64,000 bases of DNA, from contig JAJYYG010000007.1 of NCBI GenBank assembly GCA_021801235.1, positions 36,715-100,714 on the forward strand, read 5' to 3'. Shown here piece by piece: positions 1-64,000 of the stretch (positions within the stretch are counted from its first letter, which is position 1; every line of letters starts with the position of its first letter). The notes below the pieces were generated by a model. It did not search any database and had not been told where the DNA came from. It saw only the letters and a list, made by a program, of their open reading frames with translations. Position numbers and translations under genes: made by a program. Source of the DNA: Actinomycetes bacterium (GTDB lineage: Bacteria > Actinomycetota > Acidimicrobiia > Acidimicrobiales > RAAP-2).

Positions 1-1
1 G

Positions 2-784
2 GCCGACAGCAAGGAACTGGTCGATCTCGACTACGCCCTGTTCATCTCATCGAGTGCGACCGACTCGATTCTCGACCAACTTGCATCTGCCATTGACGGG
101 CAACTCCTCGATGTCGATGCAATGAGGATGGCCATGGGTCGCGGGCACTCTCTTGATGTCGCGCTCTTTGGACGCATGGTTGCAGATACGCCCGATCTGA
201 ACGTCGATGCCGCCTGCCAAGTGGCCCACGCCATTTCAACACACCGCGTCTCATCAGAGTTTGACTTTTACACGACCGTGGACGATCTGGCCGGGTCGGA
301 CGAGTCCGGAGCCGCCATGATGGGTTACGTCGAGTTCAACTCGGCCACCCTCTACCGCTACGCCAACATCAGCCTGGGAAATCTCGGGGACAACCTGGGC
401 GATCCGTCGGCGGTGGCCGCGGGCGTGCGGTCCTTTGTAGAGGGGTTCGCCCGCAGCCTTCCCACCGGTCGACAGAACACGTTCGGGGCGATGACGCTGC
501 CGGACGTGGTCTTCGTGTCGTTGCGCACCGATCAGCCGGTCAGCCTTGTAGGAGCCTTCGAGGCACCGGTCGAAGCGACGGAAGGATACGTCACCGAGTC
601 TGCCCGGCGGATGGCTTCTCACGCGACGCACATTGACGATCTGTACGGATCGCCGCGCACGGATGGTTGGGCAACCTACATGCCTGTCGTCGGTGATCTA
701 AGCCAGCATTTCGGAGCGTCCTTGCCGTTCCCTGAACTGTTGGACCGGGTCGAGCTGGCCGCCCAGGCCCAGATGGCGTCATGA
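2..784 (+). CDS. cas7e: Cas7e (CasC/Cse4), type I-E Cascade backbone subunit, 5'-truncated by window edge
   Basis: Carboxy-terminal 260 residues of the subunit that polymerises along the crRNA in the type I-E Cascade complex. The frame is open from base 2, and the family is usually 350-380 residues, so about a third lies outside the window. Family blocks seen are CQVAHAISTH and GYVEFNSATLYRYANI, both typical of Cse4. The stop overlaps the cas5e start as ATGA, so the genes are translationally coupled. Codon use is noticeably less GC-rich than in the chromosomal genes from 6 kb onward, consistent with horizontal origin (inference). Cas3, Cse1 and Cse2 would be expected just upstream but cannot be seen. 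Confidence 0.93.
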   Translation, partial: ADSKELVDLDYALFISSSATDSILDQLASAIDGQLLDVDAMRMAMGRGHSLDVALFGRMVADTPDLNVDAACQVAHAISTHRVSSEFDFYTTVDDLAGSDESGAAMMGYVEFNSATLYRYANISLGNLGDNLGDPSAVAAGVRSFVEGFARSLPTGRQNTFGAMTLPDVVFVSLRTDQPVSLVGAFEAPVEATEGYVTESARRMASHATHIDDLYGSPRTDGWATYMPVVGDLSQHFGASLPFPELLDRVELAAQAQMAS

Positions 785-1542
785 GCGTGTTGACGATGCG
801 GCTCGGGGGCCCTCTTCAGGCATGGGGGTCGAGTAGCCGACTCGACCGGTATCGCCGGACGGAGGGGTTCCCGACGAAATCCGCCGTCGTCGGTCTGCTT
901 GCGGCGGCTCTCGGTCGAGCCCGCACCGACCCAATCGAGGACCTCGTGAGGTTGCGCTTCGGAGTGCGCGCGGATCGTCCTGGTGAGATATTGCGTGACT
1001 TCCACACGGTATCGAGCCTCTTCGACGAGAAGCGACGCTTCGACCCGGCCAACGGCCGGCTTCCCAAGGCAGGAGGCGGGTACCGCCGCGCTGCGACCAG
1101 CACCCAGGTGACCGAGCGGTTCTACCTGACCGACGCCTGCTTCGTGGCGGGGATGGAGGGCGACGGGCGGCTGCTCGACGACCTCGACCGCTCGCTCTCC
1201 TGTCCGGTCTTTCCGCCGTTCCTCGGACGGCGCTCGTGCCTGCCCGATGCTCCACTTCGCCTCGGCATCCACCCTGGTTCGCTGGTCGAGGTGCTTCGGA
1301 CTGTGCCGTGGCAGGGTGGGGTGCACGCCAAGTCTGCCGCTTATTCGGTGCGTTGCGAAGCTGTGATCGAGGATGAGCATGGGGACCGGGAACGCTTCGA
1401 CGAGGTGCGTAGTTTCGATCCGGTCAACCGATCCTACGGAAGGCGAAGGGTGCGCTACCACTACTTCGACGTGGTGAACTCAGCAAGCGAACGCGGCAGC
1501 CTCGACGGCCACGACCCGATGGCATTGCTGGGAGGGGACTGA
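781..1542 (+). CDS. cas5e: Cas5e (CasD), Cascade subunit binding the crRNA 5' handle
   Basis: A 253-residue RAMP protein. In type I-E systems Cas5e caps the 5' handle of the crRNA and helps position Cse1. The amino terminus carries the family signature LGGPLQAWG, followed by the usual KSAVVGLLAAALG helix, and the length is normal. It starts at the ATG that overlaps the cas7e stop by four bases and ends two bases before the cas6e ATG, so it sits mid-operon. No missing blocks are seen. Type I-E assignment follows from the neighbouring Cas7e, Cas6e, Cas1e and Cas2e. Confidence 0.94.
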   Translation: MSVLTMRLGGPLQAWGSSSRLDRYRRTEGFPTKSAVVGLLAAALGRARTDPIEDLVRLRFGVRADRPGEILRDFHTVSSLFDEKRRFDPANGRLPKAGGGYRRAATSTQVTERFYLTDACFVAGMEGDGRLLDDLDRSLSCPVFPPFLGRRSCLPDAPLRLGIHPGSLVEVLRTVPWQGGVHAKSAAYSVRCEAVIEDEHGDRERFDEVRSFDPVNRSYGRRRVRYHYFDVVNSASERGSLDGHDPMALLGGD

Positions 1543-1543
1543 G

Positions 1544-2212
1544 ATGTTCCTCACGCGCTTCAACATCAACCCGAGAACCCAGTTGGGTGCGCGGTACCTC
1601 CAGAACCCCCAGAAAGTCCACGCAGCGATCTACGGGGCTATGCCGACGCAGCCTGTTGTCGCCACGGAAGGCGGTCGTCCCCTTTGGCGGATGGATTGTG
1701 GGGATCCCAAAGCACCGGTTCTTTGGGTTGTCAGCCCTGAACGACCAGCGTTCGATCAGCTCGCCGACGAGGCGGGTCGCGCTGTCGAAGGACGCGTGTA
1801 CCAGACGCGCCCGTATGTCTCGTTCCTCGATCGCCTCGCTGAAGGACAGGTGTACGCCTTCAGGCTCGCGGCCAACGCCTCGCATTCGGGCCGGAGATCC
1901 GTAGAATCCGCCCAAACCCAGCGCTTCGGTCACGTCACTGCAGCCCAGCAACTTCAGTGGCTCCTCCTTCGATCGGATCGGAGCGGGTTTTCGTTCCCTT
2001 TGACGGCAGGCAACGAACCGGACGTGGCTGTTGTCGGCCAGCGCAAGAGTTCCTTTCGGCGCGACCAAGGTCGGGTGACGGTGACAGTGAGCGAATTCAT
2101 GGGTCATCTCCAAGTGATCGACCCGAACGCATTGCGCCACACGTTGACCAGCGGGATCGGCCATGCCCGGGCCTACGGTTGTGGTTTGCTGACCCTTGCT
2201 CTTCCCCGATGA
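1544..2212 (+). CDS. cas6e: Cas6e (CasE), pre-crRNA processing endoribonuclease
   Basis: A 222-residue endoribonuclease that cuts the pre-crRNA at the base of the repeat hairpin and stays bound to it. The amino-terminal stretch contains KVHAAIYG, whose His is at the place of the family's catalytic His. The carboxy terminus has the glycine-rich loop GIGHARAYGCGLL typical of Cas6e. Its substrate hairpin is visible in the array repeat as CCCCGCGCATGCGGGG. The gene begins two bases after cas5e and its stop overlaps the cas1e ATG by four bases, so all the cas genes here appear to be one transcription unit. Confidence 0.94.
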   Translation: MFLTRFNINPRTQLGARYLQNPQKVHAAIYGAMPTQPVVATEGGRPLWRMDCGDPKAPVLWVVSPERPAFDQLADEAGRAVEGRVYQTRPYVSFLDRLAEGQVYAFRLAANASHSGRRSVESAQTQRFGHVTAAQQLQWLLLRSDRSGFSFPLTAGNEPDVAVVGQRKSSFRRDQGRVTVTVSEFMGHLQVIDPNALRHTLTSGIGHARAYGCGLLTLALPR

Positions 2213-3171
2213 CAATGAAGCAAAATGCGCCTGAGCGGCTGAGTGCCGACCGCGTCCCCTTATCGGCGTTGCAACCGATCTCGAAGCGGGCAAGTTTTGT
2301 CTACATGGAACGTTGTCTGGTGCATCGGGATTCCAACGCCATCGTCTCCATGAGCGAGTTGGGCACGGTCCACCTTCCGGCCGCTTCGTTCGGGACACTG
2401 CTGCTGGGTCCGGGTACAAGGATCACGCATCAGGCCATGAATCTCCTTAGTGAGTCCGGCGTTGTTACCTGCTGGGTTGGCGAAGGGGCTGTCCGTCTAT
2501 ACGCGAGTGCGCCCTCCCTGTCCAAGTCAACCAAACTCCTCCAGGAACAGGCACGGCTTGTCTCCAATCGATTGTCGCGACTTACTGTCGCCAGGCGCAT
2601 GTACGGGATGAGGTTCCCTGGAGAGGACGTGAGCAAGGCGACAATGCAGCAGCTACGCGGAATGGAAGGAGCGAGAATCCGCAAGGAGTACCGGGAACAA
2701 GCTGCGCGCACGGGGGTGGAATGGAAGGGTCGGCACTATGACCCGAGCAATTGGTCATCGGGGGACACCGTAAATCGGGCACTCTCCACTGCCAATAGTT
2801 GCCTGTACGGCGTGATCCACTCAGTGGTCGCAGCGGTGGGCTGTAGTCCAGGTTTGGGGTTCGTTCACACCGGACATGCGTTGGCGTTCGTGCACGACAT
2901 TGCAGATCTGTACAAGGTTGAGGTGACGATACCGGCCGCATTCGAGTCGGCTTCCGACGGAGATTCGGACTTGTCCTCCCGCGTTCGACGTGACGTGCGC
3001 GAGCATGTCCACCAAGGCCGCATCCTCGAAAGAGCTGTCGACGACATCCACTTCGTCCTGCGCGGGCACAAGGGAGGAGAGCAGGACGAGCCAGATCGCG
3101 ATGAGGTCGTCCTCTGGGATGATGAAGGGGGATCAGTCCAAGCGGGAGTGGCCTATGGCGATGAAACGTGA
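2209..3171 (+). CDS. cas1e: Cas1e, CRISPR adaptation integrase
   Basis: A 320-residue integrase that, with Cas2, inserts new spacers. The metal-binding residues are in place: Glu in RGMEGARIR, His in GFVHTGHALAFVHD and Asp in DIADLYK. I chose the ATG at 2209, which overlaps the cas6e stop as ATGA; the ORF track start at 1957 only adds sequence read out of frame inside cas6e. Its stop overlaps the cas2e GTG. Keeping both cas1 and cas2 in frame suggests the locus could still acquire spacers (inference). Confidence 0.95.
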   Translation: MTMKQNAPERLSADRVPLSALQPISKRASFVYMERCLVHRDSNAIVSMSELGTVHLPAASFGTLLLGPGTRITHQAMNLLSESGVVTCWVGEGAVRLYASAPSLSKSTKLLQEQARLVSNRLSRLTVARRMYGMRFPGEDVSKATMQQLRGMEGARIRKEYREQAARTGVEWKGRHYDPSNWSSGDTVNRALSTANSCLYGVIHSVVAAVGCSPGLGFVHTGHALAFVHDIADLYKVEVTIPAAFESASDGDSDLSSRVRRDVREHVHQGRILERAVDDIHFVLRGHKGGEQDEPDRDEVVLWDDEGGSVQAGVAYGDET

Positions 3172-3449
3172 CCGTTGTCGTGTTGACAGCGGTGCCGGTT
3201 GGGCTGCGGGGCCACCTCACTCGGTGGCTCTTTGAGGTTGCTCCGGGTGTCTTCGTTGGCCGTGTCACGGCCAGAGTGAGGGACCACCTCTGGTCCAGGA
3301 TCTGCAAATACGCAGGCGAGGGCGGCCGTGCTGTGATGATCCACTCGGCAAGGAACGAGCAGGGACTCTCCTTCAGAGTGCACGGTGGCACTTGGTCACC
3401 TGTTGATCTTGACGGATTGATGCTGATTCAGCGATCCTTGACAAGATAA
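3168..3449 (+). CDS. cas2e: Cas2e, CRISPR adaptation subunit
   Basis: A 93-residue type I-E Cas2, the structural partner of Cas1 in spacer integration. The start is a GTG overlapping the cas1e stop. The sequence opens with the hydrophobic strand TVVVLTAVPVGLRG and contains RVRDHLWSRI, as in Cas2e proteins. The coding region ends only 15 bases before the first repeat, so any leader needed for spacer acquisition or array transcription must lie largely inside the 3' part of this gene (inference). The size is normal for the subfamily. Confidence 0.93.
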   Translation: MTVVVLTAVPVGLRGHLTRWLFEVAPGVFVGRVTARVRDHLWSRICKYAGEGGRAVMIHSARNEQGLSFRVHGGTWSPVDLDGLMLIQRSLTR

Positions 3450-3464
3450 CCCAGGTCACAAAGA

Positions 3465-5383
<1,919 letters not shown>

Positions 5384-5412
5384 GGTTCCTTGGGGGAAAC
5401 ACGCCGGCGGTG

Positions 5413-5441
5413 GTGCTCCCCGCGTCTTCGGCGCCTACGGT
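5413..5441 (+). repeat. Vestigial CRISPR repeat beyond the array
   Basis: Bases from 5413 begin GTGCTCCCCGCG, identical to the first 12 bases of the array repeat. They then diverge but keep a TGATGATC-like end. The position is 58 bases after the degenerate repeat at 5355, close to the 61-base period. It is read as the oldest, decayed end of the array. From here to 5654 no gene is supported. Confidence 0.5.
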
Positions 5442-5654
5442 GATGATCGCGTAACCGCCCGCACACGACGGCCTACTTTGGGCGGTTCCCAGGTCCGGGG
5501 GTCAACCCTCATGAGCGTTCGCACCGGTGACGCCGTACGAGCGTGGGCTCGCGCATGCGGCACCACCGTCTCCCTGTCCGACGCGACCGGCAGCCTCGCT
5601 CCAACGTCGAGTGGCACATGCGGCGCAATGAGGCGGCGCGAGGAGGCGGCGCGA

Positions 5655-6056
5655 TTACGGCGACGGCGTGTCCCTCTCGGTGGTCGCCGGCCGGATCACC
5701 GCCACCGTCTTGGTCGGGTCGTCGGGATCGAAGTGGAGGTCGATCGGTCCCTGCGGGCCGTCGGGCTCGCCCGACGCCTGGATGACGAAGGCGGGATGCT
5801 GCCTGGGCAGTTCGAGGGCCTCCTGGAGGCCGATGGCGATGCCGGTCATCATCACGCCTGCGGCCGACGTGCGCATCCGGTCGAACCGCGTGCGCTCCGG
5901 ACCGGGATCCTCCGGACCGGTCTCCTCGGTCCCGGCGCCCTCTCCGCTCACCGGCTCCGGACGGGTGGGCTCCCCCGCCTCGGCGCCGGTGAGGGCGTCT
6001 ACCTCTACCTCTCCCTCCCCCGTCTCCGCCTCGGGGCCGGTGCGTTCGTCCACCAC
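5655..6056 (-). CDS. Small acidic hypothetical protein
   Basis: Unrecognised, but it looks like a real gene. The carboxy-terminal half reads as a folded domain (SAAGVMMTGIAIGLQEAL, then an Asp/Pro-rich strand with FVIQASG), while the amino-terminal half is rich in Glu, Gly and Pro and probably disordered. The start is uncertain. The tandem GTG pair at 6056 gives 133 residues, and an upstream GTG near 6096 is possible. The longer ORF in the track merely runs antisense to the next gene. It is transcribed divergently from the amine oxidase at 6163. No function is proposed. Confidence 0.5.
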   Translation of the reverse strand: MVDERTGPEAETGEGEVEVDALTGAEAGEPTRPEPVSGEGAGTEETGPEDPGPERTRFDRMRTSAAGVMMTGIAIGLQEALELPRQHPAFVIQASGEPDGPQGPIDLHFDPDDPTKTVAVIRPATTERDTPSP

Positions 6057-6162
6057 CCCACGGTAGTGCCCGGACTCCCGATCCCGGAGCCCGTCCGGCA
6101 CAGGCAGCACAGGCGGCACAGGCGGCCTGAGGAGCGGTCCGTCCGAACGACCGGGGGCTACG

Positions 6163-7617
6163 GTGACAGCGACACAGACAGCGACACAGACAGCGACGGG
6201 GGGCGCCGTGGGCGATGGTGGAAGGGAAGCCGACGTGGTGGTCGTCGGCGCCGGGTACGCGGGGCTCAGCGCGGCCCGCAACCTGGTCGATGCCGGGCTC
6301 GACGTGGTGGTCCTCGAGGCGCGGGGCCGGGTGGGAGGCCGGGTCTGGTCGGAGACCACGCGGGCCGGAGCCCTGGTCGACCACGGGGGCCAGTGGATCG
6401 GTCCCGGCCAGCACCACCTCCAGGGATGGGCCGACGACCTCGGCGTGACCACGTTCCCCACGTTCGGCGACGGCGCGAACGTCGAGATCCGGGAGGGACG
6501 GCGCCACCTCTTCACCGGCCTGGTGCCCACCTCGGACCGCGAGGGCAGCGCGGACGCGGTGGCCGCCCTCCTCGAGCTCGACCTGCTGGCCCACGAGGTT
6601 GCTCCCGGGGAGCCGTGGACGCATCCCGACGCCATCGCCCTGGACCGCCGCACGTTGGGCGATTGGGTGGTCTCCGAGGTCGGCTCGGCCGCCGCGCGCG
6701 CCATGATCACGACCGCGACCCTCGGCGTCTTCGGGGCCGAGCCGTGCGAGCTGTCGCTGCTGTACGCCCTGGCCTACGCCCACGGCGGGGGGAGCATGTC
6801 GGCGCTGCTCCGCACGGCGGGCGGCGCCCAGGAGCGTCGGTTCCACGGCGGGGCCCAGCAGATGGCGGTCCGGGTGGCGGAGGCGCTGGGCGACCGGGTG
6901 GTGCTCGACGCCCCGGTCTCCTCCGTCCGGCACGGGCCCGGCCGGGTGTCGGTCACCGCCGATCGCGTCACCCCTGACGGGCACCGGCGGCCGTGGCGGG
7001 TGGACGCGGACCGGGTCGTCGTCGCCATCCCGCCGGCCACCCAGGGGCGGATCGCCTTCGATCCTCCCCTGCCCGGCAGAAGGGACCAGCTCGTGCAGCG
7101 CTCGCCGATGGGCTCGGTCACCAAGATCCATGCCGTCTACGAGCGGCCTTTCTGGCGCGACGAGGGGCTCTCTGGTCAGGTGGTCGCCGACACCGGCGCG
7201 CTCCGGCTGGTGTTCGACGACTCGCCGGACGACGCCTCGCACGGGGTGCTGATGGGGTTCCTCGCCGGCCATGAGGACCGCATCCTCGACGGCTCCGGGA
7301 CGGCCGGGCGCGCGGCGGTCGCCCTGGCCGAGCTGGCGGCCGCCTTCGGGCCGGTGGCCGGTTCCCCGATCGAGGTCGTCGAGCAGCACTGGTCCGCGGA
7401 GCCGTTCACCCGCGGCGGCCCGGTCGCATGCCTGGGCCCCGGCGTCCTGACCGGCTGCGGCCCGGCGCTGCGGGAGCCGGTGGGTCCGGTCCACTGGGCG
7501 GGGACCGAGACGGCGACCGCGTGGAGCGGCTACATCGACGGGGCGATCTCCTCGGGTCTGCGGGCGGCCGACGAGGTCACCGCCGCCCTCGGCCGCCCGG
7601 TGCGACAGGGGGCGTGA
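6163..7617 (+). CDS. Flavin-dependent monoamine oxidase family protein
   Basis: A 484-residue FAD enzyme. The dinucleotide-binding motif VVVVGAGYAGLSAARN is at residues about 24-40, followed by the VVLEARGRVGGR block diagnostic of the amine oxidase family. The carboxy-terminal FAD contact is seen in HWAGTETATAWSGYIDGA. Such enzymes oxidise amines to aldehydes with release of hydrogen peroxide; the substrate cannot be read from sequence. The GTG start at 6163 is followed by three copies of a 12-base GACAGCGACACA-like unit encoding TATQ repeats. A GTG at 6208 would remove them and is an alternative. It overlaps the SCP2 gene by four bases. Confidence 0.85.
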   Translation: MTATQTATQTATGGAVGDGGREADVVVVGAGYAGLSAARNLVDAGLDVVVLEARGRVGGRVWSETTRAGALVDHGGQWIGPGQHHLQGWADDLGVTTFPTFGDGANVEIREGRRHLFTGLVPTSDREGSADAVAALLELDLLAHEVAPGEPWTHPDAIALDRRTLGDWVVSEVGSAAARAMITTATLGVFGAEPCELSLLYALAYAHGGGSMSALLRTAGGAQERRFHGGAQQMAVRVAEALGDRVVLDAPVSSVRHGPGRVSVTADRVTPDGHRRPWRVDADRVVVAIPPATQGRIAFDPPLPGRRDQLVQRSPMGSVTKIHAVYERPFWRDEGLSGQVVADTGALRLVFDDSPDDASHGVLMGFLAGHEDRILDGSGTAGRAAVALAELAAAFGPVAGSPIEVVEQHWSAEPFTRGGPVACLGPGVLTGCGPALREPVGPVHWAGTETATAWSGYIDGAISSGLRAADEVTAALGRPVRQGA

Positions 7618-7982
7618 GCGACGTGGCGACCGCAGACGAGCTCGCCGAGGCCTACGGCGACTGGCGGGGGCGCTGCAACGCGAACCCGCGCCTGGCGAAG
7701 ATGCTGCGGGGCTGGGACCGCACGGTCCATCTGGTCACGTCGGACACCGGCGAGGGGTACACCCTGTCGGTCGCCGGCTCGGTGCTCGGGGAGCTCCGCT
7801 CCGGCCTGGTGGGTGCGCCCGACCTGGTGGTGACCGCCACCAGCGAGGACTTCACCGACCTCTTCTGGGGGGACCTGAACCCGTCGGAGAAGTACCTGAA
7901 CGGCGAGATCGTCCTCGCCGGCTCCTCCGAGGACGTGATGCGGCTCGACGCCATGTCGATGGTCGCCTTCCTCGACCAGTGA
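7614..7982 (+). CDS. SCP2 sterol-carrier-domain protein
   Basis: A 122-residue protein consisting of one SCP2-like lipid-binding domain. Family features include the strand GYTLSVAGSVLGEL, then DLVVTATSEDFTDLFWGDLNP, and a final hydrophobic helix (MRLDAMSMVAFLDQ). SCP2 domains bind acyl chains or sterols; the cargo is unknown. The GTG start overlaps the TGA of the amine oxidase in a GTGA, arguing for co-translation. The permease follows 13 bases later, so the three probably form an operon. Confidence 0.75.
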   Translation: MSDVATADELAEAYGDWRGRCNANPRLAKMLRGWDRTVHLVTSDTGEGYTLSVAGSVLGELRSGLVGAPDLVVTATSEDFTDLFWGDLNPSEKYLNGEIVLAGSSEDVMRLDAMSMVAFLDQ

Positions 7983-7995
7983 CCGCCCGGGCCTG

Positions 7996-9465
7996 GTGAC
8001 CCCGGTGCCCACGGGTGGTGCCGGCCCCGCTCCGCCCCCGGGGGCCGCCGGGCTGCGGCGGGCGATGGGGCTCCGGACCGCGGTGTCCACCTCGACCGGC
8101 CTGGCGTTCGCCGCTCTCCAGTACCTGGCCGCTGCCGGGCTGGTCGCCTACGTCGCCGGGGACTCGGCGTGGATCTCGATCGGGGTCGCCGGGCTCCTCG
8201 CCCTCCTCGCCTGGGGGTTCTTCGGCGAGCTGAACGGGATGTTCCCGACCGCCGCGGCGATCCGGCGCTACATGGGCCAGGCGATGGACGACCGGGTCGC
8301 CCTCTCGATCACGTTCACCTACCTCACGACCATCGTCCTGGTGGTCGCCGCCGACGCCTTCATCGTCGGCGCCGCGCTCACCCACGTGCTCCATGTGCCG
8401 GCCGGTCTGACCACCCTGTGGACCCTGGTGCTCCTCGGACTGGCCGTCGGTTCGAACCTGCGCGGCGTGAAGGTGGCCGGCTGGGTCCAGGACGTCGCCA
8501 CCACTCTCGTGCTGACGGTGACGGCCGTAGTCTCGGTGGTGGCGCTGGCCCGCTCGGGGACCCCGCTGCACACGCCGCTCCAGCCGTTCCACCACCGGTC
8601 CGGGACCGACTTCGTCGAGTCGGTCGCCCTCGGGATCTTCCTCTACAGCGCGTTCGAGTGGGTCACGACCAACGCGGAGGAGGTGCGGGACCCCCGGCAC
8701 ATCCACCGGGCGATGTTCCTCGCGGTCTGCATCCTCTTCGCGGTGTGCGCGGTGATGACCACCGCCATGAGCCACCTGCTCGACCACGGACAGCTCACGT
8801 CGCCCTATCCCCAGCTCCCCCTGGGCGAGCGGGCGTTCGGCGGGACGGGCGTCTGGCTGATGACCGCGATCACCGCGATCACCGCGGTCAACACGTTCAA
8901 CGGGGGGTTCGTCACCGCGTCCCGCTTCCTCTACGCCACGGCCAGGGAGGGGAGCCTCCCACCGGTGCTCGCCCGCCTGAACGACCGTGCCGTGCCGTGG
9001 GTCCCCGTGGTGGCCCTCGGCGTCGCATCGTTCTCCGTGGCGGTGGTGGTCGAGGTGGTCGGCGGCTCCGAGTGGCAGGTGCTGGTGGCGATGGGCGCCG
9101 CCCTGGAGGCGATGATCTACGCCGTGGCCGCGTTCTGCGTCCTGCGGCTCCGGGGACGCCTGGCGGACCACCACCGGCCGTTCCGGGTTCCCCTGGTCAG
9201 GGTGCTGGCGGTCCTCGGCATCGTCGTCTTCGGGTTCCTCGGCGTGGTCGCCTCCGTGTCCGTCTCCAACCGCTTCGACCCGGTGCCGTTGGTGATCATC
9301 CTCGTGCTCGGGGCCGCATCCGGCGTCTACACCGTCCGGGTCGTCCCCCGGCTCCGGGCGGCGGAGCTCGAGCGCCGTGCGGCGGTCAGGCCCCGACGGA
9401 GACCGCCCTCCGGCGGGCGCGGCCCCGGGACCGACGCGGTGGCCGGTCCCGGTCCGGCGCCGTAG
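7996..9465 (+). CDS. APC-superfamily amino acid/polyamine permease
   Basis: A 489-residue integral membrane protein with about twelve hydrophobic segments. The first is LAFAALQYLAAAGLVAYVAG, and the signature FGELNGMFPTAAAIRRYMGQ resembles the helix 2 region of APC transporters. A run of Gly/Ala/Pro precedes the first membrane helix. It lies in line with the amine oxidase and SCP2 genes, so uptake of an amine or amino acid for the oxidase is a reasonable guess (inference). It ends ten bases before a DtxR-type regulator with its own promoter. Confidence 0.82.
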   Translation: MTPVPTGGAGPAPPPGAAGLRRAMGLRTAVSTSTGLAFAALQYLAAAGLVAYVAGDSAWISIGVAGLLALLAWGFFGELNGMFPTAAAIRRYMGQAMDDRVALSITFTYLTTIVLVVAADAFIVGAALTHVLHVPAGLTTLWTLVLLGLAVGSNLRGVKVAGWVQDVATTLVLTVTAVVSVVALARSGTPLHTPLQPFHHRSGTDFVESVALGIFLYSAFEWVTTNAEEVRDPRHIHRAMFLAVCILFAVCAVMTTAMSHLLDHGQLTSPYPQLPLGERAFGGTGVWLMTAITAITAVNTFNGGFVTASRFLYATAREGSLPPVLARLNDRAVPWVPVVALGVASFSVAVVVEVVGGSEWQVLVAMGAALEAMIYAVAAFCVLRLRGRLADHHRPFRVPLVRVLAVLGIVVFGFLGVVASVSVSNRFDPVPLVIILVLGAASGVYTVRVVPRLRAAELERRAAVRPRRRPPSGGRGPGTDAVAGPGPAP

Positions 9466-9468
9466 GAT
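9463..9468 (+). promoter_or_regulatory. Probable -10 box, leaderless transcript of the DtxR-type gene
   Basis: TAGGAT lies seven bases before the ATG at 9476 and no ribosome-binding site is visible. Transcription would begin at or next to the start codon. The box overlaps the end of the permease gene. Confidence 0.55.
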
Positions 9469-9475
9469 CGGGGCC

Positions 9476-10135
9476 ATGCTCGACCGATTCCACCCGCCGG
9501 TCGAGGAGTACCTCGAGGCCATCTTCTCCCTCCAGGAGGAGGGCATCCCGGTGATCCAGGCCCGGCTGGCGGAGCGGCTGGACAAGGCGGCGCCCTCGGT
9601 CTCCGAGATGCTGGACCGGCTGGAGGACGACGGGCTCATCGCCCGGAGCGCCCGGCAGATCTCGATGACGCCGGAGGGGGCCGCGCTGGCGACCGGCGTG
9701 GTGCGCAAGCACCGGTTGGCCGAGCGCCTGCTGGTCGACATCATCGGCCTCGACTGGGACAAGGCGCACCTCGAGGCGGGACGGTGGGAGCACGTGATCT
9801 CCGACGAGGTGGAGGACCGGCTGGTGGTCCTGCTCGGGAACCCGACCACCTGCCCGCACGGGAACCCGATCCCGGGGACGGCTCCGGCCGGCGCCGCCCA
9901 GCGGCCGCTTTCCGAGGCCCAGCCCGGCGAGCGCATCAGGCTGGAGCGCATCACCGAGAGCATCGAGCACGACACGGCGTCCCTGACCTATCTGCGGGAG
10001 CACGGCCTGCAGCCGGGGGTGACGGCCACGGTCGAGGTGCGCGCACCCGACGGCACCCTCACGCTGGCCATGGGGTCGGCCTCCGTGGCGCTCGGTCCGA
10101 CGATCGCCCGGCAGCTGTTCATCGCCGCTCCCTGA
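9476..10135 (+). CDS. DtxR/IdeR-family metal-dependent transcriptional repressor
   Basis: A 219-residue regulator, probably of iron or manganese genes. The amino-terminal winged helix contains VEEYLEAIFSLQEEG and the recognition helix KAAPSVSEMLDRLEDDG. The dimerisation and metal sites include VVRKHRLAERLL, EAGRWEHVISDEVEDRL and TTCPHGNPIPG, the last carrying the Cys-Pro-His of the primary site in DtxR/IdeR. A carboxy-terminal SH3-like (FeoA-type) domain is present. Because the Cys ligand is kept, an iron-type DtxR is more likely than MntR (inference). It begins ten bases after the permease, and a TAGGAT box directly upstream suggests a separate leaderless mRNA. Confidence 0.88.
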   Translation: MLDRFHPPVEEYLEAIFSLQEEGIPVIQARLAERLDKAAPSVSEMLDRLEDDGLIARSARQISMTPEGAALATGVVRKHRLAERLLVDIIGLDWDKAHLEAGRWEHVISDEVEDRLVVLLGNPTTCPHGNPIPGTAPAGAAQRPLSEAQPGERIRLERITESIEHDTASLTYLREHGLQPGVTATVEVRAPDGTLTLAMGSASVALGPTIARQLFIAAP

Positions 10136-10213
10136 CCGTGCTGCCCACCGGCCTGACCGGGCGGGGACCGCGGGTGGCCGGCGACGTGCGGCCCGGCCTG
10201 CACGCCGACTCGG

Positions 10214-10240
10214 CGAGCACTCGGTAGGATGGAGTGCCAG
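10214..10240 (+). promoter_or_regulatory. CIRCE operator for HrcA, overlapping a -10 box
   Basis: The inverted repeat AGCACTC-N9-GAGTGC matches the CIRCE consensus with the exact nine-base spacer. The spacer contains TAGGAT (10225-10230), a good actinobacterial -10 box, so bound HrcA would block the promoter. It lies 101 bases upstream of the hrcA ATG and should give autoregulation and heat induction of hrcA-dnaJ. Confidence 0.9.
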
Positions 10241-10340
10241 CGGGACGGGCAGGCCCCGTCGTCGTCCCGCGGAGAGCAGGCCCTGCACGGGGCGTGGAGC
10301 ACGGGGCGTGGAACGACCCCGGGAGGGTCACCCGATCACG

Positions 10341-11405
10341 ATGAAGACCGCTGACGACATGGGAACCGACGGAGGACCGTCCGAGCCGGAGATCCTGGAC
10401 GCCCGCAAGGCGGCCATTCTCAACGCGGTGGTGACCGAGTACATCAGCTCGGCCCAGCCGGTCGGATCGCAGCACCTGGTGGACGCGCCGGGGGTGGCAG
10501 TGTCGTCGGCCACGGTACGGTCGGACATGGCCGCCCTCGAACGCGAGGGGTACCTGACCCAGCCCCACACCAGCGCCGGCCGGGTGCCCACCGACAAGGG
10601 GTACCGCTTCTTCGTCGACCACCTCGCCGGCCCTGCCATGCTCGACCCGGTCGGCCGCCAGCAGGTGCGGCGGTTCTTCGCCCACGCCCACGGCGAGATC
10701 GAGTCCATGCTCGAGCGGACCTCGGGGCTCCTGGCCGACCTCACGGACTGCACGGCGATGGTGGTGGGCCCTTCCCACGAGTCGACGCCGATCCGGTCGA
10801 TCCAGCTGGTGGGGCTGGCGCCGCGCGTCGCCCTGCTCGTGGTGGTGCTCGCCGACGGTTCGGTGCGCAAGCAGTCGGTCGAGCTGGCGGCCGACACCGA
10901 CGACGAGCGGCTGGCCGAGGCGGCCCGGGTGCTGACCGTCCACTGCCTGGGGCGTCCCGTTGCCCAGGTGGACGGGGAGTGCGGGACCACCGGCGACCCG
11001 GACACCGACGGGGTGCTGGCGGCGTGCGCCGGCGCCCTCGCCACCCTGGGGTCGGAGGAGGGGGCCGAGCAGCTGTTCGTCGGGGGGTCCTCCCGGATGG
11101 CGGCGGCGTTCGACGCGGTCGACACGGTCCGATCCGTCCTCACCATCCTCGAGCAGCAGCTGGTGGTGGTCACCTTGCTGCGTGACGTCTTGGACCGGGG
11201 GCTCTCCGTGGCCATCGGCTCCGAGCACGGTGTGGAGCCGTTGGCCTCGTGCGCACTCGTGGTCATGCCGATCTCCGTCGACGGCGCCGAGGCCGGCACC
11301 ATCGGACTGCTCGGCCCCACCCGGATGAACTACCCCCAGGCGCTGGCGGCGGCCCGGGTGGTCGGGGACCGCCTGAGCAGCCACCTCAGTGAGGTCGGCC
11401 GATGA
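10341..11405 (+). CDS. hrcA: HrcA, heat-inducible transcription repressor
   Basis: A 354-residue repressor of heat-shock genes that binds CIRCE. The amino-terminal winged helix shows RKAAILNAVVTEYISSAQPVG and VSSATVRSDMAALEREGYL, followed by the conserved PHTSAGRVPTDKGYRFFVD. The carboxy-terminal domain ends with IGLLGPTRMNYPQALAA, typical of HrcA. I chose the ATG at 10341; the track start at 10308 would extend into the leader. A CIRCE element sits in its promoter and the stop overlaps the dnaJ ATG, so repressor and chaperone share control. Confidence 0.95.
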   Translation: MKTADDMGTDGGPSEPEILDARKAAILNAVVTEYISSAQPVGSQHLVDAPGVAVSSATVRSDMAALEREGYLTQPHTSAGRVPTDKGYRFFVDHLAGPAMLDPVGRQQVRRFFAHAHGEIESMLERTSGLLADLTDCTAMVVGPSHESTPIRSIQLVGLAPRVALLVVVLADGSVRKQSVELAADTDDERLAEAARVLTVHCLGRPVAQVDGECGTTGDPDTDGVLAACAGALATLGSEEGAEQLFVGGSSRMAAAFDAVDTVRSVLTILEQQLVVVTLLRDVLDRGLSVAIGSEHGVEPLASCALVVMPISVDGAEAGTIGLLGPTRMNYPQALAAARVVGDRLSSHLSEVGR

Positions 11406-12559
11406 CCGATTCCGACCTCTACGAGCTGCTCGGCGTGGGGCGGGACGCCACCGACGACGAGCTCAAGCGGGCCTACCGGCGCAAGGCCCGCGAGTTCCAC
11501 CCCGATGCCAACCAGGGCGACGGGGAGACGGAGGAGCGGTTCAAGGAGATCAGCCTGGCCTACGAGGTCCTGCGCGACCCCGATCGCCGGTCCCGCTACG
11601 ACCGGTACGGGGCCCAGGGCGTGTTCGGCCCCGCTGCCGGCCAGGGGGGGCAGCCGGGCGACCCCTTCGCCGGGGGTCTGGGCGACCTCTTCGACGCCTT
11701 CTTCAACGGCGGCGGGTTCGGGACCGCCGCGGGCTCCGGGGGTGGCCGCGGGCGTCGTTCCGGCCCCACACCCGGTCCCGACGCGGAGGTGGTGCTCCGG
11801 CTCACCTTCCGGGAGGCGGTGTTCGGCGTCCACCGCGAGATCACGGTGCAGACGCCGGTGCACTGTGACACCTGCGAGGGGACCGGGGCCCGCCCGGGGA
11901 CCGCGCCGACCCGGTGCCCCGAGTGCCAGGGCACCGGGGAGCTGCGCCGGGTCCGCCAGTCGATCCTCGGACAGGTGATCACGGCGGTGCCCTGCGGGCG
12001 CTGCCAGGGGACCGGTCAGGTGATCGAGTCCCCGTGCACCGTCTGCGGCGGGGACGGCCGTCACAACGAGGAGCGCACCCTCACGGTCGACGTCCCGGCG
12101 GGCGTCGACGACGGGTCGACGCTGCGGCTCTCCGGGCACGGGCCGGCGGGGTTCCGGGGCGGTCCCAACGGGGCCCTCTTCGTGCACCTCTCGGTGGAGC
12201 CGGACCCGGTGTTCGAGCGCGACGGGGTCGACCTGCACGGTTCGGTCCAGGTGGCGATGACCCAGGCCGCGCTGGGCACGGTGGTCGCCTTCGACACCCT
12301 GGACGGCGAGCGCGACCTGACGCTCGCGCCGGGGACGCAGACCGGAGCGGTGATCCACCTCAAGGGGCTGGGGGTCCCGCGGCTGCGGGGGCGGGGACGG
12401 GGCGACCTGTTCGTGCACGTGGTGGTGGAGACGCCCACGGACCTCGACGATCGCCAGCGCGAGCTGCTCGCCGCTCTGGCCGGGGAGCGGGGCGAGCACC
12501 TCGAGGACGTACCTCACGGCGAGGGGATCTTCTCCAAGCTGCGCTCCGCGCTCGGCTGA
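11402..12559 (+). CDS. dnaJ: DnaJ chaperone (Hsp40)
   Basis: A 385-residue co-chaperone that stimulates the DnaK ATPase. The J domain covers residues 1-70 with the HPD tripeptide in REFHPDAN. A Gly/Phe-rich linker follows, then four zinc-binding repeats (CDTCEGTG, CPECQGTG, CGRCQGTG, CTVCGGDG) and two substrate-binding beta domains. This is a complete type I DnaJ. It overlaps hrcA by four bases and rsmE starts two bases after it. Being with hrcA and without dnaK/grpE, it probably is the second DnaJ copy common in actinobacteria (inference). Confidence 0.95.
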   Translation: MTDSDLYELLGVGRDATDDELKRAYRRKAREFHPDANQGDGETEERFKEISLAYEVLRDPDRRSRYDRYGAQGVFGPAAGQGGQPGDPFAGGLGDLFDAFFNGGGFGTAAGSGGGRGRRSGPTPGPDAEVVLRLTFREAVFGVHREITVQTPVHCDTCEGTGARPGTAPTRCPECQGTGELRRVRQSILGQVITAVPCGRCQGTGQVIESPCTVCGGDGRHNEERTLTVDVPAGVDDGSTLRLSGHGPAGFRGGPNGALFVHLSVEPDPVFERDGVDLHGSVQVAMTQAALGTVVAFDTLDGERDLTLAPGTQTGAVIHLKGLGVPRLRGRGRGDLFVHVVVETPTDLDDRQRELLAALAGERGEHLEDVPHGEGIFSKLRSALG

Positions 12560-12560
12560 C

Positions 12561-13349
12561 GTGGGGCGCGGGTCGCCACCGGTGGCCGGCGACGCGGCAT
12601 CGCCCGACCCCCTGCTGGTCGCAGCGTCCGCCATGGTCTTCGTCGACGAGCCCGGGGCCCCGATCCTCGAGGTGGAGGACCTCCGGCACCTGCTCGACGT
12701 GCTCCGGCTGCGGCCCGGCCAGGCGGTGGTGGCCTCGGACGGCAGGGGTGCGTGGGTACCCTGCCGGGTCGCCGCCTCCGCCGCGGGCGGCGCCCGGCGC
12801 GCCGATCCGTCCACGGTGCTCGAGGTGGTCGGCGAGGTGGTCCGGGTACCGGCGGCGGAGCCGTCCCTGACCGTCGCCTTCGCGCCGGTCAAGGGCGACC
12901 GCCCGGAGTGGGTCGTCCAGAAGCTGACCGAACTGGGCGTCGATCGCATCGTCCCGCTCCGCACCAGCCGGTCGGTGGTCCGCTGGGACGGGGAGCGCGC
13001 CCTCCGGGCGGGGGAGCGGCTCCGGCGGGTCGCCCGGGAGGCCGCGGCGCAGTGCCGTCGGTCGTGGCTACCCGAGATCGCGCCGATCTCGTCGGTGGGG
13101 GACCTGTCGGCGCTGACGGCGCACGAGGGCCGGTCCGTGGCGCTCGCCCATCCCGGCGGGCCGCGACCGACGCTCCGTACCCCGGTGATCGCCATCGGGC
13201 CCGAGGGCGGGTGGGACGACGACGAGCTCGGCCGGGTGGGACGCACGGTGGGGCTGGGCCCGACGGTCCTGCGCGCCGAGACGGCGGCACTGATGGCCGG
13301 GGCGCTCCTCACCGGGCTCCGTTCCGCGGTCGTCGGACCCCTTGCATAA
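12561..13349 (+). CDS. rsmE: RsmE, 16S rRNA (uracil-1498-N3)-methyltransferase
   Basis: A 262-residue SPOUT-class methyltransferase modifying U1498 of 16S rRNA. The amino-terminal PUA-like part includes DLRHLLDVLRLRPGQ. The catalytic part has KGDRPEWVVQKLTELGVD and the knot signature IAIGPEGGWDDDEL followed by VLRAETAALMA. It starts at a GTG two bases after dnaJ and is the last gene of the hrcA-dnaJ unit. The dnaJ-rsmE pairing is common across Gram-positive bacteria. Confidence 0.93.
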   Translation: MGRGSPPVAGDAASPDPLLVAASAMVFVDEPGAPILEVEDLRHLLDVLRLRPGQAVVASDGRGAWVPCRVAASAAGGARRADPSTVLEVVGEVVRVPAAEPSLTVAFAPVKGDRPEWVVQKLTELGVDRIVPLRTSRSVVRWDGERALRAGERLRRVAREAAAQCRRSWLPEIAPISSVGDLSALTAHEGRSVALAHPGGPRPTLRTPVIAIGPEGGWDDDELGRVGRTVGLGPTVLRAETAALMAGALLTGLRSAVVGPLA

Positions 13350-13477
13350 CCACGCTGCGTGGGCGAGACTCGTCGGACGGGAGGGGGTCCGGCGGTGGCG
13401 ACTGTGGCCGTCGTCTCGGGTGCCGGGATGGTCCGGTCGCGGTGGGCCGGAGCCTGGGGCGGAAGTGAGGGGTGCGC

Positions 13478-14071
13478 ATGTCGATAGCGGAGAAGCGGGT
13501 CGGAGTCGAGGACGACGACGAGGAGGAGGAGTCCGCCCGGATCGCCTATGCCCGGGCGGTGGGCGGGAGGCTGCGGACCATGCGGAAGCAGATGCGCCTG
13601 TCGCTGCAGGCGGTCGAGGCCATGTCCGAGCACGAGTTCAAGGCGTCCGTGCTGGGAGCGTACGAGCGGGGCGAGCGGGCCATCTCGGTCCCGCGGCTCC
13701 AGCGCCTCGCCCGGCTCTACGACGTGCCGGTCGACCAGCTGCTCCCACCGGACGAGGATGCGACGACCCGGTGGGGCTCCTCGGCGAGCAGACCCGACGC
13801 CGCCCCGATCCGGGCGCGCCGTGCGCTCCAGAGCTCGGCCGGGATGGAGAAGGTCACCATCGACCTCACCAAGCTCCACACGGTCAGTGGCCCTGAGCGC
13901 GACCTCCTGCGACGGTTCCTCTCGATGATCCAGGTGCACCGGCAGGACTTCAACGGGCGGATGATCACGATCCGCGCCGAGGACGTGCGGGCGATTGCCT
14001 GCCTGTTCGGGATCACCCCCGAGGCGATGGGCAAGCGACTCGACGACCTCGGGCTGCTGGTGGCTCCCTGA
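13478..14071 (+). CDS. BldD-like c-di-GMP-responsive transcriptional regulator
   Basis: A 197-residue protein with an amino-terminal helix-turn-helix (GGRLRTMRKQMRLSLQAVEA then YDVPVDQLLP, residues about 30-90) and a carboxy-terminal domain from about 122. The latter holds RQD-FNGRMITI-RAED at residues 155-169, an exact fit to the RxD-x8-RxxD signature through which Streptomyces BldD binds a c-di-GMP tetramer and dimerises. BldD represses developmental genes there; targets here are unknown. I chose the ATG at 13478, behind a purine-rich GGAAGTGAGGGG; the GTG two codons earlier is an alternative. An acidic run (DDDEEEE) precedes the helix-turn-helix. Confidence 0.85.
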   Translation: MSIAEKRVGVEDDDEEEESARIAYARAVGGRLRTMRKQMRLSLQAVEAMSEHEFKASVLGAYERGERAISVPRLQRLARLYDVPVDQLLPPDEDATTRWGSSASRPDAAPIRARRALQSSAGMEKVTIDLTKLHTVSGPERDLLRRFLSMIQVHRQDFNGRMITIRAEDVRAIACLFGITPEAMGKRLDDLGLLVAP

Positions 14072-14125
14072 CGCTGCGGGCGGCGCGCCGGAGCGGAGTC
14101 CGGAGCGGGTAGAAAGGGGGACATC

Positions 14126-14146
14126 ATGCGAGCGACGGTGCGATGA
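14126..14146 (+). CDS. Six-codon leader ORF coupled to the downstream helix-turn-helix gene
   Basis: A strong ribosome-binding site, AGAAAGGGGG, precedes an ATG that opens a six-codon frame (MRATVR). Its stop overlaps the ATG of the next gene as ATGA. The real gene has no ribosome site of its own at suitable distance, so ribosomes may reach it by re-initiation. The feature is too short for the ORF track and its meaning is inferred. Confidence 0.4.
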   Translation: MRATVR

Positions 14147-14400
14147 CGGAGCCGATCACCTGGCTGAGCACCAAGGAGGCATCCGAGCAGCTCGGCATCA
14201 CCCTCCGCAGCCTCTACCGGTTCATCGACGAAGGGGATCTGGTGGCATACAAGTTCGGGAGGGTGATCCGCATCCAACAGGCGGACGTCGAGCGCTTCAT
14301 CCGGAGCAGCCGGATCGAGCCAGGCAGTCTCGAGCATCTGTACCCCGAGATGAAGCGGACCGGTCGCGGCGGCGGGCGCTCTCCCGGAGGGGCTTCGTGA
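14143..14400 (+). CDS. Excisionase-family (MerR-like) DNA-binding protein
   Basis: An 85-residue single-domain protein of the excisionase/HTH_17 type. The sequence WLSTKEASEQLGITLRSLYR forms the helix-turn-helix, and the wing DLVAYKFGRVIRIQQADVERF follows. Despite the family name it lies in a core gene block with HIT and phoH rather than beside an integrase, so it is more likely a chromosomal regulator. The stop overlaps the start of the HIT gene. A leader ORF overlaps its ATG. Confidence 0.75.
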   Translation: MTEPITWLSTKEASEQLGITLRSLYRFIDEGDLVAYKFGRVIRIQQADVERFIRSSRIEPGSLEHLYPEMKRTGRGGGRSPGGAS

Positions 14401-14747
14401 GCGACTGCCTGTTCTGCGGGATCGTCGCCGGCGAGGTGCCGGCCACGATCGTCCGGTCGGACGAGCGCACGGTCGCGTTCCGTGACCTTCACCCGGCGGC
14501 GCCCGTCCATGTCCTGGTGGTACCCCGCCGGCACATCGCCGACGCCTCCTCGGTCGACGTCCAGGACGCCGCCGACCTGGCGGCCCTGTTCGTGGCCGGC
14601 AAGGAGGTGGCGGACGCCGAGGCGATCGGATCGTCCGAGCGCGGGTACCGGCTGGTGTGCAATGTCGGTCCGGATTCGGGAAACTCCGTTCCCCACCTCC
14701 ACCTGCACGTGCTCGGCGGGCGCAGCCTCGGCTGGCCACCCGGCTGA
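14397..14747 (+). CDS. HIT-domain nucleotide hydrolase/transferase
   Basis: A 116-residue histidine triad protein. The amino-terminal CLFCGIVAGEVPATIV and the carboxy-terminal HLHLHVLGGRSLGWPPG with the HxHxH active site are both intact. Bacterial members hydrolyse adenosine phosphoramidate-type substrates. It begins with a GTG inside GTGA shared with the preceding gene. The order HIT-phoH-ybeY is widespread in actinobacteria. Length is normal. Confidence 0.9.
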   Translation: MSDCLFCGIVAGEVPATIVRSDERTVAFRDLHPAAPVHVLVVPRRHIADASSVDVQDAADLAALFVAGKEVADAEAIGSSERGYRLVCNVGPDSGNSVPHLHLHVLGGRSLGWPPG

Positions 14748-14810
14748 GTGACCCTCAGCTCCCGGACTCCCCCGCTCCGGCCCCCTGGTAGGGTCGCGCC
14801 CAGAACGCCC

Positions 14811-15773
14811 GTGGCATCCTCCCAGGTCAAAATCCTCGTTCCCGGCAACCACCTCATGGCCGGCCTGCTGGGCCAGCGTGACGAGTTGCTGCGCCTCGTG
14901 GAAGAGGCGCACCCGGAGGCGACGATCTCGGTCCGGGGCAACGAGATCTCGATCGCGGGGGGCGACGCCGCCGGCATCGGCCGCCTGTTCGAGGAGATGA
15001 TCCTCCTGCTCGAAGCCGGTCACGCACTCGACACCACCCAGGTCCGGCGCACGATCGAGATGATCGGTGAGGACGTCCGGCCGTCGGAGGTGCTCACCTC
15101 GGAGCTCGTCCGGTCGGCGCGCGGGCGGACCGTGCGTCCGAAGACCGCGGGGCAGAAGCGCTACGCGGACGCGATCGCCTCCAACATCGTGACCTTCGGC
15201 ATCGGACCGGCGGGGACGGGGAAGTCCTACCTGGCGGTCGCGCTCGCCGTCCAGGCGCTCCAGGCGCACCAGGTGTCGAAGATCATCCTGACCCGCCCGG
15301 CGGTGGAGGCCGGCGAGCGGCTGGGGTTCCTCCCCGGCGACCTGATGGCGAAGGTCGACCCCTACCTCCGCCCCCTCTACGACGCCCTCCACGACCTGGT
15401 CGAGCCGGAGGGAGCCCAGCGGCTGCTCGAGCGGGGGACCGTCGAGGTGGCGCCGCTTGCCTTCATGCGGGGACGGACGCTGAATTCGAGCTTCATCATT
15501 CTGGACGAGGCCCAGAACACCTCCCCCGAACAGATGAAGATGTTCCTCACCCGTATCGGGTTCGGGTCGAAGGCCGTCATCACCGGGGACGTCACCCAGG
15601 TCGACATCCCGGGTGGCCGGTCCGGGCTGCGGGGGCTGGAGCCCATGCTCTCCGGCGTCCAAGACCTGGCGTTCGTCCACCTGGGTGCACGGGACGTGGT
15701 CCGCCACCGCATCGTCGCCGACATCGTCGCCGCCTACGAGGCCCACGGTGGGGACGGTCCCGATGAGCGTTGA
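14811..15773 (+). CDS. phoH: PhoH-like ATPase
   Basis: A 320-residue PhoH-family protein (PhoH2/YbeZ type). It has a short amino-terminal RNA-binding-like region and an ATPase domain with Walker A GPAGTGKSYLA and Walker B FIILDEAQNT, followed by the sensor TGDVTQVDIP. Family members act with YbeY in rRNA processing. I chose the GTG at 14811, giving MASSQVKILVPGN as in homologues; the track start at 14748 adds a poorly conserved tail. A TAGGGT box (14789-14794) suggests an internal promoter. The end overlaps ybeY by 11 bases. Confidence 0.92.
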   Translation: MASSQVKILVPGNHLMAGLLGQRDELLRLVEEAHPEATISVRGNEISIAGGDAAGIGRLFEEMILLLEAGHALDTTQVRRTIEMIGEDVRPSEVLTSELVRSARGRTVRPKTAGQKRYADAIASNIVTFGIGPAGTGKSYLAVALAVQALQAHQVSKIILTRPAVEAGERLGFLPGDLMAKVDPYLRPLYDALHDLVEPEGAQRLLERGTVEVAPLAFMRGRTLNSSFIILDEAQNTSPEQMKMFLTRIGFGSKAVITGDVTQVDIPGGRSGLRGLEPMLSGVQDLAFVHLGARDVVRHRIVADIVAAYEAHGGDGPDER

Positions 15774-16269
15774 CGTCTACGCGGCCGACGAACAGTCGGA
15801 CGTCGTCGTGGCGGTCGAGCGCTGGTCGGCGCTGGCCCGGGCCGTCCTCGCCGCCGAAGGAGTGGTCGGCGACACCGAGGTGTCGCTCCTGTTCGTGGAC
15901 GAGCCGACCATCGCGGAGTTGAACCAGCGCTTCCTCGGGCGTCCCGGCCCGACCGACGTCCTCGCCTTCCCCATCGAGGACGAGGCGGAGCCCGGCGGCC
16001 GCTTCCCCGACCGGGGAGGCCCCGGACCGGGGGCGGTGCGACCGGAGGAGGACCGGCTCCTCCTCCTCGGCGATGTCGTCATCTGCCCGGCGGTCGCCGT
16101 CCGCAACGCTGCCGACCACCAGGTCACGGTGGACGACGAGCTCGCCCTCCTGGTCGTCCACGGGATCCTCCACCTGCTGGGGATGGACCACGAAGAGGAC
16201 GGGGAGGCGGAGCGCATGGAGCAGCGCGAACAGCAGCTCCTCGCCCGCCACCATCGCGACCTGCCATGA
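15763..16269 (+). CDS. ybeY: YbeY endoribonuclease, 16S rRNA maturation
   Basis: A 168-residue metal-dependent endoribonuclease needed for 16S rRNA 3'-end maturation and ribosome quality control. The zinc motif HGILHLLGMDHEED (H-x3-H-x5-H) is intact. An insertion rich in Gly/Pro/Arg lies around residues 80-95. The ATG at 15763 overlaps phoH. The stop lies at the beginning of a 32-base tandem duplication that separates ybeY from the CNNM gene. Confidence 0.93.
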   Translation: MSVDVYAADEQSDVVVAVERWSALARAVLAAEGVVGDTEVSLLFVDEPTIAELNQRFLGRPGPTDVLAFPIEDEAEPGGRFPDRGGPGPGAVRPEEDRLLLLGDVVICPAVAVRNAADHQVTVDDELALLVVHGILHLLGMDHEEDGEAERMEQREQQLLARHHRDLP

Positions 16270-16329
16270 GCCGCGGCCGAGCCCCGCGGGCTGTGCCATG
16301 AGCCGCGGCCGAGCCCCGCGGGCTGTGCC
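16266..16329 (+). repeat. Perfect 32-bp tandem duplication at the ybeY-corC junction
   Basis: Two copies of a unit starting ATGAGCCGCGGCCGAGCC lie at 16266-16297 and 16298-16329, and a third ATGAGCC begins the downstream gene. Each unit carries the ybeY stop/next-gene start overlap and a GC-rich inverted repeat (CCGCGG...CCGCGG). The duplication probably split an original 4-base overlap. Confidence 0.9.
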
Positions 16330-17646
16330 ATGAGCCCGCCGCTCGCCGCCACCGGGATCACCCTGGTGGACGGGGCGCTCCTCCTCCTGGTCGTGGTGCT
16401 GCTCGCCGCCTCCGCCCTCCTGGCCCTGGCGGAGACCAGCCTGGTCCGGATGAGCCGGGCAAAGGCGGCTGCCCTCGCCGACGACGGCCGGCGTGGCGCG
16501 CGGGACCTGGTGCGCCTCACCGAGAACCCGCAGGGGTTCCTGAACCCGGTGCTCCTGCTCGTCCTGATCTGCCAGCTGGTGGTGGCGACCGTGGTGGGCC
16601 TGCTGGCGGCGCGCTGGTTCGGCGTGTGGGGGGTGCTGGTGGCGACCGGCTTCGAGATCGCCGCCATCTTCGTCCTGGGAGAGGCGGTCCCGAAGAACTG
16701 GGCCGTCCACCACCCGGAGCAGGCGGCCCTCTTCAGCGCCCCGCTGGTGTCGGCCATGGTCCGGTTCTGGCCGATCCGGGTGCTCTCCGGTGCCCTCATC
16801 GGCCTGGCGAACCTGCTGATCGGCCACGAGGGGCCCGGGCACGGGACCGACGTGACCGAGTCGGAGCTGTTGGCGATGGCGGACGTCGCCCTCGAGGACG
16901 AGGTGATCGAGACCGAGGAGCGGGCCCTCATCCACTCGATCATCGAGTTCGGGGACACGGTGGTGCGCGAGGTGATGGTGCCCCGTCCCGACATGGTGAC
17001 CATCGAGTCCGACGAGACGGTCGAAGGCGTGCTGGAGCAGGCCCTGGCCGCCGGCTACAGCCGCCTGCCCGTGCTCGATCCCGGCGGGGACGACGTGGTC
17101 GGGATCACCTACACCAAGGACCTCATCCGGGCGGCGCGGTCCGGCCGGGACCACGACGCGGTGCTGGCCCACATGCGCCCCCCCCACTTCGTCCCCGAGA
17201 CGAAGCGGGTGTCGGCCCTGATGCGCGAGATGCAGTCGGAGAAGTTCCACCTGGCGATCGTGGTGAACGAGTACGGAGGCACCGCGGGACTGGTGACCCT
17301 GGAGGACCTGATCGAGGAGCTGGTGGGGGAGATCGTCGACGAATTCGACGTCGAGGAACCGCCCGTCGAGCGGCTCCCCTCCGGCGACGTGAGCGTCAGC
17401 GGTCGGATGGTGGTGTCGGAGGCGAACGAGCTCTTCGACGCCCACCTGCCGACCGGGGCGTGGGACACGGTCGGCGGTCTGCTGTTCGACCTCCTCGGCC
17501 ACGTCCCGGCCGTGGGCGAAGAGGTCGAGGTCGGCCGGCTCCGGCTGGTGGCCGACCGGGTGAGCGGGCGCCGGATCGAACGGGTGCGGATCACGCCCCT
17601 CCCCGGCGCCGGGGTGCAGGGGACGTCGGACGCGAGTCACCGGTGA
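16330..17646 (+). CDS. CNNM/CorC-type hemolysin-C family membrane protein
   Basis: A 438-residue protein. The first 140 residues form a DUF21 membrane domain with three to four helices and the GEAVPKNWAV motif. They are followed by two CBS domains (HSIIEFGDTVVREVMVPRPDM, then VGITYTKDLI) and a carboxy-terminal CorC/HlyC domain with VNEYGGTAGLVTLEDLIEEL. The family is linked to magnesium and cobalt efflux. The start chosen is the ATG at 16330, immediately after the tandem duplication. The stop overlaps the era GTG by four bases. Confidence 0.9.
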   Translation: MSPPLAATGITLVDGALLLLVVVLLAASALLALAETSLVRMSRAKAAALADDGRRGARDLVRLTENPQGFLNPVLLLVLICQLVVATVVGLLAARWFGVWGVLVATGFEIAAIFVLGEAVPKNWAVHHPEQAALFSAPLVSAMVRFWPIRVLSGALIGLANLLIGHEGPGHGTDVTESELLAMADVALEDEVIETEERALIHSIIEFGDTVVREVMVPRPDMVTIESDETVEGVLEQALAAGYSRLPVLDPGGDDVVGITYTKDLIRAARSGRDHDAVLAHMRPPHFVPETKRVSALMREMQSEKFHLAIVVNEYGGTAGLVTLEDLIEELVGEIVDEFDVEEPPVERLPSGDVSVSGRMVVSEANELFDAHLPTGAWDTVGGLLFDLLGHVPAVGEEVEVGRLRLVADRVSGRRIERVRITPLPGAGVQGTSDASHR

Positions 17647-18734
17647 CCGTCCCCTTCCGTTCCGGGTTCGCGGCTGTGGTCGGCCGTCCCAACGTCGGCA
17701 AGTCGACCCTGGTGAACCGTATGGTCGGCTCCAAGGTGACCATCACCTCGCCCCGCCCCAACACCACGCGGTCCCAGGTCCGCGGGGTGCTGAACCGCCC
17801 CGGTTCCCAGGTCGTGTTCGTGGACACGCCGGGCCTCCACAAGCCGCGGACGCCGCTCGGCCAGCGGATGAACGAGTCGGCGACTTCGTCCCTCGACGAC
17901 GTCGACGTGGTGCTCGCCCTGGTGGAGGCCAGTGGGCCCATCGGACCGGGTGACCGCATGGTCCTCGCGCACGGGGTGGACCGGGTCCGGTCGCTCGTCC
18001 GGACCTGGTCCCGTCCGACCCGCCCCAGTGCGCCGTCGGGGGTGCCGGGTGGCGTCGGGCAGGCGGGCGGGGCGGACGACGGGGACGCGGGGGTGCCGGG
18101 TGACGACGGGGAGGCGGGCCTACCGGGCGACGGGCAGGCGGGCGGGGCGGACGACGGGGAGGCGGGCGGGGCGGACGGTCCCGGCCCCACCCTCCTGGTG
18201 GTCGTCAACAAGATCGACCGGGTCGGGGACGACGGGGTGCTGACCCACCTGGCGGAGGCCTCGGCGGTGGTGGACGAGCTGATGGGCCGGCCGGGGTCGG
18301 GACCGGTCCCCGTGGAGTACTTCCCCATCTCGGCGACCGAGGGCAGCGGGGTGGACGCACTGGTCGACGCAGTCGTGGAGCGGATGCCCGAGGGTCCCCG
18401 GTACTACCCCGAGGGGATGGTCACCGACGTGGCCGAGGCCTGGTGGGTGGCGGACCTGGTGCGCGAGCAGTTGCTGCACCGGGTCGAAGAGGAGCTCCCG
18501 CACAGCATCGCCTGCCGGGTGACCGAGTGGGAGTGGCCGCGCATCCGGTGCGAGATCCTGGTCGAACGCGACTCCCAGAAGGGCATCGTGATCGGCCGGG
18601 CGGGCTCGGTCCTCAAGGACGTCGGGACCGCGGTGCGTGCCCAGCTCCCCGCCGGGGCCTACCTCGAGCTCTTCGTCCGGGTGGAGCGCCGCTGGCAGCA
18701 CCGGGAGGACGCGCTGGACCGCCTGGGGCTCTGA
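17643..18734 (+). CDS. era: GTPase Era, with a Gly/Asp-rich insertion
   Basis: A 363-residue ribosome-assembly GTPase that binds the 3' end of 16S rRNA. G1 is GRPNVGKSTL (residues 14-23), G3 is DTPGLHKPRT (61-70) and G4 is VVVNKID (about 186-192). The KH domain contains GIVIGRAGSVLKDVG. Typical Era is near 300 residues. The excess is about 60 residues of Gly/Ala/Asp-rich repeats inserted between G3 and G4, encoded by imperfect tandem repeats. The GTG start overlaps the preceding stop. Nothing essential is missing, so it should be functional. Confidence 0.93.
   Translation: MTVPFRSGFAAVVGRPNVGKSTLVNRMVGSKVTITSPRPNTTRSQVRGVLNRPGSQVVFVDTPGLHKPRTPLGQRMNESATSSLDDVDVVLALVEASGPIGPGDRMVLAHGVDRVRSLVRTWSRPTRPSAPSGVPGGVGQAGGADDGDAGVPGDDGEAGLPGDGQAGGADDGEAGGADGPGPTLLVVVNKIDRVGDDGVLTHLAEASAVVDELMGRPGSGPVPVEYFPISATEGSGVDALVDAVVERMPEGPRYYPEGMVTDVAEAWWVADLVREQLLHRVEEELPHSIACRVTEWEWPRIRCEILVERDSQKGIVIGRAGSVLKDVGTAVRAQLPAGAYLELFVRVERRWQHREDALDRLGL
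18012..18188 (+). repeat. Tandem repeats inside era coding a low-complexity insertion
   Basis: Imperfect repeats of GGCGGGGCGGACGACGGGGA-like units encode AGGADDGEAG/PGDDGEAG blocks (residues about 124-182). They keep frame and fall in the surface loop between the G3 and G4 motifs. Confidence 0.8.
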
Positions 18735-18841
18735 GCCACGCCCCTCGCCGGACCGCGGGGAGAACCTTCGTCGCGCCCCCCGTTCCCCCTTGCGCCCCCC
18801 GAGGTCGGTGGTACCCGTGTGGCCCACGTGCCCGCGGCAGC

Positions 18842-20920
18842 TCAGGTGACCCCGGCGCTCCGCCCGGAGACCCCGGTCGTCACCTCCCGGAGGAACGCCT
18901 CGGTCTCCGATCGGTCCAGCGAGCGGCGCATCGGGGGCACCCGCGCCAGGAGCGCCCGCCGGTAGGAGGCGGTGGCGAGCCGGCTGTCGAGCACCGCCAC
19001 CACCCCCCGGTCCTCGCCGGAACGGATGAGCCGTCCCGCACCCTGGGCCAGCAGGGTGCCTGCCCGGGGCAGGTCGATGGCCCCGAACGCGCCGGCGCCC
19101 GCCCGGTCCCGGCGGGCCTGCAGCACCGGGTCGTCGGGACGGGGGAACGGGATCCGGTCGATGGTCACCAGGGAGAGGGTGGCCCCCGGGACGTCGACCC
19201 CCTGCCAGAAGCCGAGGGTGGCGAAGAGGCACGAGGACTCCTCGGAGCGGAACGCCTCGACCAGGGCGGGCTTCGGGAGGTCTCCCTGGGTGAGCAGGGT
19301 GAAGGGGACCCGGGTCCGGACGCGCTCCGCGGTGGCGTTCATCGCCCGCCAGCTGGTGAAGAGGGCCAGCGTGCGCCCGCCGGCCGCCGTGATGAGCGAG
19401 ACCAGCTCGTCGGCGATCGCCGGCTCCGCCTCCGGCTTCCTCCGATCGGGGAGGGACCGGGCCACGTAGAGCATGGCGTGCTCCCGGTAGTCGAAGGGGG
19501 AGCCGACATCGAGCTCGTCGGTGCCGGCTTCGGGGAGGCCGAGGCGGCCCACCAGGCCGATCGGGATGGTGGCCGAGGTGAGCACGGCGGTCACCCCGTC
19601 CCACAGCTGCTCCGACAGGAGGGGCCCGACATCGACGGGGGAGACCCGCAGGCTCGCGGAACGGCTCCCCCCGTCGACCCAGGCCACCTCCCCGTCCGTC
19701 GGCGCCGCCAGCCGGGCCAGGTCGCCGGCCAGTGCCCCCGCCGCCCGGAGCGCCCGGTCGCGCCGTGTCACCTCGGCTGCGTCCTGGTCGTCCGGCGCCT
19801 CGCGTTCGGCCTGCCGGAGCAGGTCCACCAGCCGCCCCACCCGTCCGGTGGCCAGCGCGACCGCGGCGGCGAGCTCGCCGGCACCGCCGGAATCTTTCCT
19901 TCCGGGGTCCCCGCCGGCACCCTCCCCACCGGGATCCCCGCTGTTCGGGCTCGCCGGGGCGGGGACCAGCGCCCCGTCGGGGATCCGGCGTCCGACGAAC
20001 GGGCGGATCGCCCGCTCCAGCACCTCCCCCGCCTCCGCCACCTGGTCCACGGCCGCCGCCGGCGCCCCGGTGCCGAGCGCGCCTCGTGCCCCGGCCGCCA
20101 GCGCCCGGAACCGTCCCGGCCCGATCTCCAGCCCCAGGCTGTCGGTCATCACGTCTTCGACCTCGTGTGCCTCGTCGAAGACGACGATGTCGTGGTCGGG
20201 GAGCACGGCGCCGCCGCTGGCGACGTGGGCCCCGTAGAGGTGGGTGTTGACCACCACGACATCGGCCTGAGCGGCGCGGGTCCGGGCATCCTCGGCGAAG
20301 CAGTCGCGCCCCGAGGGGCAACGGAACGCGCCCGGGCACTCCCGTGCCGTGGTCGAGACCATGCCCCAGGCCCGGGAGTGCGGCTCGAAATCGAGCTCGG
20401 CGCGGTCGCCGGTCAGTGTCTCGTCCGCCCACCGGAGCAGCCGCCGGATCTGGGACTCGAGCCGACCGTCGTCAGCGGTGACCGTCCCCTCGTCGTCCAG
20501 GGGGTCGTCGCCGGCGCCCGGCGGCGGTGTCGCCTGGCTGTCCAGGTCGAGCCGGGGTGCCTGTCCCCCCACCTCCGAGATCCGTTGCCGGCACAGGTAG
20601 TTGCTCCGACCCTTCAGGACCGCGAATGACAGGTCGTCGCGCACGGTGGCGGCCAGCAGGGGGAGGTCCTTGTCCGCCAGCTGGTCCTGCAGCGCCTTGG
20701 TGGCGGTGGCCACCACGACCTTCTCGCCCGAGAGCACCGCAGGGACCAGGTAGGCGAGCGACTTGCCGGTGCCCGTCCCCGCTTGCACCACCACATGCCG
20801 ACGGTTCGCAATGGCGGCCGCCACCGCCGCGGCCATGTCCGTCTGGCCCGGGCGGGCCTCCCCGCCGCCGGGCAGGGACCCGGCCGCCTCGGCGAGGGCG
20901 GCGGTCACCGGGTCGGCCAT
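18842..20920 (-). CDS. dinG: DinG-type ATP-dependent helicase (XPD-like, iron-sulfur)
   Basis: A 692-residue superfamily 2 helicase. Walker A is GTGTGKSLAYLVPA at the amino end and the DEAH box is VFDEAHEVED. Between them are the cysteines expected for the 4Fe-4S cluster (CRQR, CPGAF, CPSGRDC). Motif VI-like sequence QGAGRLIRS is near the carboxy end. Such enzymes unwind DNA ahead of replication or repair obstacles. I chose the ATG at 20920; the track ORF starting at 21778 runs antisense through the next gene. A TAGGGT box lies seven bases upstream of the ATG, suggesting a leaderless mRNA. Confidence 0.92.
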   Translation of the reverse strand: MADPVTAALAEAAGSLPGGGEARPGQTDMAAAVAAAIANRRHVVVQAGTGTGKSLAYLVPAVLSGEKVVVATATKALQDQLADKDLPLLAATVRDDLSFAVLKGRSNYLCRQRISEVGGQAPRLDLDSQATPPPGAGDDPLDDEGTVTADDGRLESQIRRLLRWADETLTGDRAELDFEPHSRAWGMVSTTARECPGAFRCPSGRDCFAEDARTRAAQADVVVVNTHLYGAHVASGGAVLPDHDIVVFDEAHEVEDVMTDSLGLEIGPGRFRALAAGARGALGTGAPAAAVDQVAEAGEVLERAIRPFVGRRIPDGALVPAPASPNSGDPGGEGAGGDPGRKDSGGAGELAAAVALATGRVGRLVDLLRQAEREAPDDQDAAEVTRRDRALRAAGALAGDLARLAAPTDGEVAWVDGGSRSASLRVSPVDVGPLLSEQLWDGVTAVLTSATIPIGLVGRLGLPEAGTDELDVGSPFDYREHAMLYVARSLPDRRKPEAEPAIADELVSLITAAGGRTLALFTSWRAMNATAERVRTRVPFTLLTQGDLPKPALVEAFRSEESSCLFATLGFWQGVDVPGATLSLVTIDRIPFPRPDDPVLQARRDRAGAGAFGAIDLPRAGTLLAQGAGRLIRSGEDRGVVAVLDSRLATASYRRALLARVPPMRRSLDRSETEAFLREVTTGVSGRSAGVT

Positions 20921-20927
20921 CGCCACG

Positions 20928-20933
20928 ACCCTA
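20928..20933 (-). promoter_or_regulatory. Probable -10 box for dinG (leaderless)
   Basis: On the minus strand TAGGGT is followed by seven bases and then the ATG. No ribosome-binding site intervenes. Confidence 0.55.
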
Positions 20934-20967
20934 CTCCCGGCCCCCGGTCGGCCAGACCGGTGCGCCC

Positions 20968-21726
20968 TCAGAACCACGCCACGGCGAGGGCCACCGCCAC
21001 CGCCGTGCCGACCACGACGATGACCCACCGGAGCGTCTCGGCGGGCAGGCGTTGGCCGATCCGGCCGCCCACCTGGCCGCCGATGATCGATCCCGCCGCG
21101 ATCAGCCCGGCGACCGGCCACGCGACGTGGGAGAGGAGCACGAAGACCACACCGGCCACGGCGTTCACCACCATGGCCAGGACGTTCTTGACGGCGTTCA
21201 ACCTCTGGAGCCCGTCGTCGATGAGCACGGCGAGCAGGGCGATGAGCACCACGCCCTGGGCTGCGCCGAAGTAGCCGCCGTACACCCCGGTCAGGAACAC
21301 CCCGACCGCCAGCGCCACCCCGCCGTCCCCGGTCCGTCCGCGGCGCCGTTCGACCGCCCGGACCAGGCGCGGCTGCAGTGCCATCAGCACCGCCGCGAAC
21401 AGGATCAGTCCCGGCACCGCGTCCCGGAACACGCTGGCCGGGAGCACCAGGAGGCCCAGCGCCCCGGCGACGGCTCCGGCCGCGGAGGCCGAACCGAGCA
21501 CCACGGCACGCGACCGCTGGCCCGTCAGCTCGCGGCGGTAGGCGATGACCCCGCTGACGTTGCCGGGGATCAGCCCGACGTTGTTGGACACGTTGGCGAC
21601 CACCGGGCCGTAGCCCAGCGCCAGGAGGACCGGGAAGGTGACGAGCGACCCTGCCCCGACGATCACGTTGGCGGTGCCGGCGGCCAGGCCGGCGGCGAAG
21701 ACGGCCAGCGCGGCCCACGGGGACAT
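20968..21726 (-). CDS. TauE/SafE-family membrane transporter
   Basis: A 252-residue protein with about eight hydrophobic segments. It shows the family's duplicated pattern: AGLAAGTANVIVGAGSLVTFPVLL in the first half and FLTGVYGGYFGAAQGVVLI in the second. TauE/SafE proteins export sulfite, sulfonates or related anions; the substrate is not predictable. Upstream is a 136-base region shared with the divergent uppS promoter. It is followed by dinG on the same strand 47 bases later, but dinG seems to have its own promoter. Confidence 0.85.
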   Translation of the reverse strand: MSPWAALAVFAAGLAAGTANVIVGAGSLVTFPVLLALGYGPVVANVSNNVGLIPGNVSGVIAYRRELTGQRSRAVVLGSASAAGAVAGALGLLVLPASVFRDAVPGLILFAAVLMALQPRLVRAVERRRGRTGDGGVALAVGVFLTGVYGGYFGAAQGVVLIALLAVLIDDGLQRLNAVKNVLAMVVNAVAGVVFVLLSHVAWPVAGLIAAGSIIGGQVGGRIGQRLPAETLRWVIVVVGTAVAVALAVAWF

Positions 21727-21849
21727 CCCGAGTGCTTAGCCGCCGGGGCTCCCGGGCCTCAAACCGCGGCCCTCCCACCGGGACCCCGACCCGGCGGTCC
21801 CGGGCCCCCGACGGCGGGGGAGTCCGACAGCGCGGCCGGACGGAGGCTA

Positions 21850-21855
21850 TAGGTT
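21850..21855 (+). promoter_or_regulatory. Probable -10 box for uppS (leaderless)
   Basis: TAGGTT is followed by seven bases and the GTG at 21863. This favours that GTG over the TTG used in the ORF track. Confidence 0.5.
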
Positions 21856-21862
21856 GCTAGCT

Positions 21863-22630
21863 GTGCAATCCGAGTACCGCGAGCCCGGGGACCGGTCGGC
21901 GGACCTGCCCTCCGTGGTCGCCGCCGACCTCCTCGGTGGGCCGGTGCCGAGGCACGTGGCCTGCATCATGGACGGCAACGGGCGGTGGGCGAGCCGGCGG
22001 GGCCTGCCCCGCACCGAGGGGCACAGTGCCGGGGAGGCCGCCCTGCTGGACGCGGTGGAAGGTGCGCTCGAACTGGGGATCCCCTGGATCACCATGTACG
22101 CGTTCTCCACCGAGAACTGGCGCCGGCCGGCCGACGAGGTGCGCTACCTCATGGGGTTCAACGAGAGCCTGCTGGCCCGCCGCCGCGACGAGCTGAACGA
22201 CAAGGGCGTCCGGATCCGGTTCGCCGGGCGTCGCGACTGGCGGGTCCCCAAACGGGTGCTGCGGCGGATGGACGAGTCGGTGGCGCTGACCGCGGGGAAC
22301 CGGCGGTCCACCCTCACCATGGCGTTCAACTACGGGGGCCGGGCCGAGATCGTCGACGCCGTGCGGTCGCTGGTCGCCGACGGCGTCCCGGCGGCGAAAG
22401 TCGACGAGAAGGCCATCCGCTCCCGCCTCTACTACCCGGACCAGCCGGATCCGGACCTGATGATCCGGACCTCGGGCGAGGAGCGGATCTCCAACTTCCT
22501 CCTGTGGCAGCTGGCCTACAGCGAGCTGGTCTTCACGGAGGTGCTCTGGCCCGACTTCCGCCGCCAGCACCTCTTCGAAGCGGTGCGCGAGTACCAGCGC
22601 CGACAGCGCCGCTACGGCGGCGTGGCGTGA
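21863..22630 (+). CDS. uppS: Isoprenyl transferase (undecaprenyl diphosphate synthase)
   Basis: A 255-residue cis-prenyltransferase making the polyprenyl carrier for cell-wall synthesis. Motifs are CIMDGNGRWA (catalytic Asp and diphosphate binding), MYAFSTENWRRP, and the carboxy-terminal DLMIRTSGEERISNFLLWQ. I chose the GTG at 21863 because a -10 box sits seven bases upstream; the TTG at 21854 would overlap that box. Its stop overlaps the GTG of the next gene by four bases, which starts a coupled run uppS-membrane protein-recO-photolyase-hemW. Confidence 0.93.
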   Translation: MQSEYREPGDRSADLPSVVAADLLGGPVPRHVACIMDGNGRWASRRGLPRTEGHSAGEAALLDAVEGALELGIPWITMYAFSTENWRRPADEVRYLMGFNESLLARRRDELNDKGVRIRFAGRRDWRVPKRVLRRMDESVALTAGNRRSTLTMAFNYGGRAEIVDAVRSLVADGVPAAKVDEKAIRSRLYYPDQPDPDLMIRTSGEERISNFLLWQLAYSELVFTEVLWPDFRRQHLFEAVREYQRRQRRYGGVA

Positions 22631-23052
22631 CGGACACCCCGCCAGCCGGCGGCCGGCGGCCCTCCGAGCGCCGGTCACGGGACGACGCCGGCGGGGTGTG
22701 GATCCGGGTCGGCATCGCCGGCGGGGTGCTGGTGTACCTCGGGGTGCTGGTATTGCTGCACGCCGGGTTCACCGCCATCCTCCCGTTCGCGGTCATCCCG
22801 CCGGTGCTGCTCGTGCTGATCGCGGCCAACAGCCTGCTCGGCGGGCCGCGCCGCCCCCGGCCTCCGGCCCGCCCGATCCGGCCCACCGACCGGGGGATCG
22901 TGCCGCCGGACACGACCGGTCCGCAGGGCAACGGGCGTTCGGGCAGGCTTCCCGACCCGCCCGGCACCGCCGGCACCGCCGACCCACCCGGCACCGCCGG
23001 CACCGCCGACCCACCCGGCACCGCCGGCAGCGGTGGAGGGACGTCCGGGTGA
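22627..23052 (+). CDS. Small membrane protein with a repeated Pro/Gly/Thr tail
   Basis: A 141-residue hypothetical protein. After a charged amino terminus two membrane helices are seen (GIAGGVLVYLGVLVLLHAGF and LPFAVIPPVLLVLIAANSLL). The cytoplasmic or external tail ends in three copies of a nine-residue ADPPGTAGT-like unit, encoded by 24-27-base tandem repeats near 22955-23030. It overlaps both uppS and recO by four bases, so it is expressed with them. No family was recognised. Confidence 0.7.
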   Translation: MTDTPPAGGRRPSERRSRDDAGGVWIRVGIAGGVLVYLGVLVLLHAGFTAILPFAVIPPVLLVLIAANSLLGGPRRPRPPARPIRPTDRGIVPPDTTGPQGNGRSGRLPDPPGTAGTADPPGTAGTADPPGTAGSGGGTSG

Positions 23053-23774
23053 CCCTCTTCCGCGACCACGGCGTGGTGCTGCGGACCATCCGGCTGGGCG
23101 AGGCCGACCGGATCGTGACCCTGATGACCGAGCGGTCGGGGAAGGTGCGGGCGGTGGCCAAGGGCGTGCGACGGACGGGGTCCAAGTTCGGGGCCCGCCT
23201 CGAGCCGCTCAGCCACGTCGCCCTCCTCGGGTGGCAGGGGCGCGGCGACCTCGACATCGTCAACCAGGTCGAGGTGGTCGACACCTTCCGGCCCGTCCGG
23301 GAGGACCTGGACCGGATGCAGGTGGCGATGGCGATGCTCGAGGTGGTCGACCAGGTCGGCCAGGAGCGCCACGCCAACCCCCGGCTCTACGCCATGTTGG
23401 TCGGAGCGCTCCGCGCCCTGGCGGTCCAGGGCACGCCCATGGTCGCCCCCGCGTTCTTCCTCAAGGTCCTGGCACTGGAGGGCTCGGAACCGGTCCTCGC
23501 CGCCTGTGTGTCGTGCGGCGAGGACGCCCCGGGCGCGCTGGTGGCCTTCGACCTGGTGGAGGGGGGGGTGCTGTGCCGGGCCTGCCGGCGTGGTCGGCCC
23601 GTCTCCCCGGAGGCGTTGACGCTGCTGCGCCGGATCATGGGGGGCGGGGTGGCCGGTGTCCTGGCCGAAGGCCGGACCGAGGCCGGCGACGAGGTGACGG
23701 TGCTCGCCAACGAGGCGATGGAGGTGCACCTCGACCGCCGCCTGCGGTCCCTGCGCTCCGGCTCCCTGCTGTGA
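23049..23774 (+). CDS. recO: DNA repair protein RecO
   Basis: A 241-residue mediator that loads RecA through the RecFOR pathway. The amino-terminal OB fold includes GVVLRTIRLGEADRIVTLMT and the conserved GKVRAVAKGVRR. A zinc-binding pair of cysteines is present as CVSCGE and CRACRRG. Its GTG start overlaps the preceding stop and its own stop overlaps the photolyase GTG. Length and domains are normal. Confidence 0.92.
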   Translation: MTLFRDHGVVLRTIRLGEADRIVTLMTERSGKVRAVAKGVRRTGSKFGARLEPLSHVALLGWQGRGDLDIVNQVEVVDTFRPVREDLDRMQVAMAMLEVVDQVGQERHANPRLYAMLVGALRALAVQGTPMVAPAFFLKVLALEGSEPVLAACVSCGEDAPGALVAFDLVEGGVLCRACRRGRPVSPEALTLLRRIMGGGVAGVLAEGRTEAGDEVTVLANEAMEVHLDRRLRSLRSGSLL

Positions 23775-25180
23775 GCCGGTCCGGGGACGCGAAGGCCGAG
23801 GTGATGTGGTTCCGCCGGGACCTGCGCGTCGCCGACCACCCGGCGCTGGCGGCCGCAGTGGCCGGGGCGGCGGACCTCGGCCGGCCGGTGGTCCCCCTGT
23901 TCGTGGCGGACGACCGGATCCTGGCCGGGGCGGGTGCCAACCGGAGGGCCTTCCTGGCCGGGAGCCTCGCCGAGCTCGACCGGTCCCTGGAGGGATCCCT
24001 GGTCCTCCGCCGGGGCCGCCCGGAGGAGGTGGTCCCGGCCTTCGCCGCGGAGGTGGGCGCCACCACCGTCTTCGCCACCGGCGACTGCACCCCCTACGGC
24101 CGCCGTCGCGACGCGCGGGTGCGGTCCCCGTTGGAGGCGGCAGGTCGCGGCCTGGCGCTCGTCGGCTCCCCGTACGCCGTCTCCCCCGGAAGGGTGGTCG
24201 GGCGGTCGGGCGCGCCGTACCAGGTGTTCACCGCGTTCGCCCGGGCCTGGGCCGCGCACGGATGGCCGCCGCCCGTCCCGGCCGCGACGGTCGGGCGGTG
24301 GACCACCCGCCCGTCGGACTCCACCCCCGCGGAGGTGGTGTCCGGACTGCCGGGCCCGAGGACCGGACTCGTGTCCCCGCACCTCCCCGAGCCCGGGGAG
24401 GGGGCCGCCCGACGCGCCCTGGAGCGGTTCGTGGGCGGTCCGCTCGCCGCCTACGGCGCCCAGCGGGACCAGCCTGCCGTCGAGGGAACCTCCCGACTGT
24501 CGCCCTACCTCCGCTTCGGATCCCTCCATCCCCGCCAGGTCCTCGACCTCCTCCCCGACACCCCCGGCACCGCCACCTTCCGGTCCGAGCTGGCCTGGCG
24601 GGAGTTCTACGCCGACGTCCTCTGGCACCACCCGCGGTCCGCCTGGGAGTCGCTGAACGCGACGGGAGCGATGCTCCGGTGGGACGAAGGCCCTGAAGCC
24701 GACGAGCGGTTCCGGCGGTGGACCGAGGGGACGACCGGGTTCCCGTTGGTGGACGCGGGGATGCGGCAGCTCGCCTCGGAGGGATGGATGCACAACCGGG
24801 TGCGGATGGTCGCCGCCTCGTTCCTGGTCAAGGACCTGCATCTCGACTGGCGGCGCGGTGCCCGCTGGTTCCTCGACCGGCTGGTCGACGGGGACGTGGC
24901 CTCCAACAACCACGGTTGGCAGTGGGTCGCCGGTACCGGGACCGACGCGGCACCCTTCCACCGGATCTTCAACCCCACCGTCCAGCGCGAGCGCTTCGAT
25001 CCGGACGGGGCCTACGTGGGCCGGTACGTGCCGGAGGCCGGGTCGTCCGCCTACCCGGACCCCATGGTCGACCACGGGGCCGAGCGCCTGGAGGCGCTGT
25101 CCCGCTGGACCGACGCCAAGTTGGCGGCCGGGGAAGCCGGCCTGGGCCCGGCAGTGCCCCCCCGGCCGGGGTGCCGGTGA
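23771..25180 (+). CDS. phr: Deoxyribodipyrimidine photolyase (class I CPD photolyase family)
   Basis: A 469-residue light-driven DNA repair flavoprotein. The amino-terminal Rossmann domain opens with VMWFRRDLRVADHPAL. The FAD-binding domain has LSPYLRFGSLHPRQV, ELAWREFYADVL and the strongly conserved NNHGWQWVAGTGTDAAP. The GTG start overlaps the recO stop, so it is made with a recombination protein and not from a dedicated light promoter. A cryptochrome role cannot be excluded. The presence of a photolyase fits with the light-sensing cluster at 37.8 kb. Confidence 0.92.
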   Translation: MSRSGDAKAEVMWFRRDLRVADHPALAAAVAGAADLGRPVVPLFVADDRILAGAGANRRAFLAGSLAELDRSLEGSLVLRRGRPEEVVPAFAAEVGATTVFATGDCTPYGRRRDARVRSPLEAAGRGLALVGSPYAVSPGRVVGRSGAPYQVFTAFARAWAAHGWPPPVPAATVGRWTTRPSDSTPAEVVSGLPGPRTGLVSPHLPEPGEGAARRALERFVGGPLAAYGAQRDQPAVEGTSRLSPYLRFGSLHPRQVLDLLPDTPGTATFRSELAWREFYADVLWHHPRSAWESLNATGAMLRWDEGPEADERFRRWTEGTTGFPLVDAGMRQLASEGWMHNRVRMVAASFLVKDLHLDWRRGARWFLDRLVDGDVASNNHGWQWVAGTGTDAAPFHRIFNPTVQRERFDPDGAYVGRYVPEAGSSAYPDPMVDHGAERLEALSRWTDAKLAAGEAGLGPAVPPRPGCR

Positions 25181-26313
25181 TCGCGCCGGCTCCCGGGCCC
25201 ACCCCGTCCCGCCCCGCCGCTGTGGGCGGGACGCCGTTCGGGGTCTACGTCCACGTGCCCTTCTGCCGTGAGCGCTGCGACTACTGCGCGTTCGCCACCT
25301 ACACCGACCGGGACCACCTGATGGAGCGCTACGTCGACGCGTGCGTGGCGGAGATCGCCAGGGCGGTGGGCGAGGAGGAGCTACCGCCGGCCACGTCGGT
25401 GTTCTTCGGAGGAGGGACCCCGTCGCGCCTCCCCGCCGACGAGCTCGCCCGCATCCTCGACGCGGTCCCCATGGCCCCGGGGGCCGAGGTCACCGTGGAG
25501 TGCAACCCGGAGGACGCCACCCCCGACCGGATGGCGCGCTACCGGGCGGCCGGGGTCACCCGCGTCTCGCTCGGCGTGCAGTCGACCGTTCCACACGTGC
25601 TGGCCGCGCTCGGGCGCCGTCACGGGACCGGTCAGGTGCGACGGGCGGCAGGCGCGGTGGCCGGTGCCGGGTTCACCTCGTGGAGCGTCGACCTCATCAT
25701 CGGGGCGTCGGGCGAGACGGACGCCGACTGGAGGAGGAGCCTCACCGACCTGCTCGAGCTCCCGGAGCCGCCGCCCCACCTCAGCGCCTACGCCCTCACG
25801 GTCGAAGCGGGCACACCCCTGGCCGCCGACCCGGAACGGCATCCCGACGATGACGTCCAGGCTGCGCGCTACGAGGAGACCGACCGCATCCTCACTGCGG
25901 CCGGCTACCGGTGGGAGGAGATCTCCAACTGGGCGCGACCGGGCCACGAGTGCCGCCACAACCGTCTCTACTGGGACCAGGGCGACTACCGGGGGATCGG
26001 GTCGGCCGCCCACTCCCACCGCCGCGGGCGCCGGTGGTGGAACGTGCGCACGCCGGACCGTTACCTCAGGGAGATTGCCGCCGGCCGGACGGCGACTGCC
26101 GGCGAGGAGCGGTTGAGCGCGGAGACCAGGGCGTTCGAAGCGCTCGCGCTGCGTCTCCGCACGCGCCACGGTGTCCCCGCCACCGCCCTGCCGGACGATC
26201 CGGACCTCGCGCCCCTGGTGGAGCGGGTAGACGGGTCGGCGGTCCTGACGGTGCGTGGCCGGCTGCTGGCCAACCGGGTGACCCAGTACCTCACCGCGGC
26301 GCCCCCCGCCTGA
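25177..26313 (+). CDS. hemW: HemW-like radical SAM protein
   Basis: A 378-residue radical SAM protein. The iron-sulfur motif is CRERCDYCAF (CxxxCxxC), preceded by FGVYVHVPF, as in HemW and oxygen-independent coproporphyrinogen oxidase relatives. FFGGGTPSRLP is the conserved GGGTPS motif. The short length and absence of HemN-specific amino-terminal residues favour HemW, a heme chaperone, over HemN. It overlaps the photolyase stop by four bases. The group from uppS to here is tightly coupled. Confidence 0.88.
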   Translation: MIAPAPGPTPSRPAAVGGTPFGVYVHVPFCRERCDYCAFATYTDRDHLMERYVDACVAEIARAVGEEELPPATSVFFGGGTPSRLPADELARILDAVPMAPGAEVTVECNPEDATPDRMARYRAAGVTRVSLGVQSTVPHVLAALGRRHGTGQVRRAAGAVAGAGFTSWSVDLIIGASGETDADWRRSLTDLLELPEPPPHLSAYALTVEAGTPLAADPERHPDDDVQAARYEETDRILTAAGYRWEEISNWARPGHECRHNRLYWDQGDYRGIGSAAHSHRRGRRWWNVRTPDRYLREIAAGRTATAGEERLSAETRAFEALALRLRTRHGVPATALPDDPDLAPLVERVDGSAVLTVRGRLLANRVTQYLTAAPPA

Positions 26314-26387
26314 GCAGCCGGCGCCCTTGTGCCGGAGCGCGGTCCAGCCGGCCGGAGCCGGCGGTCCGGTCCCGTCCGGGCAACCGG

Positions 26388-26393
26388 TACCAT
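26388..26393 (+). promoter_or_regulatory. Probable -10 box for glyS (leaderless)
   Basis: TACCAT is followed by eight bases (CTCCCCCC) and the ATG at 26402. No purine-rich ribosome site is present. Confidence 0.55.
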
Positions 26394-26401
26394 CTCCCCC
26401 C

Positions 26402-27781
26402 ATGTCCGACGAGGCCCCTTCCCACCCCGGCCGGCCCGGCCCGGAGGGAGCCGCTGCGCCCGCCACCGGCGGCCCCGCTTCCGAGGACCTGATGGAGCGC
26501 GTGGTCGGCCTGTGCAAGCGGCGGGGGTTCATCTTCCAGTCGGCCGAGATCTACGGCGGCTTCCGCTCCACCTACGACTACGGCCCGCTCGGGGTCAACC
26601 TTCTCCGGAACGTGAAGAACGCCTGGTGGGAGGCGATGGTCCAACGCCGGACCGACGTGGTCGGTCTCGACGCCGCCATCCTCTCGCCACCGGCGGTGTG
26701 GCAGGCCTCGGGCCACCTGGCCAACTTCACGGACCCGCTGGTGGACTGCCGGGCGTGCCACCAGCGCTGGCGCCAGGACAAGATCGGCGGCGTCTGCCCG
26801 AACTGCGGCTCCACCGAGTTCACCGAGGCCCGGGCGTTCAACCTCATGTTCAAGACCCACGCCGGACCGTTGGAGGACGAGGGCGCGGTGGCCTACCTTC
26901 GCCCGGAGACCGCCCAGGGCATGTTCGTCAACTTCGTCAACGTCCTCCAGACCACGCGGAAGAAGCCGCCGTTCGGCATCGCCCAGGTGGGCAAGTCCTT
27001 CCGCAACGAGATCACCCCCCAGAACTTCGTGTTCCGCACCCGCGAGTTCGAGCAGATGGAGATGGAGTACTTCGTACCCCCGGCCGAGGCCCAGCACTGG
27101 TTCGAGTACTGGTTGGCCGAGCGGTTCAACTGGTACCTGGGCCTGGGCATCCCCGCCGACAAGCTCCGCCTGCGCCACCACGATCCCGACGAGCTCTCCC
27201 ACTACTCGGCCGGCACCGCCGACGTCGAGTTCCTCTTCCCCTGGGGGTGGGACGAGCTCGAGGGCATCGCTAACCGCACCGACTTCGACCTCAAGGCCCA
27301 CGCCGCCGCCTCGGGGGAGAAGCTCGACTACTTCGATCCGACGACCAACGAGCGGTACACGCCCTACGTGATCGAGCCGGCGGCCGGTGCCACCCGGACG
27401 ATGATGGCCTTCCTGCTCGCCGCCTACGACGAGGACGAGGTGGGCGGCGAGCCCCGTACGGTGCTGCGGATCCACCCCCGGCTCGCCCCGTACCAGGTGG
27501 CGGTGCTCCCCCTCTCGAAGAAGGACAGCCTCGAGCCGCTGTCCCGGCGGGTCCTCGAGCTGCTGCAGCCGCACCTGATGGTCGACTACGACGTCACCCA
27601 GGGGATCGGCAAGCGCTACCGGCGCCAGGACGAGATCGGCACCCCGTGGTGCGTGACGATCGACTTCGACTCGCTGGAGGACGGCGGGGTGACGGTGCGG
27701 GACCGCGACTCCACCGAGCAGGTGCGCGTGCCGGTGGACGGGCTCCTCGACGAGCTCCGGGGGAGGCTGGACGCGCGCTGA
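26402..27781 (+). CDS. glyS: Glycyl-tRNA synthetase (alpha2 type)
   Basis: A 459-residue class II synthetase charging tRNA-Gly. Motif 1 and surroundings read YGGFRSTYDYGPLGVNLLRNVKNAWW. A zinc-binding pair is seen as CRACHQRW and CPNCGSTEF. Motif 2 is GKSFRNEITPQNFVFRTREFEQMEMEYF, and the carboxy-terminal anticodon domain begins around APYQVAVLPL. This is the eukaryote/actinobacterial type, not the GlyQ-GlyS heterotetramer. The start follows a -10 box with no ribosome site. Confidence 0.95.
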   Translation: MSDEAPSHPGRPGPEGAAAPATGGPASEDLMERVVGLCKRRGFIFQSAEIYGGFRSTYDYGPLGVNLLRNVKNAWWEAMVQRRTDVVGLDAAILSPPAVWQASGHLANFTDPLVDCRACHQRWRQDKIGGVCPNCGSTEFTEARAFNLMFKTHAGPLEDEGAVAYLRPETAQGMFVNFVNVLQTTRKKPPFGIAQVGKSFRNEITPQNFVFRTREFEQMEMEYFVPPAEAQHWFEYWLAERFNWYLGLGIPADKLRLRHHDPDELSHYSAGTADVEFLFPWGWDELEGIANRTDFDLKAHAAASGEKLDYFDPTTNERYTPYVIEPAAGATRTMMAFLLAAYDEDEVGGEPRTVLRIHPRLAPYQVAVLPLSKKDSLEPLSRRVLELLQPHLMVDYDVTQGIGKRYRRQDEIGTPWCVTIDFDSLEDGGVTVRDRDSTEQVRVPVDGLLDELRGRLDAR

Positions 27782-27804
27782 GGTGCCGGCGCCGGGCGGG
27801 GGGG

Positions 27805-27810
27805 TAGGCT
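27805..27810 (+). promoter_or_regulatory. Probable -10 box for ppdK
   Basis: TAGGCT lies about 70 bases before the ppdK ATG. Unlike the leaderless genes nearby, this mRNA would have a leader with the ribosome site AGGAG (27867-27871). Confidence 0.45.
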
Positions 27811-27881
27811 CGATCCCCTGCGCCTGCGCAGTGCCGAGCCCACACCCCTGTCCGCAACCCCAGCTCAGGAGACCCTCCCCG

Positions 27882-30722
27882 ATGCCGTTCGTCTACGACT
27901 TCGACCACAAGCACCGCAAGCCCCCGATGGAGATGAAGGACCTCCTCGGGGGCAAGGGAGCGAACCTGGCCGAGATGACGTCGGTGCTCGGCCTCCCCGT
28001 CCCGCCCGGCTTCACCATCTCCACCGACGCCTGCCGGGCGGCCATGGCCGGCGGCTGGCCCGACGGCCTCACCGCCGAGATCGCCAGGGCCCGTGCCCGG
28101 CTCGAGAAGACCATGGGAAAGCGGATCGGCGACCCCTCGGACCCGTTGCTCGTCTCGGTGCGCTCGGGGGCCAAGTTCTCGATGCCCGGGATGATGGACA
28201 CCGTGCTCAACCTGGGGCTCAACGACCGGTCGGTCGAAGGGCTGGCCCGCCAGACCGACGACGAGCGGTTCGCCTACGACTCCTACCGCCGGTTCGTCGC
28301 CATGTACGGCCGCATCGTCCTCGGGATCCCCGGGGACGAGTTCGACACCCTGCTCGAGGCGGCCAAGGAGCTGGCCGGCACCGACTCCGACGCCGGGGTG
28401 CCCACCGAGCTCCTCCGGTACCTGGTCGACGCCTACCAGCAGATCGTGGAGCGCCACACCGGCAAGCCGTTCCCCCAGAGCCCGGACGACCAGCTGCGGG
28501 GCGCGGTGGAGGCCGTCTTCGAGTCGTGGAACGGCCCCCGGGCGATCGCCTACCGGAACCAGGAGCGCATCGCCCACGACCTGGGGACCGCGGTCAACGT
28601 CCAGGCCATGGTGTTCGGGAACCGCGACGACGCGTCGGGCACCGGCGTGGGCTTCACCCGCGACCCGGCCACCGGGGCACGGGGCGAGTACGGCGACTTC
28701 CTGGTCAACGCCCAGGGCGAGGACGTGGTGGCGGGCATCCGCAACACCGAGCCGCTCTCGGCGCTCAAGGACCACTTCCCGGCGATCCACAAGGAGCTGC
28801 TGGGCATCTTCGCCCGGCTCGAGGCCCACTACCGCGACATGTGCGACACCGAGTTCACCATCGAGCAGGGCAAGCTGTGGATGCTGCAGACCCGGGTGGG
28901 CAAGCGCACCGGGGCGGCCGCCCTCCGGATGGCGGTCGACATGGTCGGCGAGCGGGCCATCAAGCTGACCCGCGAGGAGGCGGTGGGCCGGATCACCGGG
29001 GACCATCTCGACCAGGTGCTCCATCCCCAGTTCGCCGGCTCGGGCCATACGGTCCTGACCAGAGGGCTCGGCGCATCGCCGGGGGCGGCGGTCGGCCGGG
29101 TCTACCTCACCGCCGACGCGGCGCAGGCGGCGGCCGAGGCGGGGGAGCCGGTGGTGCTGGTCCGGAGTGAGACCTCCCCCGAGGACGTCCACGGGATGCT
29201 GGCCGCCGAAGGGATCCTGACCGCCCGGGGCGGGCTGGTCAGCCACGCAGCGGTGGTGGCGCGTGGCTGGGGCAAGCCGGCCGTGGTCGGCGCCGAGGGC
29301 CTGCGCATCGCCGGGAGCTCGTTCTCGGTCGGCGACACCGTGGTGGAGGAGGGCGACTGGATCTCGGTCGACGGCACCAGTGGCACCGTGGTGCTGGGCA
29401 AGGTCGCGCTCTCCCAGGGCGAGACGCCGCCGGAGTTCGACACCATCCTGGGCTGGGCGGACGCCATCCGCACCGGCCACCTCGGGGTCCGGGCGAACGC
29501 CGACAACGGTCCCGACGCCACCAACGCCCGGAACCTCGGGGCCGAGGGCATCGGGCTGTGCCGGACCGAGCACATGTTCCTCGGCGAGGACCGGCTCCCG
29601 GTGGTCCGCCGGATGATCCTGGCGTCGACCCCGACGGAGGAGGAGCACGCCCTCGAGCAGCTCCGGCTGGCCCAGAAGGCCGACTTCGAGGAGATCCTCG
29701 AGGCGATGGACGGCCTGCCGGTGACCATCCGGCTGCTCGACCCGCCGCTGCACGAGTTCCTCCCGGACACCCAGGAGCTGGCCATCAAGGAGGCCACCAC
29801 CGGCCTGACCGCCGAGGAGGCCCGCCTCTACGAGGCGGCCAAGGCCTGGCACGAGTTCAACCCGATGCTCGGGACCCGCGGTGTGCGGCTGGGGGTCATC
29901 AAGCCCGGCCTCTACGCCATGCAGGTGCGGGCGCTGATGGAGGCCGCCCTGGCCAGGGTCGCGGCCGGCGGCCACCCCATCGTGGAGATCATGATCCCGT
30001 TGACCGTGACCCGCGAGGAGCTCGCGCTCGCCCGGTCGTGGGTGGAGTCGGCGGTGGCCACCGCCCTGGAGGAGGGCGCACCGACCCAGGGTCGCAAGGG
30101 TCGCAGGGCCCCTGCCTCCGGCGCCCTCGAGGTGCTCATCGGCACGATGATCGAGACCCCCCGGGCTGCGCTGCGGGCGGCGGAGATCGCGGAGGAGGCC
30201 GAGTTCTTCTCGTTCGGGACCAACGACCTGACCCAGATGACCTTCGGCTTCAGCCGTGACGACGTGGAGGGACGCATGATGTCCGCCTACCTCGAGCTGG
30301 GGCTGCTCAAGCGCAACCCCTTCGAGGTGGTCGACCCCGACGGTGTCGGCGAGCTGGTGCGGCTCGGCGTCGAGCGCGGTCGTGCCACCCGTCCCGGCCT
30401 GAAGATCGGTGTCTGCGGCGAGCACGGGGGCGATCCCGAGTCGATCCGGACCTTCGCCAGGGCCGGGCTGGACTACGTGAGCTGTTCGCCCTTCCGGGTG
30501 CCGATCGCCCGACTGGCGGCGGCCCAGGCCGTGCTGGCCGGTGACGTGCCGGCGCGCACTGCCGCCCCGGTTAAGAAGGTGGTGGCCAAGCGCACCGCCC
30601 CGGCGAAGGCGGTGGCCAAGCGCACCGCCCCGGCCAAGAAGGCAACAGCCAAGCGCACCGCACCGGCCAAGGCGGCGGCCAAGCGCACTGCCGCCCCGGG
30701 GGCCGGTCGGAGCCGCCGCTGA
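27882..30722 (+). CDS. ppdK: Pyruvate, phosphate dikinase with lysine-rich C-terminal tail
   Basis: A 946-residue enzyme interconverting pyruvate, ATP and phosphate with phosphoenolpyruvate, AMP and diphosphate. The amino-terminal ATP-grasp domain starts with MKDLLGGKGANLAEM. The phosphohistidine domain carries GGLVSHAAVVARGWGKP, and the carboxy-terminal TIM barrel ends with GVCGEHGGDPESI, whose Cys is catalytic. Beyond the usual end (about residue 892) there are some 54 residues of AKRTAP repeats rich in Lys, Arg, Ala and Pro, like histone H1 or mycobacterial HupB tails. Such a tail is not part of the dikinase family and may bind nucleic acid (inference). The ribosome site is AGGAG. Confidence 0.93.
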   Translation: MPFVYDFDHKHRKPPMEMKDLLGGKGANLAEMTSVLGLPVPPGFTISTDACRAAMAGGWPDGLTAEIARARARLEKTMGKRIGDPSDPLLVSVRSGAKFSMPGMMDTVLNLGLNDRSVEGLARQTDDERFAYDSYRRFVAMYGRIVLGIPGDEFDTLLEAAKELAGTDSDAGVPTELLRYLVDAYQQIVERHTGKPFPQSPDDQLRGAVEAVFESWNGPRAIAYRNQERIAHDLGTAVNVQAMVFGNRDDASGTGVGFTRDPATGARGEYGDFLVNAQGEDVVAGIRNTEPLSALKDHFPAIHKELLGIFARLEAHYRDMCDTEFTIEQGKLWMLQTRVGKRTGAAALRMAVDMVGERAIKLTREEAVGRITGDHLDQVLHPQFAGSGHTVLTRGLGASPGAAVGRVYLTADAAQAAAEAGEPVVLVRSETSPEDVHGMLAAEGILTARGGLVSHAAVVARGWGKPAVVGAEGLRIAGSSFSVGDTVVEEGDWISVDGTSGTVVLGKVALSQGETPPEFDTILGWADAIRTGHLGVRANADNGPDATNARNLGAEGIGLCRTEHMFLGEDRLPVVRRMILASTPTEEEHALEQLRLAQKADFEEILEAMDGLPVTIRLLDPPLHEFLPDTQELAIKEATTGLTAEEARLYEAAKAWHEFNPMLGTRGVRLGVIKPGLYAMQVRALMEAALARVAAGGHPIVEIMIPLTVTREELALARSWVESAVATALEEGAPTQGRKGRRAPASGALEVLIGTMIETPRAALRAAEIAEEAEFFSFGTNDLTQMTFGFSRDDVEGRMMSAYLELGLLKRNPFEVVDPDGVGELVRLGVERGRATRPGLKIGVCGEHGGDPESIRTFARAGLDYVSCSPFRVPIARLAAAQAVLAGDVPARTAAPVKKVVAKRTAPAKAVAKRTAPAKKATAKRTAPAKAAAKRTAAPGAGRSRR
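30558..30719 (+). repeat. Repeats coding the basic AKRTAP tail of ppdK
   Basis: Four imperfect copies of GCCAAGCGCACCGCCCCGGC encode AKRTAPAK units. They are in frame and end three residues before the stop. Confidence 0.85.
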
Positions 30723-30728
30723 GGCGGC
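30712..30728 (+). terminator. GC hairpin around the ppdK stop, possible terminator
   Basis: GCCGCC, a five-base loop, then GGCGGC forms a stable hairpin over the stop codon. There is no T run, so a terminator role is only possible. Confidence 0.25.
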
Positions 30729-30784
30729 CTCCCTGGTCCGGGTGGTCGGGACCCTGTCACGGACGGGGTTACCGGTCGACGCGG

Positions 30785-30790
30785 TACCGT
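30785..30790 (+). promoter_or_regulatory. Probable -10 box for dnaG (leaderless)
   Basis: TACCGT is followed by eight bases and the ATG at 30799, with no ribosome-binding site. Confidence 0.55.
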
Positions 30791-30798
30791 CGTGGCCT

Positions 30799-32745
30799 AT
30801 GGGCATTCCGGATGAGGATGTCGCCCGGGTGCGGGCGGCGACGGACATCGTCGCCCTGATCGGCGAGCATGCCGCCCTCAAGCGCCAGGGTCGGCGGTGG
30901 GTGGGGCTCTGCCCCTTCCACGCGGAGAAGACCCCCTCGTTCAGCGTCAACGCCGAAGAGGGCTTCTACTACTGCTTCGGTTGCCAGGCCAAGGGGGACG
31001 CGATCACGTTCGTCCGGGAGACGGAGCACCTCGACTTCGTCGACTCCGTGCACCGCCTGGCGGACCGGTCGGGCATCGTCATCCGCGACGACGGTGAGGC
31101 GAACGGCACAGGGGTCCGGCGCAAGCCGTACCTGGACGTGATGGAGCAGGCCACGCAGTGGTACCACCATCGCCTCCTCACCGGGCCCGACGCCGGCGCG
31201 GCGCGGGACTACCTCCGGTCGCGCGGCTACGACGGCGACGTGGTGCGGAAGTTCCGGCTGGGGTGGGCCCCCGACGGCTGGGACGGCCTCTGTGCCGCCC
31301 TCCGTCTGGACGAGGAGCTGGCCGTCGGCGCAGGTCTCGGTTTCGTCAACCGCCGGGGGAAGCTCCAGGACGCCTTCCGGGCCCGTGTGCTGTTCCCGAT
31401 CTGCGATCCCTCGGGGAAGCCGGTGGCCTTCGGCGGGCGGATCCTCCCCGGGAGCCCGGATCCCGCCAAGTACAAGAACTCGTCCGAGACGCCGGTCTAC
31501 TCCAAGCGGAAGGTCCTCTACGCGCTCAACTGGGCCAAGGACGGCATCATCTCGGCCGGCGAGGTGGTGGTGTGCGAGGGGTACACCGATGTGATCGGCT
31601 GCTTCGAGGCCGGGATCGGACGGGCGGTGGCGACCTGCGGGACCGCGCTGGGGGACGAGCACTTCCGGTTGCTGCGGAACTTCGCGCGACGGATCGTCCT
31701 CGCGTTCGACGCCGACGGCGCCGGCCAGTCGGCCGCCTCGCGGTTCTACGAGTGGGAGCGTCGTCACGAGGTGGACGTGGTGGTGGCCGACCTCCCCCCG
31801 GGCTCGGACCCGGGGGAGCTGGCGCGGACCGACCCGGACCGCCTCCGGGCGGCGATCGGCGGTGCGAAGCCGTTCCTCGGCTTCCGGGTCGACCGCGTGC
31901 TGGCCGGCGCCGACCTGACCACGCCGGAGGGCCGGGCCAAGGCGGCCGAGGCGGCCCTGGCCATGGTGGCGGAGCACCCGGTGGACCTGGTGCGCGACCA
32001 GTACGTGATGGCCGTCTCCGGGCGCTGCCACCTGCCCCCGGAGTCCCTGCGCGGGCTCCTCGAGCGGATGCGCAGGGAGGGGCCGCGCCCCGACGGAGGT
32101 CAGGGTGGCGGTCGCGGGAAGGCGGGAGCCCGGCCCGGCACCGGCAGCGGGGGCCCCCCGGAGCCCGGCCGGATCGCCCCCGGCGGGACCGGCGACGACT
32201 GGGTCCGCGACCCGGACGACGGGGATCCGGGATCGTCCTTTGGCCCTCCGGGTCGGTCGGGGTCGGGTCCGACCGCCGGACGGCTGTCCGCGGGTGGGAA
32301 CGGGCGGTTCCCCCCGGGCCTCGAGGCGCTGCGGCTGGCCATCCACCGGCCGGAGGACGTCGCCCGGTGGCTCGAGCCGGTGCTCTTCCGCGACGACCTC
32401 CAGCGGTCCGCCCTGGAGGCGCTGCTCTCCGCCGACGATCTCCACCAGGCGGTGGACCGAGCCGAACCCGAGGTGCGCGCGCTCCTGGTCCGGCTCGCCG
32501 TGGAGGACCCCATCGCCGAGCCGGAGGAGGTGGTACTGCAGCTGGTCCGCGAGGCCACCCGTCAGGAGCTGGCCGTCGTGACCCGCGAACCGGGCATCGC
32601 TGCGGCTACGGTGTCGGATGCGGCCACCGCGACTCTCTGGTTGCAGCAGCTCGACGACCCGTCGACGGCGGGGGATGCCACCGCCCGATTGGTAGCCTGG
32701 TTGAGCGGGCGGGGTCGAGACGCTTCCGTCCTGGGGGAACCGTGA
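30799..32745 (+). CDS. dnaG: DNA primase DnaG
   Basis: A 648-residue primase synthesising RNA primers at the replication fork. The amino-terminal zinc finger is [13 protein letters not shown] then [12 protein letters not shown] (CHC2). The RNA polymerase core follows with a TOPRIM motif ([13 protein letters not shown] and [14 protein letters not shown]). The carboxy-terminal helicase-interaction domain is preceded by a Gly/Pro/Asp-rich linker around residues 430-500. The track start at 30541 runs out of frame inside ppdK; the ATG at 30799 sits eight bases after a -10 box. The stop overlaps rpoD, forming the classic dnaG-rpoD macromolecular synthesis pair without rpsU. Confidence 0.95.
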
Positions 32746-34163
32746 CCGCTGACGAGACGACCGAACTGACGCCGGGGGTGGTCCCCGGGCTGCCCGCCGC
32801 CGAGCTCGACGGCCTCCTCCGTCTCGGCCGCCTGCGGGGGATGCTGACCCAGGACGACGTCGTGACGGTGCTGCGCTCCGTGGAGCTGGAGGCGGACCTG
32901 ATCAGCGACGTGGTGGGTCGGATCAGGGCGGAGGGGATCGCGTTCGAGTACGACGCCGACGAGGCGACCGTCGTCCCCCCGCAGCGGGAGGCTTCCGGAC
33001 CGGCGCGTGAGGGGAAGACCGCTCGGGCGTTGCAGGTGGTCGGAGGATCGTCCCCCACGGTCAAACGCCGCCCTCCCCCCAAGGTCCGTGCCCTCGGGGA
33101 CGCCGGCGATCCGGCCGACGGGGCCGTCAACCGGCCGCCGACCGTCTCTTCCGGCGCCGGGCCCTCCCGGTCCCGCCAGGCCCGAGCCGACCGGCGGGCC
33201 CCAGTCGAGGTCTACGCCGGAGGCGACCGGTTCGCCGGGTCGGCGGCCGACCCGGTGCACACGTACCTCAAGGAGATCGGCAAGGTGAAGCTGCTCGACG
33301 GCGCCCTCGAGGTGGAGCTCGCCGAGCGCATCGTCGCCGGCAACGAGGCGGCGGAACGGCTGGTGGCCCCCGATCCCGGGCACCTGCCGACTGCCAGGGA
33401 GCGAGCCGCCGACCGGGTTCTCGTCCGGAGGGGTCAGCAGGCCAAGGAGGCCCTCATCGAGGCCAACCTCCGCCTGGTGGTCTCCATCGCCAAGCGCTAC
33501 CGGAACCGCGGCCTCGCGTTCCTCGACCTGATCCAGGAGGGCAACCTGGGCCTCATGCGGGCGGTCGAGAAGTTCGACCACACCAAAGGGTTCAAGTTCT
33601 CGACGTACGCCACGTGGTGGATCCGCCAGGCGATCACCCGCGCCATCGCCGACCAGGCGCGGACGATCCGCATCCCGGTGCACATGGTCGAGACCATCAA
33701 CAAGGTCGTGTGGGCGCAACGCCAGCTCCTCCAGGAGCTCGGTCGGGAGCCGACCGCCGAGGAGGTCGCGCGCCAGGTGGACTTCTCGATCGAGCGGGTC
33801 CGGGAGATCCAGCGCATCAACCAGGACACCGTCTCGTTGGAGCAGCCGATGGGCGACGAGGACGACTTCAGCCTGTCCGACCTGATCGAGGACCGGGGGG
33901 CGGTCGTGCCCGACGACGCCGCCACCCGGATGATGCTGGACGAGGCGGTGCGCGAGGCGTTGGGCCATCTTTCGCCCCGGGAACAAGATGTCGTCCGTCT
34001 CCGGTTCGGCCTCGAGGACGGCAAGATTCGCACCCTCGAGGAGGTCGGCAAGGCGTTCGGGGTGACCCGGGAGCGGATCCGCCAGATCGAGGCGAAGACG
34101 CTGGCAAAGTTGCGCCGACCGGACTCCGCTCACCTCCTGCGCGACTACCTCGACGAGGCCTGA
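32742..34163 (+). CDS. rpoD: Principal RNA polymerase sigma factor (RpoD/HrdB/SigA)
   Basis: A 473-residue group 1 sigma factor. Residues 1-75 form a region 1.1-like helical domain, followed by a Pro/Arg/Ser linker. Region 1.2 is [16 protein letters not shown]. Region 2 contains [31 protein letters not shown] and [15 protein letters not shown], the core-binding and -10 recognition elements. Region 3 is [10 protein letters not shown], and region 4 ends with [20 protein letters not shown], the -35 recognition helix. The GTG start overlaps the dnaG stop. It should direct the TAnnnT promoters described in this window. Confidence 0.95.
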
Positions 34164-34165
34164 GC

Positions 34166-34195
34166 CACCGGCCGACCGTCCACCGGCCGACCGTC
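34166..34195 (+). repeat. 15-bp direct repeat after rpoD
   Basis: Two perfect copies of CACCGGCCGACCGTC, then a partial CGCCGGCCGG. No function is apparent; the 84-base gap to the next gene holds nothing else. Confidence 0.7.
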
Positions 34196-34247
34196 CGCCG
34201 GCCGGCGGGCTCCGGGCACAGGGCGCCCGGTGGTGCTCCCGACCTGC

Positions 34248-34484
34248 CTACTCGTCGGTGCGGGGGTGCAAGCGGGAGCCGACGGCGTCCCGGGCCCGTT
34301 CCACCCCGAGGGATGCCAACGCCCGCGCCTTGTCCCCGGCGAGCACGACGGTCCCCTGCACGGGTGCCGACCGCCCGATGGACGCGGCGGACCTGCTGAG
34401 CTGCCGGTACCGTTCGTGCCCCGCCTTCGACCCAAGCACGTACCCGGCCCCGAAGGCGACGACAGCGACGATCCGTAGTTTCAC
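34248..34484 (-). CDS. Small YtxH-like protein with one membrane helix
   Basis: A 78-residue protein. The amino terminus KLRIVAVVAFGAGYVLGSKAG is a membrane helix ending in the GYxLGSKAG signature common to short actinobacterial YtxH-like proteins, followed by HERYRQL and an amphipathic tail. I prefer the GTG at 34484 over the ATG at 34508 because homologues begin a few residues before the helix. The function of these proteins is unknown. It faces rpoD convergently and lies just upstream of, and opposite to, tRNA-Asn. Confidence 0.6.
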   Translation of the reverse strand: MKLRIVAVVAFGAGYVLGSKAGHERYRQLSRSAASIGRSAPVQGTVVLAGDKARALASLGVERARDAVGSRLHPRTDE

Positions 34485-34630
34485 CCTCCCATTGTTGCCG
34501 CTCGGCAAGCCCGGCGGGAACCCGACCGGCGCCGACGGGGAGGGGGCCGGGGCCGTGAGGGTGCCGACGGGTGCGGGCGCACCGGCTAGTGTCCACTGGC
34601 ACGCCTCCCGAGCCGGAGGCGGATCTGCAT

Positions 34631-34703
34631 TCCGGGGTAGCTCAATCGGCAGAGCGAGCGGCTGTTAACCGCTAGGTTGAGAGTTCGAGTCTCTCCCCCG
34701 GAG
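34631..34703 (+). tRNA. tRNA-Asn (GTT)
   Basis: The acceptor stem TCCGGGG pairs with CCCCGGA, the D loop reads TAGCTCAATCGGCAGAGC, the anticodon loop contains GTT, and the T arm is GAGTTCGAGTCTC. The discriminator base is G and the CCA end is not encoded. Confidence 0.95.
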
Positions 34704-34781
34704 CGACGGCCCGTCAGGGGCGCACGGCGGTACACTCCCGGCTGGAACGTCGGTGCCGGACCGACTCCTCGGGGGTGTGTG

Positions 34782-35369
34782 GTGAGGACACAGGACGCAG
34801 GACGTATCGGAATCCGTCGGACGGGTCTGGTGGCCCTGGTCGCCCTGGGGGCCCTGTTGCTGGGCGCCTGCGGATCGAGTGCGAGCTCGAGCGCGTCGAC
34901 CACCACCGCCCCGCCGTCCGGCACCTCGCCGTCGTCCTCGGCCTCCGGTGGCGGGGCGGCGACCGTGGCGAGCCGCTCGTCCTCCTACGGGACGATCCTG
35001 GTGAACGGGTCGGGGATGGTCCTCTACCTGAACGTCGACGACACGGCCACCCACAGCGCCTGCACCGGCGCGTGCACCACGATCTGGCCCCCGTTGACCA
35101 CCAGCGGATCTCCGGTGGCGGGTGCCGGGGTGACGCAGTCGCTGCTCTCGACGAAGACGCTGTCCGGCGGCACGAAGCAGGTCGTCTACGACGGCCACCC
35201 CCTCTACACCTACTCGGCGGACCAGACCCCCGGGGCCACCCAGGGCCAGGGCATCGAGGGGATCTGGTTCGTGGTGTCCGCGGCGGGCGCCCCGGTGAAA
35301 TCGGCACAGGCCGCCGGGTCCGGGGGCAGTTCGACCACGACGACCGTTGCTTCCGGGGGCGGCTACTGA
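34782..35369 (+). CDS. Secreted lipoprotein with two COG4315-type repeats
   Basis: A 195-residue lipoprotein. The signal peptide VALVALGALLLGAC ends in a lipobox, so the mature protein starts at Cys and is membrane-anchored. A Ser/Thr/Ala-rich linker follows. Two units of the secreted repeat family are visible: ILVNGSGMVLYL with CTGACTTIWPPL, then QVVYDGHPLYTYSADQTPG ending in IEGIWFVV. The function of this family is unknown. I chose the GTG at 34782, since the longer ORF starts inside tRNA-Asn. A low-complexity Ser/Thr/Gly tail ends the protein. Confidence 0.85.
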   Translation: MRTQDAGRIGIRRTGLVALVALGALLLGACGSSASSSASTTTAPPSGTSPSSSASGGGAATVASRSSSYGTILVNGSGMVLYLNVDDTATHSACTGACTTIWPPLTTSGSPVAGAGVTQSLLSTKTLSGGTKQVVYDGHPLYTYSADQTPGATQGQGIEGIWFVVSAAGAPVKSAQAAGSGGSSTTTTVASGGGY

Positions 35370-35426
35370 ATCCACCGGGCCCGGGGGGATGCGGCCACGG
35401 GCGCGATCGACGTGCCGGCACCCGGG

Positions 35427-35432
35427 TACCGT
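35427..35432 (+). promoter_or_regulatory. Probable -10 box for the small zinc protein (leaderless)
   Basis: TACCGT is followed by six bases and the ATG at 35439. No ribosome-binding site is present. Confidence 0.55.
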
Positions 35433-35438
35433 TGCGGT

Positions 35439-35600
35439 ATGGACGTCGACCGAGCGGACCCCGGTGCCTGCCCGGTGTGCGGTCACCAGGACCGTCACCG
35501 GCCGGCGGGCTCCGAGGGAAACGGGGACCGGTTCTGCGACGCGTGTGACCGGTGCTGGGCGGAGCTGCAGTCCCGGGGACGGCCTCCCCACCACGTCTGA
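35439..35600 (+). CDS. 53-residue probable zinc-binding protein
   Basis: A very small protein with two cysteine pairs, CPVCGHQ near the start and CDACDRCW in the middle, spaced as in a zinc ribbon. The remainder is charged and unstructured. The start is supported by a -10 box six bases upstream. No family was recognised. It lies alone between the lipoprotein and a tandem repeat. Confidence 0.55.
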   Translation: MDVDRADPGACPVCGHQDRHRPAGSEGNGDRFCDACDRCWAELQSRGRPPHHV

Positions 35601-35660
35601 CCCGTGGAGCCCGGGGGCGGCGCGTGCGGAGGGCTTGCGCCGGGTGCGCACCGAACGCCC

Positions 35661-35723
35661 TGTCGGCTCCGCATGTCGGCTCCGCATGTCGGCTCCGCAT
35701 GTCGGCTCCGCATGTCGGGACCC
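35661..35723 (+). repeat. 13-bp tandem repeat, about 4.8 copies
   Basis: The unit TGTCGGCTCCGCA is repeated exactly four times from 35661, followed by a partial TGTCGGGACCC. It lies in the gap between the zinc protein and the CAT tRNA. No gene or hairpin explains it. Confidence 0.9.
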
Positions 35724-35823
35724 GGTACCCTTCGCCATCTGGGAGCACGCCGTTCGGCTCGCCACCCCCCGTGAGGGGATCCGTCGCGGGAGAGGAGCAG
35801 ATGGAAGGCGGACGTCCAGGTCA

Positions 35824-35896
35824 GGGGCAGTAGCTCAGTGGTCAGAGCAGGGGACTCATAATCCCTCGGTCGCAGGTTCGATCCCTGCCTGCCCCA
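35824..35896 (+). tRNA. tRNA with CAT anticodon (tRNA-Met or tRNA-Ile2)
   Basis: The acceptor GGGGCAG pairs with CTGCCCC, the anticodon loop is CTCATAA, and the T arm is GCAGGTTCGATCCCTGC. The first pair is G-C, so this is not an initiator tRNA. The D loop CTCAGTGGTCAGAGCAG and the variable region resemble bacterial tRNA-Ile2, whose C34 is changed to lysidine, but elongator Met cannot be excluded. Confidence 0.9.
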
Positions 35897-36076
35897 CCGG
35901 GACGGGGAGTCCGCCGGGACACGGCTGATTCCGGGGATCCGTCGTGGACCGACACCCGGTGGGCCTCGGACCCGGCCAGGGGGCCCGTCCGTTCCTGGGC
36001 AGGGTAACGTCACCCGGGTGGTCATCCCGGCAACCGGGGGGCCGGAGCGACGCAGTGCCGAGGGGACGGGAGCCCG

Positions 36077-36442
36077 ATGAACATCGAGGAGTTCTACAGC
36101 GCCGACGAGCGACGCCGGCAGTCGCCGGAGATCGAGCTCGGCACCGAGTGGTTCGATGCCAAGGGGAACCGGTACGAACTGAGCTGGGTGGAGGACACCG
36201 GCGAGCTGTACGCCATGCTCGAGCTGGTCCCGGAGGCCGACTCGTGGACCCCGTTCGGCGACATCGAGGTGGAGGACATCCCGCTGGACCGGGTGGTGGT
36301 CACGGTGATCGGTGCCGTGCCGACCCGGGAGGAGTTGGAGTCCGTGCTCGACGGATGGCAGCAGGAGATGGCCAAGCCGAACGGCGTCGCGTGGGTTGCC
36401 GAGCGCCTGCGGGCGGCCGGTCTCGCCACCTCGACGGTCTGA
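36077..36442 (+). CDS. Hypothetical acidic protein
   Basis: A 121-residue soluble protein not recognised as a known family. It is rich in Glu and Asp and its composition is typical of a folded alpha/beta protein (WFDAKGNRYELSWVEDTGEL, then VVVTVIGAVPTREELESVL). The ATG has a purine-rich GGACGGGAG before it, and a TAACGT -10-like box lies at 36005-36010. The LLM enzyme follows 35 bases downstream on the same strand. Confidence 0.6.
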   Translation: MNIEEFYSADERRRQSPEIELGTEWFDAKGNRYELSWVEDTGELYAMLELVPEADSWTPFGDIEVEDIPLDRVVVTVIGAVPTREELESVLDGWQQEMAKPNGVAWVAERLRAAGLATSTV

Positions 36443-36477
36443 GCGGTCGGGGCACCGGCCGTCCGGCCGCAACGCTG

Positions 36478-37353
36478 ATGCGATTCTCCTACGCGGAGTC
36501 GATGGTCGACCCGGCGCACTACCTGCCCCTCGCCCGGGCGGCCGAGGACGCCGGCTACCACTCGATGGTGGTCCCGGACAGCATCTGCTATCCGCAGGAG
36601 TCGGACTCGACCTACCCCTTCTCCCCCGACCACTCGCGGGAGTTCCTCGAGGACAAGCCGTTCATCGAGCCCTTCTCGCTCATCCCGGCCATGGGGGCGG
36701 TGACCCGGTCGATCCGGTTCGTGACGTTCGTGTTGAAGCTCCCGATGCGCCACCCGCTCCTGGTGGCCAAGCAGGCGACCTCCGTCGCGGTGATGACCGG
36801 CAACCGGCTCTCGCTCGGGGTCGGGACGAGCCCGTGGCCCGACGACTACGCGCTCTGCGGCATCCCCTGGGAGGGTAGGGGGCGCCGGATGGACGAGGCG
36901 CTGGCCATCGTGGAAGGACTGTCGGCCGGCGGCTACTTCGAGTTCCACGGCGAGGTCTTCGACCTCCCGCCGGTGAAGATCGCGCCGGTGCCGAGCGAGC
37001 GGATCCCCCTCCTGGTCGGAGGCCACGCGCCGGCTGCGCTGCGCCGGGCGGCCAGGGCCGACGGCTGGCTCCACGGCGGGGGAGCGCCCGAGGAGCTGCC
37101 CGGCCTGCTGGCTGCGCTGAGGCGCATCCGCGGCGAGGAGGGGACCGCCGATCGGCCGTTCGAGGTCCACGTGATCTCGGCCGACGCGTTCACCGTCGAC
37201 GGCGTGCGGCGGCTCGAGGACCAGGGGGTCACCGACGCCATCGTGGGCTTCCGGTGGCCCTACGGCCTGGCGCCGGACACCGAGCCGCTCGGGCACAAGA
37301 TCGACAACCTTCGTCGGTTCGCCGACGACGTGATGGGAAAGGTGGAGGGATGA
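36478..37353 (+). CDS. LLM-class (luciferase-like, probably F420-dependent) oxidoreductase
   Basis: A 291-residue TIM-barrel flavin/F420 enzyme. Family blocks are the opening MRFSYAESMVDPAHYLPLAR, LSLGVGTSPWPDDY after the central strands, and IPLLVGGHAPAALRRAAR. Actinobacterial members with this layout usually use coenzyme F420; the substrate is unknown. The track ORF beginning at 35944 joins an unrelated frame. The stop overlaps the ATG of the SnoaL-like gene, so both are co-translated. Confidence 0.82.
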   Translation: MRFSYAESMVDPAHYLPLARAAEDAGYHSMVVPDSICYPQESDSTYPFSPDHSREFLEDKPFIEPFSLIPAMGAVTRSIRFVTFVLKLPMRHPLLVAKQATSVAVMTGNRLSLGVGTSPWPDDYALCGIPWEGRGRRMDEALAIVEGLSAGGYFEFHGEVFDLPPVKIAPVPSERIPLLVGGHAPAALRRAARADGWLHGGGAPEELPGLLAALRRIRGEEGTADRPFEVHVISADAFTVDGVRRLEDQGVTDAIVGFRWPYGLAPDTEPLGHKIDNLRRFADDVMGKVEG

Positions 37354-37748
37354 CGAGGACTGCACGGGAGCTGGGCCAGGCATCGATGGCGGCGGTCGAG
37401 GCCCACGACCGCGAGGCGTGGCTCGCCCTGTTCACGGAGGACTCCGTCGTCGAGGATCCGATCGGACCGTCCGCCCTCGACCCCGAGGGCAAGGGCCACC
37501 GGGGGCTCGAGGCGATCGCCGCGTTCTACGACAACGTCATCGCCACCAACGAGTCGATCCGGTTCACGATCCACCAGTCGTTCCTGTGCGGCGACGAGGT
37601 GGCGAACGTGGGCATCATCCGCATCGCGTTCGCCGGTGGCACGGTGGTCGAGGTGGACGGGGTCTACACCTACCGCCGGTCGGCCGGAGGGCGGCTCGCC
37701 GCCTTGCGCGCCTACTGGGAGCCGGACGCGATCCGCACGGTGTCCTAG
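37350..37748 (+). CDS. SnoaL-like / NTF2-fold protein
   Basis: A 132-residue protein of the ketosteroid isomerase-like fold. Typical features are an amino-terminal helix, AHDREAWLALFTEDSVVEDPIG, then HRGLEAIAAFYDNVI and the strand RIAFAGGTVVEVDGVYTY. Such proteins isomerise, hydrolyse or bind small hydrophobic molecules. Coupling to the LLM enzyme by a four-base overlap suggests a shared substrate (inference). Confidence 0.78.
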   Translation: MTRTARELGQASMAAVEAHDREAWLALFTEDSVVEDPIGPSALDPEGKGHRGLEAIAAFYDNVIATNESIRFTIHQSFLCGDEVANVGIIRIAFAGGTVVEVDGVYTYRRSAGGRLAALRAYWEPDAIRTVS

Positions 37749-37829
37749 CCGGCCCCGGCGGCACCGGGCCCGGACGGTCCGTTCGTCGGGCCCCGTGTGC
37801 CACGCGGTCTCCTGCGGCGTGGAGGCGGG

Positions 37830-37847
37830 TAGGCTTAGTGCTAAATG
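37830..37847 (+). promoter_or_regulatory. Promoter and candidate operator of the B12-binding regulator
   Basis: TAGGCT (37830-37835) is a -10 box nine bases before the ATG at 37845. Overlapping it is TTAGTGCTAAATG (37835-37847), an imperfect inverted repeat TTAG-N2-CTAA covering the expected start of transcription and the start codon. The same 13-mer with two changes lies between the divergent lipid genes at 42270-42282. Autorepression is inferred. Confidence 0.5.
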
Positions 37848-38786
37848 CTTGACAACCACGAAGCAGACGGCGTGCCCGACGCCACCCTCACGCTCGCCGA
37901 AGCGGCCGACGTGCTCGGGGTCCACTACATGACCGCCTACCGCTACGTCCGCACCGGGCGCCTCGAGGCGTCGAAGGTGGGCGGGGAGTGGCGGGTGCCC
38001 ACCGAGGCGGTGGACCGGTTGGTACCGGGTCCGTCCCCGGAGCGGCACGCCCTCGCGGGTCCGGGGCCCGCCACCGGGTCGGGGCCTGTTGCCGGGCGGA
38101 CGGGTCAGGCCCGGGCGCGGTACCGGGTGCGTCTCGAGGACCGCATGGTCGCCGGGGACGAGGCGGGGGCCTGGGCGGTGGTGGAGGCGGCCCAGGCCGG
38201 CGGGGCCGACCCCGCCGACCTCTATCTCGACCTGCTCATCCCGGCGCTGCGCTCGCTCGGGGACCGGTGGGAGGCGGGCGCGCTCTCCATCGCCGACGAG
38301 CACCGGGCCTCGGTGGTCGCCCTCCGGCTGATCGGCCGGCTGGGGCCGCGCTTCGCACGACGCGGGCGCAAGCGCGGGACGGTCGTGATCGGTGCCCCTG
38401 CGGGGGAGCGCCACGCCATCCCGGTGGCCGTCGTGGCGGACCTGCTCCGCCAGGTGGGCTTCGAGGTCGTCGATCTCGGTCCGGACACCCCGCCGGCATC
38501 CTTCGTCGAGGCGGTGGCGCTCGCCTCGGCCACCGGGCGCCTGGTGGCCGTGCTCATCGGCGTCACCGTGCCCGCCGGCCTCGAGGCGGCGCGGACGACC
38601 GTCGGGGCGCTGGCCGCATGGTCCGAAGGCTCGGGCGACCCGGTCCCCGTCCTGGTCGGAGGGGCGGCTGTCCGCGACGCGACCGCGGCCGCCGGGTTCG
38701 GGGCCAGTGCCTACACCGGGGTCACCGGGGCGGATGCGGTCGCCGCCGTCGAGCGTCTGGTGGAGCTCACGCGCTCCGGGTCGTGA
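37845..38786 (+). CDS. B12-binding transcriptional regulator with CarH-type light-sensor signature and excisionase-type HTH
   Basis: A 313-residue two-part regulator. Residues 15-60 form an excisionase/HTH_17 helix-turn-helix (LTLAEAADVLGVHYMTAYRY) in place of the MerR domain of CarH/LitR. After a Gly/Pro linker, residues about 95-165 match the B12-binding cap and contain W142-x9-E152-H153, the Wx9EH motif that packs against adenosylcobalamin in CarH photoreceptors. The Rossmann-like B12 domain has E188-R-H190 as the probable lower ligand, then a strand, helix and VVDLGPDTP. It should release DNA in light (inference from CarH). It converges with the Cfa operon and probably controls it. Confidence 0.8.
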   Translation: MLDNHEADGVPDATLTLAEAADVLGVHYMTAYRYVRTGRLEASKVGGEWRVPTEAVDRLVPGPSPERHALAGPGPATGSGPVAGRTGQARARYRVRLEDRMVAGDEAGAWAVVEAAQAGGADPADLYLDLLIPALRSLGDRWEAGALSIADEHRASVVALRLIGRLGPRFARRGRKRGTVVIGAPAGERHAIPVAVVADLLRQVGFEVVDLGPDTPPASFVEAVALASATGRLVAVLIGVTVPAGLEAARTTVGALAAWSEGSGDPVPVLVGGAAVRDATAAAGFGASAYTGVTGADAVAAVERLVELTRSGS

Positions 38787-39984
38787 GAGGCGGCCGCCAG
38801 CCCGGCATCGCCATCACCATCTGCACGTCGCTGATGTGGCGGGCGAGGAACGCGCCCTCGCAGTAGGCCAGATAGAGGTCCCAGGTGCGCAGGAAGGCCT
38901 CGTCGAGCCCGAGCCCGGCGATCTGGTCCCGGTGGGCGGTCACGTTGCGCCGCCACCGCCGGAGGGTCTCGGCGTAGTGCCGCCCGATGTCCTCGAGGTC
39001 GACCACGACCAGGGGCGTCGACCGCCGCAGGGACCGGGTGATCGACGCCACCGACGGGATGCACCCCCCGGGGAAGATCAGCTCGGTGACGAAGTCGGAG
39101 GTGTTCTTCGCCCGCTCGTAGCTCCGGTCGTCGATGGTGATCGCCTGGAGTGCCATCAGGCCTCCCGGTCGGAGCAGGCCCGCGCACGTGGCGAAGAACC
39201 GGTCGTGGAGCCGCCAATCGACGGCCTCGATCATCTCCACGGAGACCAGCTTGTCGTACGTGCCCGTGAGGTCCCGGTAGTCGTCGGCGAGGACGGTCAC
39301 CCGGTCGGCGAGCCCGGCCTCGGCCACGCGCTTGGAGGCGAGCTGGAACTGGGCGTCGGAGATGGTGGTCGTCGTGACCCGGCACCCGTAGCGGGTGGCG
39401 GCGTGGATCGCCAGACCACCCCAGCCGCTGCCGATCTCGACCAGGTGGTCGTCCGGTCCGAGGTGGAGCTTGGTGCAGAGCCGGTCGAGCTTCGCCCGTT
39501 GGGCGTCGGCCAGGCTCATCCCGGGCCGCTCGAACACCGCGGCCGAGTAGAGCATCGTCTCGTCGAGCATGAGGGCGAAGAACTCGTTGGAGAGGTCGTA
39601 GTGCGCCCGGATGTTGCGCCGATCGGTGGGCGCATCCGGAGGGTGCAGGCGGCGCCACCAGTCGCCCGCCTTCGCTGAGGCCAGGCCGACGCGATCCTGG
39701 AGGGCGGTGACCGGCTCGAGAGCGGTGGTGAGCAGCGTGACGAGCCCGGGCAGGTCGTCGCAGTCCCACCCCCCGGTGGCGTACGTCTCGGCGAACCCGA
39801 TCGACCCGTGCCGGAGCAGTGCCAGGTACACGGCGCGGTCGTGGACGGTCACCGCCACCTCGGGCGTCCCGCTGCCCAACCGGTAGGTGCCTCGGTCGTC
39901 GGTCAGCACGAGCGTGCCTCCCCGCATGCGGCGTCCCAGCGATCTGACGAGCCTGGCGGACGGTCCGGCGAGCTGTGGCGTCAT
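38767..39984 (-). CDS. Cyclopropane-fatty-acid synthase-like (Cfa/UfaM) methyltransferase
   Basis: A 405-residue SAM-dependent methyltransferase acting on acyl chains of membrane phospholipids. The core has RNIRAHYDLSNEFFALMLDE and LVEIGSGWGGLAIHAATRYG (SAM site), followed by SVEMIEAVDWRLHDRFF and FVTELIFPGGCIPSV, as in Cfa. The upstream region (residues 1-100) corresponds to the extra domain of Cfa. The ATG at 39984 overlaps the DUF1365 stop by four bases; the track start is an artefact. It is last in the operon FAD enzyme-DUF1365-Cfa. The 3' end overlaps the convergent regulator by 20 bases. The product may be cyclopropane, methyl-branched or furan-precursor acids. Confidence 0.88.
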   Translation of the reverse strand: MTPQLAGPSARLVRSLGRRMRGGTLVLTDDRGTYRLGSGTPEVAVTVHDRAVYLALLRHGSIGFAETYATGGWDCDDLPGLVTLLTTALEPVTALQDRVGLASAKAGDWWRRLHPPDAPTDRRNIRAHYDLSNEFFALMLDETMLYSAAVFERPGMSLADAQRAKLDRLCTKLHLGPDDHLVEIGSGWGGLAIHAATRYGCRVTTTTISDAQFQLASKRVAEAGLADRVTVLADDYRDLTGTYDKLVSVEMIEAVDWRLHDRFFATCAGLLRPGGLMALQAITIDDRSYERAKNTSDFVTELIFPGGCIPSVASITRSLRRSTPLVVVDLEDIGRHYAETLRRWRRNVTAHRDQIAGLGLDEAFLRTWDLYLAYCEGAFLARHISDVQMVMAMPGWRPPLTTRSA

Positions 39985-40808
39985 CGGTGCCCCCTCTTCC
40001 CGTCCCCTCTCTTGTCCGGATGACGGTAGAAGGGCGCGCCCTTGATGCGCAGGTTCAGGGCCTGACGATAGATGCCGAACGAGACCCGTGCCGTCATCAG
40101 CGGGAACCGCCAGAGCACCCGCCCCAGCTCCCGGCGGGTGGCGGGCACTCTCGTGAGGTGCATCGACGCTGCGAAGACGACCCGTCCGTCTTCGAGATCG
40201 TCGGTGCCGAGCACCAGCTCCGTGCCCGGCTCGCCGACGACGAACCGGTGGGTGAGCTCCATCGGGAGGAAGGGCGAGACGTGCATCGCCTTGTCCACCA
40301 GGTGGGTCCCGGTCCCCGGGAGGACGTAGGCGGTCCGCTGGTGCCACGGGGTGTTGGAGACTTCGATCACCACCGTCTCCACCGAGGTGCCGTCCTCGCC
40401 GAGGCAGTAGTAGGTGCTGATCGGGTTGAACAGCCACCCCCAGGTCCTCACGTGGGTGAGGAGGGTGACCGGGCCGGTCGGGCGCCGGCCGGTGCGCTCC
40501 TCGACCAGGTCGCGCACGGCGGTGTCGATCGGCACGGACGGGTCCCCGAGGTAGTCCCGCCGCCGGAAGGAGACCGCGTTGGCGCGCTCGACCGACCAGA
40601 GGGGGTGGCGCCGGCAGAGGGCGTCCACCTCGGAGAGGTCGAGGTAGGTCATGGTGATCCGGTAGCGGAACCGGTGGTCCACCGGCTCGAACCGATGGTG
40701 GGTCACCGTGCCCTCGTAGAGGGCGGACCGCAGCTCGGTGTCCGGGCCGACCGGTCGGGCGACCGGCGGGACCCGCGCCGTCGTCTCGGGAGGCGGCAGC
40801 AGGCTCAC
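39981..40808 (-). CDS. DUF1365 protein of the Cfa operon
   Basis: A 275-residue protein of the DUF1365 family, which nearly always lies between an FAD amine-oxidase-like gene and a cfa-like gene. Family blocks are ALYEGTVTHHRFEPVDHRFRYR, the RRDYLGDPSVPI region, and VRTWGWLFNPISTYYCLGEDG. Biochemistry is not settled; a role in fatty-acid modification is inferred from context. The GTG start at 40808 overlaps the FAD gene stop, and its own stop overlaps the cfa start, so the three are strictly coupled. Confidence 0.88.
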   Translation of the reverse strand: MSLLPPPETTARVPPVARPVGPDTELRSALYEGTVTHHRFEPVDHRFRYRITMTYLDLSEVDALCRRHPLWSVERANAVSFRRRDYLGDPSVPIDTAVRDLVEERTGRRPTGPVTLLTHVRTWGWLFNPISTYYCLGEDGTSVETVVIEVSNTPWHQRTAYVLPGTGTHLVDKAMHVSPFLPMELTHRFVVGEPGTELVLGTDDLEDGRVVFAASMHLTRVPATRRELGRVLWRFPLMTARVSFGIYRQALNLRIKGAPFYRHPDKRGDGKRGHR

Positions 40809-42055
40809 AGGGTCTCCCCCGCAAGCCGGGCGCACACCCGCAGCGCGCTCTGCACCCCGTCCTCGTGGAAGCCGTACCCCCAGTACGCGCCGCAGAACCA
40901 GGTCCGGCGCTCCCCGTTCAGCTCCTCGTGACGCCGCTGGGCGGCGATGGCGGGGGGGTCGAAGACCGGATGGGCGTAGTCGAACCCGGCGATCACGCGG
41001 TCCTCCCGGATCGCGTCGTCGCGGTTCAGCGTGACCAGCAGCTCGTGGCGGCTGGCGATGCCCTGGAGGCTGCGCAGGCGGTAGGTGAGGGTGGCGAGGC
41101 TCGGCTGGTCGACCAGGCGATGGTAGTTCCAGCTCGCCCAGGCCCGCGGGTTGCGGGGCAGGAGCCGCTCGTCGGTGTGCAGGGTGGCGCGGTTCGGCTG
41201 GTAGCGGATGGCCCCCAGCACCTCGCGCTCGAGGCGGGACGGGTCGGACAGGAGCGACAGCGCCTGGTCGCTGTGGGCCGCCACCACCACGTGGTCGAAG
41301 CGCTCGGGCCCCATCGGCGACAGGAGCTCGACCCCACCGTCGTGCCGGGTGATCTTCTCGACCGGTGACGAGAGGCGGACCCGGTCGCCGAGCGGGGCGA
41401 GGACGGCCTCGACGTAGCGCCGCGAGCCACCGCTCACCGTCCGCCACGACGGCTGGTCCCCGTAGGTGAGGAGGCCGTGGTTGTCGAAGAACCGGGCGAA
41501 GGTCACCGCCGGCATGTCCATGAAGGTGGTCGGGTCGGCGGACCAGATGGAGGAGCCCATCGGGATCAGGTACCACTCGACGAACGGTTCCGACCAGCGT
41601 CCCTGGCGCAGGAGGTCGCGCAACGAGAGGGAGAGGTCCTCCTCCGGGTCGGTGAGCAGCTGCCGGGCCTTGCGGTTGAAGCGCACCACGTCGACCAGCA
41701 TCCGGAGGAAGTCCGGCCGGGCAGCGTTGCGCCGTTGGGCGAACAGGGTGGAGAGCGAGGTCCCCTTCCACTCGATGCCGGTGCCGTCGTCCGAGACGCT
41801 GAAGCTCATGTCGCTGGCCTTGGTCTCCACGCCGAGCTCCGAGAACAGCCGGACCAGTCCGGGATAGTTCCGCTCGTTGTAGACGAGGAAGCCGGTGTCG
41901 ACCTCGTGCGTCTCGTCGGGGAGGTCGACCCGCACCGTGTGGGCGTGGCCGCCGGGCCTCCGGTCGGCTTCGAACACGGTGACCTGGTGCCGCCGGCCCA
42001 GCAGGTGTGCGCAGGTCAGCCCGGCCACACCGGTTCCTACAATGGCGATCCGCAT
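40805..42055 (-). CDS. FAD/NAD(P)-binding amine-oxidase-like protein (fatty-acid desaturase/oxidase type)
   Basis: A 416-residue flavoprotein. The amino end MRIAIVGTGVAGLTCAHLLG and VTVFEADRRPGGHAHTV bind FAD, DTGFLVYNERNYPGLVRL is characteristic of the subfamily found with DUF1365 and cfa, and the carboxy end has TWFCGAYWGYGFHEDGVQSALR. In Rhodobacter relatives of this trio are under the singlet-oxygen response and have been linked to modified (furan) fatty acids; transfer of that role here is inference. I start at the ATG 42055. It leads its operon and its upstream region holds a CCCGT microsatellite and a palindrome shared with the B12 regulator promoter. Confidence 0.86.
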   Translation of the reverse strand: MRIAIVGTGVAGLTCAHLLGRRHQVTVFEADRRPGGHAHTVRVDLPDETHEVDTGFLVYNERNYPGLVRLFSELGVETKASDMSFSVSDDGTGIEWKGTSLSTLFAQRRNAARPDFLRMLVDVVRFNRKARQLLTDPEEDLSLSLRDLLRQGRWSEPFVEWYLIPMGSSIWSADPTTFMDMPAVTFARFFDNHGLLTYGDQPSWRTVSGGSRRYVEAVLAPLGDRVRLSSPVEKITRHDGGVELLSPMGPERFDHVVVAAHSDQALSLLSDPSRLEREVLGAIRYQPNRATLHTDERLLPRNPRAWASWNYHRLVDQPSLATLTYRLRSLQGIASRHELLVTLNRDDAIREDRVIAGFDYAHPVFDPPAIAAQRRHEELNGERRTWFCGAYWGYGFHEDGVQSALRVCARLAGETL

Positions 42056-42110
42056 CTGAGTGGTCGGCTCCTTCGCTGCATCGTGTCGTCGGTCATGCAC
42101 TGCGTCTCGT

Positions 42111-42135
42111 CCCGTCCCGTCCCGTCCCGTCCCGT
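42111..42135 (-). repeat. CCCGT microsatellite, five perfect units
   Basis: Five CCCGT units plus one CTCGT lie 56-80 bases upstream of the FAD gene ATG, between that start and the operator-like palindrome. Copy-number changes could alter leader length or promoter spacing (inference). Confidence 0.85.
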
Positions 42136-42266
42136 CACGCCGGCGGCGGGTCCGCGGCGTCCCGGTCATCAGGCCCGGCTCCTCCCGTGTGCTTCGGATC
42201 CGACCCCGGGAGCGGATGCCCCCACGGCGCCGAACGTTCCCGATCGGTTGCCGTCGTCGGCCGGTA

Positions 42267-42282
42267 TATTTACTACTAAATG
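42267..42282. promoter_or_regulatory. Candidate operator in the divergent FAD/SRPBCC intergenic region
   Basis: The palindrome ATTTA-CTAC-TAAAT lies in an AT-rich island within GC-rich DNA. TTACTACTAAATG (42270-42282) matches the regulator promoter element TTAGTGCTAAATG at 11 of 13 positions. It sits between two divergent units (minus: FAD-DUF1365-cfa; plus: SRPBCC-SDR), so one protein could control both. Confidence 0.5.
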
Positions 42283-42325
42283 TAGCCGGACCGTCCGCCG
42301 GACGATCCGCCGAGGAGGCCCGACC

Positions 42326-42808
42326 ATGGCGCGTTACCGGGGAACCGTGTCCACGACCCGAAGCATCGAGGACGTCTTCGACTACCTGGCCGAGTTCTCC
42401 AACGCCGCGGAGTGGGACCCCGGTGTGACCGGAGCCGAGCGGCTCGACGCCGGACCCGTCCGCCTGGGGAGCGTCTTCCGCCTCCACGTGCGGACGGGGG
42501 TCCGCACGTCGCCGTTCGACTACCGCATCGTGGAGTACCGGCGGCCGGAGCGGGTCGTACTGCTCGGCACCCACGGGTCGATGCGCTCGGAGGACACGAT
42601 CACCTTCGAGCCGGCCACATCGGGCGGCACGACGCTCACCTACGACGCCGACTTCCGCTTCACCGGCGTGGCCTCGTTGGCGAACCCCCTCCTCGCCGTC
42701 CCCTTCCGGCGGATCGCCGACCGGGGCCTCGCCGGGCTCCATCGCGCCCTGACCGATGCGGGCGGGGCGCCCGGAGCGGAGGCGGACGCCGGAGAGGCGG
42801 CGCCGTGA
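42326..42808 (+). CDS. SRPBCC-family (polyketide cyclase/START-like) protein
   Basis: A 160-residue hydrophobic-ligand-binding protein. The fold is recognised from MARYRGTVSTTRSIEDVFDYLAEFSNAAEWDPG at the start, the strand pattern in the middle, and ANPLLAVPFRRIADRGLAGLHRAL as carboxy-terminal helix. The ATG follows a strong GAGGAGG ribosome site. It is the first gene of a unit divergent from the FAD-DUF1365-cfa operon and overlaps the SDR start by four bases, so it probably binds or transfers a lipid intermediate (inference). Confidence 0.8.
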   Translation: MARYRGTVSTTRSIEDVFDYLAEFSNAAEWDPGVTGAERLDAGPVRLGSVFRLHVRTGVRTSPFDYRIVEYRRPERVVLLGTHGSMRSEDTITFEPATSGGTTLTYDADFRFTGVASLANPLLAVPFRRIADRGLAGLHRALTDAGGAPGAEADAGEAAP

Positions 42809-43824
42809 GCGGGACGGCACCCGCCCGCCTGGTCGACGAGGTGCTCGAGGCGACGGTGGTCGGGAGCTTCTCGAGGATCGGCCCGATGGTCCGCAGCCGG
42901 ACCGCCCGGTGGGATCCGCCGGAGCGCCTCGACGGGCGCACGGTGCTCGTGACCGGTGCCACGTCGGGCATCGGGTTGGCCGCTGCGGTCGGTTTGGCCC
43001 GGGCCGGGGCGACGGTGCGCTTCACGGCCCGGGGCCGGGAACGGGCCGACCGGGCGGTATCCCACGTCGTCGAGGCGGCGCCCGGAGCGGATGTCGACTA
43101 CCTGCTCGCCGACCTCAGCGACCTCGACCAGGTGCGCCGGCTGGCCGAGTCGTTCACCGCCGGACACGACCGCCTCGACGTGCTGGTGCACAACGCCGGG
43201 GCGCTGACCCGTTCCTACCGGACGGCCCCCGACGGGTCCGAGGTGACCGTCGCCACCCAACTGCTGGCGCCCTTCCTCCTCACCGGGCTGCTGTTGCCCG
43301 CCCTCGAGGCGGCGGGGTCCGCCCGGGTCCTGCAGGTCTCCTCCGGGGGCATGTACACCCAGCGGTTCGACCTCGACGCGCTCGAGATGCCCCCAGACGC
43401 CTACGACGGGACGGTCGCCTACGCCCGGGTCAAGCGCGCCCAGCTGGTGCTGCTCCACGAGTGGGCCCGGCGGCTGGTGGGACGGGGCGTGACGGTCAAC
43501 GCCATGCACCCGGGGTGGGCCGACACCCCGGGCATCCGGTCCGGGCTCCCGGGGTTCTCGCGGGTGATGGGGCCGCTGCTCCGGTCCGAGGAGGAGGGTG
43601 CGGACACCCTGGTCTGGCTGGCGTCGTCGCCGGAGGGCGCGTCGACCACCGGACGCTTCTGGCTGGACCGCAGGCCCCGCTGGGAGCACAAGGTCCCGTG
43701 GACCCGGCTCGACCATGGGAGCTTCGTGGCCGCGGGCTCGGCACTGTGGGCCTGGTGTGCCGAACGGACGGGCTGGGACGGTCTCCGTCCGGCGGGCCGG
43801 GAGGCGGCTACTCCCAGCCGGTGA
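42805..43824 (+). CDS. Short-chain dehydrogenase/reductase
   Basis: A 339-residue SDR. The cofactor motif is LVTGATSGIGLAAAVGLARAG, the structural NAG is in LVHNAGALTRS, the catalytic Ser is in VLQVSSGGMYT and the active-site Tyr/Lys pair is in YARVKRAQ. The carboxy-terminal extension includes LVWLASSPEGASTTGRFWLDR. SDRs of this type occur in the light-stress lipid clusters with cfa and DUF1365. The GTG start overlaps the SRPBCC stop. Its 3' end overlaps the convergent lipocalin-like gene by 17 bases. Confidence 0.86.
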   Translation: MSGTAPARLVDEVLEATVVGSFSRIGPMVRSRTARWDPPERLDGRTVLVTGATSGIGLAAAVGLARAGATVRFTARGRERADRAVSHVVEAAPGADVDYLLADLSDLDQVRRLAESFTAGHDRLDVLVHNAGALTRSYRTAPDGSEVTVATQLLAPFLLTGLLLPALEAAGSARVLQVSSGGMYTQRFDLDALEMPPDAYDGTVAYARVKRAQLVLLHEWARRLVGRGVTVNAMHPGWADTPGIRSGLPGFSRVMGPLLRSEEEGADTLVWLASSPEGASTTGRFWLDRRPRWEHKVPWTRLDHGSFVAAGSALWAWCAERTGWDGLRPAGREAATPSR

Positions 43825-44920
43825 ACCCGTACTGCTGGTGGGGTCCCATGACGGCGCACTCGAACATCCCGTAGCCGACCTCGCCGTCGCAGGTGAACCG
43901 GGCCGCGTACTCGGTCAACCCCCAGTTCATGTAGCCGGCATCCACCGGGGGGATGGTCTGCCCCTCGACCACCAGGTCTCCCTGGTACATGCCATGCCTC
44001 CACTCCGGTTCGAGCCCGTAGCCGGTGCCGAGCAGGAGCGGGAACGCCAGGAGGGTCTCCACCTCGACCTCGGCCGCCCTCTTCCCGTGGGGTCCGAAGT
44101 ACGACAGGGTGGCGCCGACGACCCTCCGGGTCCCCGGCTCGAAGCGGAGCTCGTGCTCGGGCCGGCCCAGCCACTCCGGGGCGCGGCCGGCACCGACCGG
44201 GAAGGCCCGGTGCGCGTCCTGGAGGATCCGCTCGCCGTCGGGCCGCTCCTGGACGATGGTGACGAGGGCGTGGTCGGCGAAGCGGACCGGCGCGTAGATC
44301 CAGAAGAACCCCGCCCCGGTGTCGGTCGCCCTGATCCCGGGTGGCTCCGGCTCGCCCACCGGGCGGATCCCCCACGACCGGTCCCGGGTCCCCCACCAGC
44401 GGTCGGGGGTCAGGTGCTGCTCGCGGTCACCGACCCTGAGGGTGCCGGACCACGATCCGACCTGGGCGAACCGCGTGGAGTCGAAGGTGACCCGGCTGAA
44501 CTGACGGTCGAAATGACGGGACTCGAGCAGCGCTTCGGAGAACCCGTCGTAGACCGCGTCGAGCTCGATCCCGTGCTCGTTCGGCTCGACCACCACCCGC
44601 ACCCGGCGCAACCCCTCCTGCACCTCGACCCGGATGGGCCCCACCGAGGCGTCCATCCGGTCAGCACCGAGCGTCCGGGACGACCGCACCACCCGATGGT
44701 CGTCGCCCCACAGCACCGACACGAACGCGTCCGCCACCGACAGGTTGGGATACTGACCCACCCCGACCACCGCGAACAGCTCGTCGTCGGTACCGTGGAC
44801 GCCGGCGGCCCCGTGGATGTTGAAGTAGTACCGGTCGTAGAAGTTCCGGTCCGAGGTGCCCACGTGGCGCATCGGCTCGGAGATCTGGTGGACCGGGTAG
44901 TCGTCGAGCGGTGAGAGCAC
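43808..44920 (-). CDS. Lipocalin-like (CrtC/AttH-related) protein
   Basis: A 370-residue protein without a signal peptide. Two beta-rich halves are seen. The first half includes FYDRYYFNIHGAAGVHGTDDELFAVVGVGQYPNLSVADAFVS, and the centre has the diagnostic DRWWGTRDRSWGIRPVG, which resembles AttH/hydroxyneurosporene synthase-type double lipocalins. The GTG start at 44920 is the only candidate near the ORF end. Convergent overlap with the SDR suggests proximity rather than co-regulation. A lipid- or terpenoid-binding role fits the neighbourhood (inference). Confidence 0.65.
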   Translation of the reverse strand: MLSPLDDYPVHQISEPMRHVGTSDRNFYDRYYFNIHGAAGVHGTDDELFAVVGVGQYPNLSVADAFVSVLWGDDHRVVRSSRTLGADRMDASVGPIRVEVQEGLRRVRVVVEPNEHGIELDAVYDGFSEALLESRHFDRQFSRVTFDSTRFAQVGSWSGTLRVGDREQHLTPDRWWGTRDRSWGIRPVGEPEPPGIRATDTGAGFFWIYAPVRFADHALVTIVQERPDGERILQDAHRAFPVGAGRAPEWLGRPEHELRFEPGTRRVVGATLSYFGPHGKRAAEVEVETLLAFPLLLGTGYGLEPEWRHGMYQGDLVVEGQTIPPVDAGYMNWGLTEYAARFTCDGEVGYGMFECAVMGPHQQYGFTGWE

Positions 44921-45077
44921 GGCTCCTCCTCGTGGTGCGGATCACCGTGGTGCGGGTCACCGGCGCGACGGCTGCGACGGCCCGGTACGGCAGCCGGGGG
45001 GTCCGGCGGCCCGAGCGTACCGGCCGCCTGCCGCGCCGGCGAGGCCGTCGGGCTGTCCCCGGGACCCCGTGGCTGGC

Positions 45078-45110
45078 TACCATCGGGGCGGGAGGAGAAC
45101 AGGTTCTCCT
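45078..45110 (+). promoter_or_regulatory. Promoter and palindromic operator of the aldehyde dehydrogenase gene
   Basis: A TACCAT -10 box (45078-45083) is followed after nine bases by AGGAGAACAGGTTCTCCT (45093-45110), a perfect inverted repeat with 8-base arms and a 2-base centre. Its position just downstream of the transcription start is typical of a TetR-type repressor site. The core AAC-N2-GTT resembles the KstR core but lacks its outer T and A. Confidence 0.6.
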
Positions 45111-45127
45111 TCGACGAGGGAGGGGTC

Positions 45128-46585
45128 ATGCACGCGTACGAGCGACTGTTCATCGGGGGGGAGTGGGTCGGACCGTCCTCCGACGCCACGTTCGACGTGC
45201 ACTCGCCCACCAGCGGGGAGCTGGTCGGGCGGGTCCCCGAGGCCCGGGAGGCGGACGTGGACCGCGCGGTGGCGGCGGCCCGGCAGGCGTTCGAGGGAGG
45301 GCCGTGGCCCCGCATGACGCCTACCGAGCGTGCCGTCGTCCTGACCAAGGCGGCGGAGGCGATCCGCAATGACATGCAGGGCATGTCCGAGCTGATCTCC
45401 AACGAGATGGGCTCGCCCGTGTCGTGGGGGTCTCTGGCCCAGGTGTTCGCTCCCACGATGATCCTCGACTACTACGCCGGGCTGGGTTCGACGTTCGCCT
45501 TCGACACCGTGAAGGTCGGACTGCTCGGCCCGGTGATGGTCACCAAGGAGCCGGTCGGGGTGGTGGCGGCGATCACCCCGTGGAACGTGCCGCTCTTCCT
45601 GGCCGCGGCCAAGCTCTCCCCGGCGCTGCTCGCCGGCTGCACCGTGGTCTTCAAGCCGGCCCCCGAGACGCCGCTCGACGCCAACCGCCTGGCCGAGATC
45701 CTCGCCGATGCCGGCCTCCCGGCCGGGGTGCTGAGCGTCGTTCCCGCCGGGCGCGAGGTGGGGGATCACCTGGTGAACCACCCGGGCGTCGACAAGGTGT
45801 CGTTCACCGGGTCCACCGCGGCCGGCAGGAAGATCGGAGCCGCGTGCGGCGCCAACCTGAAGCGCTGCAGCCTCGAGCTCGGGGGGAAGTCGGCGGCCAT
45901 CCTGCTCGACGACGTGGACCTCGAGACCAGCCTGCCGCTGTTGATGCCGAACGCCATCATGAACAACGGCGAGGCGTGCATCTCGCTGACCCGCATCCTC
46001 GCCCCGCGGGACCGCTACGCGGAGGTGACCGACGCCCTGGTCGAACAGGTCAGGGCGCTCAAGGTGGGGGACGCGCTCGATCCGGCGACCGAGGTGGGCC
46101 CGTTGGTGGCCGAGCGCCAGCGCGAGCGGGTCGAGGGCTACATCCGGATCGGCCAGGAAGAGGGGGCCAAGGTGGCGATCGGCGGTGGGCGGCCCGCCGG
46201 CCTCGACTCGGGCTGGTTCGTCGAGCCCACCGTGTTCGTCGACGTCGACAACGGCATGCGCATCGCCCGGGAGGAGATCTTCGGTCCGGTGCTCTCCGTG
46301 ATCCCCTACGACGGCGAGGAGGACGCGGTGCGGATCGCCAACGACTCCGACTACGGCCTGTGCGGGGCGGTCTTCACCGCCGACAACGACCGCGGGGTCA
46401 AGGTCGCCCGCCAGGTGCGGACCGGCACCTACATGGTCAACTCCAACATCCCCATCGACTTCTCCTCGCCGTTCGGCGGCTACAAGGCGTCGGGGGTCGG
46501 GCGTGAGTTCGGCGAGGACGGCCTCGAGCTGTTCCTCGAGAAGAAGACGATCAACCTCCCCGCCGGGTACTCGCCGGACGTCTGA
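45128..46585 (+). CDS. NAD(P)-dependent aldehyde dehydrogenase
   Basis: A 485-residue aldehyde dehydrogenase oxidising an aldehyde to the acid. Signatures are VAAITPWNVPLFLAAAK, the Glu motif LELGGKSAAILL and the catalytic Cys in MNNGEACISLTRI. The tail has NSNIPIDFSSPFGGYKASGVG. It starts at an ATG behind GAGGGAGGGG. The promoter carries a perfect palindrome, so expression is probably inducible by a repressor ligand. The group to which it belongs is often involved in alkane, terpene or sterol side-chain oxidation; the substrate is unknown. Confidence 0.9.
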   Translation: MHAYERLFIGGEWVGPSSDATFDVHSPTSGELVGRVPEAREADVDRAVAAARQAFEGGPWPRMTPTERAVVLTKAAEAIRNDMQGMSELISNEMGSPVSWGSLAQVFAPTMILDYYAGLGSTFAFDTVKVGLLGPVMVTKEPVGVVAAITPWNVPLFLAAAKLSPALLAGCTVVFKPAPETPLDANRLAEILADAGLPAGVLSVVPAGREVGDHLVNHPGVDKVSFTGSTAAGRKIGAACGANLKRCSLELGGKSAAILLDDVDLETSLPLLMPNAIMNNGEACISLTRILAPRDRYAEVTDALVEQVRALKVGDALDPATEVGPLVAERQRERVEGYIRIGQEEGAKVAIGGGRPAGLDSGWFVEPTVFVDVDNGMRIAREEIFGPVLSVIPYDGEEDAVRIANDSDYGLCGAVFTADNDRGVKVARQVRTGTYMVNSNIPIDFSSPFGGYKASGVGREFGEDGLELFLEKKTINLPAGYSPDV

Positions 46586-46823
46586 CGTTCCCCGGTCGGC
46601 CGGGGGGCCGCCGGGCCCCGGTTCCGGGGGCGGATGCCGGGTGCCGGTGCCCGGCGGCGGATGCCCGGTGGTGGGTGCCGGTGGCAGATGTCGGCTGGTG
46701 GCGCCAGCTCCCGTCAGGGTTCTGCGACAATGTGCGGGTGAGGAGCTCCGGTCGGTCGCGGGGTGGCTGCGGCCCTGAGCCCGGGGCCGGTCCCGTCGCT
46801 CCAGGTCCGCGGAGACCGTCCCG

Positions 46824-49139
46824 GTGAGCCGCGCCGCCCATGCGGCCACCAAGGCCACCGCGACGGACGCGGCCGGGCCCGGACGGCGCGGCCGGCCGGT
46901 GGTCTTCGGGTTCATCCCCGCCCTCGACGGCTTGCGGGCGCTGGCGGTGCTCGGGGTGATGATGTACCACGGCGGCGCCCCCATCCTCGGCGGGGGGTTC
47001 TTGACGATCGACGTGTTCTTCGTCCTGTCGGGCTTCCTGATCACGTCCCTGCTGATCGGGGAGTGGCGCAAGAAGCTGACCATCCGCCTTGGCCAGTTCT
47101 GGGCCCGGCGGGCGCGTCGCCTGCTGCCCGCGCTCCTGGTGATGCTGCTGGGCGTGGCGCTCTACGCCCGGTTCCTGGCCACCCCGGGCGAGTTCGCCAA
47201 CCTCCGGCTCGACGCCCTCTCCACCCTCTTCTACGTGGCGAACTGGCACTTCATCTACGCCGGCACCAACTACTTCAACCTCACCGCCCAACCGTCGCCC
47301 CTGCAGCACATGTGGTCGCTCTCGATCGAGGAGCAGTTCTACCTGGTCTGGCCGCCGGTGGTCCTCGGCATGCTCTGGATCGGTAACCGCCTGCGCCCCG
47401 CCCGGCGCCTGTGGCCGCTGATGGCGGCGGCCTGCGTCGGTGCGGTGGCCTCGGCGGTCGACATGGCGCTGCTCTACCACGGCCCCTCGTCGGTGATGCG
47501 GGTCTACGAGGGGACCGACACCCGTGCCCAGGACCTCCTCGTGGGAGCGGCGCTCGCCATCGGGATGGCCCTGTGGGCGGAGCGGCGCCGTCCGCTTCCG
47601 GTGGTGGCGGAGCCCGGTTCCGGACCTGCCGCGGCGCGGACCGCCCGGGCCCATCCGTCGGCAGGCACGGCGGGGATGGCGAACCCGCCCTCCCACCGCC
47701 GCGATCTCCGTCGGCGACGGGGCCCGGCGCTCCGGCCGATCAGCGCCTGGGAGATCACCCCCCGGTGGGCGCGCGTCGGGCTGCAGGTGCTGGGGTGGTC
47801 GGCAATCGCGGCCTTCGCGTATCTCTGGTCCCACCTCAGCGCGCCCACCCCGTTCCTCTACCGGGGCGGCTACCTGCTGGTGGCGGTGGGGGTGGCCGTG
47901 GTCATCTTCACCGCGGTGACCAACCAACTGGGCGGCGTCTCGCGGGCGCTCGGCAACCCGGTCTTCCAGTACGTGGGCAGGATCTCCTACGGGACCTACC
48001 TGTGGCATTTCCCGCTGTTCGCCGCCCTGTCCGCCGCCCGCATGCACCTCTACGGGTACCCGCTCCTGGCGCTCCGCATGGGCGTCACCCTGGCGGTCGC
48101 CACCGCGTCCTTCTACGCGGTGGAGGAGCCGATCCGGCGCGGCCGGATGCGCACGCTGACCGAGTGGCGGGCCTGGTTGGCCACGTCGGCCGCGTTCCTG
48201 GTGGTGGTGGCGGTCACGGTGGCGGCCACGTTGCCGACGGTGGCCGACGCCGCCCCGGTGCCGGTGGGGCGCCAGGTGGGCGCCCAGTACCAGGGTCCCC
48301 CGGTCAAGCTGGCCATCTTCGGCGACTCGGTCGCTTCGCGGCTGGGACTCGCCATGCTGCTCGACGACCCCCTGCAGGGCTACGACGTGGAGATCGACAA
48401 CGGGGCCATCGTGGGATGCGGAGTGGTGCGGAGCACCGAGTACCTGGGCCACGGGGTACCCGAGACGATGACCGCGGCGTGCAACTCGTCGACGCCGGTG
48501 GACCAGCAGTGGCCGGCCCAGTGGGCCGGCGACCTGCGCCAGTTCCGGCCGAACGTGTCGATCGTGCTGGTGGGCCGGTGGGAGGTCACCGACCGGCTGA
48601 TCGACGGTCAGTGGATGCACATCGGTCAGCCGGCCTATGACGCCATCCTGAAGAAGTCGCTGGAGCAGGCGGTCGCCACCGCGTCGTCGACGGGGGCCCT
48701 GGTGCTGTTCATGAACGCCCCCTGCTTCAGCTCCGGGGAGCAGCCCGACGGGCAGCCGTGGCCCGAGGACTCGCCGGTGCGCCTGGCGGAGTACAACGCC
48801 ATGGTCGACCAGGTCGCCGCCGAGCATCCGTCGACGGTCGAGGTGTTCAACCTCGATGCCCTGCTCTGCCCGGGCGGCAGGTTCTCCCTCTCCCTGGACG
48901 GGGTCCAGATCCGCGACGCCGACGGGGTGCACATCGTTCCGACCGCGGCGGCCGGTCAGTGGCTGGCCGCCCGGGTGCTTCCCGAGGTGGTCCGGCTCGG
49001 GCGGCTTCAGATGGCCGGCCAGCGGCTGACTCCGTCCACCCGGGTGGCGGCGAGCCCCGCCGTCACCATCCCCACCGCAGCGTCCGGCCGGCGATCGTCG
49101 GCACCGTCTCGCGTAGAGCCGGGCAGGGGATCGCCCTGA
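46824..49139 (+). CDS. Membrane acyltransferase (OafA type) with SGNH domain
   Basis: A 771-residue two-domain protein. The amino-terminal acyltransferase-3 domain has about ten to eleven membrane helices and the motifs FIPALDGLRALAVLGVMMYH, FFVLSGFLITSLL and MWSLSIEEQFYLVWP. The extracytoplasmic carboxy part (from about residue 490) is an SGNH hydrolase-like domain with LAIFGDSVASRL and DGVHIVPTAA as the active-site Ser and His blocks. Such proteins O-acetylate cell-surface polysaccharides or peptidoglycan. The GTG at 46824 was chosen. The 238 bases upstream hold only G/C-rich imperfect repeats and a possible GACAAT -10 box. Confidence 0.88.
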   Translation: MSRAAHAATKATATDAAGPGRRGRPVVFGFIPALDGLRALAVLGVMMYHGGAPILGGGFLTIDVFFVLSGFLITSLLIGEWRKKLTIRLGQFWARRARRLLPALLVMLLGVALYARFLATPGEFANLRLDALSTLFYVANWHFIYAGTNYFNLTAQPSPLQHMWSLSIEEQFYLVWPPVVLGMLWIGNRLRPARRLWPLMAAACVGAVASAVDMALLYHGPSSVMRVYEGTDTRAQDLLVGAALAIGMALWAERRRPLPVVAEPGSGPAAARTARAHPSAGTAGMANPPSHRRDLRRRRGPALRPISAWEITPRWARVGLQVLGWSAIAAFAYLWSHLSAPTPFLYRGGYLLVAVGVAVVIFTAVTNQLGGVSRALGNPVFQYVGRISYGTYLWHFPLFAALSAARMHLYGYPLLALRMGVTLAVATASFYAVEEPIRRGRMRTLTEWRAWLATSAAFLVVVAVTVAATLPTVADAAPVPVGRQVGAQYQGPPVKLAIFGDSVASRLGLAMLLDDPLQGYDVEIDNGAIVGCGVVRSTEYLGHGVPETMTAACNSSTPVDQQWPAQWAGDLRQFRPNVSIVLVGRWEVTDRLIDGQWMHIGQPAYDAILKKSLEQAVATASSTGALVLFMNAPCFSSGEQPDGQPWPEDSPVRLAEYNAMVDQVAAEHPSTVEVFNLDALLCPGGRFSLSLDGVQIRDADGVHIVPTAAAGQWLAARVLPEVVRLGRLQMAGQRLTPSTRVAASPAVTIPTAASGRRSSAPSRVEPGRGSP

Positions 49140-49277
49140 GCATCGCCTTGGGCTCGGGCGGGCTCGGGCGGGGCTCGGGCGGGCGCGGGCGGGGGGTGCC
49201 CTCGTGGTCGCCTCGATCGTCGCCCGGGTCTCGGGTGGGCTCGGGCGACTCCCCCTGGTGTCGGGCGCCTCCGCCGT

Positions 49278-49721
49278 CTAGGAGCCGGTCGGTCCCACGG
49301 CGGGAGGGGGGACGGAGGACGGGGGCGGCGGCAACCCCGGGTTGGCGCTGTTCGCCATCGCACACTGGGCGGTGAGCGCGGTGACCAGGTCGCTCTCGGG
49401 GACCCGGTTGCTCTCCGAGATGGTGGTCATGAGCGCCTGCCACTGCCCGTTCTGCGACGCGGCCTGTGCCGCCAGGGGGAGCGCCTCGCGAAGCTGGAGG
49501 TACGCCTGCTGGGAGAGATCGTTGGCCAGCGCGGGGTCCGTACCGGTCCGCGACGCCTGGTCGGTCAGGGTCAGCGACTGGTGGATGTGCCCGCACGCCT
49601 GGCGGGCCAGCGCGACCCCACCGTCCCCGCAGGCGGTGAGGGCGGCTCCTCCGCCGAGCACCACCGCCAGGCCCAGCGCCCAACGGGGCAGTGCCCTCCC
49701 GAACCGGCCCCGGGTCCTCAT
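49278..49721 (-). CDS. Small putative lipoprotein
   Basis: A 147-residue protein with a signal peptide (RWALGLAVVLGGGAALTAC) ending in a lipobox. The mature part is mostly helical, GHIHQSLTLTDQASRTG then NDLSQQAYLQLREALPLAAQAAS, and ends in a Pro-rich tail. No family was recognised. Its start overlaps the stop of the upstream minus-strand gene by four bases, so they form a two-gene operon. Confidence 0.72.
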   Translation of the reverse strand: MRTRGRFGRALPRWALGLAVVLGGGAALTACGDGGVALARQACGHIHQSLTLTDQASRTGTDPALANDLSQQAYLQLREALPLAAQAASQNGQWQALMTTISESNRVPESDLVTALTAQCAMANSANPGLPPPPSSVPPPAVGPTGS

Positions 49722-50275
49722 CCGAGCCAGCTACCGGACGAATCGAGCAGGTAGCGGCTCACGGCCAGGCACCGGTCGAAGACGTCGCACATCATCTCCT
49801 CTCCGGCCAGGATGTGCGTCAGCGAGACCGGTGAGCGGGCCACGATGGTGAGGCGTCGCTCCGCCGCGTCGGTCGCCGAGGCGTAGGAGTCGATCGCGGA
49901 CACCTCGAGCGGGAGCTCGATGCCACCCACCCCGGCCAGATCGATGGCCAGCCGCAGCAGGTCCGGCCCGTGGGGGAGCGGGGGGAGCGCCCAGGTGAAG
50001 GTGAGCGGGAAGTGGAACTCGTCCGGAGGTTCCTCGTCGTCGGGGAGGCCGAACACCGCGTCCTCGAACGCCAGGAGTGTCCTCGGGTCCACCTCGAGAG
50101 CCAGATGGATGTCGAGGGGCCCCCCGCAGCCGTCCTCGGGGTGGAGCTCGACCTCCCAGACCTGGCGCAGCGAGTAGGTCTCCACGAAGTGCCGTTCGTC
50201 GTGGACGTGGAAACCATGGTCGACCGAATGGTCCTTGAGGTCGGCCACGTACCCGGCAACATCGATGACAGCCAC
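49718..50275 (-). CDS. Conserved hypothetical protein
   Basis: A 185-residue soluble protein, unrecognised. It reads as a single alpha/beta domain: GYVADLKDHSVDHGFHVHDERHFVETYSLRQ, then DIHLALEVDPRTLLAFEDAVFG and FHFPLTFTWALPPLP. The GTG start lies nine bases from a minus-strand TAGGAT box and has no ribosome site. It shares the short 48-base intergenic region with the divergent IMPase gene. Confidence 0.65.
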   Translation of the reverse strand: MAVIDVAGYVADLKDHSVDHGFHVHDERHFVETYSLRQVWEVELHPEDGCGGPLDIHLALEVDPRTLLAFEDAVFGLPDDEEPPDEFHFPLTFTWALPPLPHGPDLLRLAIDLAGVGGIELPLEVSAIDSYASATDAAERRLTIVARSPVSLTHILAGEEMMCDVFDRCLAVSRYLLDSSGSWLG

Positions 50276-50284
50276 AGGGAGCCG

Positions 50285-50317
50285 ATCCTACCGGTCGTCG
50301 GTCGTCTTCGGTAACGT
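50285..50317. promoter_or_regulatory. Divergent pair of -10 boxes for leaderless transcripts
   Basis: On the minus strand TAGGAT (50285-50290) is nine bases before the GTG at 50275. On the plus strand TAACGT (50312-50317) is six bases before the ATG at 50324. Neither gene has a visible ribosome-binding site. Confidence 0.55.
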
Positions 50318-50323
50318 CACCCC

Positions 50324-51085
50324 ATGGACGACGGGTCGTTGCTCGACACCCTCCACCGTGCCGCGACCTCGGTCGCCGAGGTGCTGGCCGACCTGGAGGA
50401 CTGGGGGCTGGCCGGTACGAGGGCGGGGCAGTACCGGTCGGACCTGGCGGCCGACGAGGCGGCCCTCGCCGTTCTCCTCGACGCCGGCCTCGGCGTGATG
50501 TCCGAGGAGTCCGGACTGACCGAGGGGGAACGGGAGGTCGTCGTCGCCCTCGACCCCGTCGACGGCTCCACCAACGCGGCCCGGGGGATCCCCTGGTACG
50601 CGACCAGCCTCTGCGCCGTGGATGCATCCGGGCCGCGAGCGGCGGTGGTGGTGAACCAGGCGTCCGGCGTGCGCTTCGAGGCGAGCAGGGGCGGGGGTGC
50701 CCGGCGGGACGGGCACGCGATCCGGCCGTCGGGCTGCCGTCTCCTGGGTGAGGCGATCGTCGGGTTCTCCGGTTATCCGCCCCGCCACCTGGGATGGTCG
50801 CAGTACCGGGGGCTGGGGGCGGCAGCACTCGACCTCTGTGCGGTGGCCGAGGGAGCCCTGGATGGCTACGCCGTCGTCGGAGGGTCGTCACTCGGTCCGT
50901 GGGACTACCTGGGCGGGATGCTGGTGTGCACGGAGGCGGGGGCCGTCGTGGCCGAGGCCGGCGGTCGGGCGCTGGTGACATTGGACCACGGAGAGCGGCG
51001 CATGCCGATCGGGGCGGCCACGACGGGGCTGCTCGGGGAGCTGCTGGCGTCCATGGGCGGTAGCGTTGGCACCCCGGGCGCTTAG
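50324..51085 (+). CDS. Inositol monophosphatase family protein
   Basis: A 253-residue magnesium-dependent phosphatase. The metal-binding motif VVALDPVDGSTNAARG and the second signature GPWDYLGGMLVCTEAGA are intact; the Glu of the first shell is in VMSEESGLTEGE. Substrates may be inositol phosphate, histidinol phosphate or a sugar phosphate. It is probably a leaderless mRNA. The last ten bases, including the stop codon TAG, lie inside the tRNA-Val gene, so the two genes physically overlap. Confidence 0.85.
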   Translation: MDDGSLLDTLHRAATSVAEVLADLEDWGLAGTRAGQYRSDLAADEAALAVLLDAGLGVMSEESGLTEGEREVVVALDPVDGSTNAARGIPWYATSLCAVDASGPRAAVVVNQASGVRFEASRGGGARRDGHAIRPSGCRLLGEAIVGFSGYPPRHLGWSQYRGLGAAALDLCAVAEGALDGYAVVGGSSLGPWDYLGGMLVCTEAGAVVAEAGGRALVTLDHGERRMPIGAATTGLLGELLASMGGSVGTPGA

Positions 51086-51149
51086 CTCAGCTGGTCAGAG
51101 CAGCTGCCTTACAAGCAGCAGGTCGTGGGTTCGAGTCCCGCAGCGCCCA
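51076..51149 (+). tRNA. tRNA-Val (TAC), attachment site of the integrative element
   Basis: The acceptor GGGCGCT pairs with AGCGCCC, the D arm reads TAGCTCAGCTGGTCAGAGC, the anticodon loop is CTTACAA, and the T arm is GTGGGTTCGAGTCCCGC. CCA is not encoded. Its 5' end overlaps the stop of the IMPase gene. Excisionase and integrase genes start 150 bases downstream, so its 3' half is the likely att core. Confidence 0.95.
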
Positions 51150-51301
51150 CAGTAAGTCCAGGTCAGAGTGGGTGTCGTCTATGGCCGGCGGGCGGGCGGT
51201 CGGGCCGTGGTTGCCACGCGGTTGCCACCGGGCGGACTTTTCTGGACGGGGACGGACGGGAGAGCCGGGACACTTCCGCGACGTCGGTGGATAGAGGTCG
51301 C

Positions 51302-51637
51302 ATGGAACTGACCTCGCTGACCAAGCCATCCACCGACAAGCTGTCCCCCGCCGCGGCGTTGGCCCGCCTCCGCCAGATCGAGGGGGCGATGTCCGCCGCC
51401 GTCCACGAGCTGTCGACGCTCCGGGCCGAGATGGAGAAGACGATGGTCTCGGCCTCGCCCTCTTCGTCGGCCAGCCTCTTGACCGTCGAGGAGGCGGCGG
51501 CGGAGCTTCGGGTCGGGCGGACCACCGTGTTCAACATGATCCAGTCCGGCGACCTTCGTGGTGTGCGTCTCGGGAAGAAGCGGTGCGTCACCCGGGCCAG
51601 TCTGGATGCCTTCGTCGCCAGCCTGAGCGCGGCCTGA
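51302..51637 (+). CDS. xis: Excisionase-type DNA-binding protein
   Basis: A 111-residue protein. A helical amino half (LARLRQIEGAMSAAVHELSTLRAEM, possibly coiled coil) is followed by an excisionase/HTH_17 domain, LLTVEEAAAELRVGRTTVFNMIQSGDLRGVRLGKKRCVTRASLD. It precedes the integrase by four bases, the usual arrangement of Xis and Int in integrative elements, where it directs excision. The start is the ATG at 51302; the longer track ORF begins inside tRNA-Val and is discarded. Confidence 0.8.
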   Translation: MELTSLTKPSTDKLSPAAALARLRQIEGAMSAAVHELSTLRAEMEKTMVSASPSSSASLLTVEEAAAELRVGRTTVFNMIQSGDLRGVRLGKKRCVTRASLDAFVASLSAA

Positions 51638-51641
51638 GCGC

Positions 51642-52832
51642 ATGGCCGGGTCCAAGGCCGCCAACGGGCGGTCCTCCATCTATCGGGACGGGAATGGGAG
51701 ATGGCATGGCTACGTGAGCTTCGGTGCAGACGCCGTGGGCTCGCGCCGCCGCAAGCACGTCCGGGGCACCACCAAGCGGGAGGTGGCCGAGAAGGTCGAC
51801 CGACTGGAACGTCAGAGGTCCGGCGGCTTGACGGGCGGCCCGTCGACCACGGTCGGGCAGTGGTTGGAGGCATGGATCGACTACCGGTCCATGACGGTGC
51901 GTCCGTCGACGCTGCGCGGTTACCGGATCGACCGGTCGCACATCGAGCGGGAGCTGGGCACCGTCAAGCTGGACCGGCTGACCCCCGCCCACATCGACGG
52001 CCTCTGGTCGGGGGTCCTGGCCTCCGGCGCTGGCGCCGCCACCTGCGCCCATGTCCGGCGCACCCTCTCTGCTGCGCTGACCACGGCGGTGGATCGAGGC
52101 CTCATCGTCCGCAACCCCGTCCGTCTGTCGCCACCTCCGAGGTACGACCCAGAGGAGGTCGATCCACTCTCCGAGGCGGAGGCTCGACGTGTCCTGGCCG
52201 CCGCCGCCAACGACCGCAATGGCGTCCGCTGGTCGGTCGCCCTAGCCCTCGGGTTGCGCCAGGGGGAGGCCCTGGGGCTGCGCTGGGAGGACGTCGATCT
52301 GGAGGCTCGCCAAATCCGGGTACGACAGCAGTTGCAGCACCTCCAGTGGCGTCACGGATGCGACGGGCGGTGCGGGCGGACCCCTGGTCGTTGCCCCTCG
52401 CGGGTGGGCGGCGGTCCCGTGCTTGCTCCGGTGAAGTCCCGCGCCGGCCGCCGGCAGATAGCGATACCCCAGCCGATGGTCGAGCAACTCCGTACCCATC
52501 AGGCCCGCCAGGCCGGCGAGCGGCTGCGGGCGGGGAGCATGTGGCAGGGCTGGGGGCTGGTCTTCTCCGAAGAGGACGGGTCCCCCATCCGCAGCGAGTT
52601 CGACAGCCGTCAGTGGCACCGGCTTCTGGAGCGGGCCGGGGTCCGTCAGGCCCGACTGCACGACGCCCGGCACACCGCAGCGACGCTCCTACTCGTCCAA
52701 GGGGTGCCGACCGGAGTCGCCATGCGGATTCTCGGCCATGCGGACCCCAAGATGCTCAGCCGCTACAGCCACCTGGTCGAGCAGGCGCAGAGGGACGCCG
52801 CCGATCGGATGGGGACCGCCCTGTGGGGCTGA
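51642..52832 (+). CDS. int: Tyrosine-type site-specific integrase
   Basis: A 396-residue tyrosine recombinase. The amino-terminal arm-binding region has SIYRDGNGRWHGYVSFG, the core-binding domain contains TVGQWLEAWIDYRSMTVRPSTLRGY, and the catalytic domain has the Arg in LALGLRQGEALGLRWEDV, HDARHTAATLLL (HxxR) and SRYSHLVEQAQ (Tyr). A Cys-rich insert, CDGRCGRTPGRC, precedes VKSRAGRRQIAIP, as in Streptomyces pSAM2-type integrases. It points away from the tRNA. The next 160 bases hold an inverted pair TGCAAAA/TTTTGCA. Confidence 0.94.
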   Translation: MAGSKAANGRSSIYRDGNGRWHGYVSFGADAVGSRRRKHVRGTTKREVAEKVDRLERQRSGGLTGGPSTTVGQWLEAWIDYRSMTVRPSTLRGYRIDRSHIERELGTVKLDRLTPAHIDGLWSGVLASGAGAATCAHVRRTLSAALTTAVDRGLIVRNPVRLSPPPRYDPEEVDPLSEAEARRVLAAAANDRNGVRWSVALALGLRQGEALGLRWEDVDLEARQIRVRQQLQHLQWRHGCDGRCGRTPGRCPSRVGGGPVLAPVKSRAGRRQIAIPQPMVEQLRTHQARQAGERLRAGSMWQGWGLVFSEEDGSPIRSEFDSRQWHRLLERAGVRQARLHDARHTAATLLLVQGVPTGVAMRILGHADPKMLSRYSHLVEQAQRDAADRMGTALWG

Positions 52833-52849
52833 CCGGGATGGCGGCATGT

Positions 52850-52926
52850 TGCAAAAGGTGTCGGGGCGGAGTCGCGGCCGAAAGTGGGTGGCTCCCGACG
52901 TCCTGCGGGCACTAGGCGATTTTGCA
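52850..52926. repeat. Widely spaced inverted repeat between int and the translocase gene
   Basis: TGCAAAA (52850-52856) and TTTTGCA (52920-52926) form a perfect inverted pair 63 bases apart in an otherwise GC-rich gap. They could be arm-type sites or an operator; a 45-codon frame between them (ATG 52846) is not supported as a gene. Confidence 0.35.
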
Positions 52927-52992
52927 GAACGAGTGGGCGTCGCAGCCGAATCTAACCGGCTCCAAGAGACGGCCCAGAAGTGACCGCTACGC

Positions 52993-55900
52993 ATGGTCTG
53001 GGGTATGGCCCAGAGACGCAGGAACATGCCCGAGCGGGACGTCACCCCGGTCATCGTGGTCGTGGGGGTGGTCGGCATCGGTGTGGCAGCGTGGTTCCGG
53101 CTCCCCGGGCTCCCCGTTCTCTGGGTGGCCCTGATCGTCGCTGCCTGGATGATCCAGGCCCCTCCGCTGACGGGCAAGAAGGACGCCAACGGGTACCCGT
53201 CGCCGGCCAATGCCGCCGAGGAGCGCAAGCTCTCCACCTACCGCTCCGCCAAGGAGCTCCAGACGTCCCTCATCCTCCCGATCCAGGACATGACCCCTTC
53301 GTGGCCCGTCCGGGCGGCCTGGTTGGCCGGGCTCTGGGCGGCGGCGGTCGGCTACCTGTTCCCGGTGATCGGCTCCAAGTCCATCCCCCGCTCCGACGGG
53401 AGGATCATCGACGCCGTGGCGGCCTTCGTCATGGTGGTGGCAGTCAGCGGGTCCAGGAGACGGGCACTGGGATCGGACAACCCGGGTGTCCGGCTGGACT
53501 CGTTGAAGGACACCTTCGACGAGCACCCGCTCGGGGTGGTGGTCGGCTCCATCTTCGGGTTCGGCCTCGGGTTCGGCGCCGGGGTGGTGGCCACCCTGGC
53601 CGCCTACCGCTACGGCCCCGGGTTCGGCCAGCCGGCCGCCCACTCCCATGTCCACCCGGGCCTCCCGATGTGGCACCCGCTGGTCTTGTGGCTCCTCTTC
53701 GGGCTGGGTGGGGCGTTCGCTCTCGTCGGCCCGCTCTGGAAGCAGGTCGCACTCGCCGACTGGCGGGTGGTCACCGATGCGAGGGAGCAGTGGAAGAGCC
53801 GATGGGAGAGCCTGAAGTACGACATCCCCCCAGTGCTGGTGAGCAGGAAGACGACGAACTACCAGTCGGCGGGCGGGCCGGCCGAGGTGGTGGTCGACAC
53901 GTTCGAGGCTCCCGCCCACCTGGGCGCCATCGAGTTCACGAAGCTGGAGAAGCGGCTCGACCCGATGGTCGGTGCCGGGATGAAGGTGGCGGTGCTCTCG
54001 GCGCCGGACACCGACGGAGTGAACCCGATCCCGGGGACCTGGAATGGGACGAGGTTCCAGGTGGTGGCGTGGCCGGCGCTCAGCCCGCCCGACCTCTCGG
54101 CACCGGGGGTCATGCCCGACGACGGGGCGAGGCGGCGCAGGTCGCAGGAGGCCGAGACCCAGGACGAGGCTGACTGTCGGCTGGCCGACCTGTGGATCCG
54201 ATCGGCACTCGCCTGGGTGGCTCACGGCATGGGGGTCTTCCCCGAGCCGGCCAACGTGTCGACGGAGGACATCCACGGTGGGGGCGTAGAGAGCGACGAC
54301 CTGATGGACAAGCTCCACCAGGCAGCCACCTCGTCGAGGGATGGCCGGGTGGTGGAGCTTGTCCGCCCCTCCTTTGTGAAGTCAGCCCTCGGCTCGCTCT
54401 GGAGTGCGATGAAGGTCCCCCCGGGCGGTCCGGAGGGCACGCTGGCAGCAGCCATCCGGGAGGAGGGCCAAGACGGTAGCCAGGCCCGCCCCATGCCCGA
54501 CGGCGGCTTCGACGACCAACCCGAGTCGTACGGGGAGCCGGAGCCGGGGATCGAGCCGGAACCGCAGAGCGGAGCCGTCTGGAAGACGGACTGGACGTAT
54601 CCGGTCAACTTGGGGGCCAAGTACCTCCGGGAGAACTCGACGGACGCCCTCGCTTCCACCGTGCTCGCCACGACCGTCATCGACCACCGCAGCGGGACGA
54701 TCTACTTCGGAGCGAGCGAAGACGGCGATAACGTCGACCCGGCGTACCGGGTGGTGGTCGCCAACCTCCTTCTGGAGGACCGATGGCGGGCGGTGTGGAC
54801 CAACACCTTGAAGCAGGGGGCGAACATCCCCAAGGTCCAGCCGAAGACGGTGGCGCAGGCAGAGCTCGCCAACCGGTCCGTCGTCCACCGCACCGCGTTT
54901 GCGGTCAACGAGGGGAACAACCCCCGGGAGTACAAGGGCGTCGAGGAGAACCTGGCCAGCGCGCTGAAGGGGGCGAAGTTCGTCGCCATCACCGGCTGGT
55001 ACGACGCCAACCAGGGCGGTCGACCCGGGGACCGCCATCCTCAGGCCCTCTGCGTCTACTGGTCCAACGACCCGGTCCCGTTGACGCCGAAGTGGCTGGT
55101 CCCCTCGGCGTCCCCCGCCAACCGGTGGGTCCTGTCGGGGATCGTCAACCAGGTGTTCGCCACCATCAAGCTGCCCCCACCGGAGGTGGTCGACACCCGC
55201 CCGCTCACCAATCTCGGCGCCGATGTTCACGCGTGGGAGGTGGCACTGCGCCTCTACGGCAACGTCACCACCGGACAGCTCCGGGGGCAGGGCCAGCGGA
55301 TCGCCGAGTCGTTGGCCGTTCCCTGGGTACGGGTGACCGACTCTGACGACGGCTGCCTGATGTACTTCGGCGGGGTGCTGGCCGACGAGGACCTGGCCAG
55401 GTCCTCCGATCGGGAGCTCATCACCTCGCTCGACTGGGAGCAGGCGTTCTTGGCGTCGGGCGTCGTCGGGTCGACCGGGCGGGTTCCCGTGCTGGCCGCG
55501 ACCGACGCCATGCCGGCGAACCGGGCCGTCATGGTCCTCGACTTCGTCCTCCCGCCGGGTCTCTCGGTGTCCGCTGTGCGCGCCGCCACCCCCAAGTTGC
55601 GGACCTCGACGGGGAACGCCTACGTGGAGGTGCTCGACTCGCCCAATGGCCCGACCCAGGTCCGCATCCGGGCGTGCAGGGAGAACCCCCTCCCCAACTC
55701 GGTCCCGTTCGACTTCGCAGTGGCGGACCAGGTGGATGGGTATGCGTTCGCCACCGGGGTGGACGGCGAGCCGGTCTCTTTCGTCCCGACCCGGGCGGTA
55801 CACGCGGCCATCATCGGTGGCACCGGATCGGGGAAGTCGACGACGGCCCGGTCGGTGCTCTACGGGGCGGCGATCAAGGGGTCGGACATCTACATCGTCG

Positions 55901-57030
55901 ACCCGAGCAAGGGGGCCGCCGACTTCCAGTTCATCCGGCCCTACGCCAAGGGGATCTTCACGACCGTCGCCGACTCCGCCGCCGCGCTGCGGGCCATCTA
56001 CCAACAGGTCGTGCAGCGCAAGGACGTCAACGCCGCGCATGGCGCCGGCTCGTACCTCGAACTGCCCGAGGCCATCCGACCTCCCCCGATCACGGTGATG
56101 ATCGACGAGTTCACCTCCCTCATCACCGCCGACAAGGTCGAACGCAGGGAGATCGACGACCCGGAGTTGGAGGCGGAGCGGCTGGCCCAACTGGCGGACG
56201 CCAACGATCGGCGGACCATCGGGGTGTACACGGGCAAGCTGGCCCGTGAGGCCCGCAGTGCTGGTGTGACGGTGCTGCTCGGGACCCAGAAGCTCATGGC
56301 CGCCTCCATGGAGGGTATCGCCGGCGGCGGGGACCTGAAGTCGAACCTCTCGCGCATCCTCTTGGGGAGCACGTCCCCGGGCGACCGGATGTCGGCGCTC
56401 CGGTCGTTCGACTCGGCCCCCGACATCGGGTCGCCCGTCCCCATCGGGAGGGGTATCTGGGAGTCGATCGAGTCGGTGGGCCAGGTGATCCAGGGGTGGT
56501 ACGCCACCTCTGAGCAGTTTGCCGAGGAGATCGCCCGGCGACTCCAGCCGCTCGCCGCCGACGAGGTGCTCGACCTCACCCCCTTCCTCAACCGCCGCGC
56601 AGACACGGGGATGGCGGTGCTGGATCCGGACGGCGAAGCGGCCGTCCAATCCCTGGCGCCGACCCGGCCGGACGCACCCGACGAGGTCGACCTCGGAGAG
56701 CTGGAGTTCAGCTTGGACGACCTGGACGACTTGGATCGTCCGGACGGCCTGGAAGCGGGACCTTTCGACTCGTCGGTCCCAGCCCCAGTGCCGGAGCTGC
56801 CCCCGCAGTCGGAGCAGGACCCGTGGGATGTCCCCGACCCGCCACCGGAAACCGAGATTGCCGGCGACTGGGCGCTCGACTGGGCTGTCCAGTCAGATCC
56901 CGTCCAGTCAGATCCCGTGTCGGCGATCGAGACCGACGACGACCCGTTCGCCGAGCCTCCCGCCTTCCGTCTGCCGGCCGCAGCAGCGAGGACGACGGCG
57001 TCGAAGCCCGACGACGACCCGTTCGCCTAA
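52993..57030 (+). CDS. Large FtsK/SpoIIIE-type conjugative DNA translocase with novel N-terminal region
   Basis: A 1345-residue protein. At least four to five membrane helices are seen in the first 260 residues (TPVIVVVGVVGIGVAAWF, VLWVALIVAAWMIQA, LGVVVGSIFGFGLGFGAG, LVLWLLFGLGGAFALVG). About 680 residues without a recognised domain follow. The FtsK motor has Walker A GGTGSGKSTTA at about residue 942 and Walker B ITVMIDEFTSL at about 1032. The carboxy end is acidic with a repeated QSDPV. Transfer proteins of typical AICEs (TraB) are 600-800 residues, so this is unusually large. It most likely pumps double-stranded element DNA during mating. Confidence 0.85.
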   Translation: MVWGMAQRRRNMPERDVTPVIVVVGVVGIGVAAWFRLPGLPVLWVALIVAAWMIQAPPLTGKKDANGYPSPANAAEERKLSTYRSAKELQTSLILPIQDMTPSWPVRAAWLAGLWAAAVGYLFPVIGSKSIPRSDGRIIDAVAAFVMVVAVSGSRRRALGSDNPGVRLDSLKDTFDEHPLGVVVGSIFGFGLGFGAGVVATLAAYRYGPGFGQPAAHSHVHPGLPMWHPLVLWLLFGLGGAFALVGPLWKQVALADWRVVTDAREQWKSRWESLKYDIPPVLVSRKTTNYQSAGGPAEVVVDTFEAPAHLGAIEFTKLEKRLDPMVGAGMKVAVLSAPDTDGVNPIPGTWNGTRFQVVAWPALSPPDLSAPGVMPDDGARRRRSQEAETQDEADCRLADLWIRSALAWVAHGMGVFPEPANVSTEDIHGGGVESDDLMDKLHQAATSSRDGRVVELVRPSFVKSALGSLWSAMKVPPGGPEGTLAAAIREEGQDGSQARPMPDGGFDDQPESYGEPEPGIEPEPQSGAVWKTDWTYPVNLGAKYLRENSTDALASTVLATTVIDHRSGTIYFGASEDGDNVDPAYRVVVANLLLEDRWRAVWTNTLKQGANIPKVQPKTVAQAELANRSVVHRTAFAVNEGNNPREYKGVEENLASALKGAKFVAITGWYDANQGGRPGDRHPQALCVYWSNDPVPLTPKWLVPSASPANRWVLSGIVNQVFATIKLPPPEVVDTRPLTNLGADVHAWEVALRLYGNVTTGQLRGQGQRIAESLAVPWVRVTDSDDGCLMYFGGVLADEDLARSSDRELITSLDWEQAFLASGVVGSTGRVPVLAATDAMPANRAVMVLDFVLPPGLSVSAVRAATPKLRTSTGNAYVEVLDSPNGPTQVRIRACRENPLPNSVPFDFAVADQVDGYAFATGVDGEPVSFVPTRAVHAAIIGGTGSGKSTTARSVLYGAAIKGSDIYIVDPSKGAADFQFIRPYAKGIFTTVADSAAALRAIYQQVVQRKDVNAAHGAGSYLELPEAIRPPPITVMIDEFTSLITADKVERREIDDPELEAERLAQLADANDRRTIGVYTGKLAREARSAGVTVLLGTQKLMAASMEGIAGGGDLKSNLSRILLGSTSPGDRMSALRSFDSAPDIGSPVPIGRGIWESIESVGQVIQGWYATSEQFAEEIARRLQPLAADEVLDLTPFLNRRADTGMAVLDPDGEAAVQSLAPTRPDAPDEVDLGELEFSLDDLDDLDRPDGLEAGPFDSSVPAPVPELPPQSEQDPWDVPDPPPETEIAGDWALDWAVQSDPVQSDPVSAIETDDDPFAEPPAFRLPAAAARTTASKPDDDPFA

Positions 57031-57327
57031 CTCCAATCAATCGCGGGAATCGCTGGAGGTGGTCCCTGCACATTGGGAGACCGTTCATCGGTACTTCGTT
57101 GTCCATGTTGGACTTGTGGTGACCGGTGGAACCCGTCACCACGGGGGTTGCTCTGGTAGTTTCCAGCTCGTAGGTGCCCTCTTCTGTCAGGAACCGGCTG
57201 GCATGCAACCCGGGTTCTCCCCGCCAAGACGGAACGTACGCGGACACGCGCCGATCAGGTCAAGCGGTCCCATAAGCGATTGGGGTGAGTAGTAGATCGA
57301 GAGAGAGACGGTAGAGAGGAATCGGTC

Positions 57328-58155
57328 ATGAAGAACGGAAACCTGAAGAGGAACATCGGACGGATCGCGGGAGCGGCGACGATCGTCGCTGGCATCGCAC
57401 TGATCACCGTGCCGTCGCCGACCGGTGCAGTCACCGCCACCGTCGCAGATTCGGCCCCGGCTCCTCGGCTCGCCACGCCGGGGGCCACTCCGGTCGAGCA
57501 GCTCATGGGAACCCAGACTATCCAGTACCTGAACCAGGAGCGGGCCGCCGTCGGCAGCCCTCCCCTCCAGGAGAACGAGTACCTGGACGCGATGGCCCAG
57601 GCGTACGTGAACTACGAGACCAACCTGAACAACCCGCCCGCAGGCGGCGACGGCAACAACCGCTGGGACGACCCCAGTGCTCAGTGGGAGTCGCAGTACA
57701 TCTCCACCCACCCGTGCACCGAAACGTACCCGACATGCCCGACGGCAGCACTCGTGAACGGCACCACTCCGGGAGGCCCTCCGACGTACCAAGGGGCGAC
57801 GACCAGTACACAATTCGGCGGGGACCTGTATACCGCAGGCGACATCGTCCTCGGGTACATGTCCTCCATCCCCCACCAGGAGAACGAGCTCACCGCTGCC
57901 TGGACGCTGGCCGGCTCAGGTACTGCATGCGTCTCCGGAACTCAGATGAACGTGATGGCCTTCAGCTACGACAGCATCAACAAGTTTCCGTCTGAGCTCT
58001 TCTACCCGCCCATCACGATGGCACAGGCCGAGGCGGTCATCCCGCCGAACTCCGCCACCGGCGCTAGCTGCGACGGAAGCGGCGCCCCGACTCCTCCGCC
58101 GAACCCTGGAGGGGTGCGAACAGTTGTCACACCTCCGATCCACACTGAGCGGTGA
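57328..58155 (+). CDS. Secreted CAP/SCP-like domain protein
   Basis: A 275-residue exported protein. The signal peptide covers residues 1-34 (RIAGAATIVAGIALITV, then TGAVTA). The mature part begins with a CAP-like helix MGTQTIQYLNQERAAVGSPPLQENEYLDAMAQAYVNY and later has a Cys pair in HPCTETYPTCP. The assignment is tentative, since other CAP motifs are weak. The ribosome site is GAGAGGA and the 297 bases before it hold no gene. The stop overlaps the IS607 transposase ATG, so the insertion may have replaced the original 3' end of this gene. A surface role in mating or host exclusion is a guess. Confidence 0.6.
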   Translation: MKNGNLKRNIGRIAGAATIVAGIALITVPSPTGAVTATVADSAPAPRLATPGATPVEQLMGTQTIQYLNQERAAVGSPPLQENEYLDAMAQAYVNYETNLNNPPAGGDGNNRWDDPSAQWESQYISTHPCTETYPTCPTAALVNGTTPGGPPTYQGATTSTQFGGDLYTAGDIVLGYMSSIPHQENELTAAWTLAGSGTACVSGTQMNVMAFSYDSINKFPSELFYPPITMAQAEAVIPPNSATGASCDGSGAPTPPPNPGGVRTVVTPPIHTER

Positions 58156-58742
58156 TGAACTTGGCTGAGTGGGCCGACTCCCAGAACATCCATCCCCAGA
58201 CCGCCTATCGGTGGTTCCGACAAGGCCGGCTGCCGGTCCCCGCACGGCGGGTGGGCGGGCTCATTCTGGTCGGGAGCCTGTCTGGCGCTGGCCCGCAACC
58301 TGACGGGACGACCGCCGTCTATGCCCGCGTTTCCTCGGCTGACCAGAAGGCCGACCTTGACGCCCAGGTAGCGAGAGTGACTGCTTGGGCCACCTCCAAT
58401 GGCTACTCGGTCAATCAGGTGGTGACCGAGGTCGGCTCTGCACTCAACGGGAGGCGGCGGAAGTTCCTGGGACTCCTTCGAGACCCCACGGTGACGACCA
58501 TCATCGTCGAACACCGGGACCGCTTCGCCAGGTTCGGGGCAGAGTACGTGGCCGGCGCCCTGGATGCCGGGAATCGCCGCATGGTGATAGTCGATGACGG
58601 AGAAGTCGACGACGACCTGGTGCGGGACATGACCGAGCTGATGACCTCGCTGTGCGCTCGCCTCTACGGCCGGCGTTCGGCCGCTCACCGGGCGGCCAAG
58701 GCTGTCGAAGTGGCCACGAGCGGCGGTGGTCACGATGGCTGA
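58155..58742 (+). CDS. tnpA: IS607-family serine recombinase transposase TnpA
   Basis: A 195-residue transposase. An amino-terminal MerR-like helix-turn-helix (EWADSQNIHPQTAYRWFRQGRL) is followed by the resolvase catalytic domain TAVYARVSSADQKADLDAQV, with the nucleophilic Ser, then the strand TTIIVEHRDRFARFGAEYV. The helix-turn-helix preceding the catalytic domain is the hallmark of IS607 as opposed to Tn3 resolvases. I use the ATG at 58155, overlapping the CAP gene stop. It appears intact, so the element may be active. Confidence 0.93.
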   Translation: MNLAEWADSQNIHPQTAYRWFRQGRLPVPARRVGGLILVGSLSGAGPQPDGTTAVYARVSSADQKADLDAQVARVTAWATSNGYSVNQVVTEVGSALNGRRRKFLGLLRDPTVTTIIVEHRDRFARFGAEYVAGALDAGNRRMVIVDDGEVDDDLVRDMTELMTSLCARLYGRRSAAHRAAKAVEVATSGGGHDG

Positions 58743-60204
58743 GGTGGCGGCGCTCAACGGAACAGCGGCCGAGGTGGCGAGCACGCCCAAGAAACGCTCC
58801 CCTGGGGGGAAGTTCGCCATCCCCGATGGATGGATCGCTCGGGGATTCATGTTCGAGGTCGCCTGGCCGGACGACCCCGAGGCCGCCTCCCGGGTCCGCT
58901 CGCACTTCGGTGGTCGCCGGTTCGCCTACAACTGGGCGCTCGGCCAGGTGAAGGCCGACATGGATGCGAAGAAGGTCGATCCCTCCCACACATCGGTGCC
59001 GTGGAACCTCTACGCCCTGCGCAAGCGCTTCAACGCCGAGAAGACGACCGTCGCCCCGTGGTGGGGTGAGAACTCGAAGGAGGCGTACTCCACGGGGATC
59101 GCCGACCTGTGTGTCGCCCTGAAGAACTGGTCTGACTCAAAATCCGGCAAGCGCAAGGGTAGAAAGGTCGGGTTCCCGAAGCTCCGGTCCCGCAGGAAAG
59201 ACCAGGCCAGGGTGCGTTTCACCACCGGGGTCATGCGGGTCGAGCCGGATCGGCGGACCATCACCTTGCCGGTGGTGGGTGCCCTCCGGTCGATGGAGAA
59301 CACCCGCCGCCTCGAACGCCTGGTCCACTCGGGTAAGGCCCGAGTCCTCAACGCCACCCTGAAAGAGAGATGGGGACGGCTGTTTGTCTCGTTCTCCTGT
59401 CTCGTCGAGGACCACCCACGCCCGGGTCCGACCAAGGATGGCCGTGCGGGGGTCGACCTCGGGCTACGGGTGCTCGCCACCATCGCCGACTCGAACGGCG
59501 ACATCACCGAAGTCGAGAACCCCGCTCCACTGCGGGCGACGCTCGTCGAGCGCCGTCGGGTGGGCCGCTCACAGATCAGGCGTATCCCCGGATCCCGAGG
59601 ACATGATGCGGCGAAAGCCAAGCTCGCATCCCTCGACCGGAGATGCGTCTCCCTGCGCAAGCAGGCATCCCACCAGCTCACCACGATGCTGGTGGACACC
59701 TACAGCGAGGTGGTCATCGAAGATCTCGACCTCGCTGCCATGAAAAAGAGCATGGGCCGGCGGGCATTCCGGCGGTCCGTGTCTGACGCTGCACTCGGCC
59801 AGATCAGGCCACAGCTCACCTACAAGATGGCGTGGAGAGGAACCACCCTGACGGTCGCCGACCGCTGGTTCTCCTCATCGAAGATCCATCACGCGTGTGG
59901 TTGTCGGTTGATCGAGCCGAAGAAGCTCGCCAAACAACTCGTCTGTGTGTTGACCGGCGAGTTGGTTGACCGAGACGCCAATGCAGCAAAAAACCTCCGC
60001 GACTGGCCGGACATTGCCAGTTGCAGCTCAGTTGGAGCTGCGGCCCCGAAGCCCAGCAGTCCCACCGGTAGCGGTGGGGGACTCGGCTCTGATGTCGGAC
60101 CATCCGGCACCGGAGGAGGGAGCGTAAGACCTTCGCAGTCTCGGAAGGCCGCCTCCGGTGAGGCCAGAACCCGCAAGGGAACCCCGAGAAGGGGTGTGGC
60201 ATGA
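58735..60204 (+). CDS. tnpB: TnpB RNA-guided nuclease of the IS607 element
   Basis: A 489-residue TnpB, the ancestor-type relative of Cas12 that cuts DNA with a guide RNA made from the element's right end. The RuvC residues are in AGVDLGLRVLATIAD (Asp), EVVIEDLDLAAM (Glu) and VDRDANAAKNL (Asp), so the triad is complete. The zinc-knuckle between the last two is degenerate: HHACGCR followed by VCVLTG, with too few Cys for the usual CxxC-x(n)-CxxC. About 65 Ser/Gly/Pro-rich residues follow the last motif, where the coding region overlaps the likely guide RNA. Start at the ATG 58735. Confidence 0.9.
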   Translation: MAEVAALNGTAAEVASTPKKRSPGGKFAIPDGWIARGFMFEVAWPDDPEAASRVRSHFGGRRFAYNWALGQVKADMDAKKVDPSHTSVPWNLYALRKRFNAEKTTVAPWWGENSKEAYSTGIADLCVALKNWSDSKSGKRKGRKVGFPKLRSRRKDQARVRFTTGVMRVEPDRRTITLPVVGALRSMENTRRLERLVHSGKARVLNATLKERWGRLFVSFSCLVEDHPRPGPTKDGRAGVDLGLRVLATIADSNGDITEVENPAPLRATLVERRRVGRSQIRRIPGSRGHDAAKAKLASLDRRCVSLRKQASHQLTTMLVDTYSEVVIEDLDLAAMKKSMGRRAFRRSVSDAALGQIRPQLTYKMAWRGTTLTVADRWFSSSKIHHACGCRLIEPKKLAKQLVCVLTGELVDRDANAAKNLRDWPDIASCSSVGAAAPKPSSPTGSGGGLGSDVGPSGTGGGSVRPSQSRKAASGEARTRKGTPRRGVA

Positions 60205-60215
60205 GTGACCGCTCA
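60040..60215 (+). ncRNA. Probable right-end guide (omega) RNA of the IS607 element
   Basis: In IS607/IS605 elements the guide RNA scaffold spans the 3' part of tnpB up to the right end. Here this stretch encodes only low-complexity protein and contains hairpins, including ACCCC-GAGAA-GGGGT at 60181-60195. Boundaries are approximate and the assignment rests on family knowledge. Confidence 0.4.
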
Positions 60216-61397
60216 CTATCGATCACTCGGCTGCAACGGTTCGATGATGGTTTCCATCATCGCCGACAAGGTCTGGGCGACCTGGGCCGGGGTGACCCCG
60301 AGAGACTCCACGCCTCGCTGGACGAGGGAGACGACGGTCTGGTGCCAGGCCAGCTCGTCCTTGGCCCGCTGCACTGCCGGCTTGGGCTCGACGGCCTCTC
60401 CGGCCCGGTACTCGGACCCGCACGCCTCGGTGGTCACGTCGACCCACCGGCGGACCAGCCCCCCGACGGCATGGCTCCCACCGACCTCCGGGTAGGAGGC
60501 GAGGAGCGCACTCCTCAGGGCCGAGCAGTGGGGCTGTACGGGCGGGGGTGAGGGGGTGAGGGCGGCGAGTGCGATGCGCTGGCTGGCGATCGCGGGGACC
60601 TCGGCGATCTCCGAGAGCTCTGCCAAGGACCATCCCTCGAACACCACTGCCAGGCCGCGGTAGCCATGGTCCATGTCCTCGATGGTGTCCATCACGTCGT
60701 CCTGGACCGCACACTCGTCCCCCTCCAACCGTGCGAGCAGGGCGACCCGGTTGGGGAGGTAGACGCACCGGCGGGGGGAGGACAGCCCATAGGTGCGGCA
60801 GAGCGTCCTGGCTGAGAGGTGGATCCGCTCGTTCGCGCGACGGTTGCTGGCGGTCTTGGCGTAGGCGGCGGCAGCGGAGAGGAACGACTCCGCCCTCTCC
60901 TCCCCCTGGGGTCCACTCCACTCGGAGTCGACGCACGAGGAGTCGACGATCTTCCGGTCGAACGGGTCGACGGGGATAGGCCGGGACTTGTGCCCTCGGC
61001 CGAGTTCCAGGACGTGGAAGCGGGCGAAGGGAGACCGGAGCAACTGGCGAGACCAGCCGGAAATGCTGGCCCCGTTGGCAATCCTCTGGACGTCGAGGTT
61101 GGGATTGGTGCCCGCGATCTTGTCGATGAGGAGGGCGCGCAGGTGCTCCTCGGCGTCGGCTTGGAGCTGCCGGTTCTCCGAGACGATCTCTCGACTGACG
61201 GAGGCCGGGATGTCCTCGGTCAATACGATCGAAGCGATCTTCCATCGGCCCTCTGCCTCGGTCAGCTCCCCCGCCAGCACTGCTTGGGCCACGACCCGGG
61301 CCGCCTCGTCGTTGGCGTCGCTGATCGGGCTGTGCCGGGCGGCTGGCCGAGTGGCTGAGCGAACAGTGGACCGGGTTCCTGCGGAGGTGCCGTTCAT
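60216..61397 (-). CDS. Unknown element-borne protein
   Basis: A 393-residue protein not recognised. It seems largely helical: DEAARVVAQAVLAGELTEAEG, SISGWSRQLLRSPFARFHVLELGRG, LSARTLCRTYGLSSPRRCVYLPNR, and a helix-turn-helix-like stretch WSLAELSEIAEVPAIASQR. This could indicate a regulator or replication protein, but no family match is claimed. The ATG at 61397 overlaps the stop of the upstream 73-codon gene by four bases. Its carboxy end runs into the right end of the IS607 copy, so the natural 3' end may have been replaced. Confidence 0.6.
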   Translation of the reverse strand: MNGTSAGTRSTVRSATRPAARHSPISDANDEAARVVAQAVLAGELTEAEGRWKIASIVLTEDIPASVSREIVSENRQLQADAEEHLRALLIDKIAGTNPNLDVQRIANGASISGWSRQLLRSPFARFHVLELGRGHKSRPIPVDPFDRKIVDSSCVDSEWSGPQGEERAESFLSAAAAYAKTASNRRANERIHLSARTLCRTYGLSSPRRCVYLPNRVALLARLEGDECAVQDDVMDTIEDMDHGYRGLAVVFEGWSLAELSEIAEVPAIASQRIALAALTPSPPPVQPHCSALRSALLASYPEVGGSHAVGGLVRRWVDVTTEACGSEYRAGEAVEPKPAVQRAKDELAWHQTVVSLVQRGVESLGVTPAQVAQTLSAMMETIIEPLQPSDR

Positions 61398-61615
61398 GCC
61401 CACCCTGTCGGGGGCGCCGGCGGTATCTGCAACGTCCGGCCGATGGCTGCGCAGATGGCGCACACGAACTCAGCGGGAGCCCGGCTCCCCTGTTGGTCGC
61501 GGTGGATCGACCACCGCTTCGCCCCGCACTCGCACCGCTGTGGCACGCAGGCCGACATCCTCGGACGGGGTGGTGCCGGGTGCTGCGGTTGCTGCGGTTG
61601 CCCCCTGTACTCCAT
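61394..61615 (-). CDS. Small zinc-ribbon protein
   Basis: A 73-residue protein with two cysteine pairs, CECG near the middle and CAIC near the end, spaced as in a zinc ribbon. Flanking regions are Pro-rich. The start may be the ATG at 61615 or the internal ATG at 61558, which lies just before the cysteine region. It is coupled to the downstream 393-residue gene by a four-base overlap. No family is known. Confidence 0.55.
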   Translation of the reverse strand: MEYRGQPQQPQHPAPPRPRMSACVPQRCECGAKRWSIHRDQQGSRAPAEFVCAICAAIGRTLQIPPAPPTGWA

Positions 61616-61649
61616 GCCCGGTCAGAGGGCGGCAGTTGTCTCGGATTCG

Positions 61650-61662
61650 AGAGAATTTCTCT
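61650..61662. promoter_or_regulatory. 13-bp palindrome upstream of the zinc-ribbon gene
   Basis: AGAGAA-T-TTCTCT is a perfect inverted repeat about 35 bases upstream of the minus-strand ATG at 61615, in the 81-base gap after the 327-residue gene. It is a candidate operator for the 73/393-residue pair. Confidence 0.35.
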
Positions 61663-61696
61663 GCTGGCAGTCGGTCAGGTTGCGTGGCGGCGAGCC

Positions 61697-62680
61697 CTAG
61701 TCGGCCTGGTCGGCGTAGTTCTCGATTAGCTCGCTCGGGGCTGCCACTCCGACGGGGAAGAGGCGTGCTCCGACGGCGGCGGCGGCTCGCGCCGGGCCGA
61801 GGTCGTCCGACGGGTAGGCGCGGTTGTAGTCGGCCACGAAGTCGGCGTAGCTGGCATGCCGGCCGGTGTTGTATAGGTGCCGGACCTTCGGTCCGATGTG
61901 GGGGTCGCCGATCACCCTTCGGACCTCCTCCTCGGCGTCTCGCCTGAGGGCAATCGAGACGTACCGCAGGGGGTCGACCATCCGGAAGGTGCCCGGCTGC
62001 ATGCACCGGTCGATCAGCCGGGTGACCCGGCTCCCCGGCTCCCCGGGGCGCCCGTAGACGAGCGAGTCGACTACGCCCTCCAGCCCGATGTCGTCGAGGA
62101 CCTGGGGTACGAACAGTGCGTCGGTCTCCCCGCTGATCTCGGCAGCGACGTACCTCCGGGCCTTCGAGGCGACGGCCTCCACGTAGGTCCGGAGGTGTTC
62201 CATTAGGCCCCAGTTCGCCTGGGATCCCAGCTCGACCAGGCTGTTCAGCCTGCTCATCGCCAGGCCGTAGGACAAGAGGGGGAGATGGAGGTCGACTGGC
62301 ATGTCGGGGTGCTGGTGGCGCCCCTCGTCCCAGTCGTCGTACGCCTCGGGGCTGGCAGTCACCGTGATCGTCCCAGCGAGCTGGACCCCGAGACCGGAGG
62401 CCGACCAGGGGACCTGGAGGGACTCACCCCGCCGGACGGCAATCACGTTCTGCTCCCAGTCGATCCTCACCGGGAACGAGAGCGAGCCACCGGTGTCCCG
62501 GTCGCGCTGCTTCTTGCCCATCGGGGTCTTCGGAGCGACCCACGCCCACGTCGGGAGGGCGGCGATCCCCATCGCCGCCCTCGACGACCGGAGATGGGGA
62601 CGGAGGTCGGCTGCGGCCCGGCCGGCCATGGCGGCGCCGACGAGGTCACAGAAGTGGGAGTTCCAGGGGTGTCGGGGCAT
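61697..62680 (-). CDS. Unknown element-borne protein
   Basis: A 327-residue protein not recognised. It has a mixed amino half (SLSFPVRIDWEQNVIAVRRGESLQVPW, then TITVTASPEAYDDW) and a helical carboxy half (SRLNSLVELGSQANWGLMEHLRTYVEAVASKARRYVAAE and PLRYVSIALRRDAEEEVRRVIGD). I chose the ATG at 62680, 11 bases after the DUF2958 gene, since the longer track ORF runs through that gene in another frame. Transcription with the DUF2958 gene is likely. Confidence 0.55.
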   Translation of the reverse strand: MPRHPWNSHFCDLVGAAMAGRAAADLRPHLRSSRAAMGIAALPTWAWVAPKTPMGKKQRDRDTGGSLSFPVRIDWEQNVIAVRRGESLQVPWSASGLGVQLAGTITVTASPEAYDDWDEGRHQHPDMPVDLHLPLLSYGLAMSRLNSLVELGSQANWGLMEHLRTYVEAVASKARRYVAAEISGETDALFVPQVLDDIGLEGVVDSLVYGRPGEPGSRVTRLIDRCMQPGTFRMVDPLRYVSIALRRDAEEEVRRVIGDPHIGPKVRHLYNTGRHASYADFVADYNRAYPSDDLGPARAAAAVGARLFPVGVAAPSELIENYADQAD

Positions 62681-62691
62681 CTGGGCCGCGG

Positions 62692-63177
62692 TCAGCGGTC
62701 TGCGTCCGAGCTGACGGCGGCGATCCGGTCGGCGGCCCGGCCGGGGGTGAAGTAGCAGTCCCGCTCGACCGGACCCCAGCGGGTCGCGACCCCCTCCAGC
62801 TCCCGGAGGTCGACGTACCCCCACTCCGGGAATCCCATCCCCAGGTCGCAGTGGCCGAACGCCAACCCCGTCTCCCGGTCGAGCTCGGCGACGTACCAAT
62901 CGCAGTTCGAGGAGAAGTAGTGGAGTGTGACCACCTTGTCCGGGAAGGGGATCTCCTCGCCAGAGTAGAGCGGCGGCGTGGCCTCGACGTCGGACTGTCG
63001 CAGGAACTTGTGCCCCCGCCGCCTACGTTGCGACTCCCCGTCAGGGAAGATGCTCTCGACGGCCTGCTTGCCGGAGAGCATCCCGGCCGGGTCGAGGTCG
63101 AGGTCGGGCTCCGGGTTCGCCTGTGGGGCGAACTGCCCGCCGTTCGGGGTCCCTCGTGGTTGGCGCACAGCGATCAT
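62692..63177 (-). CDS. DUF2958 domain protein
   Basis: A 161-residue protein. The carboxy two thirds match the DUF2958 pattern: PPLYSGEEIPFPDKVVTLHYFSSNCDWYVAELDRETGLAFG, then EWGYVDLRELEGV and ERDCYFTPG. This domain is common on plasmids, phages and integrative elements and has no settled function. The amino terminus has RGTPNGGQFAPQ, a motif often seen in actinobacterial mobile-element proteins. It begins the minus-strand group and faces the cas3 gene across an unusual AATTC-rich gap. Confidence 0.75.
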   Translation of the reverse strand: MIAVRQPRGTPNGGQFAPQANPEPDLDLDPAGMLSGKQAVESIFPDGESQRRRRGHKFLRQSDVEATPPLYSGEEIPFPDKVVTLHYFSSNCDWYVAELDRETGLAFGHCDLGMGFPEWGYVDLRELEGVATRWGPVERDCYFTPGRAADRIAAVSSDADR

Positions 63178-63202
63178 GCGCTGATAGATGGCGGCAGATC
63201 AC

Positions 63203-63248
63203 GGGAATTCGAGAATTGGCGGGGAATTCTTGCGAACGGAAGAATTCC
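63203..63248. repeat. Cluster of GAATTC-type palindromes between the element genes and cas3
   Basis: GGGAATTC occurs at 63203-63210 and 63222-63229, GAATT at 63213-63217 and GAATTCC at 63242-63248. Four AATT cores in 46 bases stand out against the high-GC background. The gap separates the divergent DUF2958 and cas3 genes and could be an operator, an attachment site or an origin. Confidence 0.6.
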
Positions 63249-63341
63249 AGGGCCGCTGGATTCAAACTGACCCACTACCCGATGGTTACACCCACATGCT
63301 CTACTGGTCGGGTGGCCGCCCCGAACGCAGTACCGCATACT

Positions 63342-64000
63342 GTGTCCGTCCGTCCTGACCTCGGGATCTGGGGGAAGTGGGGAGACGACGGGGCTTTCCG
63401 CTACCCCCTCCTTGCCCATCTGCTCGACTCGGCGGCGACGGCGCAGGCGATCTTCCGGTCGTGGATGCCCGAGCGCCTGGTTCTCCAGATGGACGGCAGG
63501 CTCGCCGGAACCGGTTGCTCGTTCGAGCAGGTCGTCGTCACCGCAGCGGGACTGCACGACCTCGGCAAGATCAGTCCAACCTTCCAAGGGCAGCTCGTCG
63601 GGAGGCGTGCAGGCGAATTTGCAGCCCAGACGGAGCTACTCCGCGAATCGGGCTACTGGATCCCCTCTGGGCCGCTCCTTCGTCCCTCTCCAGGGAGGGA
63701 GCGCGAGTTCGTGGCAAGGCACGAAGTGGCGTCGACGGTACTCCTGCGCCAGGTCACCGGCGCCGAACCAACCGGCTTCGACTGCGTGGTTGGCGGCCAC
63801 CACGGAAAGTGGCGTTCGTTCGGCGGGTTGGAGTGCGACCCAGGCACATACCCCGTGGCTTGCGAGTTCTACGATCGTCTTCTCGGCGACGAGCGGTGGC
63901 GGGCACAAGCCGACGCACACACCGTCGCACTGCTCGACGTGCTCGGACAGGCGGCCTGCGACACCCGCATCGAGTTCGACCGCGCCGCCGTCCCCATCCT
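63342..64000 (+). CDS. cas3: Cas3 (type I-E HD nuclease-helicase), 3'-truncated by window edge
   Basis: The first 219 residues of Cas3, which nicks and degrades DNA recognised by Cascade. The HD domain has LLAHLLDSAATAQAI, the HD pair in GLHDLGKISPTFQG, RHEVASTVLL and GGHHGKW, all expected metal ligands. The helicase part lies outside the window. I chose the GTG at 63342 because the protein then starts just before DLGIWGKW as in relatives; an ATG at 63282 and a GTG at 63312 are also in frame. It is absent from the ORF track because it has no stop. It points rightward, like the Cascade genes at the left edge. Confidence 0.88.
   Translation, partial: MSVRPDLGIWGKWGDDGAFRYPLLAHLLDSAATAQAIFRSWMPERLVLQMDGRLAGTGCSFEQVVVTAAGLHDLGKISPTFQGQLVGRRAGEFAAQTELLRESGYWIPSGPLLRPSPGREREFVARHEVASTVLLRQVTGAEPTGFDCVVGGHHGKWRSFGGLECDPGTYPVACEFYDRLLGDERWRAQADAHTVALLDVLGQAACDTRIEFDRAAVPI

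Follow-up and report, generated by a model that had tools for sequence, protein, structure and literature searches.

A putative light-released B12 repressor with an excisionase-type DNA-binding head and a predicted palindromic operator beside ufa-like lipid genes of an actinobacterium

Introduction

CarH and class I LitR, described from Thermus, Myxococcus, Bacillus and Streptomyces, are autonomous regulators that join a MerR DNA-binding head to a four-helix plus Rossmann sensor of the adenosylcobalamin (AdoCbl) type, and that act at operators overlapping the start of the controlled gene. The sensor carries a Trp, a Glu-His pair and a lower axial His. In the dark, CarH sits as an AdoCbl tetramer on an operator that overlaps the promoter, and light releases it; the operator is made of 11-bp direct repeats, nAnnTnnACAn (PMC8156234). 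The targets are crt genes.

The nearest known system to the one described here is the LitR cluster of Pseudomonas, in which a class II LitR (PplR/PmlR1) adjoins phrB, a short-chain dehydrogenase/reductase (SDR) gene, an FAD oxidoreductase gene, hypothetical genes and ufaM (PMC9758184). In this LitR-linked phrB-SDR-FAD-ufaM arrangement, light induced ufaM 25-33-fold (PMC9758184). Class II LitR is proteobacterial, has a MerR head and a TGTACA-N12-GGTATA-like operator, keeps only the four-helix half of the sensor, is thought not to bind B12, and works with LOV proteins.

Two further lines of work bear on our locus. Four motifs (GxxW, EH, GxxH and GxxxP) define light-responsive cobalamin-binding domains (CBDs), examples of which were validated experimentally, and a database scan had picked up B12 domains fused to helix-turn-helix (HTH) outputs (PMC11796333). 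The SignatureFinder study thus mentions HTH-fused CBDs as an output type, but its main text holds no characterised HTH_17-CBD protein, operator or regulon. On the lipid side, UfaD, UfaO and UfaM, the products of RPA2571-2569, suffice for methyl-furan fatty acids; UfaO contains DUF1365, and UfaD and UfaO jointly turn the UfaM product into the furan acid (PMC7380195). This pathway is known in Rhodobacter and Rhodopseudomonas, and in Rhodobacter loss of the anti-sigma factor ChrR raises the level of its products (a singlet-oxygen response).

An initial annotation of the locus had proposed a light-switched membrane protection system of a kind not commonly described. That claim must be narrowed, because a strongly light-induced MerR-type LitR/ufaM cluster is known in Pseudomonas (PMC9758184) and HTH-B12 fusions have been noticed (PMC11796333). 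What stands is that, in our search of open papers, no HTH_17-B12 regulator turned up for which an operator or regulon had been defined.

Results

The locus occupies about 6 kb of the window, by which we mean the whole 64,000-nucleotide stretch of DNA that was analysed. Its genes are as follows.

37845-38786, plus strand: regulator of 313 aa, with HTH_17, B12-binding_2 (four-helix) and B12-binding (Rossmann) domains (ORF call, Pfam, NCBIfam)
38767-39984, minus strand: CMAS-family SAM-dependent fatty-acyl methyltransferase, UfaM-like (Pfam; Cfa Cys139 replaced by Ala, His266 by Gln)
39981-40808, minus strand: DUF1365 protein, UfaO-like, a predicted furan-forming monooxygenase, GTG start (Pfam, E 1.7e-71; PMC7380195)
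40805-42055, minus strand: FAD/NAD-binding amino-oxidase-like protein, UfaD-like, a predicted methyl-fatty-acyl desaturase (Pfam; PMC7380195)
42326-42808, plus strand: SRPBCC / Polyketide_cyc2 protein (Pfam, E 3.6e-20)
42805-43824, plus strand: SDR, GTG start (Pfam)

Pfam placed HTH_17 at residues 15-59 of the regulator (E 2.2e-12), B12-binding_2 at 96-163 (4e-14) and B12-binding at 179-282 (3.5e-8), and NCBIfam recognised the head as 'excise' (5.6e-12), that is, excisionase-type. Neither Pfam nor NCBIfam gave a MerR match in the regulator, and the NCBIfam CarH equivalog reached 53.5 bits, against a cut-off of 400, over the B12 part only. Because both the MerR head and the CarH equivalog score fall away, the regulator is not a member of CarH/LitR, yet it appears to work like one. 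The annotated fusion of a non-MerR, HTH_17-type head to a B12 domain was therefore confirmed, with the open reading frame at exactly the annotated position. Reading the B12 domain as the corrinoid protein of an enzyme was ruled out by matches far under the curated cut-offs, by the HTH head and by the signature residues.

These residues are W142-x9-E152-H153 and G187-E188-R189-H190, exactly as the annotation had claimed for the first group and for E188-R-H190. The GxxW and GxxxP elements used by SignatureFinder were present as well (G139, G212, P216), so that the regulator contains all four motifs: G139DRW142, E152H153, G187ERH190 and G212PDTP216. It shares them with the SignatureFinder proteins CtMerR, SasPcob and AbDPcob, which are also its best structural matches. 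Loss of Wx9EH across orthologues, which the annotation had named as grounds for rejection, was looked for, and the outcome did not reject it: W142, E152, H153, H190, G139, G212 and P216 were invariant in 11 diverse homologues, and of 92 homologues 80 retained the W/E/H/H core and 67 had all four motifs.

An AlphaFold model of the regulator (mean pLDDT 86.8) indicated a CarH-like fold, with a four-helix bundle and a Rossmann domain. Its best matches in the PDB were light-sensing photocobilins (rmsd 1.8-2.2 over ~214 columns), the CtMerR CBD and full-length TtCarH, the top entries being 8j2w (photocobilin, rmsd 1.8), 8jbs (CtMerR domain) and 5c8d/5c8e. The Trp is followed by Glu143, at the position of TtCarH His132. 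In TtCarH that histidine forms the bis-His light state, although it is also missing from CtMerR and SasPcob, both validated as light-responsive; the details of the light-state chemistry may therefore differ here. A cobalamin adenosyltransferase is encoded in the genome. We infer that the regulator binds AdoCbl and senses light.

Two groups of relatives depart from this pattern. A paralogue subgroup with HYTTAYRW heads (L094, L095 and L096, in genomes G095, G291 and G229) has lost the Trp and the Glu-His pair and kept the lower His; judged by these residues, its members are possibly light-blind. A planctomycete HTH_17-B12 protein (L015, 707-1633) heads a co-directional FAD-DUF1365-CMAS cluster, and because its lower-axial His is replaced (GDPY), it may ligate cobalamin in a different way.

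The neighbours named in the initial annotation, FAD enzyme-DUF1365-CMAS with a divergent SRPBCC-SDR pair, were all recovered by domain matches where it had placed them. The within-operon junctions on each strand overlap by 4 bp, with the DUF1365 GTG start overlapping the FAD gene stop and the SDR GTG start overlapping the SRPBCC stop; thus, FAD-DUF1365-CMAS and SRPBCC-SDR each have the appearance of a tight operon. The convergent regulator and CMAS genes overlap by 20 bp. Beyond the SDR gene lies a gene for an Rv3169-family protein (43808-44920, minus strand; NCBIfam NF053593, 417 bits), and this gene and an aldehyde dehydrogenase gene (45128-46585) are both conserved in the closest relative (L004).

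In domain content and order, FAD-DUF1365-CMAS equals ufaD-ufaO-ufaM, the order of RPA2571-2569, and on these grounds we predict a furan product. We also considered an ordinary envelope-lipid operon whose products are cyclopropane or 10-methyl (tuberculostearate-type) acyl chains. CMAS is a broad family that includes cyclopropane and mycolic acid synthases, and the SigK operon of mycobacteria includes a comparable set of genes, FAD-DUF1365-UfaA1, which is not known to have a light role. Two features speak for furans instead. The DUF1365 and FAD genes adjoin in the ufaD-ufaO-ufaM order, and the CMAS protein has Ala and Gln at E. coli Cfa Cys139 and His266, which we take to be bicarbonate ligands, so that a UfaM-like methyltransferase seems a better fit than a cyclopropane synthase. 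The non-furan reading is possible and, in our view, doubtful; it is a question of the product alone and does not conflict with light control.

A search of homologue upstream regions revealed a 12-bp palindrome, TTTAGYRCTAAA, upstream of many family members' own genes and at the ufa promoter. The window contains two predicted operators of this type.

37834..37845, unstranded: predicted operator O1, CTTAGTGCTAAA, 1 mismatch to TTTAGNNCTAAA; its final A doubles as the first base of the regulator ATG
42269..42280, unstranded: predicted operator O2, TTTACTACTAAA, 1 mismatch; between the divergent FAD and SRPBCC genes, 46 bp ahead of the SRPBCC ATG

Both lie one mismatch off the palindrome, where chance alone would give 0.42 sites at <=2 mismatches in the window. 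The closest relative holds a site identical to O1 in the same place (3146) and a conserved variant of O2 (7585). The 2.79-Mb genome has only three sites with <=1 mismatch: two at the regulator/ufa cluster and a third (L128) that precedes a peroxiredoxin start by 70 bp. In the region upstream of the regulator, the exact palindrome was found 11 times (0.27 expected) and one-mismatch versions 16 times (0.53 expected). Sites with <=1 mismatch occurred at the FAD promoter in 8/13 and at the SRPBCC promoter in 9/12 actinobacterial loci, versus 3.5% of random windows of the same loci, and none lay upstream of the internal DUF1365 and CMAS genes in linked loci.

A scan of 37.6-42.6 kb found no consensus sigma-70 promoter; thus, repression over activation is suggested by the positions of the sites at gene starts. 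In homologous loci, only four of 94 operator instances came with a strict TTGACA/TANNNT promoter at the site, against a background of 0.075%, a pattern that suggests promoter-operator overlap in these loci. A DNA photolyase gene lies in the window ~13 kb upstream of the regulator (~23800-25180, plus strand). It was rejected as a regulon member on finding no palindrome with <=2 mismatches there.

The palindrome co-varies with the regulator. With one AT-rich genus excluded, 38 of 48 genomes bearing the exact palindrome had the regulator, versus 68 of 254 overall (Fisher P 1e-17). A site was found upstream of 33/75 members with Tyr34 in the recognition helix and of 0/15 with Trp34 (P 7e-4). Genomes count as independent in both tests although they are not entirely so, and the P values thus set an upper limit on the evidence. 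The palindrome was also missing at seven related proteins from other parts of the phylum, whose heads are of the WVRRGDLPAFKxGGRLRV type.

We weighed these data against binding by another factor, such as a WhiB partner or an ECF-linked regulator, with the B12 regulator a mere neighbour. Such a factor might explain why, for about half of the family, the 420 bp upstream of the member's own gene carry no palindrome, and why ten palindrome-bearing genomes lack the regulator. It accounts poorly for a palindrome that tracks both regulator presence and the recognition helix, or for its strong enrichment just where the regulator gene has its own upstream region. We regard another factor as very unlikely; the B12 regulator presumably binds the palindrome directly.

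A family profile (E < 1e-75) found full-length members in 68 of the 296 genomes of the window's class, and more distant ones elsewhere in the phylum. DUF1365 occurs in 53/296 genomes, one copy each. Where both genes were present (28 genomes), they lay <=10 kb apart in ten, against 0.19 expected (P ~2e-15); in the remaining 18 they were not linked on assembled contigs, and contig ends separate them in G289, G158 and G293. Next to family members, the ufa genes turn up repeatedly but in varying order and orientation, and at least 10 changes of the linkage label are forced on the tree. The association therefore recurs or persists through rearrangement and is not one inherited block. Such recurrent linkage, which the annotation had proposed to survey, strengthens the connection it drew between regulator and cluster, as does the operator-like palindrome shared at 37.83 and 42.27 kb, the very places that the annotation had singled out for gel shifts.

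Other recurrent neighbours of the family were photolyase (9 loci), ECF sigma (12), accompanied by RskA-type anti-sigma (6), and fasciclin (7) genes. ImuA/ImuB, biotin and ABC-F neighbours of some homologues were left out of the evidence as possible lineage effects. At thirteen loci, nearly all of genome family f2 (L047, L048, L053, L056, L066, L068, L069, L074, L079, L083, L087, L089, L122), the regulator lies directly upstream of an ImuB-type polymerase gene and/or a companion ORF, often with NUDIX and DnaE2. These loci have no TTTAGYRCTAAA upstream of the regulator; they are possibly a light-linked translesion mutasome.

Sites also precede WhiB-like, fasciclin, ECF-sigma and photolyase genes in relatives, in addition to the peroxiredoxin gene of the window's own genome. 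Distal sites in other genomes preceded WhiB-like genes at 12 loci and fasciclin genes at 4 loci. The exact palindrome stands before WhiB-like genes in several genome families (L129, L131-L134, L136-L138, L141-L144), and some of these genes are divergent from a fused tetrapyrrole methylase/HemD gene. At L117, L123 and L124 the regulator adjoins an ECF sigma gene carrying one or two palindromes, with an RskA-type anti-sigma in L117 and L123; a light-to-sigma-factor cascade is possible at these loci.

The set of predicted targets bears on what the regulator senses. A B12 domain alone does not prove light sensing, and the CBD could bind AdoCbl as a plain sensor of B12 supply (nutritional or metabolic state), tuning lipid modification to B12 or redox status. 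The f4 genomes, in which the palindrome lies between the WhiB-like gene and the fused tetrapyrrole methylase/HemD gene, offer a tetrapyrrole connection in its favour. Against it, the upper-face W/E/H residues that separate photoreceptor CBDs from enzymes are conserved, the genes that lie beside the family or are its predicted targets are those for photolyase, fasciclin, peroxiredoxin, ECF sigma and ufa functions, not those of B12 metabolism, and comparable Pseudomonas clusters are light-induced. We judge a B12-supply sensor improbable; dark repression with release of the regulator from DNA by light appears the likeliest mode of action.

Discussion

We consider it quite probable that the regulator is an AdoCbl-loaded, light-released repressor, with an excisionase-type HTH, of the ufa-like furan-lipid cluster and of at least a peroxiredoxin. 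The product of the 37.8-kb gene would be a repressor of the CarH/LitR functional kind in which the excisionase-type HTH replaces MerR. In the dark, the holo-protein would oligomerise and bind the 12-bp palindrome; the copy over its own start would give autorepression, and the copy in the divergent promoter would hold down both FAD-DUF1365-CMAS and SRPBCC-SDR. Light would break the Co-C bond, and the loosened oligomer would leave the DNA. The cluster would then be made together with at least a peroxiredoxin, as a derepressed regulon of photo-oxidative membrane defence. The FAD enzyme, DUF1365 protein and methyltransferase would act as UfaD, UfaO and UfaM to methylate, desaturate and oxidise membrane acyl chains, yielding methyl-furan (or related branched) fatty acids that may trap singlet oxygen and radicals; the SRPBCC and SDR proteins would be accessory lipid-handling proteins.

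The regulator shares with CarH and class I LitR the sensor architecture, its Trp, Glu-His and lower axial His, and the autonomous mode with an operator at the start of a controlled gene. It differs in having HTH_17 for MerR, Glu for His132, and ufa (predicted) for crt targets. The predicted operator, a palindrome and not direct repeats, suggests that protein and DNA meet in another geometry, which fits the change of head. Control also differs from the UfaD-UfaO-UfaM pathway of Rhodobacter: there the products respond to loss of ChrR, and here the genes lie under a predicted B12 repressor.

What is new here is a large actinobacterial regulator family, with a palindrome common to many of its members. 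With less assurance than for the locus itself, we lean towards a broader view: that much of the window's class uses B12 photoreceptor-repressors of a family not described before, which has an excisionase-type head and a palindromic operator of its own. It would command a photo-oxidative stress regulon of photolyase, peroxiredoxin, furan lipids, WhiB redox factors, fasciclin lipoproteins and ECF sigma/anti-sigma, with an ImuA-ImuB-DnaE2 mutasome adjacent in one genome family.

With a precise predicted operator and a short list of targets, the proposal lends itself to immediate testing. If the proposal is true, it would provide a compact new green-light DNA-binding module for optogenetics, and it would give the furan fatty acids of bacteria, whose function is still a matter of debate, a dedicated light switch in a second phylum. 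The light-sensing B12 module would have been joined in evolution to a second kind of DNA-binding head, and non-phototrophic, largely uncultured actinobacteria of soil and water would sense light via B12 with a separate DNA-binding architecture.
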